Shown piece by piece: positions 1 through 57,275 of a stretch of DNA of 57,275 nucleotides. Source of the DNA: Planctomycetia bacterium (GTDB lineage: Bacteria; Planctomycetota; Planctomycetia; Gemmatales; Gemmataceae). The translations under genes were made by a program, and so were the position numbers. The DNA lies in assembly GCA_005808665.1 (NCBI GenBank), contig SYLG01000060.1:1-57275 (forward strand), given 5' to 3'. The notes beneath the pieces were generated by a model. The model saw only the letters and a program-made list of their open reading frames with translations, did no database searches and was not told the DNA's origin. Each line of letters opens with the position of its first letter. Within the stretch, counting starts at the first letter, position 1.

Positions 1-260
1 AAGCGCACAGGGCGACAAACAAACAAGAACTCTATGATCTAACCGAAAAGAAACTGGAAAACATGAGCGATGATCGGAACCTTCTCCTGGGTTTATATTT
101 CCGGTGTTGTGTTGCAGAACTTTTGCGGTAGGCCATAATTGGGTCCAAAAGGTCATTGGGGTCAATCCCTAGAGGACTTAATGAAGACGCCAAACGCTTG
201 TCGGCACCTGTTTTTATTTGGTCCCGTTTCCTTTGTTGAATGGCAATTTCACAAAAACCC
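1..260. other. Unassigned left edge
   Basis: No reading frame here has family resemblance, a ribosome-binding site or a signal I trust. It lies downstream of the leftward coiled-coil gene, so it may hold that gene's 3' untranslated region. I see no hairpin followed by a T-run. The long open frames on either strand look like chance frames. Confidence 0.4.
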
Positions 261-875
261 TTAAGGTTTTTGATTTTCCCGAATGCGGCTGGCGGGGACG
301 ATTTCCAACCAACCCTGTTTAGGTTTGGTTTTTGGGCTATTTTTAAACGGGGTATCCAGGGGTCCACCCAGCCCCGCCGAGAGCATATCCCGATGCGATT
401 CTTCATCCGCACCCACAAGGGCCATAAGTCCTTTTTTCATCTGGTCACAACGATTGGCAAAAATATCCCGCTCTACCGTCCTGCCTTTCAGCTCGATCAC
501 CAACCGGTCCCGTTCCAAAGCCACAATTTTAAGAGCGGCAACCTCCCGAAGTAACCGATCCCGCTCCTCCACCACCACCAAAAGGTTTTTCACCTCGACT
601 TTGAGTTGGTCCCGTTCCACAACCACTTCCCGCAATTCGGTTACCTCCCGGTGGGAACCATCCCGGACCTCCTCAACTTCCAATAACTTGATGCGAAGGT
701 CTGCCTGGTTGTCTACCAAATGGCCATTGGTTTTAAGAGCAGCATCGAGCTCCCGCTCCAACCCCCTGGCATGGTTGCGCAATTCCAAATAGTTCGATTG
801 ACTCCCCTGGCTGAGGGCAAAAAGCCCAAAAAGGACCAATCCAATCCACAAAAGCGAACGACTCGATTGCCCCAT
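261..875 (-). CDS. Membrane-anchored coiled-coil protein of unknown function
   Basis: About 204 residues. A hydrophobic segment lies at residues 8-22 (SLLWIGLVLFGLFAL), followed by a long charged coiled-coil stretch (about 25-155) with repeated E-R-D and V-E-L type heptads such as VERDQLKVEVKNLLVVVEER. The C-terminal 45 residues are polar and probably disordered. I chose the internal ATG at 875 because GAGGAC sits just upstream, whereas the longer frame starting at 959 has no good site and would bury the membrane segment. It is probably a single-pass inner-membrane protein with its coil in the periplasm. It shares a divergent upstream region with the DUF1571 gene. I do not recognise a specific family. 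Confidence 0.6.
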   Translation of the reverse strand: MGQSSRSLLWIGLVLFGLFALSQGSQSNYLELRNHARGLERELDAALKTNGHLVDNQADLRIKLLEVEEVRDGSHREVTELREVVVERDQLKVEVKNLLVVVEERDRLLREVAALKIVALERDRLVIELKGRTVERDIFANRCDQMKKGLMALVGADEESHRDMLSAGLGGPLDTPFKNSPKTKPKQGWLEIVPASRIRENQKP

Positions 876-1259
876 AATGTCCTCAAACTGAAAAATTGGC
901 AAAGGATCCGGAAGTGCCCTGTTTAGCCCAAGCCAAAAATGACCCAGCAGGGGAAACATCGACTACCCAATTGGCCCAATTTAATCAAATTGACCAGTAT
1001 TCCTAAAATTACACGAAGACGGGCTTTTGAGATAGGGCAATCCTTTTCCTCGGCCTAGCCCTATTTTTCAACACAATGGACATAATAGGATAAATAGGAA
1101 ACTTAATTATCCTCCGAATGATCCCGATTTTTGTAAACTTTCCCTCAAGTTTTCCCAATCGGCCTTTCTTTCGAGGGAACCCACAGGCTATGAACCTCGT
1201 GATGAATAGGAACGGGTTGCCTTGCTTTGAGAGGTCCGTGCTTTCCAATGGAAAGGGCC
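876..1259. other. Divergent intergenic region
   Basis: This 384-bp stretch separates two divergently transcribed genes and must carry both promoters. I could not pick convincing -35/-10 pairs. It holds an exact 7-bp inverted repeat, AGGATAA and TTATCCT with a 13-bp spacer, at 1087-1113, which could be an operator. Confidence 0.4.
1087..1113. repeat. Inverted repeat AGGATAA-N13-TTATCCT
   Basis: A perfect 7-bp dyad in an AT-rich patch about 150 bp upstream of the DUF1571 start. Position and symmetry suit a regulator site, but a dyad this short can arise by chance. Confidence 0.3.
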
Positions 1260-2381
1260 ATGATGGCAAATTTTCGCCTTGTGCCGTGTCTGCTTCGGGC
1301 CCCTTTTGCAAGGAATTCCATTCCAGGATGGGGAATGATGGTCCTTGGTTTTTTGACCAGTACCCCTTTAATGGGGTGTCAAATCCTGGATGTACCTCAA
1401 GCCCTTGCCAAGGACCGCTCACCCACTTCCTCCAACACTCCTCCCACCCAATCGAATCCACCAAACTCCAAGCTAGCCACCCCTGTCACGGTGGTTGCCA
1501 AAGGAAGCCACTCTCCGGAAGCCGTTCTCCTACCGGTGGCCCTTGCCAACATCAAAACGCAGGCCAGGGAGGGAATTCGCCCCAACCCGGAACTTTTGCT
1601 TGCCACCCGCGGAATGTTGGCTGCCGTAACCCCGATTGACCCACCCCTTCCCATCCCGGCGGGCCCCTCGGAAACGGACCCTTTATTGGTGGTTTATCGG
1701 CGAGGGTACCAGTGGTTTCAGGGAACCGACAGTTTCACTTGCCGGATGTTTCGCCGGGAGGTCGTGCGGGGCAAGCCCCACCCCGAAGAGCTCATGTCGT
1801 TTCAATATCGCAAGGCCCCTTACAGTATTCATTTCAAATGGTTGGGTCAGGAGGGGAAGGGGCGCGAGGTGGTTTATGTGGAGGGGAAATATGAGGATAA
1901 AATCCAGACAAAATTGGCCGGAGGGGACATCCCTTTTGTCTCCGCCGGGAAACGAATGAGCTTTTCCCTCGACAATCCGCTGGTCAAGAACGCAAGCCGT
2001 CACAGTGTCCGGGAAGCGAGTTTTGGCTTTATGTTATCTACGGTTGGCACCATGATTGCGCATCAAAAGGAGAACAATCCCAAATTGGGAAGCATCCAGT
2101 ATCTGGGCAAAATTCGTCGCCCCGATATCGAAGGGGAGATTGAACTGGTGGAATGCCGCTTGGCCCCGGGTGCTGAAAATGCCCTTCCCGAGGGGGGGCG
2201 CCGTCTCTATGGATTTGATCCGGTTTTGGGAAACCCGGTGCTTTTGCAAACCTTTGACTTCAAAGGGCAGGAGGTGGAGTATTACCGCTATGACCGCTTC
2301 TTTTTCAAAGGCCTTGAGGAAGATGATTTCAATCCGGAAGTCCTTTGGGCCCAACCGAATGGGAAACCAAAACAGTCCTGA
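1260..2381 (+). CDS. DUF1571-family secreted protein
   Basis: About 373 residues. The N-terminus is hydrophobic and contains LMGC, a possible though imperfect lipobox, so it may be an exported lipoprotein. A low-complexity Ser/Thr/Pro/Asn linker follows. The folded part (about 140-365) carries the family pattern of DUF1571: the YRRGYQWFQGTDSFTCRMFR region, the PEELMSFQYRKAPYSIHFKW region, then VYVEGKYEDKI, and a C-terminal segment ending with a FDFKGQEVEYYRYDRFFF-type strand. Proteins of this family are typical of planctomycetes and have no established activity. I preferred the ATG at 1260, which has GAAAGGG about 5 bases upstream, over the earlier frame start at 1227. Confidence 0.75.
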   Translation: MMANFRLVPCLLRAPFARNSIPGWGMMVLGFLTSTPLMGCQILDVPQALAKDRSPTSSNTPPTQSNPPNSKLATPVTVVAKGSHSPEAVLLPVALANIKTQAREGIRPNPELLLATRGMLAAVTPIDPPLPIPAGPSETDPLLVVYRRGYQWFQGTDSFTCRMFRREVVRGKPHPEELMSFQYRKAPYSIHFKWLGQEGKGREVVYVEGKYEDKIQTKLAGGDIPFVSAGKRMSFSLDNPLVKNASRHSVREASFGFMLSTVGTMIAHQKENNPKLGSIQYLGKIRRPDIEGEIELVECRLAPGAENALPEGGRRLYGFDPVLGNPVLLQTFDFKGQEVEYYRYDRFFFKGLEEDDFNPEVLWAQPNGKPKQS

Positions 2382-2631
2382 AAGCGGGACTCTGCCAACC
2401 TGACAGACCCAACCGGAAAGCAAAATGCAGCTGTCGCCAGTTGGGGCAGGTAAAAAAAATCCCCCAATTGGACTTGCACGACCTAAGTTCAATCTTATCC
2501 TACCTTTGCAAGGAAAGCACCAAGCAACCAGGTTGGGTTGGCATCCTATTTGCCCGTAACTCTTGATTGGGTCTCGCGTAAACAGGATTCACGGCCAAGT
2601 GGTTGTGGCATCGCGGGAAGGATACGGCACC

Positions 2632-3060
2632 ATGATGGCACTGGCCCCGGAAGCTCGGGACATCTCTGTCCTTATTGCTGACGATGAGCCTAGCAGTCGG
2701 GAAACCCTGCGAGGAATCGTTGAGCCTATGGGCTTTAAAACGATCCTGGCCCCGACTGGGGAACAGGCAATCGACATCATCCGGTCCATGTCTATCCATC
2801 TCGCCCTGCTGGACCTGAATCTTCCGCGAATGAGTGGACTGGATGTTCTTCGGATGGCCAGGCAAATCATTGCCGGGCTGCCCGCCATTCTCGTCACCGC
2901 GGATGCGACCGTGAAGGTGATGCGTGATGCCCAAAGGGAGGATGTTTTCAGCGTCATTCCAAAGCCTGTCAGCAAAAGCATAGTGGTCTATACGATCACC
3001 CGTGCCTTGGCCCAGCGTTATGGATCCGTTGGCGATAAGCCTCAAACCCCGGTTGCGTGA
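2632..3060 (+). CDS. Stand-alone response-regulator receiver domain
   Basis: About 142 residues forming a single CheY-like receiver domain. The acidic pair is in LIADDEP, the phospho-acceptor aspartate in LLDLNLPRMSG, the conserved Thr in LVTAD, and the conserved Lys in PKPVS, so all key residues for phosphotransfer are present. There is no output domain, so it probably acts by protein contact with a partner encoded elsewhere. The start at 2632 follows GGAAGG; the longer upstream frame is not receiver-like. No histidine kinase gene is near. It lies 57 bp upstream of groES and could be cotranscribed with it. Confidence 0.8.
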   Translation: MMALAPEARDISVLIADDEPSSRETLRGIVEPMGFKTILAPTGEQAIDIIRSMSIHLALLDLNLPRMSGLDVLRMARQIIAGLPAILVTADATVKVMRDAQREDVFSVIPKPVSKSIVVYTITRALAQRYGSVGDKPQTPVA

Positions 3061-3117
3061 CCGGCCCATGATTTTGACCTTTTGTTTGGTTTTGTTTGCT
3101 TGCACGGAGTTTCAAAA

Positions 3118-3411
3118 ATGAAGACAGAGATCCATCCCCTTAACGACAAAATTCTTGTGGAGCGCCATGAAGCGGAATCTGCCTCGGCTGGCGGAATCCT
3201 GCTTCCCGATGCCGCCCGGGAAAAACCCCGCCAAGGCAAGGTCCTTCGCACCGGGCAGGGCAAAGCCCTCGAGGGTGGCAAGCGCGCCGCATTCCAGGTC
3301 AAAGTGGGCGACAAGGTTCTCTTCTCTTCCTATTCGGGCAGCGAAATTACCGTGGATGGTAAAGAATACCTGATCATGACCGAGGAAGATGTCCTCGCCG
3401 TTGTGGCCTAG
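3118..3411 (+). CDS. groES: GroES co-chaperonin (10 kDa)
   Basis: 97 residues, the usual length. The family pattern is clear: N-terminal HPLNDKILVERHEAE, the mobile-loop region SASAGGILLPDAAREKP, the KVGDKVLFSSYSGSEI region, and the C-terminal YLIMTEEDVLAVV. It caps the GroEL chaperonin ring during ATP-driven folding of cytosolic proteins. Unusually, no groEL follows; the gene ends in a clean terminator. Planctomycetes often carry several chaperonin loci, so this may be an orphan copy whose GroEL partner lies elsewhere. I see no CIRCE-type inverted repeat upstream, so HrcA control is not supported here. Confidence 0.95.
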   Translation: MKTEIHPLNDKILVERHEAESASAGGILLPDAAREKPRQGKVLRTGQGKALEGGKRAAFQVKVGDKVLFSSYSGSEITVDGKEYLIMTEEDVLAVVA

Positions 3412-3492
3412 TAAAGCCAAACCTGCTTCGCCCCTGGCAGGCCCATGATTATTGCTACCCCACTTTTTGCAAAGAATTGGGTGATATCCGAG

Positions 3493-3522
3493 TCCGGAGA
3501 CGCAAGTCCCCGGATTTTTTTT
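3493..3522 (+). terminator. Intrinsic terminator after groES
   Basis: Stem TCCGG/CCGGA, then an inner GAC/GTC pair closed by a GCAA (GNRA) tetraloop, with one mismatch between the two helices, followed by eight T. It lies about 80 bp after the groES stop. Confidence 0.8.
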
Positions 3523-3563
3523 AGGCCTTTGTCCTGGGTGCCTGGGAGTGGGGTCTTAACCCC

Positions 3564-3933
3564 TAATCCAGGTTACGCCGTTGGATTGATTTTCGAAGAT
3601 TTTTGGCCTATTTTGGAACCATGATTGCGGTTTTTCCCCTGTTTTTGGAGTATGTCGATTTCCAATCGGCCCATAGTCCCAACCAACCTGCCTGATTATT
3701 GGCCGCCTCCTGTGCGAGTATAACCATGGAGTTTGAAATTGTTCGCGGATGCCCGGAACCGTTTCAAACAACATTTGCGGTAGGAAACGAATGAAAGCCA
3801 TTGGAAATAGAAGGCAACGGTGGGCACCAGAGCCCGAAAAAGGGGATTTGTAGTCCCGATTTTTGGAGCCTGAATTGACTTTTCCCCGGGAAAACCTTGG
3901 TTTTCCTGGTCGAAACGGAGCAATTTGGGCTAA
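3564..3933 (+). repeat. MITE-like dispersed repeat, copy A (370 bp)
   Basis: Clearly similar over its length to 13431-13715 and to the reverse complement of 16001-16370. Landmark blocks in order are TTTTGGCCTATTTTGGAACC, TTTTTGGAGTATGTCGA, TAGTCCCAACCAACCTG, AACGAATGAAAGCCATTGG, and GGGGATTTGTAGTCCCGATT. The ends form imperfect inverted repeats (left TAATCCAGGTTACGCC; right, read inward, TAGCCCAAATTGCTCC), each beginning with TA. It is non-coding: the frame that stays open in copy C has stops here. The layout fits a non-autonomous miniature transposable element; the TA ends suggest, without proof, mobilisation by an IS630/Tc1-type transposase. Confidence 0.75.
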
Positions 3934-3969
3934 GCTAATCCTGAGATCTTAAACGAAAGGGGCAATACC

Positions 3970-6084
3970 TTGTTTCACCCGCATTGGAATTCAAATCGTG
4001 CTGTGATCCTTTTCGTCACCGCCGCAATTACCTTTGCCCCGAGCGGGGAGACATTGGCGCAAGATCGTCTTAAATCCATGCCCGGAAATGCCCAATACGA
4101 AAAACTATCAAGGGAAATCGGCAAGTCGATCCAGTCGGGAGCAATTCAGCCCACCTGGAAAGATCAGGGAAAAAGTGTGGAATACACCCGCGATTCGAAA
4201 AAATATGCCTTCGACATTGTCGCCCGGAAAGAAAGGGAACTAGTCCCACCCAAAGAGACGGAGGGTAAAAAAGGGCAAAGTCGGCCAACGAATGCCCCCA
4301 CCAAGGGCCCCGCCCGTGGCAGGCAGGCCAACAAAGCCCTGTCCCCGGATGGAAAAACCCTTGCCACCTACAAGGACCGAAACATTACCCTGAGTGATCC
4401 CAAGGGGGAAAACCCCAAACCACTTACCACCGACGGAAATGAAAAGGCACGGGTCAAAAACGGCGTGGCCAGTTGGGTCTATGGCGAGGAATTGGAACAA
4501 AAAACGGCGCTGTGGTGGTCCCCCAATTCCAAAAAACTTGCCTACTACCGCTTTGACGAGTCCAAGGTCAAGGATTTTTACCTCGCTCTGGATCAGACCA
4601 AACTACAAACCAGACTGGATGCTGAGGCCTATCCCAAGGTTGGCACCGACAACCCGATTGTTGAATTGGTGATCCATGACACATTTACCCATAAAAGCGT
4701 CAAAGTCGATGTCCGAAGTGGCAAACCATTCACCAATGATGTTGTAGGGCATTATGTATATAACATTTCCTGGTCGAATGACGGCAAGGAACTCCTGTTT
4801 TTTCGAACCAACCGGTTGCAAAAGGTGATGGAGTTTGTGGCCGCCGACCCGGAATCGGGCAAGGTTCGGGTGATTGTGCGGGAGGAATGGCCAAAAAGTT
4901 GGGTCGAAAACCTTCCGGAAAAACGCTTCCTGAAGGATGGCAGGCGCTTTATTTGGGGGTCTCAACGAACCGGATTCCTGAATTATTACCTTTATGATCT
5001 CGATGGCAACCCTTTTGTTTCCTTGACACGCCATGGGGTTGAGGTTGCCAACATTATTGACATCGACGAGGCCAAAGGGGTTCTTTACTACATGGCCCGC
5101 ACGGGTCAAAACCCGATGAAACTCCAGCTTCACCGGGTTAATCTCGATGGCACCAATGATACCCGATTGACCAACCCCCTTCTGCATCACCAGGTTTTCA
5201 TGGCGCCTGATTTCAGACACTTTGTCGACATCACCCAAACGCATGACGCTCCCCCCACTACAAACATTCTGGATATCGAGGGTACATTTGTCGCCGAAAT
5301 GGGCAAAAGCAACACCAGCCAATTTGAAAAACTGGGGCTCAAAAAGGTGGAGCTTTTTTCCTTCAAATCCGCCGACAAGGTCACGGACCTGTATGGCCTC
5401 CTCCACAAGCCTTCGACCTTTGATCCCAGGAAAAAATACCCGGTTTTGGTAAGTGTTTACGCCGGCCCTGAAACCAATGCGGCAAGGGAAACCTTTACCC
5501 TGCCCAGTGCCCTTGCCGAGTTTGGTTTCCTGGTCGTTTCCCTGGATTCAAGGAGTGCAAAGGGGCGGGGCAAGAAATTCCTTGATGCCATCTATCAGGA
5601 CTTTGGTATCGCCGAAATAGATGATCAGGCAGAGGGTGTAAAAGAATTGGCAAAAAGGCCTTATGTGGATGCCAAAAGGGTGGGAATCTACGGAACATCC
5701 TACGGAGGATTTGCCTCCGCCATGTGCCTGTTGCGTCATCCGGAGGTGTTCCAGGCGGCAGTGGCATGTTCGGCGGTTACAGATTTTCGGAATTATGATA
5801 CCATCTACACCGAACGATACCTGGGGTTGCCAACGGACGGAACCAAAACCTATGAAAAGACCAACCTGATGGCGTTGGCACCCAAACTCAAAGGCCGCCT
5901 CATGATCTTTTTTGGCACCGCAGACGACAATGTCCACCCCAACAACGCCCTGCAATTGATTCAGGCGTTTCAGAAAGCGGGTAAAAGTATCGATGTCCAG
6001 GTCGGGCCCGATGTTGGCCATGCTGCCTTGTCCATGCCCCGGATGATGGAGTTTTTTATTGAAACACTGGTATTGGGAAAATAG
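3970..6084 (+). CDS. Secreted dipeptidyl-peptidase-IV-type S9 serine peptidase
   Basis: 704 residues starting at a TTG preceded by AAAGGGG. A Sec signal peptide covers about 1-30 (hydrophobic core VILFVTAAITFA, cleavage near TLAQ). The DPP-IV N-terminal beta-propeller domain covers about 115-470 and carries WVYGEE, matching the paired-glutamate motif that binds the substrate N-terminus in DPP IV. The alpha/beta-hydrolase domain has the nucleophile S577 in GTSYGG, the acid in GTADDNVHP (D652 or D653) and H684 in DVGHA. It should release N-terminal dipeptides from peptides in the periplasm or outside the cell. It stands alone between repeat copy A and the convergent ruvX operon. A Lys/Pro/Gly-rich insert at about 95-118 is unusual. 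Confidence 0.9.
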   Translation: MFHPHWNSNRAVILFVTAAITFAPSGETLAQDRLKSMPGNAQYEKLSREIGKSIQSGAIQPTWKDQGKSVEYTRDSKKYAFDIVARKERELVPPKETEGKKGQSRPTNAPTKGPARGRQANKALSPDGKTLATYKDRNITLSDPKGENPKPLTTDGNEKARVKNGVASWVYGEELEQKTALWWSPNSKKLAYYRFDESKVKDFYLALDQTKLQTRLDAEAYPKVGTDNPIVELVIHDTFTHKSVKVDVRSGKPFTNDVVGHYVYNISWSNDGKELLFFRTNRLQKVMEFVAADPESGKVRVIVREEWPKSWVENLPEKRFLKDGRRFIWGSQRTGFLNYYLYDLDGNPFVSLTRHGVEVANIIDIDEAKGVLYYMARTGQNPMKLQLHRVNLDGTNDTRLTNPLLHHQVFMAPDFRHFVDITQTHDAPPTTNILDIEGTFVAEMGKSNTSQFEKLGLKKVELFSFKSADKVTDLYGLLHKPSTFDPRKKYPVLVSVYAGPETNAARETFTLPSALAEFGFLVVSLDSRSAKGRGKKFLDAIYQDFGIAEIDDQAEGVKELAKRPYVDAKRVGIYGTSYGGFASAMCLLRHPEVFQAAVACSAVTDFRNYDTIYTERYLGLPTDGTKTYEKTNLMALAPKLKGRLMIFFGTADDNVHPNNALQLIQAFQKAGKSIDVQVGPDVGHAALSMPRMMEFFIETLVLGK

Positions 6085-6200
6085 TCACCCCATCCAACGG
6101 ATCCAAGCCCTGATCGGTGTTTCCGCCTGTCATGGGCAACCCGCTTTTCCATTTTTTCCAACGCCCACAAAAATCCTGATTCCCTGGCTTGGGCAAAGAG

Positions 6201-6704
6201 TCATTCCGGATTTTTGCCTTCTCCCGGGGGGCAGCCAGCCTCCAAATAGCCTTGCAGCAACATTTGGGCGGCAATAGCATCGCGGCGGGCACGACGGTTT
6301 TGGTGCGTAAGTTGCATCTCCCAAAGGGCTGATTCGGCAAACCTGGTCGTAAAGGATTCGTCCACCATTTGATACGGTAGGCCCGTGGCCAGGTGTGCCC
6401 AATGGGCAAAACCCCGGGCCCGACGGGCGGATTCGCCCTCCTCGCCTTGGGAGCGAATGGGAAGGCCAACGATTAGTGCTACGGCGTCCTCTTTGTCGAC
6501 GATGCGTTTGATCCAACGCTTATCAGGGTCATTTCCCTGGCGAGTCCATACCTCCAACGGCGAGGAAATCTTCCTGTCTTTATCACAAATGGCGACACCG
6601 ATGCGCACGGTGCCAGGATCGAGGGCAAGGATTCGGCCCTTTTGAGGCCAATAGGCCTCCTTTTTAGGGCAGGAATCCTCATCAAGTCCCGGCTCATTTT
6701 TCAC
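6201..6704 (-). CDS. ruvX: Putative pre-16S rRNA nuclease / Holliday junction resolvase RuvX (YqgF)
   Basis: 167 residues with the RNase-H-like fold signature: ALDPGTVRIGVA (first catalytic Asp), VGLP, VDESFTT (second acidic site), and DAIAAQMLLQGYL (third Asp and C-terminal helix). YqgF/RuvX proteins act in 16S rRNA 5'-end maturation and have been proposed as Holliday-junction resolvases. The start is a GTG that overlaps the stop of the upstream guanylyltransferase gene (GTGA), so it is translationally coupled as the last gene of the leftward operon. The first 20 residues are a family-atypical polar extension. Confidence 0.9.
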   Translation of the reverse strand: MKNEPGLDEDSCPKKEAYWPQKGRILALDPGTVRIGVAICDKDRKISSPLEVWTRQGNDPDKRWIKRIVDKEDAVALIVGLPIRSQGEEGESARRARGFAHWAHLATGLPYQMVDESFTTRFAESALWEMQLTHQNRRARRDAIAAQMLLQGYLEAGCPPGEGKNPE

Positions 6705-7783
6705 AGATAGGTTCCATTGTTTTGGGTTTTGAGGAGGTCCACCAATTGTTTGACCGTTGCTTCCTCTTTTCGGTGGGCGATCAGGGTTGCATTCTTGTCT
6801 TGAATGATGATCAGGTCAGAAACGCCAATGGTGGTAATCAGTCGGTCCTTTTCGCCAATGATCACGCAATTTGTGGTTTCCAATCCTGAATGGTTGCCAA
6901 GGACGGTGTTGCCGTTTTTGTCCTGGGGATTGAGCCTTTCCAGGGCTAGCCAACTACCTACATCATCCCAGGAAAAAGGGGCCTCCACTACAAGCACTTG
7001 GGGATGTTTTTCCAGAACGGCATAGTCGATGGAGATTTTCTCAAGAGCCGGAAATATCTCTGCCAACACTTCTTGTCTATGCGGGGTATTCCACGCTTTG
7101 GCAATGGCCGTTACTCCATCAAACATGGCTGGTTTGTTGGCTTTGAGTGCATCGAGGATGGTTTGGGCCCGCCACACGAAGATGCCCGAATTCCAATAAT
7201 AATCACCCGAAGTAAAAAACCGCTCGGCCACATCGGGAGCCGGTTTTTCGCGAAATCCACCAACGGACCAGGCCTTGACCCCAAGGGGGCCTTCGATGGA
7301 TTGACCCCGCTTTATATACCCATACCCTGTAGCCGGATAGGAGGGCCGGACACCGAAGGTGATCAGGGCTTCCGGGTGTTGGGTGGCAAGTTGTGCTGCC
7401 GCACGAACCGCACGAACAAACTCCCTAACAGGTTCGATGACATGGTCGGCCGGGGTAACAACCATCACCCCATTGGGATCCTCGGAGGCAACCAGGGCAG
7501 CACCCAAGGCAACACAGGGAGCGGTGTCCCGGCCAATGGGCTCACCTACAATGCGATCCACCACCCCAGCGGAAAGCTGGTCAAGGGTCGATTGCCGGTA
7601 AGCTTCACCCGTGACGATCCAAACCTTTCCCGATCCCGTTAGGCCTTCAAGGCGTTCGTACGCTGCCTGAAGTAGAGTTGGTCCCCCGGTAACGCTAAGG
7701 AACTGTTTTGGTAGGGATTTTCGGCTTCGGGGCCAAAACCGCGTGCCCCCACCTCCTGCCATAATCATCGCATGAATCTTCAA
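6701..7783 (-). CDS. manC: Mannose-1-phosphate guanylyltransferase
   Basis: About 360 residues of a single nucleotidyltransferase domain. It has the nucleotide-binding loop MAGGGGTRFWPRSRKSLPKQF, the VVTPADHVI region, the GYGYIKRG and FREKP motifs of the sugar-phosphate site, WNSGIFVW, and SIDYAVLEK. It makes GDP-mannose from GTP and mannose-1-phosphate for polysaccharide or glycoprotein synthesis. It lacks the C-terminal phosphomannose-isomerase cupin of bifunctional ManC, so it is the short form. I moved the start to the TTG at 7783, preceded by GGGGAGGA, because the protein then begins MKIHAMIMAGG like its family; the upstream frame is not conserved-looking. It overlaps ruvX by 4 bp. The gene symbol is by function only. 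Confidence 0.88.
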   Translation of the reverse strand: MKIHAMIMAGGGGTRFWPRSRKSLPKQFLSVTGGPTLLQAAYERLEGLTGSGKVWIVTGEAYRQSTLDQLSAGVVDRIVGEPIGRDTAPCVALGAALVASEDPNGVMVVTPADHVIEPVREFVRAVRAAAQLATQHPEALITFGVRPSYPATGYGYIKRGQSIEGPLGVKAWSVGGFREKPAPDVAERFFTSGDYYWNSGIFVWRAQTILDALKANKPAMFDGVTAIAKAWNTPHRQEVLAEIFPALEKISIDYAVLEKHPQVLVVEAPFSWDDVGSWLALERLNPQDKNGNTVLGNHSGLETTNCVIIGEKDRLITTIGVSDLIIIQDKNATLIAHRKEEATVKQLVDLLKTQNNGTYL

Positions 7784-7836
7784 AACCGATCCTCCCCAAA
7801 AAGAAAAAATCCACACCGAATGGGCAATGCCCCAAT

Positions 7837-9294
7837 CTACTCCCCAGCAGCCATGAGATGCAGGGAACCGCCTTTGGCTTGACTCAGAAGGGAATCAAGG
7901 TCGGTAAGTTCAAGCTGTTTTGCAAGATCCGCCGCATCCAAAGCCAACAAAGGTGAAAGCTCAATGATACAATCGTCAGGCAGGGAAAATGCGATCCCCC
8001 TGCCGGAAAAGACGCTTGCTAGCCAAGCCCGGTTACGACCAAGGATTCCCGCCCGGACGGTTTCGGGAGAATCTTTTCCCGAAGCGTTTTTTAGTGGCGC
8101 AAATTCTTCGTGGCGAAGCGAACGAACCAGGGCCCACCGTTTCGCCAAGGGCAGGGCATCAAAAACAAATTTTTCAAACTTGAGTGCATTCTCGGTCAAA
8201 GGGACCACAAGTTTCCCTGTTTCATCCATAAAAGAGACCTTTTTCCTGGCTAGATGATAGGGCAACCGGGCGTGGCCAGGAGCGATATCCTCAAGAAACC
8301 TCCGGGAAAAGATATGAATTGCCGGACTGCCACAGCGAAACAACAGCTCACCATCGGGTGCCAGGGAAACGGTTTGTTCGTCTGTCAGGTCGGAATACTC
8401 CAGCAAAATGCAACGGGACCCATCCGCCCCATCCTTTGTTTGGGCGAAAACACCGACTTTTTCACCGGCTCTTTCCTTGGTTACAAAACGCGAGGAGACC
8501 TCTGCCTTGGTCTTGAGATGATGGCCCAAAAACAGGGGGTCTGCTATTTTCACCAGGGGATTGTCCACCTGGAAATAAAAGACCTGTTCAATCTGTTTTG
8601 TTTCCATCCATTTTAACCAACCCTTTTCTGCCAAAGCCGCAAGGCAGCCGCCATGGCCATCCGGGCTTGCAAAGATCAGTCCAGGGGCTTCCAAAAGGAC
8701 TTTGCCCGTATCCCAATCCAGGGCAGGCATGGTGCCCTGACAAAAAAAGTGAACCTGGTCGGGAAACAAACCAAAATTCCTGTGTTCGGCAAAAAAGGCT
8801 TGTGTGGCCTCATGGGTTGCGGGGCTTGTCATCACCAAAAGCGGTATGCTTGGGCCAAACCGTCTGGCCAACGCCAGGATTCTCTCAGCGTGCATCTGAA
8901 AGAGCGATTTGCCCGAAAGCGGTCCCACCGCCATACAACCCTTGGGGACGGAAGCACCGAACCTGGTTCCCTGTCCACCGGCAACCAACACACAGGCCAC
9001 TTTACCCTGGGAGAGTGCCTTGTTTCCCAACTGTCGACAGTTGGCCTCCTCTTCCGGTTCCTTTTCCGGATCAAAAAAATCCGGGGCCGCCAAATCAACC
9101 GGGGCCAGGGACGGGGCGGTATTGTTCCGGTTGGTCCAAAGCGAGAGGATAAGGTCAAAGTCGATTTTTTTAATTTGGCTTACAAGAGATCCTTTTTGAT
9201 CTAAACTCAATTTGTCCCATCCCTGAACCAGATGGGCTTGCCCCTTTTTGGTCAATTCCTGAAACAATTCCCCGGGAAATCCCTCGTTTTCCAT
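7837..9294 (-). CDS. UDPGP-family nucleotide-sugar pyrophosphorylase (UDP-GlcNAc/UDP-sugar type)
   Basis: 485 residues of the UDPGP family otherwise best known from eukaryotic UDP-N-acetylglucosamine pyrophosphorylase. Motifs: ACVLVAGGQGTRFGASVPKG (nucleotide loop and catalytic Lys), SLFQMHAERI, the MTSPATHEATQAFF region, QGTMPALD, the SPDGHGG uridine-binding motif, FYFQVDNPLVKI, and the NALKFEKFVFDALPLA stretch. It should form a UDP-sugar from UTP and a hexose-1-phosphate; whether it prefers GlcNAc-1-P, glucose-1-P or both cannot be read from the sequence. It sits between the metallo-hydrolase (9-bp gap) and the guanylyltransferase. The N-terminal 100 residues are a helical extension. Confidence 0.82.
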   Translation of the reverse strand: MENEGFPGELFQELTKKGQAHLVQGWDKLSLDQKGSLVSQIKKIDFDLILSLWTNRNNTAPSLAPVDLAAPDFFDPEKEPEEEANCRQLGNKALSQGKVACVLVAGGQGTRFGASVPKGCMAVGPLSGKSLFQMHAERILALARRFGPSIPLLVMTSPATHEATQAFFAEHRNFGLFPDQVHFFCQGTMPALDWDTGKVLLEAPGLIFASPDGHGGCLAALAEKGWLKWMETKQIEQVFYFQVDNPLVKIADPLFLGHHLKTKAEVSSRFVTKERAGEKVGVFAQTKDGADGSRCILLEYSDLTDEQTVSLAPDGELLFRCGSPAIHIFSRRFLEDIAPGHARLPYHLARKKVSFMDETGKLVVPLTENALKFEKFVFDALPLAKRWALVRSLRHEEFAPLKNASGKDSPETVRAGILGRNRAWLASVFSGRGIAFSLPDDCIIELSPLLALDAADLAKQLELTDLDSLLSQAKGGSLHLMAAGE

Positions 9295-9303
9295 TTCCGC
9301 TCC

Positions 9304-10080
9304 CTAAAACGCAAAGCTCAAACCATCGTGGGCCAACCGGATATTTTCCGGAAGCGATGCGTTGGTCACTTCATGGTCAAGGTCATGACTGATATGGGTA
9401 AGGTAGGCTTGCCTTGGCTCGAGTTTTTCAATGACCTCAAGGGCTTGTCCCAGGCTGAAATGGGCAGGATGCGGTTCCCGCCTCAAGGCATCGAGAATCA
9501 GGACATCAAGTCCTTTTAGCATTTCCATGCTTGACCTTGGAATTTTGTTCACATCCGTGCAATAGGCCAAATTGCCAAAGCGAAAACCAAAAACATCAAA
9601 ATGGGCATGTTCCAGGGGGATGGCAAGGATTTTCTCGTTGAGGATTTCATTTTGCCCGGGCATGAGTCTGCCAAAGGTTAATTTGGGAATGAACCCCGAT
9701 GTCATTTGATTCGAGGCGGGGCTAAACGCATAGGAGAAAGATTCACGGATTCGGCGTTCCGTTTCGCCTGAACACCAGATAGGGACAGGTCCTCCAATGA
9801 TTTTGGGAACCGGTCTCAGGTCGTCGAGCCCGTGAATATGATCGGCATGGTAATGGGTAATGAGGCAGGCATGGATGTGGCTATTGCCAGCACGCAAAAG
9901 TTGAAGCCTTAGTTCGGGGGGCGTATCAATCAGGAAATTGGTACCCTCCACCTCCACAAGGGCCGCACATCGATAGCGTTGATTCCTGGGGTGTTTTGAC
10001 CGGCAAACCCCGCAGGTACACCCAAGCATGGGTACGCCTACCGAGGTTCCCGTTCCAAGAAAAGTGAATCGCCTGCTCAT
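9304..10080 (-). CDS. MBL-fold metallo-hydrolase, PhnP-like
   Basis: 258 residues. The N-terminus FLGTGTSVGVPMLGCTCGVC includes the cysteine cluster that binds a structural zinc in PhnP-type proteins. The catalytic motif is LITHYHADHIHGLDD (HxHxDH), with further metal ligands in LEHAHFDVFGF, AYCTDVNKIP and the C-terminal LTHISHDLDH. The relatives are phosphodiesterases acting on cyclic or nucleotide-linked phosphates, but the substrate here is unknown. It follows the SDR gene by 18 bp. I see no phosphonate-degradation genes nearby, so a C-P lyase role is not supported. A general housekeeping phosphodiesterase in the cytosol is more likely. Confidence 0.88.
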   Translation of the reverse strand: MSRRFTFLGTGTSVGVPMLGCTCGVCRSKHPRNQRYRCAALVEVEGTNFLIDTPPELRLQLLRAGNSHIHACLITHYHADHIHGLDDLRPVPKIIGGPVPIWCSGETERRIRESFSYAFSPASNQMTSGFIPKLTFGRLMPGQNEILNEKILAIPLEHAHFDVFGFRFGNLAYCTDVNKIPRSSMEMLKGLDVLILDALRREPHPAHFSLGQALEVIEKLEPRQAYLTHISHDLDHEVTNASLPENIRLAHDGLSFAF

Positions 10081-10098
10081 TGTACTATTAAAACGACC

Positions 10099-10881
10099 TT
10101 AAAAGGCACCTGTTCCGCGTTTCGACCACCAGGGTAGCTGGGTCCCACCGTCAATGGAAAGGGTTGAACCGGTAATGGAATCGCTGGCAGGATCGCACAA
10201 AAATACCACCCCCCGCGCCAACTCCTCTGGCTGCATGAGTCGTCCCATTGGCAAGGCACGGCCAGCCTTGTCCAACACCTCATCGGTGAAAAACTTCCGT
10301 TCTCCTGGCGTATCCGTCCAGCCAGGATAGACCATGTTCACCCGAATCCCGTGACCGATCAGCTCCATGGCTGCTGTTCGTCCCATCTGATCCAGGGCCG
10401 CTTTGGCCATGTTGTAGGCCATACACGAGGGGGTGGCGACATGGGCATGGGGGGAACTGATCAGGACTGCACTGCCCGGCTGGCCTACCGCCAGAAGGCG
10501 ATTGGAAAACGCCCTAAGGCAATAAAAGGCCCCCCACATACTGACATCGATTGTCTTGTGAAAGCCTTTCATGTCCGCCTTGTAGAAATATTCCCGATCG
10601 CTGTAAATGGCACTATTGACAAACAGGTTGACAAGGCCCATTTGCCCTTGAGCCTCGGTAAACATGGACTCTACCGCAGCTTGATCGGAAACATCACAGA
10701 CGATTTCCACTGCCCGGCGGCCCAAGGCAAGAATGTGGCCTAAAGTATCGCTGCCCCCCTCCGGAAAACGGATGTCATTGAGGATTACATCCGCACCTTC
10801 CTGGGCCAAAGCGATCGCCGATGCCTTGCCAATCCCACCCCCTGAACCGGTTACCAACGCCACTTTCCCAGCGAGCTTCAT
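10099..10881 (-). CDS. SDR-family oxidoreductase
   Basis: 260 residues. A classical short-chain dehydrogenase with the cofactor motif VTGSGGGIGKA, the NDIR segment after beta-strand 2, the VNSAIYS segment in place of the usual NNAG, the catalytic YNMAK (preceded by SSPHAHVATPS, supplying Ser), and the C-terminal DSITGSTLSIDGG. It should be an NAD(P)-dependent reductase or dehydrogenase of an unknown alcohol or ketone. It is the first gene of the leftward operon that runs to ruvX, and its promoter must lie in the 96-bp gap shared divergently with hemW. Confidence 0.88.
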   Translation of the reverse strand: MKLAGKVALVTGSGGGIGKASAIALAQEGADVILNDIRFPEGGSDTLGHILALGRRAVEIVCDVSDQAAVESMFTEAQGQMGLVNLFVNSAIYSDREYFYKADMKGFHKTIDVSMWGAFYCLRAFSNRLLAVGQPGSAVLISSPHAHVATPSCMAYNMAKAALDQMGRTAAMELIGHGIRVNMVYPGWTDTPGERKFFTDEVLDKAGRALPMGRLMQPEELARGVVFLCDPASDSITGSTLSIDGGTQLPWWSKRGTGAF

Positions 10882-10977
10882 TGCCTACCCCTATTCCGTC
10901 CGTGCTTGGCATGAACATTCCCCACCAAACACCTATCCTCATCAAAAGACATCTTACGACAACCCGCGACACCGAGG

Positions 10978-12162
10978 ATGATTCCCCACTTCCCCCCTAC
11001 CGAATCAACCGATCCTCCCTGGATTCATCCCCGGGCGGCCTATGTTCATATTCCCTTTTGTGCACACCAATGCGGCTACTGTGACTTTGCCATCGCTACG
11101 GGCAAGGATGATCGGATTTCCGCCTATTTGGAAGCTTTGGAATGGGAAACAAGTCGTTGGAAACAGGCACAAAAACCAAGCTTTCTTGGTACATTATTTG
11201 TGGGAGGTGGAACGCCTAGCCACCTGAATCCAGGCCAATTGGCAAGACTTTGCGACCTTTTGCACCATTCCTTGCCCGTCCGGCTTGGGGCCGAGGTGTC
11301 CATGGAAGCGAATCCGGAATCGCTGACCGCTGAAAAAGTGAAATTGTTGGCTCAATCCGGTTGGTCCAGAATCAGCCTTGGGGCCCAATCCTTTTCCAGG
11401 GGAACCCTCAAAAGCCTTGATCGTCCGCATGATCCCACCGCTGTCCGCAATGCCGTAACCCTGGTGAAAGAGGCAGATCTGGCCGTATCCCTTGACCTTA
11501 TCTTCGGTGCTCCTGGTCAATCCCCTGCGGATTGGCAAGCCGACCTTGGGGAAGCTATTTCCCTTGGAACGGATCACATCAGCACCTATGGCCTGACCTA
11601 CGAAAAGGGGACGCCCCTGGAAAAGAGGGTGCGTTTGGGCATGGTCCGTCCTGTGGGTGAAGAGTTGGAACGGAGGATGTATTCCATGGCCATGGAAACC
11701 CTTGGTGAGGCGGGATATGAACATTATGAGATCTCCAATTTCGCCAAACAAAAAAAACGATGCCGACATAACGAGGTTTATTGGGCCAATGAGGCCCACC
11801 TTGGATTTGGCATGGGAGCGGCAGGCTTCGTGGGTTTGACCAGGAACCTCAATACCCGCGATTTGGAGCGCTATATCAGGCTTTGCGCCGAAGGAACCAA
11901 CCCGGCGTTTCAGTCGGAAACACTTGGGCCCAGGGAACGCGTTATCGAGACCATGATCCAGAACCTGAGGCGAGCGGAAGGTATCGAATCCCACCGGTTT
12001 TTTTTGCAAACCGGGTTTGAACCCAAAGCTTTTTTCAAAGCTGAACTCAATCCCCTCCTTGGCCAAGGTTTTCTGGCCCAGGATGATCGTGGTTTTCGCC
12101 TTAGCCATGAGGGAAAGTTCGTGGCCGATGCCGTGATGAAACGACTCATTCGCTGTTTATGA
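10978..12162 (+). CDS. hemW: HemW-like radical SAM protein
   Basis: 394 residues. Radical SAM signature YVHIPFCAHQCGYCDF (CxxxCxxC), the VGGGTPSHL glycine motif, SMEANPES, the RISLGAQSFSRGTLKSLDR segment, SLDLIFGAPGQS, and the HemW-type HNEVYWANEAHLGFG followed by a C-terminal winged-helix region. HemW is a haem chaperone related to oxygen-independent coproporphyrinogen III oxidase; the four-residue spacing of the first cysteines plus HNxxYW favours HemW over HemN. The first 20 residues are an atypical Pro/Ser extension and the Shine-Dalgarno is poor, so the start is a little uncertain. Confidence 0.88.
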   Translation: MIPHFPPTESTDPPWIHPRAAYVHIPFCAHQCGYCDFAIATGKDDRISAYLEALEWETSRWKQAQKPSFLGTLFVGGGTPSHLNPGQLARLCDLLHHSLPVRLGAEVSMEANPESLTAEKVKLLAQSGWSRISLGAQSFSRGTLKSLDRPHDPTAVRNAVTLVKEADLAVSLDLIFGAPGQSPADWQADLGEAISLGTDHISTYGLTYEKGTPLEKRVRLGMVRPVGEELERRMYSMAMETLGEAGYEHYEISNFAKQKKRCRHNEVYWANEAHLGFGMGAAGFVGLTRNLNTRDLERYIRLCAEGTNPAFQSETLGPRERVIETMIQNLRRAEGIESHRFFLQTGFEPKAFFKAELNPLLGQGFLAQDDRGFRLSHEGKFVADAVMKRLIRCL

Positions 12163-12182
12163 ATGACCAAAGGAGATCCGCC

Positions 12183-13241
12183 ATGTTGCGACAAATGGGT
12201 TTGGGGATGGGGGTGGTACTGCTAATTGTCTTGTTGGTTTCAGGACAAAACGGTGTGGGGGATGCAAAAACCGGTCTACCCAAATCCATAGCTGCCCCTT
12301 TGATAACTTCCCCTCTCCTGATCGATGGAAAAATCGACGAACCCGCATGGAAAAAGGCACCCTGGTCGGATCTCTTTGAAGATATCGAGGGGAGCAAAAA
12401 ACCCAAACCGCCCCTTGCAACCAAAATGAAAATGGTTCATGATTCCAGGGGATTATACATCGCCGTCGAGATGGAGGAACCCCATCTGCAAGGGTCCTTT
12501 ACGGAACATGATAGCTACATTTTTCATCTCGATAATGATTTTGAGGTTTTTATTGATTCGGATGGTGACTGCCAAAACTATGTCGAATTGGAAATGAATG
12601 CCAAAAACACCACCTGGGATTTGCTTCTGACCAGGCCCTATCGGGATGGAGGCCGGGCTCTTGACAGCTTTGAAATGAAAGGGGTTCAAACCGCGGTTTT
12701 CCTGGATGGAACCATCAATGATCCATCCGATATCGACCGTGGTTGGACCGTGGAAATGTTTCTCCCCTGGAAAAGCCTTGCCGAGGTTGGCCAGGGGGTC
12801 CCACCAAAATTGGGTGAAAGGTGGAGGATCAATTTTTCACGGGTGGAGTGGGAGTGGGATATTAAAGATAGGAAATATGTTAAAAAACCAGGGAGGCCAG
12901 AACGAAACTGGGTCTGGTCCCCCCAGGGGGAAATCAACATGCACCTGCCCGAACGATGGGGCTCTGTCGTTTTCGTGGGTCCAGAGGATGGGGCTAAGGC
13001 CCTTCCTTCCGATGATGTGGCCTTGGCCCGGCTCCTGTTGGGCCGCCTCCATCAGGCACAACAGGCATACCGGGGAAAAACCGGGGCCTTCGCCCCGACC
13101 CTTGGCCAACTGCAATTCGATCCAACCCCCTTTTCGCCAGGAGACATTACCCTTTGGGCATTTAAGGACCGTTACGAAGCGACCATTAAGGGGGGGATGT
13201 CTCCAAAATTGTCTATTCGTGAGGATGGCGGTCTCCGTTAA
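12183..13241 (+). CDS. Secreted protein with CBM9-like carbohydrate-binding domain
   Basis: About 352 residues. A Sec signal or membrane anchor (GMGVVLLIVLLVSG) covers residues 8-21. A CBM9-like fold spans about 35-275: PLLIDGKIDEPAWKKAPW, KMKMVHDSRGLYIAVEMEEP, NDFEVFIDSDGDCQNYVELE, then GWTVEMFLPWKSL and the ERWRINFSRVEWEW segment. This type is common in planctomycete secreted proteins with or without a hydrolase. No catalytic domain is attached. A 60-residue C-terminal helical tail is unassigned. I chose the ATG at 12183 because AAAGGAGATCCGCC precedes it; the frame also opens at 12159 in an ATGA overlap with hemW. It is likely cotranscribed with hemW. Confidence 0.8.
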   Translation: MLRQMGLGMGVVLLIVLLVSGQNGVGDAKTGLPKSIAAPLITSPLLIDGKIDEPAWKKAPWSDLFEDIEGSKKPKPPLATKMKMVHDSRGLYIAVEMEEPHLQGSFTEHDSYIFHLDNDFEVFIDSDGDCQNYVELEMNAKNTTWDLLLTRPYRDGGRALDSFEMKGVQTAVFLDGTINDPSDIDRGWTVEMFLPWKSLAEVGQGVPPKLGERWRINFSRVEWEWDIKDRKYVKKPGRPERNWVWSPQGEINMHLPERWGSVVFVGPEDGAKALPSDDVALARLLLGRLHQAQQAYRGKTGAFAPTLGQLQFDPTPFSPGDITLWAFKDRYEATIKGGMSPKLSIREDGGLR

Positions 13242-13430
13242 TCTCCTTTTCCAACAGGCAGCAGGTGGCTGATCCCCCTTGAAAAGTGAAATCGTAGGGC
13301 CAAAGGTGGATGGAGGGGGTTTGTGGGTAAATGGCCGAAAGGGTGGGGGCGGGTTGAAGATTTCTGACCAATTGAAGGTGGACCGCATGAATCCCCTTGT
13401 TCCCGATCGACCCTTGGTCCCTGATTTGTT
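13242..13430. other. Intergenic segment before repeat copy B
   Basis: I see no gene, RNA or terminator here. Together with copy B it makes a roughly 550-bp non-coding interval between the CBM9-like gene and msrB. Confidence 0.4.
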
Positions 13431-13715
13431 TTACCCCAAGTTTCGCAGGTGGAGTGATTTTTCACGATTTTTGGCTAATTATGGGGCCCAGATTGTGGTT
13501 TTTCCCGTGGTTTTGGAGGATATCGAGTTCAAAAAGGCTCGTAGTCCCAACCAATTTACCTGATATTGCCCGTTACTTGTGCAGTTTTAACAAAGGGGTT
13601 TGCTGTTCGCAGGTACACTGGAAGGGATTTGTAGTCCCGATTTTTGCAGGCGGATATGTCTTTTTTCCCGGAAAATCCTCTGTTTTCATGGTCACAACTT
13701 CCTAACTTGGGTTAC
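13431..13715 (+). repeat. MITE-like dispersed repeat, copy B (internally deleted, 285 bp)
   Basis: Same orientation as copy A. It carries GATTTTTGGCTAATTATGG, TTTTTCCCGTGGTTTTGGAG, CGTAGTCCCAACCAATTTACC, and GGGATTTGTAGTCCCGATTT, but lacks about 85 bp between the TTCGCAGG block and the GGGATTTGTAG block. Its ends are inverted repeats: left TTACCCCAAGTTTCGC and, read inward from the right, GGTAACCCAAGTTAGG. An open frame runs through it into msrB, but msrB has its own start and ribosome-binding site downstream. Confidence 0.75.
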
Positions 13716-13791
13716 CCTGATTCCCAAACTTGATGTACACCCTATCAATAGTCTTTGGATACCCTTTCATTCTCTCATGATTGGAGCCGCC

Positions 13792-14193
13792 ATGTTGGTC
13801 GAAAAAATCATCAAATCCGAGGCCCAGTGGCAACGGGAGCTTTCCCCCGAGGCTTTTCGCATCGCCCGAAAGCAGGGAACCGAACGGGCCTTTTCCGGCG
13901 CCTACTGGGACAATCATGCCCAGGGTACTTATGTTTGTGTTTGCTGTGGCCAACCCCTTTTTTCCTCCGAAACCAAATTTGACTCTGGGACAGGGTGGCC
14001 CAGTTTTTTCCAAACCATCACCCCGGATGCCCTGGAGAGTAACCGGGATTGCAGCCATGACATGGAACGCATTGAAGCCGTCTGCAGCAAGTGTGATGCC
14101 CATTTGGGCCATGTTTTTGAGGATGGGCCAGCCCCCACCCGGCTTCGCTATTGCATGAATTCGGGTGCATTGCGTTTTCTGCCCAATGGCTAA
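13792..14193 (+). CDS. msrB: Peptide-methionine (R)-S-oxide reductase MsrB
   Basis: 133 residues. The zinc-binding CxxC pairs are CVCCG and CSKC, the substrate region is KFDSGTGWPSFF, HLGHVFEDGP is present, and the catalytic cysteine is in RYCMNSGAL. It reduces methionine-R-sulfoxide in oxidised proteins using thioredoxin. No signal peptide, so cytosolic. I chose ATG 13792 because GGAG lies 6 bases upstream; the longer open frame to 13600 is repeat-derived sequence. The substrate region has SGTGWPSFF and the active site RYCMNS, both fully canonical. Confidence 0.93.
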   Translation: MLVEKIIKSEAQWQRELSPEAFRIARKQGTERAFSGAYWDNHAQGTYVCVCCGQPLFSSETKFDSGTGWPSFFQTITPDALESNRDCSHDMERIEAVCSKCDAHLGHVFEDGPAPTRLRYCMNSGALRFLPNG

Positions 14194-14344
14194 CCCGGCC
14201 ATAAATAAATCAGGGGAATGACCGCTTGCGGGAACAAAGTCCTTATTGATGGGTAATGTGGTTTTCCGGAAGGGCTAAGGGTTTCACACGGTGGAATGGG
14301 TTTAGGTGCCACCGCCCTTTCCCCAATCGTATATAGGAGTTTAA

Positions 14345-15757
<1,413 letters not shown>

Positions 15758-16000
15758 AGGGTCAAAAGCAACGCGGTTGGGTGAATCCCAAAAAGGCCAA
15801 CGCAATGTTTTGGCTGGGGATTACCACGCCTTTACCCAACCGGAGGAAAGAACCTGCCCGGAATCGACACGATTGTATCATTTCCTATTGTGGGGTCGAC
15901 CCGAACCAAACACTCCGACCATTGGAATTTACCAAGCATTGGGGAATCTTTGCAGTCTGCCAACCCTTGGACAAATCATTCCTCATGACCGGCTCCCCCC
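15758..16000. other. Intergenic segment before repeat copy C
   Basis: No recognisable gene or terminator. With copy C and the following 170 bp it forms a 784-bp non-coding interval upstream of the GTPase operon, whose promoter must lie here or in 16371-16541. Confidence 0.35.
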
Positions 16001-16370
16001 TAAGCCAAACTATCCCGTTCGGACCATGAAAACCCGGTTTTTCCCGGTAAAAAGTTTAATCAGCCTTTAAAAATCGGGACTACAAATCCCCTTTTCCGGG
16101 CTCTGGTGCACCGCTTTGCCGCCTGGTTCCCAATGGCTTTCATTCGTTTCATACCCCGGAGGTAGTTTGGAATCGTTCCGAGCATTAGCGAACACCCGCA
16201 AACTCCATTGAAAAAATCGCACAATTGGGGGGCCAATATCAGGTAACCTGGTTGGGACTACATGTCGTTTGGAACTCGACATACTCCAAAAACAGGGAAA
16301 AAACCGCAAACCGGGTTCCAAAATAGGCCAAAATTCAAAGAAAAAAACTCCCATGGCATAACTTGGGTTA
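16001..16370 (-). repeat. MITE-like dispersed repeat, copy C (370 bp, inverted)
   Basis: Exactly the same length as copy A by my end assignment, in the opposite orientation. On the minus strand it carries TTTTGGCCTATTTTGGAACC, TTTTTGGAGTATGTCGAG, TGTAGTCCCAACCAGGTTAC, AACGAATGAAAGCCATTGGG and GGGGATTTGTAGTCCCGATT in the same order as copy A. Ends on the plus strand are TAAGCCAAACTAT on the left and ATAACTTGGGTTA on the right, imperfect inverted repeats bounded by TA. A roughly 110-codon minus-strand frame lies within it, but it is not preserved in copy A. Confidence 0.78.
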
Positions 16371-16541
16371 GTACCCTTTGGAAGGGTCGAAAACATTTGG
16401 CCAATCCCTTTTAGGCGATTTCCTCATCATCCCTGAAAGGTGAGGTTTCAATAGGATAAGAGTAGTGATTCCACAGGTCTATGACCTTTGCAATCCATAC
16501 CCGTTGAATGTATTCTTGGCACAGGCAAGGGAATCCACAAA

Positions 16542-17861
16542 ATGGCCCGGATCAAAAACGAGGAATTGACCATTCCCCTGTTATCCGAGGTGACTTGTCC
16601 GCATTGCTGGGAAGTGTTTTCCCCCCAGGATGTGTTGTTTATTTCCGACCACAACAACTTGCTGGGGGATGCCCGGCTGGGTGAGGATGCAAGGCTCCGG
16701 TTTCTTCCCACACGATTTAATCGGCGCTGTCAACCACTCGATCCCATTGGCCATGTAAGTCACGACATGGCGTGTCCAAATTGTCATCTTTTGCTTCCGA
16801 AACAGATGATTGAAAACAAGTGCCGGTTCCTTTCGATCCTGGGGGCGCCAGCAAGCGGGAAATCCTATTTTTTGGGATCCATGATTTGGCAGACACGCAA
16901 GGTGCTTTTGCGCGATTTCGGTTATTCTTTCACGGATGCCCATCCGCAATTCAACAAGGTGGTAATCTCCTACGAGGATGCCTTATTCCTGAATCCCAAA
17001 CGGGACCAACGCTTGCCTGTAGGTGAATTGATTCCCAAAACCCAGTTTACAGGCAACCTGCTTTTCAATGAAATCAACCAGGATGGAAGGCCGGTCCGGT
17101 TGCCTCAACCCTTTTTGTTTGAATACCGTGTGCCTGACCCTGCCGGGAAAACCAGGACCAGGCTCATGTGCCTTTATGACAATGCAGGAGAATCGTTCCT
17201 TGCGGGGAGTGAGGATGCCAGTGCCTTTGAGACCACGAGACACCTTGCAAACTCGTCTGCCCTCTTTTTTGTCTTTGACCCCCTTCAGGATGCCCGTTTT
17301 GCGGATGCACTTGAAGAGGTTGCACCGGGTGCTTCGCGATTTGGCCTTCCCTTTCCAGTTCAACACCGGCAGGAAATCATCCTTCGCGAGGCGAGTGTTC
17401 GCATCCGGCGATTTTTATCCATGAGAAATGATGAAAAACACAAAAACCCGTTGGTTGTCGTGGTCGGCAAATACGATGTTTGGTGGAAACTGTTTCCCGA
17501 GGCCAAAAACCTCGATTGGCTAAGGAACTCCCGCGCCAAAACCAATGACTCGCCGGATCCCCAAGCCACTCCGGGGGTAAACCTTTCCGCCATCAACCGG
17601 TTGTCCGCAAATCTGCGCACCCTTTTGTTTCGGCTCTGCCCGGATATGGTGGGAACCGCAGAATTCTTTGCGGAACAGGTTATTTTCCTTCCTGTAAGTG
17701 CCCTTGGGTTTGCTTGCAAAGAGCACTCCGAACGGGGTGGAGATCCCAATCTCGTTCGTCCAAGGGATATTGATCCCTTTCAGGTGGAACTTCCCCTCAT
17801 TTGGTATTTGACAAGGTCACGAACCAAATCAACCGATTCCGATGAAGAACAGGAGGATTGA
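16542..17861 (+). CDS. Zinc-ribbon P-loop GTPase of a GTPase/GAP1-type system
   Basis: About 439 residues, soluble. The N-terminus has two split Cys pairs, CPHC (19-22) and CPNC (78-81), likely a zinc ribbon interrupted by an insert. The GTPase core follows: G1 GAPASGKS (101-108), G3-like LYDNAGES (211-218, DxxG), G4-like VVVVGKYD (about 303-310), and a G5-like PVSAL near 384. This order and the GKxD variant fit TRAFAC-type GTPases, near the double-GTPase group found with GAP1 proteins. It is the first gene of a six-gene operon, overlapping the next by up to 20 bp. The frame opens at a TTG at 16488; I prefer ATG 16542 after AAGGGA. It may be the signalling switch of the system; this is inference from family context. 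Confidence 0.75.
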   Translation: MARIKNEELTIPLLSEVTCPHCWEVFSPQDVLFISDHNNLLGDARLGEDARLRFLPTRFNRRCQPLDPIGHVSHDMACPNCHLLLPKQMIENKCRFLSILGAPASGKSYFLGSMIWQTRKVLLRDFGYSFTDAHPQFNKVVISYEDALFLNPKRDQRLPVGELIPKTQFTGNLLFNEINQDGRPVRLPQPFLFEYRVPDPAGKTRTRLMCLYDNAGESFLAGSEDASAFETTRHLANSSALFFVFDPLQDARFADALEEVAPGASRFGLPFPVQHRQEIILREASVRIRRFLSMRNDEKHKNPLVVVVGKYDVWWKLFPEAKNLDWLRNSRAKTNDSPDPQATPGVNLSAINRLSANLRTLLFRLCPDMVGTAEFFAEQVIFLPVSALGFACKEHSERGGDPNLVRPRDIDPFQVELPLIWYLTRSRTKSTDSDEEQED

Positions 17862-17886
17862 CCCGGGCTTTGATCCGGCAGCAATC

Positions 17887-19557
17887 ATGGCGCACCAATT
17901 TGTCTTTACATCACTTGAAAAAACCATGGCCGGGAATCCTGGCTTTGGCGTGGCCGGAATGAGCCCAGGTTTTCCCGAGGTTTTGCGGACACGAATGCAG
18001 GGCCTTGTCTCTTATGAGGGTGCCAGCTCGCCACCCTTTTCCCAAAGCCCAATCCAGGGTCAGGGATCCGTCAATTGGTTTGGCCTCAGGATCGAGGTGG
18101 CCTCCCGCATGTATTGCATCCTGGGCCGCATCGGACCAACAATCAACGATTATTCCGGTCGCAAAAACCACATTGCCCATTTGCTTATCCTCGATGCCCA
18201 GGAAACAGCCACTGTACATCCCGGTTCGCTCCTGCGCGATTTTCCCTGGATGTCCAATTGGAAAGAGGAAGCAAGGTTGCTGCCCGTTCCGATCCTTTCC
18301 GGCACGGCCGCCATCGAACCCGCCTCACGCCATTGGCAGCGACTTACGGGGGATGCGGGTTATGCCGGGGCGGCTTGGGACGCTTTGAATACCGGTCGCC
18401 CCTTTACATTCCTTCACGAGGGGCTTGATGATGCTACCCTCAAAGAATTGGTCGTTGAAACCCTTTCGCAAGCCCCAAACCCTGATGCCTGGAAACTTCG
18501 ATTTGCAACCTTGGCAGGGGATTTTGCCGAGTGCAGGCAAAGCGACCTTGCCGGTGCGGTGATTGGCAGTCGCTTTGCCGAACAATTGCTTACACAAAAG
18601 GTGCCCTCGATTTGCCTAAGCCCAAACCCAAAAGTATTACCCCCTCTGGCTGGACCTTGGGCAGCTCAAGCCCGATTGGGACGGGTTTCCCTTTCCTCCG
18701 ATGTCCCTCGGCCCAAAATCGTTTCAAGGACTCGCAATCGGCCGGAAATCCTTCAAGCCGAAGTTGTCGAAAGCCAACCCAATATCGAGCCCTTATCCAG
18801 GGAAACCATTACACCCTATGCCTTGCAACAACCGGCAAAAGCGGCCGCTTCAACCCCCCAAAAATCATTGCCCGCCCCTCCACCCGATCCGTGGCGTATG
18901 GTTTTACCGGGTGGTATAGGTTTCTTCCTTGGAGTATTGACCACGGGTACCCTCGTGGCCCTTGGTTTCTACAGCTTCAAGGCAATGGGCGACTTGCCCG
19001 AGGGGGAGCCCCGGATCGATCCGCCTGGTGGCAACCTCAAGCCAATCGAAGAAAAAAAGGACCAACCAAAGGTTCAGCATGTCCCCGTACCCGGGTTTTT
19101 CCTGACACCTTTGAAGGCGGCAAAATGGATGATCGGTCTCGGTATCAGGGAACCCACCGATCCGGTGGAGATCGAGGCCCAAGCGAGAATGCTTCGCAAA
19201 TTCAAAAATATGGAGGGGTTGAGCCAAGCCGAAAGGGACCTCATTCGCCCGGATCGTTTTTGGGAGTTGGTTCGAATTTTGCAAGCCGCCATCCCTCCCC
19301 TCCCTGAACCTTTTACCGATGACCGAATCAACAAACTCACCACCTCAGAAGCTGAAGACGCCTGGATCATGGAGGTAGCAGCCATGGTACCTTTTTCCAC
19401 CAGGAATCATGCGTTGGCGTATCTTTCGCTTATTGCGAATTGGGACCGGGCTTCGCTCCGGATCAAAAAAATTAGCGAAAGGGCAGCTGCCGACAAAAAC
19501 CTGGCCCCTCACCTTGAAAAGATTAAAGAGAGCTTGGAAAGCTATAAAAATCATTGA
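17887..19557 (+). CDS. GAP1-N2-domain GTPase-associated membrane protein
   Basis: About 556 residues. The first 150 resemble the GAP1-N2 domain: start MAHQFVFTSLEKTMAGNPGF, then GVAGMSPGFP, a LSYEG-like VSYEGA, MYCILGRIGPTINDYSGRKN, and HIAHLLILD. The next 120 residues resemble the GAP1 middle region, with PDAWKLRFATLAG. A Pro-rich linker precedes a transmembrane segment at about 340-362 (GGIGFFLGVLTTGTLVALGF), then a polar helical C-terminal domain of about 190 residues with no name I know. GAP1 proteins occur beside GTPases and are proposed regulators or adaptors in conflict systems. Residue 1 could instead be at 17842, inside the GTPase gene; the family normally starts just before HQF. Neither start has a strong Shine-Dalgarno. 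Confidence 0.72.
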   Translation: MAHQFVFTSLEKTMAGNPGFGVAGMSPGFPEVLRTRMQGLVSYEGASSPPFSQSPIQGQGSVNWFGLRIEVASRMYCILGRIGPTINDYSGRKNHIAHLLILDAQETATVHPGSLLRDFPWMSNWKEEARLLPVPILSGTAAIEPASRHWQRLTGDAGYAGAAWDALNTGRPFTFLHEGLDDATLKELVVETLSQAPNPDAWKLRFATLAGDFAECRQSDLAGAVIGSRFAEQLLTQKVPSICLSPNPKVLPPLAGPWAAQARLGRVSLSSDVPRPKIVSRTRNRPEILQAEVVESQPNIEPLSRETITPYALQQPAKAAASTPQKSLPAPPPDPWRMVLPGGIGFFLGVLTTGTLVALGFYSFKAMGDLPEGEPRIDPPGGNLKPIEEKKDQPKVQHVPVPGFFLTPLKAAKWMIGLGIREPTDPVEIEAQARMLRKFKNMEGLSQAERDLIRPDRFWELVRILQAAIPPLPEPFTDDRINKLTTSEAEDAWIMEVAAMVPFSTRNHALAYLSLIANWDRASLRIKKISERAAADKNLAPHLEKIKESLESYKNH

Positions 19558-19569
19558 TAGAAAGACTCT

Positions 19570-21084
19570 ATGTCTCAATCCACACGCAAACTGGTAAAAA
19601 AAATCGAAGACATTGTGTCTCAACCCAAAACCCATTGGTCCCCCATCCAGCAAAACATTGCCAACGATTACACTACTTTGGTGGGGGATTTGGCCGATCG
19701 GGCCAATGTGGTCGAGTTTCAATTTGTCCTGAAAGGAACAAACGAGGCAAAAATGGCTTTGCGCCATCCCACGGATCTGATGGAGGAATTGCGTCTCTTG
19801 CAGTTTCCCTCCCGAACCGTTTGGGAACGCCTCCTTTTGACCAGGGGCATCCATGCCAGGCCCCTACCCAACATCGAATCCCTGGCGCACCTGGTTCAGA
19901 AAATCAATCTTTCAACTTCGTCAAAATCCGGGGTAAGGGGAGCTTTTGGCGAACCCCCGGACCCTAATGAGCCACCACCTTTGGTTGAACCGGAAACGGG
20001 TGCCCAACGCAAAAGGAAAGGGGCGGGTTTTGAACCCCAGGAAAGTTCAACCGGGATCCGATTGTTTCCTTTGGTGTTGGGCATTTTCGCCGTTTGCGCC
20101 GGGCTTTTGGCTTTGGCAATCTTTGGCCCTGCCCTGATGAACAAGGATGATGGCGTAGCAAGGGGCAACCCCGACCCAATGGATCCGATTGAACTAATAG
20201 TAGCCCGGAAAGAAAAAGAAGGGGCCAATCCGGGCAACATTGGGGAAGAAAAGGCCGAAAAAGGCGACTTTAAGGAAGGCAATCAAGCCAAAAAAGAACC
20301 AGGTCCAGTAGCCAAATTGGATCCCATCCCGAAACCCAAAGATCCTGTCCCAATCAAACCTCCCGGGGTGCCTCCCATGGTTCCCATGGTGGAAAAGGAC
20401 AAGCCCATGGAAAAATTGAGGGAGATCCCTGTCGGTTCCATACAACTTCCAGAAATTGCCCAACTGGGAGCCATGTTGGACAAAAACGGAGCGATTGGTG
20501 CATCGGTTAAGCTCCAATTGTCCCTGGAGGGGGATTTGGCCAACAAAAAAGCCCTGGATGAATTTCTTGAATTTGTTCGGTCCGACCCCGGTTTGGTTGG
20601 CAAAAGGACGCTCACTTTGGCAGAGTTTTTAGGTATGAGCAGTTGGCAATCCCCCCTTGGTCGTGACACCTATAATCTCCTTAATCCCGAACGACTTTTT
20701 CGTTGTGCGAATTTGCCAGGTCCCAAGGGTGATGAAGAACTCGGCAACTGGCTTGCCTCGGCAATCCTTTCTCCCAATGCGTTCATGCTTGTGGATACCA
20801 AAAGAAAATTCATTCACCTAGAGACCCTGTTGGGCCTTGCCGCCAACGGCAAAATCATGGCGGACCTTGTCCAGTCCATCGATAAAAGGGTGGTTTCAGA
20901 ACGGGACTCCCTTACGGGCAATGCGCAAAAAATTTCTATCCGGTTTGAGGTCCTTTTACAACAAAAACGCGACTTGAAGGATAAAACGAATCTGGACTTT
21001 GCCCTTGATGTAAACAATGTTCGCAATGCACTTTCCAGGAGGACGAAAGCGTTGGGAATAAAGGTCATCAAAAAACCGACATGA
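19570..21084 (+). CDS. Single-pass membrane protein with shared N-terminal adaptor-like domain
   Basis: 504 residues, no named family. Residues about 8-110 form a helical domain that is visibly homologous to the N-terminus of the next gene's product: MALRHPTDLMEELRLLQFP here versus the matching LARTAPDLLDELTLLEFP there, with a following W-E and a Pro-x-Pro-Asn turn. A transmembrane segment lies at about 166-188 (LVLGIFAVCAGLLALAIFGPA). A long Lys/Glu/Pro-rich disordered linker (about 195-275) leads to a C-terminal domain (about 290-504) with no motif I recognise. The soluble N-domain is probably cytosolic. The gene follows the GAP1 gene by 12 bp and overlaps the next by ATGA, so it is part of one transcript. 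Confidence 0.7.
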   Translation: MSQSTRKLVKKIEDIVSQPKTHWSPIQQNIANDYTTLVGDLADRANVVEFQFVLKGTNEAKMALRHPTDLMEELRLLQFPSRTVWERLLLTRGIHARPLPNIESLAHLVQKINLSTSSKSGVRGAFGEPPDPNEPPPLVEPETGAQRKRKGAGFEPQESSTGIRLFPLVLGIFAVCAGLLALAIFGPALMNKDDGVARGNPDPMDPIELIVARKEKEGANPGNIGEEKAEKGDFKEGNQAKKEPGPVAKLDPIPKPKDPVPIKPPGVPPMVPMVEKDKPMEKLREIPVGSIQLPEIAQLGAMLDKNGAIGASVKLQLSLEGDLANKKALDEFLEFVRSDPGLVGKRTLTLAEFLGMSSWQSPLGRDTYNLLNPERLFRCANLPGPKGDEELGNWLASAILSPNAFMLVDTKRKFIHLETLLGLAANGKIMADLVQSIDKRVVSERDSLTGNAQKISIRFEVLLQQKRDLKDKTNLDFALDVNNVRNALSRRTKALGIKVIKKPT

Positions 21085-22220
21085 GTAAACTTGCCCGATT
21101 AACTGGGGAAATCCAAGCGGCCCTTTCCACGGGGACCCTTTCCGCAACACCGGAAATCGAGAATTTGGCCAGGGAATATGCGGACGAATGCCGCAAAGTG
21201 GTGGATCGCCTGGACCGTTGCGATGAGTTTCTGTCCCGCGGGTTGATTGCCGAATCCATAATGCTTGCCAGGACGGCACCTGACCTCCTTGATGAATTGA
21301 CCCTTCTGGAATTTCCCAGGAAAGACACCTGGGAACAAATGATGGACCTTCATCAGCTCACCATGCCACCCGAGGTGCCAAACCTCAAAGCGGTTAGTCT
21401 TAATCGGGCCTATAGTGAACACCACATTCTCTGTGACATTTTGGGAAGGTGGAGGTTGCTGAACCTTGGCCAAGCCCCCCCGGTAAGACGACTTTCGGTT
21501 CTGAGGCAACTCCAGCGGCTAGCTCCCAATAACCTTGCCTTTCAGGATAACCTTGGGGAATTGGAGGACCAAAGGGTTGAAGAGATGCTTGGGGAGGCCC
21601 GGACAGCTTCCCTGGAAGGGGACCATTTGGCCCTTCGTGATTTGATAACCGAACTGGACAAACCGGAAAACTGGACCAACGACCCCAATGAGGATATTGC
21701 CCGTGAGATTCGTGAACTGGGACACGCCTCCATTGGACAAATCGGCCGCAAGGAAGCCCAGGTGATTCTTCGGCAAATCCTCGATGGATTCAACCAGAAG
21801 GCCGAATCCCGCGTACTGAAGCTATGGGCAGAGTTCCAGGAAAAATGTGCGGAGGCCGGTATTCCTCCCAGCGATGAAATGTTCCGGGTATTGCAAAAGG
21901 TTCGTATTTGGCTAATTGAGGTACAAAACAGGCGTGAAAAAATCATGCAAAGCGAGAGGGCACAGGAACAAATACGGCTGGTTTTGAGGGACAAATCATC
22001 CACCGAAAGCGAGCTTCTCAAGCTTCAGGATAATTACAACCGCCACGAGGGAACAACCTGTCCCATGGACCCAACCCTTGCCCAGGAGTTGGATATCCGG
22101 ATTGAACGCTTCCAGCGAAGGGACAAATCCCGTGAAATGCTCATCATGGCAGGGGCTTTTATCATTGGTGCCTTGATTATCGTTATTTTCCTGGTGATCA
22201 TTATTAAAAGGTCCCGCTAA
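21081..22220 (+). CDS. Tail-anchored helical protein with shared N-terminal adaptor-like domain
   Basis: 379 residues. Residues about 5-110 are homologous to the N-terminal domain of the preceding product. The middle (about 115-345) is strongly helical and charged, with LRQLQRLAPNN and repeated LRDLI/EIREL-type segments suggestive of helical repeats or coiled coil. A single very hydrophobic segment closes the protein (about 350-375, GAFIIGALIIVIFLVIII followed by KRSR), so it is a C-tail-anchored membrane protein facing the cytosol. The start is in an ATGA overlap with the previous stop. Shared domains in neighbouring products suggest homotypic assembly at the membrane; that is inference. Confidence 0.7.
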   Translation: MSKLARLTGEIQAALSTGTLSATPEIENLAREYADECRKVVDRLDRCDEFLSRGLIAESIMLARTAPDLLDELTLLEFPRKDTWEQMMDLHQLTMPPEVPNLKAVSLNRAYSEHHILCDILGRWRLLNLGQAPPVRRLSVLRQLQRLAPNNLAFQDNLGELEDQRVEEMLGEARTASLEGDHLALRDLITELDKPENWTNDPNEDIAREIRELGHASIGQIGRKEAQVILRQILDGFNQKAESRVLKLWAEFQEKCAEAGIPPSDEMFRVLQKVRIWLIEVQNRREKIMQSERAQEQIRLVLRDKSSTESELLKLQDNYNRHEGTTCPMDPTLAQELDIRIERFQRRDKSREMLIMAGAFIIGALIIVIFLVIIIKRSR

Positions 22221-22231
22221 GGAGCCCTTGC

Positions 22232-23266
22232 TTGACCGATTTGATCTATTACAAACATGATGGCCGCATTCACGGACCCCTTGCGATCGCAAAGATTCGC
22301 AAAATTGTCGAACTTGGCCAATTCAATCCAACCGACCAATGGAGCAAAGATGGGATGGTTTGGCAATCCATCAACTCCCTTGCTGGAGCCCCGGAAGAAA
22401 AAGTTCCTTTTTCCATCCACCCCGAACCGGGGCGATTTGAACCATTGCCCGAGAAAATCAAGGCTTTGGATCCGATTCCCTTGATTCAAAAACGACCTAT
22501 CAAGGACTTTGGAATTAAACTTGGGGGGGGGCTAATAGCCTTTTTTTTACTAATTCTTGTTGGATTCTTTTTTTTACGAAGCAAACCGGTGGTGGAACCG
22601 CAAGGTAGGGAGAACCCGGACCAGGGTGGTCAAATCCCCGGGGCAGGGGCGAACAATCTTCCTGCCAAAGGGGCCGGGCCTCTCAACAGGAAAGAGCTCC
22701 TTGAAAAGCATGGAAAATCGGTTGCCCTTGTCCGGCGAATTACTGACAAGGGTGAGGTTGTGGGTTCGGGATTCCTCTTTAATTGGGGATATTTGATGAC
22801 CACTTTGGAGGTGGCTGGGGAGGATCGTGGTATCCTGATTTCCGTCACTTTTCCAGAGGGAAATGGAGATGAACGAGGTCCCCATCAGGCCAGAATCCAC
22901 CACCTGGACCAGGGCCTGGCCATCCTTCGTCTGGATGCCCCCCAGGGACCGATTCCCTTTTCCGGTGAGGGGTTGCTGAAAGCCAATGAGGATTTGGTTT
23001 TATTGGCAAGTCCCGGGTTTTCCGATCCCAAAACTCCCTTGGCCATTGAAGCAACCAATGCCAGCTATGTTACCACTACCCAGAAAAAAGAGCTGGAATA
23101 TCATCGGGTTGGGGGAAAAACCAAACCTGCCAAAGCTGGGGCGCCGGTTTTCAATGGCAAGGGGACGATTGTGGGTATGGTAGCGTCTCCCATTCCGGCA
23201 AATGATCCGCTCTGTATTACCTCTAAACAGATCCTTAAAATTCTGAAGGATGTCAACCTGCCATGA
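22232..23266 (+). CDS. GYF_2-TM-trypsin-fold pseudoprotease
   Basis: 344 residues from a TTG start with AAGGAG 8 bases upstream. Residues 5-52 are a GYF_2 (DUF4339) domain: YYKHDGRIHGPLAIAKI, then GQFNPTDQWSKDGMVWQSI. A transmembrane helix lies at about 93-116 (GGGLIAFFLLILVGFFFL). Residues about 150-344 have the trypsin-like/HtrA fold pattern: GSGFLFNWGYLMTTLEVA, DQGLAILRLD, NEDLVLLASPGF, AGAPVFNGKGTIVGMV. All three catalytic positions look changed: His to Glu in TTLEV, Asp to Gly in DQGLA, and Ser to Ala in KAGAPV. It is therefore predicted to be inactive, perhaps a peptide- or partner-binding module. The GYF_2 domain faces the cytosol if the protein is N-in. Confidence 0.78.
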   Translation: MTDLIYYKHDGRIHGPLAIAKIRKIVELGQFNPTDQWSKDGMVWQSINSLAGAPEEKVPFSIHPEPGRFEPLPEKIKALDPIPLIQKRPIKDFGIKLGGGLIAFFLLILVGFFFLRSKPVVEPQGRENPDQGGQIPGAGANNLPAKGAGPLNRKELLEKHGKSVALVRRITDKGEVVGSGFLFNWGYLMTTLEVAGEDRGILISVTFPEGNGDERGPHQARIHHLDQGLAILRLDAPQGPIPFSGEGLLKANEDLVLLASPGFSDPKTPLAIEATNASYVTTTQKKELEYHRVGGKTKPAKAGAPVFNGKGTIVGMVASPIPANDPLCITSKQILKILKDVNLP

Positions 23267-23317
23267 GGAACCCGGTTTATTGTGGTTATTTGCCAGATCC
23301 TGTTGCCGGTGCATGGC

Positions 23318-24358
23318 ATGACAGATAACCCTTCCCATTGGTTCTTGCGGGCCGCAGGTCGGATCACCGGCCCCTATACCCGTAGCGACCTGGTTGATTT
23401 AAGGCAGCTTTCAAGGTTCATGCCCTTTCACGAGCTTTCGCCCAACAAGGTTATCTGGAAACCGGGGATAGACCTGTTTCCGGAATTGTTCGGACAAGCG
23501 ATATCCGTCCCATTGGACCAATACCAGCCAGCAAAAAATTCCCCTCAGGATAAAGCCATTTCCGGGCAGAATCCGGCCCCGGAAACGGAATACCTCTTCC
23601 TTGACGGAAATGGGAACCAAATGGGGCCGGTTCCCGAATCCCAATTGAGAAACCTCATTCAATCGGGTGAAATCGCATCATCCACCCGAATCTGGACCTC
23701 AGGAATGGCCGTCTGGGTGGATGCGGAATCTCACTTTGGAATCATCCGGAAACCGCCAAAGCGTATCTCGCGACCCGCCAAGGAAACCGCTTTTTTTGAC
23801 CCTGCCATGGGTCCCCGTGCCCAACATGGCTTATTCCTGTTGGGTATCGGACTTTGTCTGCCCCCGCTTTATCCCCTGATCGGTCCCTGGGGTCTGGGAA
23901 CCCTGATGGGGCTAGGGGGTTCCTCAAAGGGTATTGCCCGATTCGCTCTCTTGTTTTTGCTGATTGCCACCATGGTATTTTTTTTCACTGTGGGAGGCTA
24001 TTTCCTTTGCCAATACCTGGAAAAAGAACTGCTATCCGAACAAATTCGGCGGGGTGGATTTGCAGGAACGACTTTCCTGTTCAGTATTCACATTCATACC
24101 TTGCTGGTTTTACTTTCCCAAATGGCTCGTGGGACAGGAGTGCTCCTTTGGGCCCAGGTAGGGGCTGTAATGCAAATGATTCAAGGTATTGCGGATCTTT
24201 TTTGGGTAACCTTTTTTATTGTCACCATGTTTTCCGAAAGCCGTTCCTATTTTGCACCTTTGCTCATTTTGGCAGCGTTCTTTTCCTTAATCACACTGGT
24301 AGGCATGATCATGGCAGCTTTTGGAGTCAGGCAATCGCTTCCCGGCCTAAAAGCTTAA
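23318..24358 (+). CDS. Double GYF_2-domain multi-pass membrane protein
   Basis: About 346 residues. Two tandem GYF_2 (DUF4339) domains: HWFLRAAGRITGPYTRSDL to LFPELFG (about 6-60), and YLFLDGNGNQMGPVPESQL to AVWVDAES (about 90-140). Four or five hydrophobic spans follow: around HGLFLLGIGLCLPPLYPLI, FALLFLLIATMVFFFTVGGY, TTFLFSIHIHTLLVLL, DLFWVTFFIVTMF and LLILAAFFSLITLVGMIMA. GYF_2 domains are proposed to bind proline-rich peptides, and several partners in this operon carry Pro-rich linkers. It is the last gene of the operon. The frame also opens at a GTG (23282) after TGAGGA; I chose the ATG because it starts MTD like the previous gene. Confidence 0.7.
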   Translation: MTDNPSHWFLRAAGRITGPYTRSDLVDLRQLSRFMPFHELSPNKVIWKPGIDLFPELFGQAISVPLDQYQPAKNSPQDKAISGQNPAPETEYLFLDGNGNQMGPVPESQLRNLIQSGEIASSTRIWTSGMAVWVDAESHFGIIRKPPKRISRPAKETAFFDPAMGPRAQHGLFLLGIGLCLPPLYPLIGPWGLGTLMGLGGSSKGIARFALLFLLIATMVFFFTVGGYFLCQYLEKELLSEQIRRGGFAGTTFLFSIHIHTLLVLLSQMARGTGVLLWAQVGAVMQMIQGIADLFWVTFFIVTMFSESRSYFAPLLILAAFFSLITLVGMIMAAFGVRQSLPGLKA

Positions 24359-24401
24359 TCCCCAGACTGGAAAAGGCCCCTAACCAACCCTTTGGGTAAT
24401 C

Positions 24402-24989
24402 CTAAAGAATGCCCTTGGTTGAAGGAATACCTTTTACCCGGGGATCGCTTTCTACTGCTTGCCGCAACGCCCTGCCAGTGGCCTTGAAAAGGGCTTCAAC
24501 CAAATGGTGGGAGTTTGTGCCATAGACAGGATCAAGGTGCAGGTTGAAGAGGCCAGCGGAGGAAAATCCGCGGAAAAATTCCTCTGCCAGTTCTGCCGGG
24601 AATTGGCCAATCATCACTTGGGGAAGTTGGCCCCTAAACACCAAAAAGGGACGCCCCGACAGGTCAATGGCAGCCGAGGCCAAACTCTCATCCATGGGAA
24701 CCACCGCATGGCCATAGCGACGAATACCAGCCTTGTCCCCAAGTGCCAAAACGAGAGCTTTCCCCAACGCAATCCCTGTGTCTTCTACCGTGTGGTGGGC
24801 ATCAATATGAATGTCACCATCCACCAAAAGCTCAATGTCCAGGAGCGAATGTTTCGCAAATAGGGTCAACATATGGTCGAAAAAACCCACCCCCGTGCGA
24901 ATGCTTCCAAGGCCCGACCCATCGAGGTTAATCGATAGTTGGATTTTGGTTTCGAGAGTGTTTCGTTCGATCTTTGCTGTACGGTTCAT
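24402..24989 (-). CDS. hisB: Imidazoleglycerol-phosphate dehydratase
   Basis: 195 residues, the monofunctional length. Metal-binding histidine motifs are all present: GVGFFDHML, the HIDAHHTVEDTGIALG duplicate, RYGHAVVPMDE, and GTNSHHLVEALFKA. It dehydrates imidazoleglycerol-phosphate to imidazoleacetol-phosphate in histidine synthesis. There is no fused phosphatase domain, so histidinol-phosphatase must be encoded elsewhere. It ends the leftward hisD-hisC-hisB arm and is convergent with the GYF_2 gene, with only 43 bp between stops and no obvious terminator. Confidence 0.95.
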   Translation of the reverse strand: MNRTAKIERNTLETKIQLSINLDGSGLGSIRTGVGFFDHMLTLFAKHSLLDIELLVDGDIHIDAHHTVEDTGIALGKALVLALGDKAGIRRYGHAVVPMDESLASAAIDLSGRPFLVFRGQLPQVMIGQFPAELAEEFFRGFSSAGLFNLHLDPVYGTNSHHLVEALFKATGRALRQAVESDPRVKGIPSTKGIL

Positions 24990-25018
24990 GAAGGATTTCC
25001 GGTGGGGTTATCTGGGTT

Positions 25019-26119
25019 TCAGACGAGTTTTGTCATGACATCAAACAGGTGATCCATTTCGGCATCGGTACCAATGGAAATCCTTAGTCCCGATCGCCAT
25101 GCGGGATAATGGATCAACCGGACAAGGATATTCGCTTCCCGGAGTCCCTGGAAAAGAGTGGTTGGGTCGTGGGTGACATGGTCACACCAGAGAAAGTTGG
25201 CATGGCTTGGGATGACAGAAAAGCCAAGCCTGTCGAGTTTCGGAATGGCAGCCTGCCGGGTGGCAATAATTTTTGCTTTAATCGATTCAAAATAGGCTTG
25301 ATCGCCAATCGCAGCCGTTGCCGCCGCTAGGGCCACCGCATCGCAATTGTAGCTGTCTTTGACTTTGACCATTTCTTCAATGAGGGTCTCATCCGCCAGG
25401 GCAAATCCAAATCGAATACCGGCAAGGGAATAGCTTTTGCTAAGCGTCCTGGAAACAATCACAGGGGCGGGAAGGGTATGCTGTTCCTTGACCAGGCCAA
25501 TGGCGTTTTCGGGAGCGAAGTCGGCATAGGCTTCGTCAAATACTACCGGAACCCGCACAAGCCGCACGAAATCCGCCATGGCAAGGGAACCGACCTGTGT
25601 TCCCGACGGAGAGTTGGGGTTGGCAAGGCAAATCAGGTTGGGCTTTGGCCCTTCCCATCGCTCGGGCAGCTCCCAGCCGTTTCCCGCAAAAGAAAAGCGA
25701 TGAAATAGGGCCCCCTGCAACTGGGCCAGGGTTTCATATAAAAGATAACTCGGATAGGGAGACGATACAATCCCACCCTGGGGAACAAAGGTCCTGGTCA
25801 ATATGGTCAGGATATCATCGGAACCGTTGCCACAGAGGATATTGGTGGGCTTGACCCCATACACCTTGGCAGCCGCCTCCCGGAAGCTGTTTCCCATCGG
25901 ATCAGGATATTTGCGAAGTCTTTCATCATTGGCGGCCTCCCGGATTGCTTCAAGCACCTTGGGAGAGGGTCCATAGGGGTTTTCGTTGGTATTTAATTTG
26001 AGGACCTTGCCACTCTGGGGTTGCTCGCCTGGAACATAACCCTTCATGCCCAAAATATCACCTCGCACAAACCGGGCAAGGTCAGGAGGCAAAGCATTAT
26101 TTGTTTTGGAATCGCTCAT
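25019..26119 (-). CDS. hisC: Histidinol-phosphate aminotransferase
   Basis: 366 residues of a class I/II PLP aminotransferase. It has LNTNENPYGPSPKV at the N-terminus, the CGNGSDDIL glycine motif, ANPNSPSGTQV (Asn binding PLP), VFDEAYADF (Asp on the pyridine N), the PLP-lysine in SRTLSKSYSLAGIRFG, and the C-terminal Arg in SGLRISIGT. It converts imidazoleacetol-phosphate to histidinol-phosphate with glutamate. The start ATG overlaps the hisD stop (ATGA), giving translational coupling. Confidence 0.95.
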   Translation of the reverse strand: MSDSKTNNALPPDLARFVRGDILGMKGYVPGEQPQSGKVLKLNTNENPYGPSPKVLEAIREAANDERLRKYPDPMGNSFREAAAKVYGVKPTNILCGNGSDDILTILTRTFVPQGGIVSSPYPSYLLYETLAQLQGALFHRFSFAGNGWELPERWEGPKPNLICLANPNSPSGTQVGSLAMADFVRLVRVPVVFDEAYADFAPENAIGLVKEQHTLPAPVIVSRTLSKSYSLAGIRFGFALADETLIEEMVKVKDSYNCDAVALAAATAAIGDQAYFESIKAKIIATRQAAIPKLDRLGFSVIPSHANFLWCDHVTHDPTTLFQGLREANILVRLIHYPAWRSGLRISIGTDAEMDHLFDVMTKLV

Positions 26120-27555
26120 TTCAAGGCTTGTTTTGTCTTGTGAATTGGACGGGAAAGGCGCAAGGTGACCGACCTGGCATGAGCCGTTAGTCCTTCTTCC
26201 TTGGCCAGCTCAACCACCAGCGGGGCGATCTTTTCCAGGGCCCCTTCAGGATAACTTATTATGCTGGTGCGTTTGAGAAAGTCGATCGCTGCCAAGCCAC
26301 TGGCATGGCGACCTGTCCCTCCGGTGGGAAGGACATGACTGGGCCCGGCGGCATAATCACCCAATGCCACTGGAGAATAGTGACCCAAAAAAATAGCCCC
26401 AGCGTTGGAAATGCGGTCTCCAAGCCTTTTCGCATCGTCGCTTGAAATCTGGAGGTGTTCCGGGGCAAAACTGTTGGTGATTTCGATGGCTTCATCCTCG
26501 CTTCGAGCCAGCACAAAGGCACCAAATTGCTCAATACAAGCCCTGGCCAGATCTCCCCTTTCGATGTTTTTCAACTGGCCAAGAAGCTCCCTGGCAACAT
26601 TTTCCCATACAGATTCTTCCCAAGTGACAAGAATGGCGGACCCTGGAGAATGCTCCGCCTGTGCCAACATTTCCATGGCTACCCAATCCGGACGGGCACT
26701 ATTATCCGCCAAAACAATCACCTCGCTGGGTCCAGCAATGCAATCTATTTTGACCTTCCCATAAACGCATTTTTTTGCAAGAGCGACAAACTGGTTGCCT
26801 GGTCCAACGATCATGTCCACAGGCTTTCCCAAACACCCATAGGCCAGGCCGGCAATGGATTGGGCACCTCCCACACGATAAACCTCCGTAATCCCCAATT
26901 CATGGCAGACAGCCAGCATGGTTTGGTTGTTGGCGCCCCCTCCCGTGGGGGGCATTACCACAACGATTTCCTCAACCCCTGCCGCCTGGGCGGGAACCAC
27001 TGTCATCAAAAGGGTCGAGGGATAGGCCGCTGCACCTCCAGGAATATGGACGCCTACTCGTTGGATGGGTGTGTGCCTTAAGGTTAAGGCACTTCCATCG
27101 GGCCGCAAAAGGGTGGGATCCACGGGCAAACAGAGTTTTTGAAACTCAAGGATATTGGCTCGGATTTTGCCGACAATACCAAGAAGCTCAGGCGATACTT
27201 CAGCATGAGCTTTGGCCAAATCGGCAGGATCCACCCGGACGGTTTTTGGGCAGAGACGGACCCCATCGAACTGTTCCGTGTAGTGCAGGACTTTTTCGAG
27301 GCCAAAAGCCATAACATCTGCACAAACCCGGTCAACGACCTGTTGAACCGAAAGGGATTCGCCAAAAACCCGTTGGGTAAGGGCGTGGCTTTTGAGAGAG
27401 ATAACCTGCCCTTGTGAACTCAACAGCTGACGCAATCCTGCCAGTGCCTGGAAACCTTTTTCGGCAGAACACCGAATCCTTCGCAAACTCGCTAAACCAG
27501 CGTCCGACATGGCCAACACATCCCTTTTTCCATTCCAAAGGGGCATTGTACCCAT
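26116..27555 (-). CDS. hisD: Histidinol dehydrogenase
   Basis: 479 residues, slightly longer than the usual 430-440 because of an N-terminal extension of about 40 residues. Motifs: VHIPGGAAAYPSTLLM, VGPGNQFVALAKKCV, DCIAGPSEVIVLAD, the zinc-site segment AQAEHSPGSA, FAPEHLQI, and GPSHVLPTGG. It oxidises histidinol to histidine in two NAD-dependent steps. The start at 27555 has GAGG 6 bases upstream; an internal ATG at 27510 is also possible. It is the first gene of the leftward his arm. Confidence 0.95.
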   Translation of the reverse strand: MGTMPLWNGKRDVLAMSDAGLASLRRIRCSAEKGFQALAGLRQLLSSQGQVISLKSHALTQRVFGESLSVQQVVDRVCADVMAFGLEKVLHYTEQFDGVRLCPKTVRVDPADLAKAHAEVSPELLGIVGKIRANILEFQKLCLPVDPTLLRPDGSALTLRHTPIQRVGVHIPGGAAAYPSTLLMTVVPAQAAGVEEIVVVMPPTGGGANNQTMLAVCHELGITEVYRVGGAQSIAGLAYGCLGKPVDMIVGPGNQFVALAKKCVYGKVKIDCIAGPSEVIVLADNSARPDWVAMEMLAQAEHSPGSAILVTWEESVWENVARELLGQLKNIERGDLARACIEQFGAFVLARSEDEAIEITNSFAPEHLQISSDDAKRLGDRISNAGAIFLGHYSPVALGDYAAGPSHVLPTGGTGRHASGLAAIDFLKRTSIISYPEGALEKIAPLVVELAKEEGLTAHARSVTLRLSRPIHKTKQALK

Positions 27556-27739
27556 TCAAGCCTCGTTTTCTCAACATCCAATGGGGGGAAGACGGAACCG
27601 GATTGGCCTTGGGGTTAGGTTTGGGAACCTTCTGAGGGTAAAACCGGGGCGTTTGGACCGTCAAAGGCCCTAAACAGGGGACAGGGGACTGGCCTAACCT
27701 CCCCTCAATCGGGAAGATAACCTATCTGGAGTAAGCAGC

Positions 27740-28252
27740 ATGGACCTAATGAAATATCTTCGGGAGGTACCCGATTTTCCCAAGCCAGGGATCATGTTCA
27801 AGGACATTACTCCCCTTTTGGCCAATCCGGAAGTGTTGGCAGAGACCATCCGTCGCCTCATTGAAATCGCCAGTTCATTGGAATTTGACGCCATTCTTGC
27901 TGCCGAATCCAGGGGTTTTCTCTTTGGGGCACCCATGGCCCTTGTCATGAAAAAGCCGTTGATCCCCCTTCGTAAGCCGGGCAAGCTTCCCTGGAAAACC
28001 GTAAACCAAAAATACGATCTGGAATACGGCAGTGCCGAGTTACAAATGCACCATGATGCCCTCCAACCCGGCCAGAAGGCCTTGTTGGTGGATGATGTCC
28101 TTGCCACGGGGGGTACCATGAGGGCTGCGGATGATCTGGTCCGCCAGGTTGGGGCAACCTCGGTTGGTGCGCTTTTTATTCTGGAGCTTGGGTTCCTTGG
28201 GGGCAAGAAAAACCTCCTCCCTGTTCCGACCTATAGCCTTATTACAATTTAA
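27740..28252 (+). CDS. apt: Adenine phosphoribosyltransferase
   Basis: 170 residues. It begins [21 protein letters not shown], has [12 protein letters not shown] and the type-I PRTase flexible-loop region [13 protein letters not shown], and the PRPP-binding motif [13 protein letters not shown]. It salvages adenine to AMP using PRPP. It stands first in the rightward arm with hisI and hisG, an arrangement that joins two PRPP- and adenylate-related pathways. GGAG precedes the ATG by 8 bases. Confidence 0.95.
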
Positions 28253-28286
28253 CCCGGCCAACTATAGGACCCTTTTGACAATATCC

Positions 28287-28688
28287 ATGAATACTGCCGA
28301 CCTTATTCTTCGCCCGGATTTCAACAAACAGGATGGCCTTATTGCCGCCATTGCCCAATGCACCACAACCAGAGAGGTGCTGATGTTGGCATGGATGAAT
28401 GAAGAAGCCTTCAACGAAACGGTCGCCACGGGAAAGGCAGTCTACTATTCCCGCAGCCGCAAAAGGCTTTGGCGCAAAGGCGAAGAATCGGGAAATCAAC
28501 AGATTGTCGACGAGATTCGGGTGGATTGCGATAGGGATGCAGTCCTTTTATTGGTCAACCAAATCGGCAAAGCTGCCTGCCATGAAGGCTATTCTTCCTG
28601 TTTTTTTCGCCGTATGACCGATTCGGGAAAATCTCATGAGGTCGTCGGTGAAAGACTGTTCGACCCCACAATCGTCTACAAGAAGTAA
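28287..28688 (+). CDS. hisI: Phosphoribosyl-AMP cyclohydrolase
   Basis: 133 residues. Motifs: [34 protein letters not shown], and the metal site [11 protein letters not shown] followed by [12 protein letters not shown], which supplies the cysteine ligands. It opens the adenine ring of PR-AMP in step 3 of histidine synthesis. There is no fused HisE pyrophosphohydrolase domain. The start is placed at 28287 from homology; the Shine-Dalgarno is weak. It lies 34 bp after apt and 25 bp before hisG. Confidence 0.93.
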
Positions 28689-28713
28689 TGCCACCGGACC
28701 GGGACCTATAGCC

Positions 28714-29595
28714 ATGACCGAAAACAAAGTGTTGAGATTGGGAATCCCGGCGGGTAGCCTCCAGTCCGCAACTGCAGACCTGTTTCAAAAAGCCGGGTAC
28801 AGGATCCAGTTTTCGGCCCGGAGCTATTTTCCCACGATTGACGACCCCGAGATACATTGCACCCTCATTCGGGCCCAGGAAATTCCCCGGTATGTCCAGG
28901 ACGGCAAGCTCGACTGTGGGTTAACCGGCCACGATTGGGTAATGGAGAACCAAGCCAAGGTCCTCGAACTGTCCGAGCTAATCTTCTCCAAGGTTAGCCG
29001 CCGACCTGTTCGGTGGGTCCTTGCTGTCCCTGAGAATTCTCCTATCCGGGAGCCAAAGGACCTCGAAGGGAAGCGCATAGCAACGGAGGTTGTCGGGCTT
29101 ACAACCCGCTGGCTGGCAAGCCACGGTGTTACGGCTCAGGTAGAGTTTTCCTGGGGCGCGACAGAGGTGAAGCCTCCCCTTTTAGCCGATGCCATCGTTG
29201 ATGTTACCGAAACGGGCAGCTCGCTTCGGGCGAACAACCTGCGTATTGTGGCGGAAATCCTTGAATCGACCACCCGCTTTATTTGCTCGGAAAGTGCCCA
29301 AGGCGATCCCTGGAAGAAAGCCAAAATGGAAGACCTGCTTTTGATGCTCAAGGGTGCCCTGGCGGCAGAGGGCAAAGTCGGCATGATGATGAATGTCAGG
29401 CGGTCCGATTTGGGGCAGGTCCTCCAGGTATTGCCAGCCCTTCAAACGCCAACCATCGCTTCCCTTTCGGACGCGGAATGGGTCGATGTAAACACCATAC
29501 TTGATGAATCGCTGGTTCGCCGGATCGTACCAGCCCTTCGTGCGGCGGGTGCCCGTGGCATTGTCGAGTATCCCATTTCAAAAATCATTGATTGA
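28714..29595 (+). CDS. hisG: ATP phosphoribosyltransferase, long (HisG-L) form
   Basis: 293 residues. The catalytic part shows [40 protein letters not shown], the [15 protein letters not shown] segment, and the PRPP-site [17 protein letters not shown]. The C-terminal 75 residues match the HisG_C regulatory domain ([20 protein letters not shown] and [16 protein letters not shown]), which binds histidine for feedback inhibition. It is thus the long, self-regulated form that needs no HisZ. It catalyses the first step of histidine synthesis. It is convergent with the RNase D gene. Confidence 0.95.
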
Positions 29596-29713
29596 GCCAA
29601 GGCCCGGTTCGGAGGTATCCCCGCCGCCGATTTCTATCCCAATCAACCTCTCTTAAGCGCCTAAAAATGGTTTGAATGGTAAAAAATCGTTCAGGATACA
29701 TCCCATCTAGGGC

Positions 29714-30919
29714 CTATCCGGCCGACTTGTCCGACTCGAAAAGCTGATACTCGATGGGACTTTCAAGGGCCAAGTCCTTTAGCCGAATGAGGCGTTTGCC
29801 GTCCAAAACCGCCTCAATCAGCGGCCAAACCAGCTTGCGACGCCAACCCTCCCGAAGCGAAAGGCCTTCGGGAATGGCCTTGTTTTGCCCCTTGGCCCGG
29901 ACTACCGCCCGGATTTCGCTCAGGGAAGCCACCAGCGTTTGGGCCAATTTTTGGCGAATGCAAATATCGCCCAACACCGCCCCGAGAACACTGGAGGCAA
30001 TAACCATGGCAGGGGTTTCGATTTCCTTTTCCGGGGGTTCAGGGCATTTTTCAGGAGGCAACTTTCTGGCCTGATTGGCCATGTCAACCAAATCGGGAAT
30101 GTCGCGGGCTTGTAGCCCCCGGATAAGGTTTAGGTCCCTTTCGGTGGTTGGCATCCGTTTGGCCACCTCGATCACAAGGTCATCCCGCAATAGGGTCCGG
30201 GCCGGGCGATTGAGCTTGCTGGCCCTTTTTTCCCTCCAATCAAAAATCATTTTCAAAAGGGCCAGTTTCTTGCGGTCGAGTTGTCCGGCACCCTTGATTC
30301 GGCGCCACTTCTCAGGACCAACCTCACCTTCCTCGTCCGGACTCCAGTGAATCAGTCGCGAAAACTCTTCCTGAGCGGCCTCGGCCCGGTCCATCTGCTT
30401 CAAACGGGCAACCAACCCGGCATGAGCGGCCAACAGGTAGCGGACATCATCAAAAGCATAACGGACTTGGGCTGATGTGAGGGGTCGGATGCGCCAATCG
30501 GTAAGTGTTTCAGCTTTATTGATTCGTTTATTGAGGATTTGCTGGAGCAACTGGGCCATACCCACGGGAAAACCAAATCCGACCAACCCTGCGGCAATTT
30601 GGATGTCGAACAGTTTTGCCGGGGCCATACCAATGGCAAGCTGGCAGAGGCGAATCTCTTCCCGCCCGGCATGAACCACCACTTCCCGGTTGGGTTCCAC
30701 CAAAAGTTTCCATAGCGGTTCGATGTTTTTGACTTTGATCGTGTCAATGAGGATCAATTCGTCCGGGGTTGCGATCTGAACCAGACAGATTTCGGGTTTG
30801 TAGGTATCTTCACCAACGAATTCCGTGTCCAAAGCAACAAGATTGTGCTTTGCAATGTGCATACACGCACCCCGGAAGTCATGGTCATTCACCACGATGC
30901 GTTCGGGCCGGGCATCCAT
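29714..30919 (-). CDS. rnd: Ribonuclease D-like 3'-5' exonuclease
   Basis: 401 residues. The DEDDy exonuclease domain has ALDTEFVGEDTY (motif I, DxE), VVHAGREEIRLCQLA (motif II), and the YAFDDVRYLLAAH tyrosine motif III. Two helical HRDC-type regions follow (for example KLALLKMIFDWREKRASKLNRP near 215-240). In motif II the acidic position that is Asp in E. coli RNase D looks to be Glu (HAGREE). This may be a group feature or may alter metal binding. It trims tRNA and other structured RNA 3' ends in the cytosol. Start at ATG 30919 after GGGAG; a TTG at 30940 also opens the frame. Confidence 0.88.
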   Translation of the reverse strand: MDARPERIVVNDHDFRGACMHIAKHNLVALDTEFVGEDTYKPEICLVQIATPDELILIDTIKVKNIEPLWKLLVEPNREVVVHAGREEIRLCQLAIGMAPAKLFDIQIAAGLVGFGFPVGMAQLLQQILNKRINKAETLTDWRIRPLTSAQVRYAFDDVRYLLAAHAGLVARLKQMDRAEAAQEEFSRLIHWSPDEEGEVGPEKWRRIKGAGQLDRKKLALLKMIFDWREKRASKLNRPARTLLRDDLVIEVAKRMPTTERDLNLIRGLQARDIPDLVDMANQARKLPPEKCPEPPEKEIETPAMVIASSVLGAVLGDICIRQKLAQTLVASLSEIRAVVRAKGQNKAIPEGLSLREGWRRKLVWPLIEAVLDGKRLIRLKDLALESPIEYQLFESDKSAG

Positions 30920-30978
30920 AGTCTTTAGTCTCCCAAACAAATGAACCGACGAATCCGCTAGGGGCCAAGCCGGTTAAT

Positions 30979-31003
30979 GATTCCTAGGATTATCCTAGGA
31001 ATC
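30979..31003. promoter_or_regulatory. Perfect 25-bp palindrome between rnd and the Sm-like gene
   Basis: Arms GATTCCTAGGA and TCCTAGGAATC are exact reverse complements around a TTA centre. It lies in the 161-bp divergent gap, 60 bp upstream of rnd and 78 bp upstream of the Sm-like start. Position suits a shared operator; no T-run follows, so it is not a terminator. Confidence 0.55.
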
Positions 31004-31080
31004 CAACCCATACACCAAAGCCCTATTTTCAAAGCAAGCTACGAGTCGGACTCTTGCCAAGTCATCCGGAAGTTTCCTTC

Positions 31081-31359
31081 ATGAGCCAAGACAAATACCT
31101 GGACGCCTTACTCGATCAGCGTGTGGTGGTGGATGTGAGCAGCCAATATGTGGTATTGGGCGAATTCACCGGGTACAACGACTATTTTCTCGAACTGAAA
31201 AACGCCGACCTCCACGACCTTCGGGACACCGAAACCACCCGTGAAAACTATGTCGCGGCAAGTGCCATGACGGGTGTCAAAAGAAACCGGAAAAAGGTCT
31301 ACCTTGCCCGCCATGAAATGGTGGCTATCGGTGCCTTGGCGGATGTTGTGGATGAATAA
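31081..31359 (+). CDS. Small Sm-like protein
   Basis: 92 residues. The pattern resembles an Sm/LSm fold: an N-terminal helix YLDALL, then QRVVVDVSSQYVVLGEFTGY and NDYFLELKNADLHD (an Sm1-like run of strands), a charged loop with the RENYV and GVKRNRKKVYL segments, and VYLARHEMVAIGALADV (Sm2-like). It is too diverged for me to claim RNA binding. No signal or membrane segment, so cytosolic. GGAAG sits 9 bases upstream of the ATG. It is probably a conserved planctomycete small protein. Confidence 0.65.
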   Translation: MSQDKYLDALLDQRVVVDVSSQYVVLGEFTGYNDYFLELKNADLHDLRDTETTRENYVAASAMTGVKRNRKKVYLARHEMVAIGALADVVDE

Positions 31360-31416
31360 GAAACTGTGGTCGTAAAGGGGAAAACCCAAGTTTCTCCAGG
31401 GGGATTGTAAGTGCCC

Positions 31417-32508
31417 TTAAACATTGAAAAGAAAGTGGCAAATGTCGCCATCCTGCATGATATAGTCTCTTCCCACCAGCCTTAGTTTGCCCGCAGCCCG
31501 GATTTCTTTTTCGGATTTATACTGTTCGAGATCTTCAAGGGTATAAACCTCCGCCCGGATGAAACCCCTTTCAAAGTCTGTGTGGATGACCCCGGCCGCT
31601 TGAGGAGCTGTTGACCCTATGGGAACGGGCCAGGCGCGAACCTCTTTTTCACCTGCGGTAAAGTAGCTTTGAAAACCCAATGCCTTGTACGCCGCCCTTG
31701 CAAGCATGGCCAATGCAGGTTCGGTGATTCCGGCGGAGGCTAACATTTCCCCACGATCGGCCTCGTCCAGTTCGGCAATTTCGGCTTCCAGCTTGGCACA
31801 AACGGGAACCACTTCCGCCCCCAATTTGGCCGCAAAATCCCGAACTTGCATCACCAACGGTCCCACACCGGAAAGGTCATCCTCATCCACATTGGCAACA
31901 TAAAGGATCTGTTTGGCAGTCATCAAACCGAAACTTGACATCGCCAATTTTTCATTTTCATCCAGCGTCAAGGTGCGCAAGGGCTTATCGGTTTTGAGAT
32001 GAGCCAGGCTCTTTTTGATTCCCTCAACCCGTTCCTTGGCCTCCTTGTCCCCACCCTTTGCCGCCCTTTCCGCCCTGGGAAGGGCATTCTCCAAAGTCTG
32101 CATATCCGCAAGCATCAATTCAATGTCGATCGTTTCCATATCCATGAGTGGATCGACCTTGCCCGACACATGAACCACATCCGGGTCTGAAAAACAACGC
32201 ACCACCTGAATAATGGCATCAACCTCCCGGATGTGGCTTAGAAACTTGTTGCCTAGCCCTTCGCCTTCGCTGGCTCCTTTGACGATTCCGGCAATATCCA
32301 CCAAGGTAAGGGCGGAAGGAATGATTTTTTGGGGGACGATGTATTTGGTGATGCGGGAAAGGCGAGGATCGGGGACCGGAACGATGCCTTCGTTGGGCTC
32401 AATCGTACAAAATGGATAATTTGCGGCCTGAGCCCCCTTGGAGCTGGTTAGAGCGTTGAAAAGTGTGCTTTTCCCGACATTGGGCAACCCGACAATCCCT
32501 GCTTTCAT
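31417..32508 (-). CDS. ychF: Redox-regulated ATPase YchF (Obg family)
   Basis: 363 residues. G1 is [15 protein letters not shown]3 is [22 protein letters not shown], and the nucleotide-specificity site is YVANVDEDD, the NxxE/D variant that makes YchF prefer ATP. The C-terminal TGS-like domain ends with [24 protein letters not shown] and [12 protein letters not shown], the family's usual terminus. It associates with ribosomes and the protein turnover machinery in E. coli. It is convergent with the Sm-like gene. Confidence 0.95.
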
Positions 32509-32683
32509 AATCTGGCAACCACCTAAGAAATCGTGTTTTTAATGCGGCTGAGCAAAATCCCACCTACACTTGGTCGATTTAGCCCTTTTGCCAAATAGCG
32601 ATTCTATGGTTGGGCCGCCACCTTTTCCCGGAATTTCCAGAGGGGATCAGAGACCATCAGGAGGGCTTCCCTTGGCGTTTAAG

Positions 32684-33451
32684 TCAGTGAGGGACCTTTT
32701 TCCCATCTGTGGGTGGCGAATCGTCCTCGCCTAACATCTTGGCCAAATCTGCCAAATGCAAATCCCGGGCCTGGAAAACACGGCCCAGGTCGTCGAGGTC
32801 GAAATCATCCAAATCGTTCTGCAAATCGTCAGCCAAAGTCATCGGGGCATCTGCCAAGGGAATGGGAGGATCCTCGGGTAGGTTGGAAACCGGTGCGGGA
32901 GGTTCCTGGAACAAATCCAGGTGTTCCGACCCTGTTAACCCAGCCAAAGGAATAGGGGCATCATCAAACAACCCAACCCCTGGAAGGTCGGAGACCATTC
33001 CTTGGGTAGAAGGGACATCTTCGATTATTTCGGCTATAGGGATGGAGTCCTCCACGGGAAGGGCCACGGCGGCTTTAGGGGTGGCACCTGGAGAGGGGTA
33101 GCCTGATTCCATTCGCATGGCGGATAGCCGCTTAAGGGCTTTGGGCTCCATTCGATAGTGGATACGAAAGCCAATGCTTCCGAAATTCAGGTCGTCACCA
33201 GGTAACACCGCCACAGGATTCATTACGGCAACCTGGTTGATAAAAGTACCATTTGTACTTCCCATGTCTTCAACGAGGTAGTATCCACCCTCGGCTTTTT
33301 GCCAGGTGATCAGGGCATGGGAACGGGAAACCTGGGAGGAGGGGATCCGGATTTTGCTCCCTGTAGCTCGGCCAACAACAAGTCGTTCCCCACGGACCCG
33401 GCTCATGTGGCCCGACTGGTTGCCAGATAGGAGTGTGAGAATCAACTCCAT
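32684..33451 (-). CDS. FHA-domain protein with long acidic tail
   Basis: About 255 residues. The N-terminal 100 residues are an FHA domain: LVVGRATGSKIRIPSSQVSR, SHALITW, and EDMGSTNGTFINQ, so the phosphothreonine-binding residues (GR, SxxSH-like, GSTNG) are all there. The rest is acidic, Pro/Asp-rich and probably disordered, with repeated PIPLA and LDDFDLDDLG segments. It should bind phosphorylated partners in the cytosol. I chose ATG 33451 with GGTGA upstream. It lies just downstream of the vWA gene on the same strand, separated by a terminator-like hairpin. Confidence 0.85.
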   Translation of the reverse strand: MELILTLLSGNQSGHMSRVRGERLVVGRATGSKIRIPSSQVSRSHALITWQKAEGGYYLVEDMGSTNGTFINQVAVMNPVAVLPGDDLNFGSIGFRIHYRMEPKALKRLSAMRMESGYPSPGATPKAAVALPVEDSIPIAEIIEDVPSTQGMVSDLPGVGLFDDAPIPLAGLTGSEHLDLFQEPPAPVSNLPEDPPIPLADAPMTLADDLQNDLDDFDLDDLGRVFQARDLHLADLAKMLGEDDSPPTDGKKVPH

Positions 33452-33484
33452 GATCGTCACCTGAAAACAGGGTTCCAAAAATCA

Positions 33485-33514
33485 GGGCGAGGGAGCATTC
33501 CCCCGCCCTTTTTT
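33485..33514. terminator. Bidirectional terminator-like hairpin between vWA and FHA genes
   Basis: Stem GGGCG/CGCCC, one mismatch, then GGGA/TCCC with a GCAT loop. On the plus strand six T follow; on the minus strand TGATTTTTGG follows. It would act on the leftward vWA transcript, suggesting the FHA gene has its own promoter or depends on read-through. Confidence 0.6.
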
Positions 33515-33532
33515 GGTTTACTGGGACACCGC

Positions 33533-36500
33533 TTAGTTGTCGCCAGGAATGACAGAACTACTGACGACGGGTGCTCCAAGGGGCTTGCCGTTGTCCACGG
33601 TGTTGTAGCGGACCTGCATGCCCCGGCCGTTGGGGCTGGCCACAACCTGGGCGGTAACATCCATGGCATTCTTCATGAAAGAATTGACCCGGGTCTGGTA
33701 GAGAACCTGACTTGGCGCACTGGTTTTTTCGGTGCGGGGAGCTTCCGGTTGGTTTGCCTGAACACCGGGGCCACTTACACTTGTGCGGATGGCATTTACC
33801 CCGGTAATGGACGGATCGGCGATGTTGCGAAGGCGGTCTTGCACCTTGGAACCCAACTCGCCTTTGGTAATGGTTTTCCTGACATGCTCAGGAGGGGCCA
33901 CAAAGGCAAACTCCACCCGTCGCCCGGTTTCAAGCTTGAGTTTTATCGGCTTGGCACTCTTGAGGTCGATCTGCATCACCTCTTCGAATTGTTCCGGGGT
34001 TCCCTGATTACGGATGATTCGCAATTGAGCTTTTTCCCCTAGGGTTTTGCCCCAGACGGTTTCAATTTTGATCTCGTACTCTCCAGCGAAGCCCTCGGAG
34101 GCAACATAGCTTTCGCTGCCTTTGGCCAGGATGTCATTTCCCACATGGACGCCACCACCAATGGTTTGTTTTTGGAGAATCGAGCAGACGCTGTTGGTGG
34201 GTTCTTTGACCCGCAGGTCAAGGTCGGCATCGCCCTTCCAGGCCAAGTGTACCACGAGGTCTCTCCGGACTGCAGTACCCAGGATTTCCTTGAGGCGCTT
34301 TGCCGCTTCGGGATCACGGGGTTCAAGGCGGGCCGCGGTGCTAACAAGTTGGGCCTTGGCACGATCATGAACCACATCGTTGTTTTCCGCCCAATCCTTG
34401 GCAAGAATTCGGGAGGCTGCCCAGGTGAGAAGTTCCGGCTTGTTGGCCAACTCGGCGTAGGCCAGGGTATCCACCAAAGGTTGGGAATTGATCGGGTCAA
34501 GGATGGATGCCTGACGGGCAAACGCCAAAGCCCGATCATAATTTTTAGCCGAGGCCATGCCTTTGGCGGCTCGGATAAAACCCTTGGAATCAAGGGGTTC
34601 CAGGTCAGCCACCGCCACCTCGGATTTTTCGATTTCCTCCGGAGAGGCCCCCGATTCCCGAAGGGCGACGGTCAATGCTTCATAAACCCACGGTTTAACC
34701 ACGATTCCGGTGCGAATGTTCGCTTTAAGGAACTCGGCCGCATGTTCCCAATGACCGTTAACGCCGAGCCAGTGGGCCGTCGCCATAATCAAAGCCGGAT
34801 TTGCCTGGCCCTGTTCAAGGGCTTCTTGCCAAACCGTGCGAGGATCGCCCATGCCTCCTTTGTTGGTGGTAGCCTGAGCCACCGCCTGTTGGGCATTGGC
34901 AGGTTTGTTATTGGCGGCAATGACGGGTTTTTCACCCGGTTTGGCCACCATGGCGTTTGGATTGGGATTGTTTACCGCACCGAAGGTAAAGGGCGGGGTG
35001 AAGCGGCCCGTGTGAGTGCGGCTGGTATTTCGCACAATGAGAGCGAAGGTGGGGGGATAGGGCCCCAAAGCACCACCGTTTTCACTGAAGGTGCCATCCG
35101 GGCTACCAGGATTGGTTTGTGAAAACATACTTCCGGTAGGATCCGTTGGCATCATTCCAGGCATCGGGGGTTGATAGTTCCAGTCTTTGGTGGAACCGAT
35201 CATGTAGCGAATGGTGTAGATAAGGGATTGGTAGTCTGGTCCGCCCTGGAACCCAAGGGCACCGCCGCCCATGCCTCCCGCCATGCCCATACCCTGCATA
35301 CCGCCACCGGCACCCATTCCCATCATGCCACCTCCCATACCGCCCATTCCGCCCATGCCTCCCATACCGCCCATGCCGCCCATACCCATCATGCCGCCAC
35401 CGCCCATGCCGCCCATGCCGGCCATGCCTCCCATGCCCTGGATCATGCCGCCCATGCCGCCCATGCCCATGTTCATGCCGCCCATACCGCCCATACCCAT
35501 CATGCCGCCGCCCATACCCATCATGGACATCATGGATTGGCCTGCAAGGCCATAGCTTCCGCCAAAGCCCAAAAGGGTTGCTTGCTGTTGGACCTGGGCG
35601 GGGTTAACCGCACTTTGCACCGGAAAAACGAGATCCGCAATTGGATAGATGCGGGTAACCTTTTCGTTGAGTGCTGCCGTTTGGGTAGTAATCTCAATAT
35701 GATCGTCACGGATGAGGAAAGTAGCTCCGGTCCCCCCGGTGATATGCTCCTCTGTAATGATTCGCAATAGGTTGGATAGTTTGCCCTTGAATTTTCGGAT
35801 TTTGCGATCGCCGATCTCTTGATCTTCCGCCTTTTCGTTGGAATCTGCGGCAAAGGCCTTGGTATTGAAGATCACATCGACTCCAAAGCGATCCGTCAGA
35901 ATACGCTCCAGCTCTTCCCTGATCTTGGTGGAAGGGAGATCCTGGCCGGCATAGTTGATTTGGCTGACCAAAACTTCCCGGATTTTTTTTGCCGATTCGG
36001 GGACGGGTGGTTCATAGCCTGGGTCGTTGTAGGCATCGCGACGATAGGCCGAAAGTTCCTTCCAGTTTCGAAAACGGAATGTCCGATCAAAGGAACGCCT
36101 TTGAAACAGGGGGCTGTTGTCCCCGGGCCAAACAATGGGAGGTTCATCCGGGAAAGGAATGTGGCTGCGTTCGACCTCAAGCAAAACCGCAAGGAAGTTT
36201 TCTTCACGGTTACGCCGCAAATCCCGTAGCTCCCGAAGGTGGAAAGCGCGGCCCCCTTCGTAGTAGGCGGCTGTAACCGCTTGAGGAATTTCAATTCCCT
36301 GGTTGGTGAGGTCTCGCCTGATGGATTGAGCCACCCGTTGAGCCTCGTCCTCTTTGGCTTGGCTAATCAGGTCGTGATAAAAGCGAAGTCGTTCACGGAT
36401 CCGCTCGGACTGAACGGAAACGCGTTTTTCTTCATCGGACATGGCCTGAAGTTTGGCAGACGCCTCGACAAACTCTTTTTGTTGGCGCTCAATTTCCCGG

Positions 36501-38173
36501 CCATCCCGCTCGGTTTTCTGAATTTCCCGGACCAAACGCCCTACAAGGGAGTTACGGGTGGGTAAACCGATGTCAATGTTGCCCTCGACCTCGTCTTTGA
36601 GCCTTTTGAGGTCTTCAAGTGCCACGGTTGGGGATTCACGAAGTTGGCGGCCTGCCTCTTTAATCCCTTCATTGACACGCTTTTGGACCTGTTGTTCGGA
36701 AGCAGCCCGCCGAGCCTGGACCTCTTTAATGGCGTCATTGGCAGCGAGGTCATTTGCCTCCTCTTTCCCTTGGGCAGGTTTCGCTTCGGGCTTGACCTGG
36801 GCCGCAACCAGGGTGATTCCTGGAATGCCCATTTTTACGGCCAATTCTTCTGCTTTTATGCGTCCCTGGGTAAGGTCATCCGAGAGCTTGATACCAGCCT
36901 TGGCTTCATTGCTTAACGGGTCCAGTTGGGACGCTTGGCGGAAGAGTTTGGCAGCAGCATCGGGCCGTCCATTGCGAAGGGCAAGTTCACCCCGGGCCAA
37001 GGTGTCTTCCATTGCCAGCCTGTTTTGCTCAAATGCAAACGCCAAGGCACGGTCTCCCTGGAGGATCGCTGGACGATCCTTTCGATCCCGCCATTGACCT
37101 ACCACTTGGGTCAGGAAGAAATTCGAGTCTTCGGCGGCAGGCAACGCAAAGGATTGGCCAACCTCGATTACCTTTCCGGCAACGCGCCCGGAAATCTTGT
37201 ACCCAATTTCGTTGGGATTGACCCCTGCTTTGACTTTTCCCACCACCAAAACCGGGACATCGGTCCTAAGCGGGGGCAACTTTCCGGGAAGCACTTCCGC
37301 CAGGTCTTGGCTAAATTGGGAGGCCTCCGGGTAAAGCACGGGAACCTTGAGGGCTTCGTTTAACTTGGCGACCATTTGAGGTGTGGTTTCGCCCGCCTCA
37401 ATTCGTACCGCCCGACCACCCGTACCCGTGGCCAATCCATGAAGGTTGATCGGGTCAAGACGCAAACCCATGGGAACCGGGAGGAAAACTACCTCGCGGC
37501 GGACCATTTCCCCAACCAGAATGTTCCGGGCTTCGCCATCCAGGGGATCCGCCACACTCAGGCCATCTCCCAAAAAGACCAAGGTTCGTTGGCGACCATT
37601 CCCAGCTTCAAAACTATCCAAAGCGGATGTGATGGATCCTTTGAGGCTGGTGGCACCCGAGGCATAGACCTCATTAAAGGATTTCAGCGATTCGCCGACT
37701 TTGGAGGGTTCAATGAACCCCTTGGTAATCGCCTTTCCCTGGAGGTTGGCAGTCCAAACCGCAACCCGGTCATTGGGTCCCATGGCTTTGGAAAGAGCCA
37801 TGGCTAACTCCCCGGATGCCTTTAAGGGGCCCACGGCTTGGCTTGCCGAGGTATCAATCATTATGAGAATGTCCCGGGGTCGGGGAGCGGCTTCAATGGT
37901 AGGTTGAAGCTGCATGGCGAACAGGTTTTCCCCGCCAACCGTCTTGTAGGTGATAACCGGCCTACCCGCAAAGCGGCTTGGCTCGATCTCCTCCTTGACC
38001 CGGCGTTCGGCGGCGGTTTCTACCCGTCCCTCGCTTGTCCCCAATTGCAATTTGGATTCGGGTTTGCGCGAATCCCCAATAACATGGGTCCCCACCACGA
38101 CGGCGCCAAAACCCATGATCCCCGCACAAACCATCCAACGGCGATAGTTGGTTTTCTGCCGCTTCACACTCAT
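33533..38173 (-). CDS. Giant membrane-anchored vWA protein with Gly-Met repeats
   Basis: 1546 residues. A membrane anchor lies at about 12-30. The vWA domain (about 100-290) has a complete MIDAS DTSAS (107-111) plus GATSLKG and FLGDGLS. A helical region about 390-640 is rich in Arg/Glu (coiled coil). A short secretin-like or STN-like piece (TKIREELERILTDRFGVDVIF) lies near 750. A low-complexity stretch at about 880-975 is almost pure Gly/Met (GMGGM repeats). Then a proline-rich zone, a helical repeat region, and near 1300 a DUF2135-like domain (LAWKGDADLDLRV). It is probably exported and extracytoplasmic. The vWA and C-terminal domains suggest protein or surface binding; Gly/Met repeats could bind copper or self-associate. 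Confidence 0.82.
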   Translation of the reverse strand: MSVKRQKTNYRRWMVCAGIMGFGAVVVGTHVIGDSRKPESKLQLGTSEGRVETAAERRVKEEIEPSRFAGRPVITYKTVGGENLFAMQLQPTIEAAPRPRDILIMIDTSASQAVGPLKASGELAMALSKAMGPNDRVAVWTANLQGKAITKGFIEPSKVGESLKSFNEVYASGATSLKGSITSALDSFEAGNGRQRTLVFLGDGLSVADPLDGEARNILVGEMVRREVVFLPVPMGLRLDPINLHGLATGTGGRAVRIEAGETTPQMVAKLNEALKVPVLYPEASQFSQDLAEVLPGKLPPLRTDVPVLVVGKVKAGVNPNEIGYKISGRVAGKVIEVGQSFALPAAEDSNFFLTQVVGQWRDRKDRPAILQGDRALAFAFEQNRLAMEDTLARGELALRNGRPDAAAKLFRQASQLDPLSNEAKAGIKLSDDLTQGRIKAEELAVKMGIPGITLVAAQVKPEAKPAQGKEEANDLAANDAIKEVQARRAASEQQVQKRVNEGIKEAGRQLRESPTVALEDLKRLKDEVEGNIDIGLPTRNSLVGRLVREIQKTERDGREIERQQKEFVEASAKLQAMSDEEKRVSVQSERIRERLRFYHDLISQAKEDEAQRVAQSIRRDLTNQGIEIPQAVTAAYYEGGRAFHLRELRDLRRNREENFLAVLLEVERSHIPFPDEPPIVWPGDNSPLFQRRSFDRTFRFRNWKELSAYRRDAYNDPGYEPPVPESAKKIREVLVSQINYAGQDLPSTKIREELERILTDRFGVDVIFNTKAFAADSNEKAEDQEIGDRKIRKFKGKLSNLLRIITEEHITGGTGATFLIRDDHIEITTQTAALNEKVTRIYPIADLVFPVQSAVNPAQVQQQATLLGFGGSYGLAGQSMMSMMGMGGGMMGMGGMGGMNMGMGGMGGMIQGMGGMAGMGGMGGGGMMGMGGMGGMGGMGGMGGMGGGMMGMGAGGGMQGMGMAGGMGGGALGFQGGPDYQSLIYTIRYMIGSTKDWNYQPPMPGMMPTDPTGSMFSQTNPGSPDGTFSENGGALGPYPPTFALIVRNTSRTHTGRFTPPFTFGAVNNPNPNAMVAKPGEKPVIAANNKPANAQQAVAQATTNKGGMGDPRTVWQEALEQGQANPALIMATAHWLGVNGHWEHAAEFLKANIRTGIVVKPWVYEALTVALRESGASPEEIEKSEVAVADLEPLDSKGFIRAAKGMASAKNYDRALAFARQASILDPINSQPLVDTLAYAELANKPELLTWAASRILAKDWAENNDVVHDRAKAQLVSTAARLEPRDPEAAKRLKEILGTAVRRDLVVHLAWKGDADLDLRVKEPTNSVCSILQKQTIGGGVHVGNDILAKGSESYVASEGFAGEYEIKIETVWGKTLGEKAQLRIIRNQGTPEQFEEVMQIDLKSAKPIKLKLETGRRVEFAFVAPPEHVRKTITKGELGSKVQDRLRNIADPSITGVNAIRTSVSGPGVQANQPEAPRTEKTSAPSQVLYQTRVNSFMKNAMDVTAQVVASPNGRGMQVRYNTVDNGKPLGAPVVSSSVIPGDN

Positions 38174-38676
38174 GGGCCAGCCTCCTATTATTGCGTGATT
38201 CGCCTTATGGGTTGGCTCCGGCTTCCTTCAAAGTTGCATCAATAGCACAATCTTTGAGGTACAGAGCATCCTCCAAGGGGAATCTACCCCCATTTCAAGA
38301 TCCCTTTGCCCGGAAGCCGAATTTCCCACTGTGCAAGAATGTCAAAGAAGTGTTACAACCCACACTTGTGGTCCAACCGGTCCGGCCGCCACCTGATTTC
38401 CCATTTATCCCAACCCAACTCATCCAATCAACACTTTCATCGTACACCTCTCCCCCGTCTCGGTAAACCTGAGTTAACCGACAAAATCAAGGAAAATTTT
38501 TCTTTTGTGGCCAGGCCACCCCTTTTTGCCTTTTTCGGACCAGGTCCCCCCCGGGTCAAAAGGATTCGGGCTCCAAGGCCGGAATTCTGATTCGGGAAAA
38601 AAGTGTCCAGTCCCCCCAGCAAACCATCAGTCTTCCACCAAAGGTTGCAAACCGGGAAAAAAATTGCCTCAAAATG
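38174..38676. other. Intergenic region upstream of vWA and UXS genes
   Basis: The 595-bp divergent gap between the vWA gene (leftward) and the decarboxylase gene (rightward). I found no coding signal; the open frames lack a Shine-Dalgarno and have biased, unlikely compositions. It must hold the vWA promoter. Confidence 0.4.
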
Positions 38677-38706
38677 GTTGACACATATCGCTAGATGGGA
38701 TCCAAT
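38677..38706 (+). promoter_or_regulatory. Possible sigma-70 promoter for the UDP-glucuronate decarboxylase gene
   Basis: TTGACA (38677-38682), an 18-bp spacer, then TCCAAT (38701-38706, 4 of 6 matches to TATAAT), about 60 bp before the start codon. The -35 is exact; the -10 is weak. Confidence 0.4.
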
Positions 38707-38768
38707 GGCAAAAAGTCGGGTCCCTGTCATATCTACAAAGGGGACATCACCAACAAGGATGATTCTTC

Positions 38769-39716
38769 ATGTCCCAAACCACACTGATCACCGGCGGCGG
38801 TGGATTTATCGGATCCCACCTTTGTGAAAAGATTCTGGGATTTGGCCACAAGGTTCTTTGTGTTGACAATTTTGTCACAGGCTCCAGGGAGAATGTGGCC
38901 CATCTCCATCCCAACCAGGATTTCAGGTTGCTTCACCACGACATCAGTATGCCTTTGGAGATTGACGGGCCTGTGGATAACATCCTCCACTTCGCTTCGC
39001 CCGCCAGTCCCGTCGATTATCTCCAACTGCCAATCCAGACCCTCAAGGTCGGGTCCCTTGGCACCCACAACGCCCTGGGTTTGGCCAGGCTGAAGGGTTC
39101 GCGGTTCCTTTTGGCAAGCACCAGCGAGGTGTACGGGGATCCCGAAGTCCATCCCCAGACGGAAGACTATTGGGGCCATGTCAACCCGGTCGGGGTCCGG
39201 GGTGTCTACGACGAGGCCAAACGCTTTGCCGAGGCGATGACCATGGCTTATCACCGGGTTCACGGGGTCCGTACCCGGATTGTAAGGATCTTTAATACCT
39301 ACGGACCACGGATGCGCTTAAACGACGGACGGGTTCTTCCCAACCTGATTGGCCAGTCGATCCGTGGCGAGCCGCTGACGGTGTATGGGGATGGTTCCCA
39401 GACGCGCAGTTTCTGCCATGTTGACGATTTGGTCGAAGGGATTTCGCGACTCCTTTTTGTGGATGATTCCAACCCGGTCAACCTTGGAAATCCGGATGAG
39501 GTGACCATCCTTGAATTCGCCAGGGAGATTCTGGCGATTACCGGGACCACCAATCTGATAGAATTCTTACCCCTTCCCCAGGATGATCCCAGGGTTCGCC
39601 GCCCGGACATTTCCCGGGCGAAAAAACTGCTTGGTTGGGAACCAAAAATTTCCAGGACCGTCGGCTTGACCCGGACCGTCCGTTGGTTCGCCGACCGGAT
39701 CCAGGGCGGCCGGTGA
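38769..39716 (+). CDS. UDP-glucuronate decarboxylase (UDP-xylose synthase type)
   Basis: 315 residues of the extended SDR family. NAD-binding [33 protein letters not shown], the LHHDISMPL segment, the [20 protein letters not shown] segment typical of [19 protein letters not shown], the catalytic [29 protein letters not shown], and [15 protein letters not shown]. It should turn UDP-glucuronate into UDP-xylose with internally recycled NAD, for exopolysaccharide or wall glycans. It stands alone, with the cytochrome-type gene 270 bp downstream. Confidence 0.92.
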
Positions 39717-39984
39717 CAATTCCTTCCCATCCGGGAGCAAGGGCATGGGGTGTCCCATAAGACCGGTGCATAGGGTCCCTTTGCCGTCGATGAAATCGCC
39801 CTTTGGAGCCGTCAAAAATGGGACCTTTTCCCGCAGGGAAGCCCAGATTTTACCAAATTTCCCTGGGCCATTCCTTTCGGGGGATACTGTATGCTCCTGG
39901 GAATCCCTTCTAGAATGAAAGGAACCACTTTTCGCCAACAAATTGTCTTTTCCAAACCAGAATCGCCCTGCATCAGGTTTTGAG

Positions 39985-42846
39985 ATGGGTATGCCAAATC
40001 TGCTTGGAAACCGACAAGGGGCTTTGTGGGCCTTGGGATTGCTGATTTTGTTGGCAAGATCCGGATCCCAGATTGCCTCCGGAATTCCCCCATCCCAAGG
40101 CGAGGCCCATGGCAAGGTGTTTTTTGAGGCCAAAATACGACCTCTTCTGGAACTCCATTGTTTGCCCTGTCATTCGGCGGAAGCTTTTGCCAAAAACAAG
40201 CTCAAAGGAGGCCTTTTCCTGGATAGTCGCGAAGGTTGGACCAGGGGAGGTGATTCCGGACCCTCCCTAATTCCCGGTTCCCCCGCGGCAAGCCTTCTTT
40301 TTAAAGCCCTGCAATATCATCAAGGGGAATTGAATATGCCCCCCAAGGGCAAACTTCCTCCCCAGGCAATTCGCGATTTTGAAACATGGATCAGGATGGG
40401 AGCCCCTGATCCCAGGGAAGGAAAAATCGCCAAAAAACAGCTCGGTATGACCCTCGAAAAAGGGAGAGCCTTCTGGTCCTATCGCCCCATTCAGCGACCA
40501 CCGGTTCCCGTGTTGAAAAACCGGGATTGGGCCCTTACGACTTTGGATCGGTTTCTGCTCAAAGGCCTTGAGGATAAGGGATTAACCCCGGTTGGTGATT
40601 CGGATAAGGCGACCCTTTTACGGCGTGTTTCTTTTGATCTCATCGGACTGCCTCCAACCAAAGAGCAGTTACAAAAATTCGTGAATAACCCCGATCCCAA
40701 GGCATTTGAATCGGTGGTGGATCAGCTGCTGGGCGATTACGCTTTTGCCGAGCGGTGGGCGAGACATTGGCTTGACATTTCCCGATATGGAGATTCAGTC
40801 ACCCTGCGCGGTTTTGTCTATCCCCAGGCTTGGCGCTACCGTGACTATGTCATCGAATCGATCCATAACGATGTCCCCATTAATCAAATCATTCGCGAAC
40901 AAATTGCGGGTGATTTGTTGCCCTTTGAGAAGGATGCCACCCGATCCAAAAACCTCATTGCCACCACTTACCTGGCCCTTGGCAACACCAATCTTGAGGA
41001 ACAGGACAAGGGTCAGCTCCGGATGGATGTGGTCGATGAAATGCTTGATGTCCTTTGCAAGGGACTATTGGGTCAGACGGTAACCTGTGCCCGTTGCCAT
41101 GACCACAAATTCGACCCTATCCCAACCGCCGACTATTACGCTCTTGCCGGGATCTTTCGCAATGCCAAGGCCATGGAGCATGACAATGTTTCAAAATGGA
41201 TTGAAGTTCCCCTACCCATGAACCCGGCAAAGGCCATGGAACTTTCGCAACACGATTTCCAGGTTGCCGACCTTGAAAGGCAAATCAAGGCCCTTAAAGG
41301 CAAAGAAGAGGGAAAAGGGATTGTCCCCATTTCCACCTTGCCTGGCATTGTTATCGACGATGAAAAGGCCACCAAAGTGGGGGTTTGGCAACACTCCAAC
41401 CACTCCATGAATTTTATCGGATCGGGTTATGTCCATGATCAAAATGCGGACAAGGGGAAGAAAACCCTTTCTTTTACAGCAGAACTGCCCGAAAACGGGA
41501 AGTATGAGGTTCGGTTGGCCTATTCTCCAGGAACCAATCGAAGTTCTGCCGTTTCAGTCAGCGTGTTTTCCCCGGGTGGCGAAAAGGTTCACACCATTGA
41601 CATGACCAAACCTGGCCCCATCGGGGGCTTATTTGTAAGCCTTGGAGAGTATCACTTTGAAAAATCAGGGCAAAGCTTTGTCCTCCTTTCCAATGAAAAT
41701 TCCAAAGGCCATGTAACAGCCGATGCGGTAATGTTTTTGCCGGTCGGGGACAATGCTATCCCCCTACCCAAACAGGGCGGGCTTACCCGGGCCAAAACCA
41801 CAGCCAACCTACAAATAAAGGATCTGGAACAACAACTCAAATCCTTGAGGGCCAACGCTCCTGACCGGCCCATGGCAATGGGGGTTGTCGAAGAAAAAAC
41901 CATCGAGGATGCCCGGATTCATATCAGGGGCCTTGGATCCAATTTGGGGCGGCCCGTGCCCCGTGGGGTGTTGCAGGTTGCCCTTTATGGTAAAGCCCCT
42001 CTGTTTCCCAAGGAAAAAAGCGGGAGGCTTGAACTGGCCGATTGGATTGTTTCTCCTCAAAACCCACTTACTGGCCGGGTGATGGCCAACCGTATTTGGA
42101 CCTGGCTCATGGGCCATGGAATTGTCCGGACAGTAGACAATTTTGGCACAACGGGTGAACCACCCACACACCCTGAACTTCTGGACTTCCTTTCGATGGA
42201 GTTTCTCGACAAGGGTTGGTCCCTCAAATCGCTGGTTCGCCAAATTGTCCTTTCGCGAGCCTATCGACTCTCTTCGGTCGCCTCCAAAGAACTCACCAAA
42301 GCCGATCCCGAAAATCGCCTTTGGGGACGATCCATGCGCAAACGACTTGACGCGGAGGAAATCCGGGATGCCATGCTTTGGATTGCAGGAAACCTGGATC
42401 CGGCTCGGGGAGGACCTGGCTTTCCCAAAAACCTCGAAACAGATTATGGATTCCTAACGAACTCCAAACGACGAAGTATTTACCTTCCGGCCTTTCGCAA
42501 TTCCCTGCCCGAGATTCTCGAAGTGTTTGATTTTCCCGATACTTCGGTCGTCATGGGCAAACGAAACCAAACCATTGTCGCCCACCAGGCTCTCTATATG
42601 CTCAATGCACCTTTCCCGGCAGGGCAAGCTAACCTTGCCGCAAGGCTTGATCGTGTGAAACAACCTGACCTGGACCCGGTCAGGCGGATCCAATCCGCCT
42701 ATGTACGGGTCTTGGGGCACCCCCCCACTTTGGCGGAAACCCAGGTGGCCCTTCGATATTTCCAAATTTCCGGGGATTCCACCCAGGCATTGGAGGCACT
42801 CTATCATGCGCTCTTTGCCTCGGCAGAATTCAGGCTTCTTCACTAG
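39985..42846 (+). CDS. Planctomycete cytochrome/DUF1549/DUF1553 protein with golvesin-like insert
   Basis: About 953 residues. Signal or anchor at about 10-30 (ALWALGLLILLAR). A PSCyt1 haem motif LHCLPCHSAEA (CxxCH) sits near residue 57. DUF1549 spans about 175-390 with WRYRDYVIESIHNDVPINQI and CARCHDHKFDPIPTADYYAL. An inserted segment about 450-590 (VGVWQHSNHSMNFIGSGY, GKYEVRLAYSPGTNRSSAV, ADAVMFLP) resembles the golvesin C-terminal-like fold. DUF1553 spans about 690-945 with NRIWTWLMGHGIVRTVDNFG and LSRAYRLSS. The family is thought to be an outer, haem-bearing protein of planctomycete polymer degradation. I chose ATG 39985 over a TTG at 39943. It forms an operon with DUF1501 and TolB-like genes. 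Confidence 0.85.
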   Translation: MGMPNLLGNRQGALWALGLLILLARSGSQIASGIPPSQGEAHGKVFFEAKIRPLLELHCLPCHSAEAFAKNKLKGGLFLDSREGWTRGGDSGPSLIPGSPAASLLFKALQYHQGELNMPPKGKLPPQAIRDFETWIRMGAPDPREGKIAKKQLGMTLEKGRAFWSYRPIQRPPVPVLKNRDWALTTLDRFLLKGLEDKGLTPVGDSDKATLLRRVSFDLIGLPPTKEQLQKFVNNPDPKAFESVVDQLLGDYAFAERWARHWLDISRYGDSVTLRGFVYPQAWRYRDYVIESIHNDVPINQIIREQIAGDLLPFEKDATRSKNLIATTYLALGNTNLEEQDKGQLRMDVVDEMLDVLCKGLLGQTVTCARCHDHKFDPIPTADYYALAGIFRNAKAMEHDNVSKWIEVPLPMNPAKAMELSQHDFQVADLERQIKALKGKEEGKGIVPISTLPGIVIDDEKATKVGVWQHSNHSMNFIGSGYVHDQNADKGKKTLSFTAELPENGKYEVRLAYSPGTNRSSAVSVSVFSPGGEKVHTIDMTKPGPIGGLFVSLGEYHFEKSGQSFVLLSNENSKGHVTADAVMFLPVGDNAIPLPKQGGLTRAKTTANLQIKDLEQQLKSLRANAPDRPMAMGVVEEKTIEDARIHIRGLGSNLGRPVPRGVLQVALYGKAPLFPKEKSGRLELADWIVSPQNPLTGRVMANRIWTWLMGHGIVRTVDNFGTTGEPPTHPELLDFLSMEFLDKGWSLKSLVRQIVLSRAYRLSSVASKELTKADPENRLWGRSMRKRLDAEEIRDAMLWIAGNLDPARGGPGFPKNLETDYGFLTNSKRRSIYLPAFRNSLPEILEVFDFPDTSVVMGKRNQTIVAHQALYMLNAPFPAGQANLAARLDRVKQPDLDPVRRIQSAYVRVLGHPPTLAETQVALRYFQISGDSTQALEALYHALFASAEFRLLH

Positions 42847-42860
42847 GGACATCCTTGGTT

Positions 42861-44291
42861 ATGCTCCAAACTTTGTCGAGAAGAGAATGGCTTAGCCTGA
42901 GTTCCTGTGGCTTTGGTTCCCTGGCTTTAACCGGCCTTGAGGCAAGGAACCAAACCATCGGGAAGCCAGCCAATATTAACCCTTTGGCGGCCAAATTACC
43001 CCACCTATCCCCCAAGGCCAAACGGGTCATTTTTCTTTTCATGCAGGGTGGCGTTAGCCAGGTGGATAGTTTCGATTACAAACCAAGGTTGGTTGCGGAC
43101 GATGGCAAAATGCTCTCTTTCGATGATGCCAGGGTAATCGCCAAAACCGGAATGCGGGGTTCCAGTCAGCGCATCATGAAACCGCTCTGGAAATTTGCCC
43201 AACACGGACAGTGCGGTCGTTTTGCCTCGGACCTTTTTCCGGAAATGAACCGGTTTGTGGATGATTTGTGTTTCATCCATTCGATGCAAACCGAAGGTGT
43301 AGCCCACGGGCCCGCCACACTTTTTCTCCATTGTGGAGCGACAAACTCCGTGCGGCCCAGTATGGGGTCCTGGGTTCTGTACGGACTGGGCTCTCCCAAT
43401 GAAACACTCCCCGGATTTGTCACCATTGGCCCCTCCTCGGGGAATGGCGGTCCCCGCAATTTTGGCAACGCCTTTCTTCCAGCCATTTATCAGGGGACTC
43501 CCCTTGGCAAAGCCGGGGGTAGTCCTGGCGACATGACCATCAAAAACCTCCAGAGCCGGCTTTCTGGAAAAGCCCAAGCGGACCGCTTTGGCCTTTTGAA
43601 GGAGCTTCATGCCCAGAGATTGTCTGAAACACCGGGCGATTCGGAACTTGAGGCCATAGCCAACTCGTATGAATTGGCGTGGCGGATGCAGGCCGGGGCA
43701 CCCGGGGCACTTGACCTTGCTGGTGAAAGCAGGCCCACCCTGGCCCGTTACGGGATTGGCGAAAAAGCTACCGACTCCTTCGGGAGGCAATGCCTCATGG
43801 CACGAAGGCTTTGTGAACAAGGAGTCCGTTTCATTCAGGTCACCTATGGGGATAATTCAGCCAATCCTGCCTGGGACCAGCATTCGGATCTGCCCAAACA
43901 TGGCTTCCATGCCCGGGCGGTGGACCGGCCGATTGCCGGTCTATTGGCGGACCTGAAGGAACGGGGGCTATTGGAGGATACGATTGTTTGGTGGGGCGGC
44001 GAATTTGGCCGCACTCCCTACGCCGAGAAAAACGGTACGGGTCGTGATCACAATCCAGGCGGCTTTACCGTTTGGTTGGCCGGAGGCGGGTTCAAACCGG
44101 GATTTGCCCACGGGGCAACCGATGATTTTGGGGCAGCAGCAATGGAGGGCAAGGTCCATATGCACGACCTTCACGCTACCATTTTACACCAACTGGGCAT
44201 TGAACATGAAAGGCTTACTTTCCGCTATGCAGGAAGAGATTTTCGCCTTACGGATGTCCATGGAAAAGTTGTTAATGAGGTCATCGGTTAA
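42861..44291 (+). CDS. DUF1501 protein with Tat signal
   Basis: About 476 residues. Tat signal: SRREWLSLSSCGFGSLALTG. The sulfatase-like fold signature FLFMQGGVSQVDSFDYKP, AKTGMRGSSQRIMKP, CFIHSMQTEGVAHGPA, GLGSPNETLPGFV, the RYGIGEKATDSFGRQCLMA stretch, WDQHSDLPKH, and TIVWWGGEFGRTPYAEK. DUF1501 proteins are planctomycete partners of DUF1549/1553 proteins; they have an alkaline-phosphatase-superfamily fold but an uncertain substrate. Alternative start: TTG 42855 with AGGGA 5 bases upstream. It is 14 bp from the previous stop, so an operon. Confidence 0.85.
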   Translation: MLQTLSRREWLSLSSCGFGSLALTGLEARNQTIGKPANINPLAAKLPHLSPKAKRVIFLFMQGGVSQVDSFDYKPRLVADDGKMLSFDDARVIAKTGMRGSSQRIMKPLWKFAQHGQCGRFASDLFPEMNRFVDDLCFIHSMQTEGVAHGPATLFLHCGATNSVRPSMGSWVLYGLGSPNETLPGFVTIGPSSGNGGPRNFGNAFLPAIYQGTPLGKAGGSPGDMTIKNLQSRLSGKAQADRFGLLKELHAQRLSETPGDSELEAIANSYELAWRMQAGAPGALDLAGESRPTLARYGIGEKATDSFGRQCLMARRLCEQGVRFIQVTYGDNSANPAWDQHSDLPKHGFHARAVDRPIAGLLADLKERGLLEDTIVWWGGEFGRTPYAEKNGTGRDHNPGGFTVWLAGGGFKPGFAHGATDDFGAAAMEGKVHMHDLHATILHQLGIEHERLTFRYAGRDFRLTDVHGKVVNEVIG

Positions 44292-44334
44292 CAGCCTTGC
44301 CTGTTTCACCCTATTTCCCTTTAAGGAATCGTTC

Positions 44335-45546
44335 ATGTCATTTTTTGGTTTTTGGTCGACCCTTTGCCTGGCCTTTGTTACCTTTTTTCCAACCATTGGT
44401 TTTACCTTTTCCGGGATAGCCAGCCAAAGTAGTCCAGCTGAAAAACCGTTGCCCTGGATTGGTTACACCCAATTGCGGACCAACCTTCCTGGTGGAAGGC
44501 ATGCCAATGTCAAAACCATGCGTGCCATGATGGTTCGAACCGATGGGACATCTGCCAGGGAACTCCTGGCCCAACAGATCGAAAACGAAAATAGCTGGAC
44601 CCAGTTTGCTGGCTGGTCGCCCGATGGCAAGCGTGCCATCATTGGCCTTGGCTGGCAGGATCCGGCAAACGCCAAGTGGGAAGAGGAACACAAAACCTTT
44701 CGCATGGAAGAGGGCAGATGGCGACTCGATTCCCTGCTCTTTGACCCCCTCCAAAAAACGGTGCTGAATGTGACCGGAATTGACCGGGTCAGCCATTACA
44801 ATGGCGGCCTTTTCTTTTTACCGGGAACCAGGCAGCTGGGTTTCACCCCTTTGATCAAAGGAATTTCCAGGCCGTTTGTGATGGATCCAGACGGCAAAAA
44901 CAAAAAAGATGTTTCCGGATCAGGTGGGGGGTTCGCCTATGGTTACAGTGCTTCTCCGGATGGAACCCGATTGAGTTACCACGAAAACTACCAGATTTAC
45001 ATCTCCCATGCCAACGGATCCAGCAAGAAAATGGTGGAAACGGGCAATCCCTTCAATTTTGGTCCGCTTTGGTCACCGGATGGAAAATCACTTCTTTTCC
45101 TTTCGGGAAAACATGGTGCAAGCAATCCCTTTCTCGTCGGATCCGATGGGAAAGGGTTGCGCAAAGTTGTGGACCTTGGTGGGTATAAAAGTTCCATGGC
45201 GTTTCTGGATGTCTTCGATTTTCATGAGGGAAGTAGTGATTTACCCATTTGGTCCCTGGACAGCCAATCGATTTTTCACACGGTACAAAGGGGTGATCGG
45301 GTGGAATTGTGTCAAACAACCCTGGCAGGGAACACGACACTTCTTACCAAATCGGAAGCGGGAGTTTTGCACTATCACCCCCAAACTTCACCTGATGGCA
45401 AACATCTTGTATATGGTTCCAAAAGATTGGGAGTAAGGCAACTATTTGTAATGGATCTGGCCACAAAAAAAGAACATCAGGTCACCAACCTCAAAATCGG
45501 CGAAGGTGCCATGTGGCCCCATTGGCAAAAAGAAAAACCCGAATAA
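44335..45546 (+). CDS. Secreted TolB-like beta-propeller protein
   Basis: 403 residues. Signal peptide about 1-28 (FWSTLCLAFVTFFPTIGFTFSG). The rest is a series of PD40/WD40-like blades each with an SPDGK-type turn: GWSPDGKRAII, SASPDGTRLSYHENYQI, GPLWSPDGKSLLFLSG, TSPDGKHLVYGSKR. The final blade holds RQLFVMDLATKKEHQVT. It probably binds a polymer or protein in the periplasm; no catalytic domain is present. AAGGAA lies 6 bases before the ATG. It follows the DUF1501 gene by 43 bp and may be the third gene of that operon. Confidence 0.82.
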   Translation: MSFFGFWSTLCLAFVTFFPTIGFTFSGIASQSSPAEKPLPWIGYTQLRTNLPGGRHANVKTMRAMMVRTDGTSARELLAQQIENENSWTQFAGWSPDGKRAIIGLGWQDPANAKWEEEHKTFRMEEGRWRLDSLLFDPLQKTVLNVTGIDRVSHYNGGLFFLPGTRQLGFTPLIKGISRPFVMDPDGKNKKDVSGSGGGFAYGYSASPDGTRLSYHENYQIYISHANGSSKKMVETGNPFNFGPLWSPDGKSLLFLSGKHGASNPFLVGSDGKGLRKVVDLGGYKSSMAFLDVFDFHEGSSDLPIWSLDSQSIFHTVQRGDRVELCQTTLAGNTTLLTKSEAGVLHYHPQTSPDGKHLVYGSKRLGVRQLFVMDLATKKEHQVTNLKIGEGAMWPHWQKEKPE

Positions 45547-45595
45547 TCGCCTGATTTTATCCACTATTTGGTCCATGGTTGGCCTTTTTCATTGC

Positions 45596-46297
45596 CTATC
45601 CATCGGCTCGCATCAACCAGCCTATGTGGTGAAGCGACATGAAAAACCGTTGGACCTCCACAAACCCCGCCAGGCGAAAAAGTTCCTCCATCCGTTTTTC
45701 ACCCGAACGAAAGAGGCCAACAGCGATTTGCTCCTGCAAGAAAACCCACCGATTTTCCGGCAAACCCCTTTCCAGCGCGATGCGTCTCCAGGAACCCATC
45801 ATCGTGTCCCAGCCTTTCCCCCCTGGATGGGCGACGGCATCAAGATGAATGTGGATGGCCCCCGGACGAAGCCTTGCCCGGATTTGTCGCAAAAAGGAGA
45901 GCTTGGAACCATCGTCTTCCAGAAAGTGCATCACCAGGATAGCGGTGGACCCATCAAATTTGTTGTGGGTGGAAAGGGTGTTCAAATACCCCTCATGAAG
46001 GGTTAAATGGGGATGCCCCGCAAATTGCCTGCGACAAGTATTGATCATGCGGGGCGATGGGTCCACCCCGGTGAGGTGCCATTTTGGCTGTAGGTTTCGC
46101 AGTGCCTTTATTTCTGAACCCGTGCCGCAGCCAACGACCAAAACTTGGCCATCACCAGGCACGGTCACGGTCAAAAAGCCAACGCTGGTTGGAAAAAAGT
46201 CATCATAACCGGGCAAAATGGCCCGGATCAAAAGGTCATAACCCTCACCATATTCCGCATCAAAATCAAAAGGTGCATTCCAATCCTTGCCACTCAT
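45596..46297 (-). CDS. SAM-dependent methyltransferase (class I)
   Basis: 233 residues. Motif I is VLVVGCGTGSEIKAL, the acidic residue after beta-2 is in LTGVDPSPRMI, and the post-motif segments TAILVMHFLEDDG and LRPGAIHIHLD fit motifs II and III. The substrate is unknown. Its ATG overlaps the sulfatase stop (ATGA), so it is coupled behind the sulfatase gene. It is convergent with the TolB-like gene across 49 bp. Confidence 0.85.
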   Translation of the reverse strand: MSGKDWNAPFDFDAEYGEGYDLLIRAILPGYDDFFPTSVGFLTVTVPGDGQVLVVGCGTGSEIKALRNLQPKWHLTGVDPSPRMINTCRRQFAGHPHLTLHEGYLNTLSTHNKFDGSTAILVMHFLEDDGSKLSFLRQIRARLRPGAIHIHLDAVAHPGGKGWDTMMGSWRRIALERGLPENRWVFLQEQIAVGLFRSGEKRMEELFRLAGFVEVQRFFMSLHHIGWLMRADG

Positions 46298-47757
46298 TTA
46301 TTGCTGTTTCCTTGCCTGTTTGCCAGAATTTTCGGACCGCCAATATTGGAGAACGATTCCTTGGGCCAGTTCTTCAATACAAGGGCTTTCATCTCCTTTT
46401 GGACTTCTTCGTGTACTGGATCCTTCGCCAAATTGGTGTACTCCATTGGGTCGGCATCATGATCGTATAGTTCCAAGCCTTTTTTTCCGTTGTCCCATTC
46501 CGTGTACCGCCACCGTTCGGTCCGGACAGAATGACCAGGAAAGCCACCTCGCCAAACCTGGGTATAAGCAGGGCGGTCATGGGACGCCTTGGGATTATCA
46601 AGGAGTTTCCGGAGGCTCGCTCCGTGGAGGTTGTCAGGTGCCTTTAACCCGGAAAGGTCTGCCAAGGTGGGATAAAGGTCAACAAGTTCCACCGTTTTGC
46701 TGCTGGATTGTCCTCTGGCTTTTTGGCGGGGATCAAACAGGATAAGCGGGACCCGGGCCGATTCCTCAAACAGGCTTTGCTTCATCCAGAGGCCATGTTC
46801 CCCGGTCAAATAACCATGATCACTCCAAAAAACAATGATGGTGTTTTCCAAAAGATGCAGTCGTTCCAACGCATCCAAAAGTCTGCCGACCTGGGCATCA
46901 ACAAAGGAAATCGCAGCATAATAGGCCCGCTTTGCCTCCGTAGCACTGGTTCGTGAAACACCAAAATCCGGCCAGGGACTGGTAGACGCTATTGCCGGTG
47001 GCAATAACAAGGCTCGATGCCCCATGGGTTCCTCGTGAAAACCGATGGTCTCAATCGGATACATGTCAAAATATTTCTTTGGGGAAACAAAGGGGCAGTG
47101 AGGTCTATAAAATCCAGCTCCCAGGAAAAAAGGCTTGTCTTTGTTCCTTTCCAAAAGTTGAATCACTTGGGTTGCTACCAGCCCATCGGTTTGTTCCTCA
47201 TCCGTTCCGCCGGCTGCCATAATTCCAAACGAGGCACCAAGTCCCCTGCCAGGGGTTAGGTTTTTGATTTCGGCCTCCTCGTCCTTGTCTCGGCCCTTGG
47301 GGTTGTATCTCTCTTGCCACGAATCGGCATCGTCCAACCCGTTGGTGCCAATTTGCCCGGGGTTACCGTAATGAAAAATCTTTCCCACCCGAGCGACAAA
47401 ATAGCCGTTCCTGGAAAACATTTGAGGAAGAGTGGTCGCATGAGGCAGGGTCTTTTTTCGGAAATCGGTTTGAAGGTCAAAGATCCTGGTGGTGTCCGGA
47501 CGCAAACCCGTCAATACCGATACCCGACTCGGACTGCACAAGGGAAATTGGCAATAGGCCCGGTCAAACCGGGTTCCCATGCGACCAAGTCGATCGATAT
47601 TGGGCGTTTTGACCACTTTGTGGCCATAGCAACCCAACGCATTGTTCATATCGTCCACCGCAATGAAAAGCACATTGGGCGGAGTAGCCTGGACCGAACA
47701 CACCCATTGCCAAAACAAGCCAACAGCCAGAAAACCCAAAAAGGGAGGAATTCTCAT
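46294..47757 (-). CDS. Secreted sulfatase, iduronate-2-sulfatase-like
   Basis: 487 residues. Signal peptide about 1-24. Metal site VAVDDMNNALGCYG-like near the N-terminus, the formylglycine motif PLCSPSRVSVLTG (CxPSR), AGFYRPHCPFVSPKKY, and SDHGYLTGEHGLWMKQS near the C-terminus. It should hydrolyse sulfate esters of polysaccharides after Cys-to-formylglycine conversion. Planctomycetes carry many such sulfatases. It lies alone with its overlapping methyltransferase; the maturase is not in this window. Confidence 0.9.
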   Translation of the reverse strand: MRIPPFLGFLAVGLFWQWVCSVQATPPNVLFIAVDDMNNALGCYGHKVVKTPNIDRLGRMGTRFDRAYCQFPLCSPSRVSVLTGLRPDTTRIFDLQTDFRKKTLPHATTLPQMFSRNGYFVARVGKIFHYGNPGQIGTNGLDDADSWQERYNPKGRDKDEEAEIKNLTPGRGLGASFGIMAAGGTDEEQTDGLVATQVIQLLERNKDKPFFLGAGFYRPHCPFVSPKKYFDMYPIETIGFHEEPMGHRALLLPPAIASTSPWPDFGVSRTSATEAKRAYYAAISFVDAQVGRLLDALERLHLLENTIIVFWSDHGYLTGEHGLWMKQSLFEESARVPLILFDPRQKARGQSSSKTVELVDLYPTLADLSGLKAPDNLHGASLRKLLDNPKASHDRPAYTQVWRGGFPGHSVRTERWRYTEWDNGKKGLELYDHDADPMEYTNLAKDPVHEEVQKEMKALVLKNWPKESFSNIGGPKILANRQGNSNK

Positions 47758-47911
47758 AATGCGGAATCTCCGAGGGGGGGGTGAGGCGTGGAATCGACGG
47801 TTCCCTATGTGGTTTTCTTAGTGACGATGACAACCAATTGGGCGGTTCAATGGGGGTTTTGTTGGCAAGGGGATGGGAGCAAAAGTTTGGGAAAAGGTTT
47901 TCAAACCAAAG

Positions 47912-47938
47912 AAGCCCCACCAATAGGGGCTTTTTTTT
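47912..47938. terminator. Bidirectional intrinsic terminator between csrA and the sulfatase gene
   Basis: Stem AAGCCCC/GGGGCTT with a seven-base loop, followed on the plus strand by eight T (six beyond the stem). Read leftward it follows csrA by about 26 bp, and TTCTTTGG continues after the stem, so it most likely ends the csrA transcript. Confidence 0.7.
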
Positions 47939-47963
47939 GAATTACCTATCGAATTTGGAAATC

Positions 47964-48191
47964 CTAGTTGTGAATGGAGGCCCCGGAACCGCAAAGGCTT
48001 CGGTTGCTTCGAAAAGGGACATTTGGCGGAGTCAGGTGGGCCACATCGCTAATTTCAGTCCGAAGGACCTTTTTGGAACGAGGAGCCTCTATTCCCAAGC
48101 GAACGCGATTTCCCAAGACCTCTACCACGGTGACCACCACATCGTCACCAATCTGAATTCTTTCACCAACTTTACGACTTAGTACCAACAT
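47964..48191 (-). CDS. csrA: Carbon storage regulator CsrA
   Basis: 75 residues. MLVLSRKVGERIQIGDDVVV, then VVEVLGNRVRLGIEAP, is the full canonical core, with the RNA-binding Arg in VLRTE-like VRLGIEAPRSKKVLRTEI. The C-terminal tail is extended by about 15 residues. It binds GGA motifs in mRNA leaders and controls translation and stability. Start chosen at the ATG 48191 after AAGGAGG. Upstream is an AGGA-loop hairpin that may let it regulate itself. Confidence 0.95.
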   Translation of the reverse strand: MLVLSRKVGERIQIGDDVVVTVVEVLGNRVRLGIEAPRSKKVLRTEISDVAHLTPPNVPFRSNRSLCGSGASIHN

Positions 48192-48210
48192 GATATTCGA
48201 CCTCCTTGCG

Positions 48211-48229
48211 AAAAACCGGCTCCTGCCGG
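48211..48229 (-). promoter_or_regulatory. AGGA-tetraloop hairpin in the csrA leader
   Basis: Read on the minus strand: CCGGC, loop AGGA, GCCGG, then TTTTT, about 20 bases before the start codon. CsrA prefers GGA in a hairpin loop, and the Shine-Dalgarno AAGGAGG adds a second GGA close by. This is the arrangement expected for autoregulation; the T-run also makes it weakly terminator-like. Confidence 0.55.
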
Positions 48230-48445
48230 GGTTTTGTCCAAGGCTTGGCAAAGTGCCTTACCTTCCTCAAAAACTTTCTTCCCAAACCGCCCAAGCCACC
48301 TAAATTATGTAAATCAACAGTGTTTTCTGTGTTCTAATTAGGAGTATGATCCTTTCCTTTGGGTTTTTTGGGGAAAAACTCATGCTCCTAAAGGTCTCGT
48401 GCCGATGGCTAAGACACGGGTCATTGGAGGATCTTTAGCTTATTT

Positions 48446-48646
48446 TCACCCGTAAGGGGAAAAATTTTCCAAATTCTCTCCAAAACCTAAACCGCAACCC
48501 TCGCACACCATATAACCGCATCGTTGACAATGGTTTTCCCGACCCATGGGGATTAGCAACCCCGTACACATTGGACATCCTGTTTGTCCTGATACCTTTG
48601 TTTCGCAAAGAGTGCCGGTTTGGTTCGAAAAAATCCATGGATTCAT
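48446..48646 (-). CDS. Small zinc-ribbon protein
   Basis: 66 residues. Cysteines at 14, 24, 27, 40, 43, 48 and 51 form two or more CxxC knuckles: GCPMC, CQRC and CEGC. It binds zinc and may contact nucleic acid or protein. No family is assignable. AGGAG lies 9 bases before the ATG, and the 17-bp inverted repeat TTTGTA-TACTG-TACAAA sits 31-47 bp upstream where a -10 would fall. The frame opens further upstream but the extension lacks a start signal. Confidence 0.55.
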   Translation of the reverse strand: MNPWIFSNQTGTLCETKVSGQTGCPMCTGLLIPMGRENHCQRCGYMVCEGCGLGFGENLENFSPYG

Positions 48647-48676
48647 GCAAAAACTCCTAAATTTTCTATCTGTTCG

Positions 48677-48693
48677 TTTGTATACTGTACAAA
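48677..48693. promoter_or_regulatory. Inverted repeat TTTGTA-N5-TACAAA upstream of the zinc-ribbon gene
   Basis: Exact 6-bp arms with a 5-bp centre, placed 31-47 bp before the zinc-ribbon start. The minus strand contains TATACA that could serve as a -10. Possible operator. Confidence 0.35.
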
Positions 48694-48901
48694 TTAACAC
48701 CAACCGTTCTCTTCTGCAATCCCAAAAAAAGGAAAATCCCATTTCTTTTTTGAATGACCAAATTCTCCTTTTTTTGCTCCCTTTCCAAAAATTTGTCCCC
48801 CCTTTTGCCATAAAATGACCCTAGGCAACCCGTTCCCTTGCTCTTAGGCTAACAACGGTTTGTATTCCCCAATTGTTGCAATCTCCTTGTGGAACTCCTC
48901 C

Positions 48902-49852
48902 ATGGACGCTTTTACCCCGATCACACGCCGAAATTTCATCCATTGCTCCGGTGGCCTTTTGGCTGCTGGATCCTTGCCCAGCCTTCTTTCAGCGGCTACC
49001 CAAAAACGGAGGGTCATCTCCCGCCCCCTGAAAAACCCCCTTTTTGATATTTCCTTGGCACAATGGTCCCTCCACAAAGCGTTCTTTGGCAAAAGACTTG
49101 ACCCAACCAACTTTCCCAAAATTACCAAAAGTTTTGGCATCACCGGAATTGAATTTGTCAACCAGTTTTACAAAGACAAAAAAAACGACGATGGCTATTT
49201 CGAATCCCTCAAAAAACAGTGTGACAGCGAAGGTACAAAGGCTCTCCTGATTATGTGCGATGGCGAGGGCTACCTGGGGGATGCCGATACTGCCAAGCGA
49301 AAAACCTCCATCAAAAACCACCATCGTTGGGTGGACAACGCCAGGATCCTGGGATGTCATTCGATCCGGGTCAATGCCTATTCCACCGGCACCTTTGAGG
49401 AACAGCAGGAACGGGCGGCAGAAGGGCTCAACCAATTGGCCGAATACGGGGCCAAGCAGGATATCAACATCATCGTTGAAAACCATGGCGGCCTCTCCAG
49501 TAATGGGGAATGGCTGGCAGGGGTCATGAAAAAAGCCAACAATCCCCGAGTGGGAACCCTCCCTGACTTTGGCAATTTCAATCTGGGTGACAACAAGCAA
49601 TACGACCGGTACAAGGGCGTTACGGAAATGATGCCCTTTGCCAAGGGAGTCAGTGCCAAATCGCATGACTTCAATGAAAAGGGTGATGAGATTCACACGG
49701 ACTACATAAAGATGATGAAAATTGTCCTCAAGGCAAATTTCCATGGTTTTGTGGGTATTGAATATGAAGGAAGCAAGTTGGGCGAAGAGGAGGGAATCGT
49801 GGCCACCAAGAAATTGTTGGAGCGCGTTCGCGAGGAACTTGCCAAAGCCTGA
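48902..49852 (+). CDS. Tat-exported sugar phosphate isomerase/epimerase-like TIM-barrel protein
   Basis: 316 residues. Tat-like signal ITRRNFIHCSGGLLAAGSL. TIM-barrel metal-site elements of the xylose-isomerase-like family: GIEFVNQFYK (Glu), VENHGGLSS (Glu), GTLPDFGNF (Asp), AKSHDFNE (His) and VGIEYEGSK (Glu). Predicted to isomerise or epimerise a sugar in the periplasm, or to cut AP sites if related to endonuclease IV; context favours sugar. ATG 48902 chosen over a TTG at 48860. Confidence 0.82.
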   Translation: MDAFTPITRRNFIHCSGGLLAAGSLPSLLSAATQKRRVISRPLKNPLFDISLAQWSLHKAFFGKRLDPTNFPKITKSFGITGIEFVNQFYKDKKNDDGYFESLKKQCDSEGTKALLIMCDGEGYLGDADTAKRKTSIKNHHRWVDNARILGCHSIRVNAYSTGTFEEQQERAAEGLNQLAEYGAKQDINIIVENHGGLSSNGEWLAGVMKKANNPRVGTLPDFGNFNLGDNKQYDRYKGVTEMMPFAKGVSAKSHDFNEKGDEIHTDYIKMMKIVLKANFHGFVGIEYEGSKLGEEEGIVATKKLLERVREELAKA

Positions 49853-49951
49853 CTTCCAAACCAACAAAACAAATCCGCCGTCCCAGGGTGTCAGGGCGAC
49901 GGATCCTCCCTCCAAGGCACCCGTCCCGGCATTTTTTCAAAAGGTTAGATC

Positions 49952-50719
49952 ATGAAGATTCAATCGGTCCGTTCCCTGGTGGCATTTGGGTTCCTGGGTG
50001 CCATTGCCCTCTCTTTGGTTGGCCAAGGGATTTCCGCACCCCAGGAGAAAGAGGTAACCAAGGAGACTGCCAAGCTCGTTCGGACACCTGCGGAACTTGC
50101 CGCCATGGACTCGCTCCGGAAGCAAGGCGCCCTTGTTTTGGAATTGGCCCAAACGGATCAACGCCTTGAGGTTTCGTACCTTCAACAGGTGGAAAAGTTT
50201 GGCGATTCCCACCTGGTTCCCCTCAAGGACCTGAAAGGCCTTGTAAGGCTCAACCTCAGGGGCCAGGCGGTTACGGACGATTTGGCCAAACATCTTGCTC
50301 CCCTAACGGACCTTACCCACCTCCACCTCGAAAAAACAAAGGTTACCGACAAAGCCCTGGGATCGGTCAAAGGGCTGAAAAACCTCGAATACCTGAATCT
50401 GTATGGCACCGCCGTTACCGATGCCGGCCTCAAGGACCTTGAAGGTCTCAAAAAGCTAGGCCAGCTTTATGTTTGGCAAACCAAGGTTACCAAGGAAGGT
50501 GCCGTCCAATTGAAAAAAGTGATCGGCAAGATTGATGTCAACCGCGGCTTGGATGATCTCCCACCCCTTCCCAAAGTGGAAGTCAAAGCTCCGGTAAAGG
50601 AGATGAAAAAGGAAGCCAAGAAAAAGGATGATGTCAAGAAAGCGGATGTAAAGAAAGCCGAAGCTAAAAAGGCAGAAGAAAAGAAAACGGACGCCAAAAA
50701 GGATGCCAACAAGAAATAG
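49952..50719 (+). CDS. Secreted leucine-rich-repeat protein with lysine-rich tail
   Basis: 255 residues. Signal peptide about 1-28 (SLVAFGFLGAIALSLVGQG). Four or five LRRs of the ribonuclease-inhibitor-like type lie at about 85-190, each with an LxxLxLxxTxVTDxxL pattern, for example LTHLHLEKTKVTDKAL and LEYLNLYGTAVTDAGL. The last 50 residues are almost pure Lys/Glu/Ala/Asp (KKADVKKAEAKK). It is probably a periplasmic scaffold; the basic tail might bind nucleic acid or acidic polymers. A strong terminator follows. Confidence 0.82.
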   Translation: MKIQSVRSLVAFGFLGAIALSLVGQGISAPQEKEVTKETAKLVRTPAELAAMDSLRKQGALVLELAQTDQRLEVSYLQQVEKFGDSHLVPLKDLKGLVRLNLRGQAVTDDLAKHLAPLTDLTHLHLEKTKVTDKALGSVKGLKNLEYLNLYGTAVTDAGLKDLEGLKKLGQLYVWQTKVTKEGAVQLKKVIGKIDVNRGLDDLPPLPKVEVKAPVKEMKKEAKKKDDVKKADVKKAEAKKAEEKKTDAKKDANKK

Positions 50720-50749
50720 GCCGCTTGGCCTTGAATGCCTTCCCTTTAG

Positions 50750-50778
50750 GCCGGGGCCTTTTGTCCCCGGCTTTTTTT
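50750..50778 (+). terminator. Intrinsic terminator after the LRR gene
   Basis: Stem GCCGGGG/CCCCGGC, loop of eight bases (CCTTTTGT), then seven T. It sits 30 bp past the stop. Confidence 0.85.
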
Positions 50779-50834
50779 CGTAAACAGGCTTTCCCTTGGG
50801 TGGCCCCGTTCAAGCAACTTGGGTTGCCAAGGGA

Positions 50835-52445
50835 TTAGCCAATCGGGGGGATAAGCGGTAACCAGTTACCGTTGCCTCCCCTGAGGGGAGTCGTTCTTGG
50901 CTTGCTCGGCTTGACGGGAACCGGAGGGGAGATAACCTCCTCCACCTCAACCGGATCCGCTTCCTCGATGGCCGCTTTGATCGAAAGCGAAACTCGACGG
51001 CTTTCGGGTTCGATGGTAAGAATCATTACTTTGACTTCGTCCCCGGTTTTCACAACCTCGGTGGTTCGCCGGACTTTTCCTTTGGCCAATTCGGAAATGT
51101 GGACCAATCCTTCGATTTCGGGTTCCAGTTCAACAAAAGCGCCAAATTCCTCGGTTCGGGATACCTTTCCGGTGACAATGGTCCCTGGACGAAAGCGCTC
51201 GGACAATGTTTGCCAAGGGCTTGAAACAAGCTGTTTGAGCCCCACGGATATCTTTTTTGTCTCAGGATCAAGGGTGAGGATCTTGACTTCGACAGACTGC
51301 CCGGGGTGCAGGACATCAGCGATGTTGGTGATTCGTTTCCAGCTGATTTGGGAAATGGGCAAAAGGGCATCCGCTCCTCCGATGTCCACAAACGCTCCAA
51401 AACTCTGGATGGACCGGACCGTACCCTTGCGGATTTGATCCACCGCCAGGTCGCCCCACAATTTTGCCCCTTCGATTTCCCGTTGGCGTTCCAGAAGGAC
51501 ACGGCGGCTTACGATGAGGTTTTTGTCCAGGGCATCGACCTCGATGACTTCGCAGGTCAGCTTTTGATCCGCAAAAAGACTAAGGTCAAAGGTACGGTTG
51601 AGGTCAACCTGGCTGGCGGGAAGCCAACCACGGCATGAATTGACCATGACTTCAAGGCCCGAGGCTTTGACACCCGTAACCTTGGCCTCCACCACCATTC
51701 CCAAAGAAAGGCTGGACCAGTCGGCATCGCCAACTGCTTTGCCTAATCGGCTTAGGACAAGCAAGCCATTCGCATTATCAAAGCGTTCGATTTTGATTTC
51801 AAGTTCAGTGCCAATCTCGGGCAACCCTTCCGGGAATTGGTCTTTCGTGAGAATTCCCTGGGTGCGACCCCCGGGAAGTTCCACAAAAACATCCCCATTG
51901 TGAATGCGGAAGACAACCCCTTTTTTGCCCGGGGTGGCTGCTTCCCGCACCGGTCGTTCGGTTTTGAAGGTATCAAGGGATTCTTCGATCCCGCCAAAAG
52001 CCGCCTGGAGCTCGGCTTCCATTTCGGCATCAAGAGGATCAATTTTGAGGTCAACCGCCTTGGCAGGAGTAGGTTTGGGAGCCGGGGGTGCGCCAAAATT
52101 TTCAGGTACATCACCCAATCGTAGGGCCCCACCCGTAAAGGGCTTTTGATTCCCTTCGGTCCTTGCTCCCCCCTGCTTGGGACCACCCTGGCCACGATCA
52201 CTACGACCACCCTGGGGTCGATTTCCATAAGTCGCTTTCCTCGAGTCGGCCTGAGGCCTTGGGGCATACCCTTTTGTTTCTTGCCCCTCGGCAGGGCTCA
52301 CGCCTCCCGTTTGGCCCATCTCGATACGAGGGCTCGAGTAGCGACTTGGCCCCTGATTCGAGCGTAATTTTTCCAAAAGGGGGTTCGCAGGAACAGGGGC
52401 GTTGCCTGAATCAACGACAGGGTTGGTTGGGATTTCTTCGGACAT
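50835..52445 (-). CDS. Four-S1-domain RNA-binding protein with disordered RG-rich N-terminus
   Basis: 536 residues. The first about 120 are disordered and Gly/Arg/Gln/Pro-rich (RPQGGRSDRGQGGPKQGG). Four S1 domains follow near 175-240, 250-325, 340-405 and 420-490; the last two have the classical SFGAFVDIGGADALLPISQIS and EFGAFVELEPEIEGLVHISE motifs. It resembles ribosomal protein S1 in its S1 array, but the first two domains are diverged and the tail is different, so it may be a second S1-type factor rather than RpsA. Cytosolic. Convergent with the LRR gene. Confidence 0.82.
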   Translation of the reverse strand: MSEEIPTNPVVDSGNAPVPANPLLEKLRSNQGPSRYSSPRIEMGQTGGVSPAEGQETKGYAPRPQADSRKATYGNRPQGGRSDRGQGGPKQGGARTEGNQKPFTGGALRLGDVPENFGAPPAPKPTPAKAVDLKIDPLDAEMEAELQAAFGGIEESLDTFKTERPVREAATPGKKGVVFRIHNGDVFVELPGGRTQGILTKDQFPEGLPEIGTELEIKIERFDNANGLLVLSRLGKAVGDADWSSLSLGMVVEAKVTGVKASGLEVMVNSCRGWLPASQVDLNRTFDLSLFADQKLTCEVIEVDALDKNLIVSRRVLLERQREIEGAKLWGDLAVDQIRKGTVRSIQSFGAFVDIGGADALLPISQISWKRITNIADVLHPGQSVEVKILTLDPETKKISVGLKQLVSSPWQTLSERFRPGTIVTGKVSRTEEFGAFVELEPEIEGLVHISELAKGKVRRTTEVVKTGDEVKVMILTIEPESRRVSLSIKAAIEEADPVEVEEVISPPVPVKPSKPRTTPLRGGNGNWLPLIPPIG

Positions 52446-52473
52446 GGATCAAACCATCCTTAGTGAATGCGTA

Positions 52474-53214
52474 TCAGTTCCCGCCTTGGGAAGAGGGAAT
52501 TATATCACGAACCCGCAAATTGCGGAAAGTGATTCCAGACGAGTGGTTTTGCAGGCTGAGAAACCCCTTCAGAGGTTTATCCTTGAGTTTGGGGTCTGTC
52601 GATTGATCGAAATGCTGGACATGTTTACTGTTCAACCAAATGTCGATTTTGGGGCCTTGGCAGCGAATTTTGAAGGCATTCCACTCGGGAGAGGGCTTAA
52701 CGGCATTTTCCTTGGGGGCCACAAATCGGTAAAGGGAAAGACTTCCCGTGGCCGAAGGGGGAGTTCCCGAATCGTCCAAAAGCTGAATTTCATAGGAGGC
52801 GACCGAAGGTCTGGATTCCCATGATTTAAGTGGGTTAAAAGGTCCAGTGCGGATACCAAGGCCACTATTTCCCATTTTGGGTTTGCTCCCTGCCTTGGCA
52901 TTGGGTGGAAGGACCGGGGCATCAAAGCGGTATTCGAGCTCCCATTCGAAATTACCAAATTCCTTGGGGGTATACCGAAGGAAGCCAAATCCTCCCAAAC
53001 CTTCACAGCGAATCATGCCCTCTTTGACCGACCAGACCGCTTTCCCCGCCTCAGGGCCCGATTTGACCTTTGCATCTCCCTCGGCCACCCATCCCAAAAG
53101 ATCCTTGCCATTGAATGGGAGAATCTCCCCTTCTGCCCGGCCTGGTCCCTGGCCCAAGGCAAGCATTAGCCCCAAAACAATCCACCAACCCATTCCGGAA
53201 TTGCCCATTCTCAT
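52474..53214 (-). CDS. DUF1080 (3-keto-disaccharide hydrolase-like) secreted protein
   Basis: 246 residues. Signal peptide about 1-28. DUF1080 pattern: ILPFNGKDLLGWVAEGDAK, WSVKEGMIRCEGLGG, GNFEWELEYRFD, GNSGLGIRT, YEIQLLDDSG, WNAFKIRCQG, and ITFRNLRVRDI at the end. The fold is a concanavalin-like beta-sandwich. Related proteins bind or cut 3-keto sugars. Start could be the second Met (MGNSGM). It is 28 bp upstream of the S1 gene on the same strand. Confidence 0.85.
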   Translation of the reverse strand: MRMGNSGMGWWIVLGLMLALGQGPGRAEGEILPFNGKDLLGWVAEGDAKVKSGPEAGKAVWSVKEGMIRCEGLGGFGFLRYTPKEFGNFEWELEYRFDAPVLPPNAKAGSKPKMGNSGLGIRTGPFNPLKSWESRPSVASYEIQLLDDSGTPPSATGSLSLYRFVAPKENAVKPSPEWNAFKIRCQGPKIDIWLNSKHVQHFDQSTDPKLKDKPLKGFLSLQNHSSGITFRNLRVRDIIPSSQGGN

Positions 53215-53319
53215 AGGGGTATTTTACCAAAAATCGTCCGCTTTGGGACCATGGAAAACCCTGAATTTGTACCCTAAGGATAACTGAAGATGGCAGGATT
53301 TCAAAAATTCCCGATGGGC

Positions 53320-53401
53320 TTCGGTTCGTTGTACAAAACAATGAATCAGGCTTTCCGCCCCCGGTATACGCCGTTTTACAACCCTGGGCCGTTGGCCCAG
53401 G
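53320..53401 (+). repeat. 82-bp direct repeat with palindrome, copy 1
   Basis: Matches 53548-53629 with most bases kept: GGTTCGT.GTACAAA.CAATGA, then a diverged middle, then CCCTGG.CCGTTGGCCCAGG. The 3' end holds CCTGGGCC-GTT-GGCCCAGG, a perfect 8-bp hairpin. The repeat unit recurs at a 228-bp spacing. Confidence 0.7.
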
Positions 53402-53547
53402 CTGGTTTAGATCGTGCCTTTGGCCCAAAGATTCACCATCCACCCATGTTTTCAACGCCAACAGCGAGGCATCATTCCAGCCTAGGACAACTCCCCAGGT
53501 GCCCATTGAAATCCCGACCTATCCCATGCCTCAATCTCCCGCTCATT

Positions 53548-53629
53548 TTGGGTTCGTGGTACAAAGCAATGAGTCCCTCTTTCAGCCCTCAGTTTACGCC
53601 GATTCAAAACCCTGGCCCGTTGGCCCAGG
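53548..53629 (+). repeat. 82-bp direct repeat with palindrome, copy 2
   Basis: Second copy, same orientation. The hairpin is changed to CCTGGCCC-GTT-GGCCCAGG, so its stem is no longer perfect. It lies just left of the first GTTAGGC hairpin that opens the abiE unit. Confidence 0.7.
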
Positions 53630-53632
53630 TGT

Positions 53633-53666
53633 CCTAAACGGCAATGGGGCTGAGGCCCAGTTAGGC
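53633..53666 (+). repeat. GTTAGGC-ended imperfect hairpin left of the abiE unit
   Basis: CCTAAAC at 53633 and GTTAGG at 53660 form the outer arms with TGGGGC/GGCCCA inside. It shares GTTAGGCACCGA and a following TTCAA-type run with the site at 55804-55855. The right arm looks like an integron core site (GTTRRRY), but the left arm does not match RYYYAAC and the hairpin is too short for a standard attC. Confidence 0.4.
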
Positions 53667-53832
53667 ACCGAACCCGTTTATTATTCAATCCCCAAGTCAG
53701 CCGAAAAGCATCCCGAGGCTTTCTTAAAATGTCAAAACCTTATTTCCCAGGGTCTGAACCGATCCGCAGGCAGCCTGATTGTCATGTTTTACAGCAAAAA
53801 AACTTGACCTTAAATGCGGGAGGAGCGATACT

Positions 53833-54594
53833 ATGCTCATGTCTAGGAAACGAAAAACTACTGAACCGCCTGCCCAGAACACGGCAGACACCATCCGCTC
53901 GATGATCGAAGGGGGTGGCGAACGGGTCTGGCGATTTGCCGATTTTGAAGGGTTACCGCCGGCGGCGGGGGCAAAAGCCCTGTCGCGCATGGCACGAAAG
54001 GGACTCGTACAGCGGCTGGGTAAAGGGCTTTATTTCCGGTCCCGCTCGACGGCATTTGGGCCGAGTAAACCGAACCTGAGCCAGATACAGGCATTGCCAC
54101 TCCGTCGCAATGGAGTGTTTCCATCGGGTGTGTCGGCGGCGAACCTGCTCGGCTTTACCACCCAGAACCCTGGCCGCGGGGAAGTGGCCACGAATGGGCT
54201 GAGTCTCCCCCGGCTTATCCTCGGAAAAGAAACGGTGATCCATACGAGGCGTCCTGAAAACTGGCGCAAGCTGTCGCAGGAGGATGCTGCTTTCCTCGAT
54301 TTCCTCCGCAACCGGGGTGCGGCGAGCGAACTATCTCCTGAAGAGACCGTGTCACAACTGGTAGCCCTGGCACGGGAGAAGGGTCGGATTAATCGCTTGC
54401 TCCAGGTGGCCGAATCGGAACCGCCGCGCGTGCGTGCCATGCTCGGTGCCATTGCCGAGCAGCTTGGCAAACCGGCATGCAGGCTTAAACAACTTCGGTG
54501 CGGCATCAATCGGTTGTCGCGGTTCGAGTTTGGCACCCTCACCGCATTGGCTTATGCAACCGCATGGCAGGCAAAGAAGGGCAGCGACCGATGA
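53833..54594 (+). CDS. AbiEi-like antitoxin of a type IV toxin-antitoxin pair
   Basis: About 253 residues. N-terminal winged-helix-like region (about 15-75: TADTIRSMIEGGGERVW, FADFEGLPPAAGAKALSRMARKGLVQRLGKGLYF), then an AbiEi-type C-terminal domain (about 85-245, including LILGKETVIHTRRPENWRKL). Such proteins bind their own promoter and block the AbiEii partner. Start at 53833 with GGAGGAG upstream. It overlaps the next gene by ATGA. The GC content is higher than most of the window, in line with acquisition by transfer. Confidence 0.78.
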   Translation: MLMSRKRKTTEPPAQNTADTIRSMIEGGGERVWRFADFEGLPPAAGAKALSRMARKGLVQRLGKGLYFRSRSTAFGPSKPNLSQIQALPLRRNGVFPSGVSAANLLGFTTQNPGRGEVATNGLSLPRLILGKETVIHTRRPENWRKLSQEDAAFLDFLRNRGAASELSPEETVSQLVALAREKGRINRLLQVAESEPPRVRAMLGAIAEQLGKPACRLKQLRCGINRLSRFEFGTLTALAYATAWQAKKGSDR

Positions 54595-55553
54595 AACTCT
54601 TTGAGCACCCGGATTTCGAGCAGGCTGTGATCCGCGCGGCGGAACATTTCCGTGAGCGGGGACTGCGGGAATCCATCATTGAGAAGGACTATTTCGTTAC
54701 TGAAGCACTACGCATCCTTGAACAGACGGCTGGCAAATTCATCATTTTCAAAGGTGGTACCAGCCTTTCCAAAGGCTGGGGACTGATCGAGCGATTCTCG
54801 GAAGATGTGGACATTTTCCTCGACCCGGCGGCATTCGATCCAGCACTAGGCAAAAAGGGAATCGACAGGGAACTGAAGAGGCTCAAGAATGCCATCGAAC
54901 TCCATCCGGGGTTTACCTTTCTCAAGAACGAGAGTCAGACCATAGGCGGGCTTGGCCGCAACGACCGTTTCAAATACCCACAGCGTTTCGCTGGCCCAGG
55001 CGACATCCGCAACCGCGTTTTCGTCGAATCTGGCTCGGCCAGCGGTCGGGAGCCAACCGGGCGTATTCGCATCCAGTCCTTTGTCGGGCAATTCCTGAAC
55101 GAGACGGGCTTCAGCCTCGGGGCAGAAGACGAGGGGCCTTTTGAAATGCGGCTACTGCACTTCCGCAGGACCTTTGTCGAAAAGATGTTTGCCATTCATG
55201 CGAAGGTTGATGCCTTCAAGCAGGCCGGCATCCCGATAGGTGGCTATGCCAGGCACTATTACGACCTCTATTGCCTCGCAGGCACGCCGGAAGTGCAGGC
55301 CATGCTTGCGTCCGTCGAATATGGCGAGATCAAGGCGGATTACGACCGCATCAGCACGGAGCATTTTCCCAAGAGCTACCTTCCGCCACCGGATATGGCA
55401 TTTTCCCAAAGCGATGCACTGTTCCCGCCGGAAAGCATCGCAACCGCACTATCGTCGGAATACGAATCCCAGTGCCGCATATTGTGCTTCGGTGCATTCC
55501 CATCCTGGAGCGATGTGCAAGGTCGCCTGGATTCGGTGCGTGCCCTCTTGTGA
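54591..55553 (+). CDS. AbiEii/AbiGii-family nucleotidyltransferase toxin
   Basis: 320 residues. The DNA polymerase-beta-like nucleotidyltransferase core has FKGGTSLSKGWGLIERFSEDVDIFLD (GG[TS] then DxD), the family's defining motif. N-terminal EHPDFEQAVIRAAEHFRERGL and IIEKDYFVTEAL are typical. Toxins of this family are reported to transfer nucleotides to targets such as tRNA and to give abortive phage resistance; the target here is not known. Start ATG overlaps the antitoxin stop. Confidence 0.85.
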   Translation: MKLFEHPDFEQAVIRAAEHFRERGLRESIIEKDYFVTEALRILEQTAGKFIIFKGGTSLSKGWGLIERFSEDVDIFLDPAAFDPALGKKGIDRELKRLKNAIELHPGFTFLKNESQTIGGLGRNDRFKYPQRFAGPGDIRNRVFVESGSASGREPTGRIRIQSFVGQFLNETGFSLGAEDEGPFEMRLLHFRRTFVEKMFAIHAKVDAFKQAGIPIGGYARHYYDLYCLAGTPEVQAMLASVEYGEIKADYDRISTEHFPKSYLPPPDMAFSQSDALFPPESIATALSSEYESQCRILCFGAFPSWSDVQGRLDSVRALL

Positions 55554-55803
55554 CATCGTCAAACCAAGAGTGAAGCATTGCGCTTTGTCAGCAGCAATCC
55601 CAAAGGGAAGAAGACCCCTGATCCATGACAACAAACGGGGACCAATCAAGCTATGAAATTCCTCCCGGTGGAATCTATCAATCCATTAACCAAGCATGAT
55701 TTTTCGGCACCGCCAGCTATTCCATGTGGCTGATCCCGGAAGTCCGTGGGCTTCGAATTCGGCCCCAAGATGCGCCCTGACCACGAAATTTCAGGCCCGG
55801 AAA
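55554..55803. other. Non-coding stretch between abiEii and the second GTTAGGC hairpin
   Basis: With the hairpin and flanks it forms a 305-bp gap before the HTH gene. I see no Shine-Dalgarno-led frame. Confidence 0.35.
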
Positions 55804-55830
55804 GCCTACAGGGCCGATGCCCTGTTAGGC
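55804..55830 (+). repeat. GTTAGGC-ended hairpin right of the abiE unit
   Basis: GCCTACAGGGC, loop CGAT, GCCCTGTTAGGC: an 11-bp stem with a single extra T in the right arm. It is followed by ACCGACCCTGCAAAATCATTCAA, similar to the sequence after the left site. The two sites are in the same orientation, about 2.16 kb apart, bracketing abiEi-abiEii. Confidence 0.5.
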
Positions 55831-55858
55831 ACCGACCCTGCAAAATCATTCAACCAGC

Positions 55859-56215
55859 ATGGATTTCATGCCGAACCGAAAAGCTCCCTCCGACATCCTC
55901 AATCCAAACCGGTCTTTTACAGAGCTAGGGTACTGGCAGATAAAGAGGTTACGTCGACGCGATCGGTTGCACTTTTACCCGTGGGGACGCCCAAAACCGC
56001 CGGAAACCCAGTCTGCTGACAAAACCCTCCAATCGTCGAAGCCCAGTGTACCGAAGCGTGATCCGCTGGCACTCGCCAGATTCTACCAGTCCGTTCTGGA
56101 TTCCGGGATCGTAGAGAACCGGGCTGCCTTGGCTCGCCACTTGGGAGTCAGTCGGGCTCGCGTCACTCAGGTCCTGCGCCGCCTCAATCGAGTCGATCCG
56201 GAGGCCCAGCCATGA
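55859..56215 (+). CDS. Small HTH DNA-binding protein
   Basis: 118 residues as read. The last 50 carry a helix-turn-helix: ALARFYQSVLDSGIVENRAAL, ARHLGVSRARVTQVLRRLNR. The first 60 residues are Arg/Pro-rich and unlike a folded domain, so the true start could be further in, or the 5' part may be repeat-derived. It overlaps the next gene by ATGA. It may regulate its partner. Confidence 0.6.
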   Translation: MDFMPNRKAPSDILNPNRSFTELGYWQIKRLRRRDRLHFYPWGRPKPPETQSADKTLQSSKPSVPKRDPLALARFYQSVLDSGIVENRAALARHLGVSRARVTQVLRRLNRVDPEAQP

Positions 56216-57141
56216 GTGATTCATTGGCCCCATTGCGGACACACCCGGCTTTCCAAGTGGTAGCGGATACCCTTGCCGCGTACGTCGGCATCGAACGGGA
56301 TGTCGTTCAATTCATGGAATTCATCAGCCTCTGCGCCGGCCGAATGGTGATGCCCATAAACCTCGACATTCTTTCCGACAACGTCACCGTTGACTTGCAT
56401 GTCGCCAACCGACTGCTCGACCTGCGATCATGCCACATCGCGAGAGTGGATACTCATCGGGAGTTTCGCGCCTTGGAACGATCGAAGTTCTTGATTGAAC
56501 CGCCGAGACCCAGGCAGGGGGACTCCGACGAATCACTAAGCCAGCACCCATGCTCCGTCGTATTGCTTCGAGGAAATCACCGCATACTTCATCGCGACAT
56601 TACGGAGTACACGGCGCGGTTGTTACAAAGTGACGAGGCATTGCCAAGTATTTGGCGAGTCTCGGATCTCGCATCCAGTCTTCCACCGGTGCCGTCCACC
56701 CTGAGGATTCAGACAACTCAGACGGGCCGGGATCTGCGCCGTTTCGGAAGCTCATTCGCGGTTCATCGAACCGACCCGAGCGCCACAACACTAGCCGAAC
56801 GAATCGACTCCTTACCCACAAGGCCCGACATCAAGTGCCACTTTCGACACCGATTTCAAGAGCACGGTCCGCCCGAACTAATGATGATTGTCGAGAGAGT
56901 TCTGTGCGTTCTTTCGGTGATTCGAGAAAGCCTCCTCAACTCATCCGCAAAACCACGTGAGGTTCTGATTGAAGATTATGCGGCGGGACGTTCGCTCCTC
57001 ACCTCCCTGCCTTTGACTCCAATCGATCGTCAGTTGTCACCGAATGCATTGATCACCGCCGAGCAGTTGCATAAGCGCCTTGAGTCGCCCGGAGTGGGTA
57101 TCGAGCTCCCAGATCTTAGCCAGTATGGTCAGAGGTTGTAG
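56212..57141 (+). CDS. Unrecognised protein coupled to the HTH gene
   Basis: 309 residues, soluble, no signal or membrane segment, and no motif I recognise. Composition is Arg/Ser/Leu-rich with FRALERSKFLIEPPRP in the first half and an ELMMIVERVLCVLSVIRESL helix in the second. It starts in an ATGA overlap with the HTH gene and its stop codon is directly followed by the terminal inverted repeat of an IS3-type element, so the C-terminus may have been cut by the insertion. Confidence 0.6.
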   Translation: MSDSLAPLRTHPAFQVVADTLAAYVGIERDVVQFMEFISLCAGRMVMPINLDILSDNVTVDLHVANRLLDLRSCHIARVDTHREFRALERSKFLIEPPRPRQGDSDESLSQHPCSVVLLRGNHRILHRDITEYTARLLQSDEALPSIWRVSDLASSLPPVPSTLRIQTTQTGRDLRRFGSSFAVHRTDPSATTLAERIDSLPTRPDIKCHFRHRFQEHGPPELMMIVERVLCVLSVIRESLLNSSAKPREVLIEDYAAGRSLLTSLPLTPIDRQLSPNALITAEQLHKRLESPGVGIELPDLSQYGQRL

Positions 57142-57275
57142 TGGACCCCAAAAACTGGACAGACAGCTAAGCTTTTCTTTTCTAGTAAAAGGAGGGTTTT
57201 GTCATGGTCATCAGGAAGCGGCAATACGACGCATCGTTCAAGGCCAGGGTTGCCTTGGAGGTCATCCGTGAAAAG
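57142..57275 (+). mobile_element. IS3-family insertion sequence, left end (cut by window)
   Basis: Left inverted repeat begins TGGACCCCAAAAACTGGACA, the typical IS3-type terminal sequence. A Shine-Dalgarno GGAGGG and an orfA start lie 62 bp inside. The rest of the element is beyond the window, so completeness and target duplication cannot be judged. Confidence 0.85.
57204..57275 (+). CDS. IS3-family transposase OrfA, N-terminal fragment
   Basis: The first 24 residues are visible: MVIRKRQYDASFKARVALEV then IREK. This matches the N-terminal helix-turn-helix start of IS3-type OrfA proteins. The frame is open to the window edge. GGAGGG lies 8 bases upstream of the ATG. Confidence 0.85.
   Translation, partial: MVIRKRQYDASFKARVALEVIREK

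Follow-up and report, generated by a model that had tools for sequence, protein, structure and literature searches.

Gene content of the operon

The window, i.e. the whole stretch of 57,275 nucleotides analysed here, carries six co-directional genes on the + strand between positions 16542 and 24358, and an ORF check of the window confirmed all six reading frames, in line with an earlier annotation made from the letters alone (hereafter the sequence-only reading). The operon is flanked by a tryptophanase-like gene (14348-15757) on one side and by hisD-hisC-hisB, on the opposite strand, on the other, and the codon-position GC of all six genes is similar to that of the neighbouring housekeeping genes. 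Judged by homology, two of the genes probably start downstream of the start of the longest ORF, namely gene 2 at 17887 instead of 17842, as in the copy of a congener, and gene 6 at 23318 instead of 23282. With this start of gene 2, a gap of 25 bp follows gene 1; the remaining junctions are gaps of 12 and 11 bp and, between genes 3 and 4, an overlap of 4 bp. In the congener, the his block is conserved without an adjoining operon, and the operon is found next to the orthologue of window 3970-6081. Since the congener carries the operon elsewhere than beside the his block, its position is not fixed. Searches for copies of the cassette on plasmids and phages yielded none, and an origin from a mobile element or plasmid was therefore rejected.

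Gene 1 (16542-17861, +) matched the Pfam family DO-GTPase2 with an E-value of 4.8e-5 and 23.6 bits, which is under the cut-off of 27 bits. The motifs from which a Cys-pair/P-loop GTPase had been proposed are all present: Walker A (GAPASGKS), DNAGES, GKYD and two CPxC pairs (C19/C22 and C78/C81), which make up a zinc ribbon. Among 12 homologues of gene 1, Walker A, DNAGE, KxD and both CPxC pairs are invariant or nearly so, and the conserved Walker B Glu corresponds to Glu217 of DNAGE. The product of gene 2 (17887-19557, +), referred to as GAP1 in the following, had been described as GAP1-N2-like, and the Pfam profile detected GAP1-N2 well over the cut-off (E 4.7e-14, 53 bits versus 24). GAP1-M was sub-threshold in the window copy (12.4 bits versus a cut-off of 24) and scored 60 bits (E 2.2e-16) in a relative, L018. 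GAP1 consists of a cytoplasmic GAP1-N2/M part, a linker with the sequence SLPAPPPDPW, a transmembrane helix (TM) at about residue 358 of the ORF and a C-terminal part of about 195 residues. Compared to the congener, the GTPase is 73% and GAP1 about 62% identical, with the motifs intact. A prediction of the GAP1 structure by AlphaFold from two sequences reached a pLDDT of 35, too poor for a fold search. In Pfam, none of the six proteins matched FN3, as would be expected of an FNIII-repeat component, and there was no match to TonB- or FHA-type domains among the operon proteins tested.

Genes 3 (19570-21084, +) and 4 (21081-22220, +) code for two TM proteins to which a common N-domain had been ascribed, and their first ~105 residues are indeed related (E 6.8e-5; phmmer 1.1e-7); no Pfam family was matched by either of them. 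As proposed in the sequence-only reading, these N-domains may serve as homotypic adaptors. Gene 3 is composed of this N-domain (residues 6-108), a TM at about residue 161, a Pro-rich linker and a C-terminal domain of ~250 residues (window 20335-21081, +), to which neither the fetched loci nor the PDB contained a relative. Gene 4, as judged from alignments and a phylum-wide profile, marks an uncharacterised protein family, which we call G4, of helical cytoplasmic proteins with a C-terminal TM. The window G4 is a short form without the ~600-residue extracytoplasmic arm of long-form members. Profile searches of the PDB with G4, the long arm and the C-terminal domain of gene 3 returned only coiled-coil, designed-helix or chance-level matches, and a likeness of G4 to Hemolysin E (E 0.015) was rejected as helical-bundle similarity. 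The AlphaFold model of G4 from a single sequence was all-helical with a pLDDT of 58, again too poor for a fold search.

Gene 5 (22232-23266, +) combines one GYF_2 domain, weak in Pfam and strong against homologues, with a TM and a trypsin-fold domain (Trypsin_2, E 4.2e-9). When aligned to the intact relatives L024_3 and L016_11, the positions of the catalytic His, Asp and Ser are taken by E193, G228 and A302, respectively, which agrees with the earlier designation as a pseudoprotease; with the whole triad lost, an active HtrA/trypsin-type protease was rejected. Gene 6 (23318-24358, +) matched GYF_2 in Pfam (E 4.6e-15), and a local profile detected both of the GYF domains that had been attributed to it, followed by a membrane region with about 5 TM stretches. 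The suggestion that the GYF proteins bind Pro-rich linkers received modest support: a cytoplasmic juxtamembrane segment of GAP1 with PPP, PPxP or PPG was present at 13 of 17 loci with GYF genes versus none of the 4 GYF-less loci (p 0.012, confounded by phylogeny). Two loci of doubtful completeness, L021 and L075, in which either G4 or GYF had not been detected, were excluded from this count.

Related loci and a motor trio in relatives

Of 58 relatives of the window genome, 11 have the GTPase, the count for the window's own family being 6 of 36, and a scan of genome contigs for close relatives revealed one partial locus of a congener only. Among 294 planctomycete genomes, the G4 profile gave strong matches (E<1e-10) in 22, all but one of which (21/22) were also positive for GAP1-N2. 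GAP1-N2 occurred in 34 of the 294, and G4 and GAP1-N2 were nearly always adjacent (Fisher p 3e-22). The neighbourhood is conserved across the phylum and GAP1-N2 is detected by profile, so that neither of the two refuting conditions named in the sequence-only reading applies. The window genome itself possesses a second, diverged cassette (L016, contig C29, 10230-18891), the GTPase of which is 43% identical. This cassette is complete and has one intact GYF-trypsin gene and another that is truncated after the Asp region. A congener locus, L020, is without a trypsin gene and has kept the GTPase, GAP1, G4 and GYF-TM genes.

Of the 25 loci that are complete, 17 have three further genes, mot, B1 and B2, directly downstream of G4 or of a GYF-TM gene that comes after G4. 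Mot has ~285 residues and four TMs and matched PF01618 (MotA/TolQ/ExbB) over the cut-off (8e-12 and 6e-12); the Thr residues of 'GFIGT' in TM3 and 'AFETT' in TM4 are invariant over the 17 loci. B1 and B2, of ~270-300 residues each, possess only one TM, which is N-terminal, and also a coiled coil. Where the TM begins, an Asp is invariant in 16 B1 and 16 B2 proteins. The only invariant residues are F-Q-D and a G in B1, and L, D, G and F in B2, and jointly invariant in both are only D19 and G26. This Asp and Gly are what marks the B subunits of proton motors, and B1 and B2 are read here as putative subunits of this type; AglQ/S and TolR have in common with MotB that their one TM helix contains an Asp in the middle of the membrane (PMC9389320). 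Among the Pfam matches listed for 17 B1/B2 members, ExbD/TolR was absent, so that the role assigned to them draws on gene position, topology and the Asp.

In a phylum-wide search, the clade of mot (E<1e-97) was found in 18 genomes and the next tier started at 1e-71. In 17 of the 18, mot lies at a G4 locus; in the remaining one, G097, the trio adjoins a gene that matches G4 weakly, and a GTPase was not found in its vicinity. This phylum-wide association with a motor seems to be new and specific, and it can be tested. The output module, invisible from the window alone, would be a MotA-type motor in the relatives; this speaks for an envelope machine no less than for a toxin.

The second tier consists of MotA homologues of ~500 residues (1e-48 to 1e-71), e.g. 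in G050, G054 and G195, which are located away from the GTPase cassette and recur widely in two planctomycete families.

The motor-less lineage of the window

The window operon contains no mot, B1 or B2, and no close member of the mot clade was found in the genome, whose three other MotA/ExbB genes all fall outside this clade. Across the loci, a motor was present at 17 of 19 with a long G4 versus 0 of 6 with a short G4 (p 1.6e-4, uncorrected for relatedness). Every motor locus has a long G4 with ~600 residues past the TM, which in L074 is divided between two ORFs, and the six short-G4 loci, all of them motor-less, include the window and its genomic paralogue. In the GTPase tree, the window groups with other copies of its own family, and this clade is supported (96/94). 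The complete loci of this clade, four in number, are all motor-less, and three of them (window, L016 and L024) have a GYF-trypsin gene. Elsewhere in the tree, the motor is absent at separate points. In all, the tree requires at least 4 changes, with neither its root nor the direction, loss or gain of the motor, being proven. We read the window copy as a motor-less derivative of a motor-bearing family. In our best explanation, the window carries a derived version that occurs in its own family, in which the motor and the G4 arm would be gone, the GAP1 arm short and the GYF-trypsin gene added, the latter being dead here.

The most similar MotA-type gene of the window genome lies on contig C176 (L091, 2164-6804, -). 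It is distant, has a coiled-coil tail and is followed by genes for two N-anchored proteins, one with a TM Asp (FLDLVANVVG) and the other 723 residues long, Gly-rich and without a TM Asp. We considered this trio as the partner of the window operon and set the idea aside as a possible but unsupported pairing, one of the B-like proteins having no TM Asp.

Comparison with known systems and proposed mechanism

DO-GTPase/GAP1-N2 systems that include GYF-trypsin and GYF-TM genes have been described in planctomycetes before (Kaur, Burroughs, Iyer, Aravind 2020, PMC7159879), the GYF genes being given for some planctomycetes. The statement in the sequence-only reading that pairs of GTPase and GAP1 were known from comparative genomics was thus correct; its idea of a possibly new system was not, since the main text of that paper names the planctomycete GYF-trypsin and GYF-TM partners and the window operon therefore belongs to the described kind. 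In agreement with the main text, the window has a zinc-ribbon GTPase with the Walker B Glu and, directly downstream, GAP1-N2 with a C-terminal TM. The published GYF pair, which is joined either with trypsin or with a TM-rich region, is likewise represented, gene 5 itself having one GYF. In contrast to the published description, the window is without an FNIII repeat protein and its trypsin is catalytically dead, and as far as the main text goes, G4 and gene 3 are not named and the MotA-B1-B2 trio of the relatives is not mentioned, nor are MotA, MotB, TolQ, ExbB or Zorya. Most of the interest is in the phylum-wide association with a motor, and the window copy is a motor-less variant of a system known in kind.

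With regard to the trio, the Agl-Glt and Nfs machines of Myxococcus (gliding and spore coat; AglRQS motor with Glt proteins) are similar in plan. Attia et al. are said to have reported in 2024 that GltJ carries a zinc ribbon and a GYF domain. The Agl proton motor of Myxococcus has one A and two B subunits (PMC3169522), and the trio resembles it in joining a TolQ/MotA-like channel to two different Asp-bearing B subunits (PMC3169522, PMC9389320). Control by a GTPase would be a further likeness, as MglA governs the Agl motor through AglR and the single-TM transducer GltJ (PMC12288465). In contrast to Agl-Glt, the GTPase belongs to another family, no homologue of GltA-K was recognised from the Pfam matches, B1 and B2 are longer, have coiled coils and are not recognised as ExbD/TolR, and the window is without a motor. 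Tol-Pal (TolQRA) is similar in that its proton channel is accompanied by a single-TM partner with the Asp and by a bitopic protein whose periplasmic arm is long, but it has no GTPase control, whereas the trio has two B subunits and GAP1 and G4 stand in the place of TolA; no Pal or TolB was found in the loci. Zorya ZorAB, from which it is known that such motors can serve defence (PMC11890865), shares a MotA/MotB-type pair in an accessory, patchily distributed operon. Membership in Zorya was rejected, as mot with its ~285 residues is without the long tail of ZorA, the matches to ZorA models span the channel core only and no ZorC or ZorD was among the genes tested.

We propose, with a probability of roughly 0.5, that the operon encodes a membrane-anchored, GTPase-controlled complex, that in most of the family the output is a trans-envelope motor driven by the proton motive force and that the window copy is a motor-less derivative. 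The soluble zinc-ribbon DO-GTPase would be the switch and act on the cytoplasmic domains of the single-TM proteins GAP1 and G4, and its constant adjacency and co-occurrence with them suggest that it controls the assembly or activity of the complex. GAP1 and G4 would be bitopic, with cytoplasmic halves that are probably read or assembled by the GTPase, and the GYF proteins may serve as adaptors that hold the Pro-rich juxtamembrane linker of GAP1, as the linker counts weakly indicate. In most relatives, the MotA/TolQ-like proton channel and the two Asp-bearing B subunits would form the output, use the proton motive force and act on GAP1 and G4 through their extracytoplasmic arms of ~500-600 residues, as in Tol-Pal or Agl-Glt. 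The window copy would be a signalling or scaffold derivative or the partner of another motor in trans. Gene order, co-occurrence and motor residues are observed, and the motor genes of most relatives suggest a system that, controlled by the GTPase, sets the cell envelope in motion or exerts a pull on it; that a complex is formed, that it performs mechanical work and in which direction the force acts is what we infer. The adjacency of genes does not prove a physical complex, and the patchy distribution fits defence too. Somewhat short of even odds, the family may represent an undescribed planctomycete class of GTPase-switched, proton-driven trans-envelope machines with an origin independent from Agl-Glt and a similar plan, of which only the switch and the scaffold would be left in the window after loss of the motor.

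The only published proposal for a function of DO-GTPase/GAP1 systems that we found is a role in conflict, put forward in 2020 for GAP1-N2 proteins as a class on the basis of gene content and with a statistical association to the multicellular habit (PMC7159879); our literature search yielded no experimental paper on this family. Applied to the loci studied here, GAP1/G4 would sense invasion at the membrane and the GTPase would set the threshold of an anti-phage or cell-suicide system with the variable modules as effectors, i.e. the trypsin, the GYF-TM protein or, in the relatives, the MotA-type channel, which would depolarise the cell or act like ZorAB. The sequence-only reading had named conflict as one possibility beside signalling, and the distribution is indeed patchy (6/36 in the own family and 22/294 in the phylum), the downstream modules swap between lineages, mot matches ZorA models (2.8e-6, weakly) and B1 a ZorB model (0.004), and the motor-bearing locus L070 has a strong defence-helicase neighbour. 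However, a strong match to a defence model was obtained for only 1 of 20 neighbour and window genes tested, PADLOC matched no window gene except for a generic RT-protease match of the trypsin, and no plasmid or phage copies were seen. Most loci carry one conserved motor trio rather than diverse effectors, and the candidate effector of the window, the trypsin, is dead. We thus consider a conflict role doubtful, albeit worth keeping in view, and the interpretation in the sequence-only reading was, as a whole, partly supported. With a dedicated, conserved proton motor accompanying the GTPase cassette at the majority of planctomycete loci, there is an alternative to conflict that can be tested directly. 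If true, the combination of a GTPase, a stator-type motor and GYF adaptors arose in a second phylum, which would inform the building of switchable envelope machines.

It is unlikely that the system signals membrane stress or protein quality, with the GYF and (pseudo)protease proteins as an HtrA-like relay under GTPase control, no mechanical output and the motor elsewhere as a separate use. The intact GYF-trypsin proteins of the close relatives (L024_3, L016_11) would suit such a relay, as would the window clade, with its four motor-less complete loci and three GYF-trypsin genes, but the protease of the window is dead and L020, from the same genus, keeps the GTPase, GAP1, G4 and GYF-TM in spite of having no trypsin gene. 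A remnant of little function in the window genome, either in decay or reshuffled recently, to which the lost triad, the lost G4 arm, the orphan gene 3 and the other genomic position in the congener might point, is very improbable, since simple decay is at odds with the conservation of the motifs and with six uninterrupted frames of normal codon-position GC; in addition, the GTPase and GAP1 retain 73% and about 62% identity to the congener, and the same genome holds a second full copy.

Some of the related loci deviate in gene content. At L067, L068 and L069, from three genomes that belong to the same genus, there is one GTPase gene with a GAP1-N2 gene on either side, and the MotA-like gene is separated from B1 by an additional GYF-TM gene. 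At L021, in which G4 was not found, a GAP1-N2 protein (12994-16191, -) is fused to three Big_3_5 Ig-like repeats past the TM and its gene adjoins a GTPase gene. At L070, the gene at 58-2943 (+) matches the PADLOC models PDC-S37 (2e-245) and Hhe (1e-138), and a second GYF-TPR-trypsin gene is located at 16304-18751.
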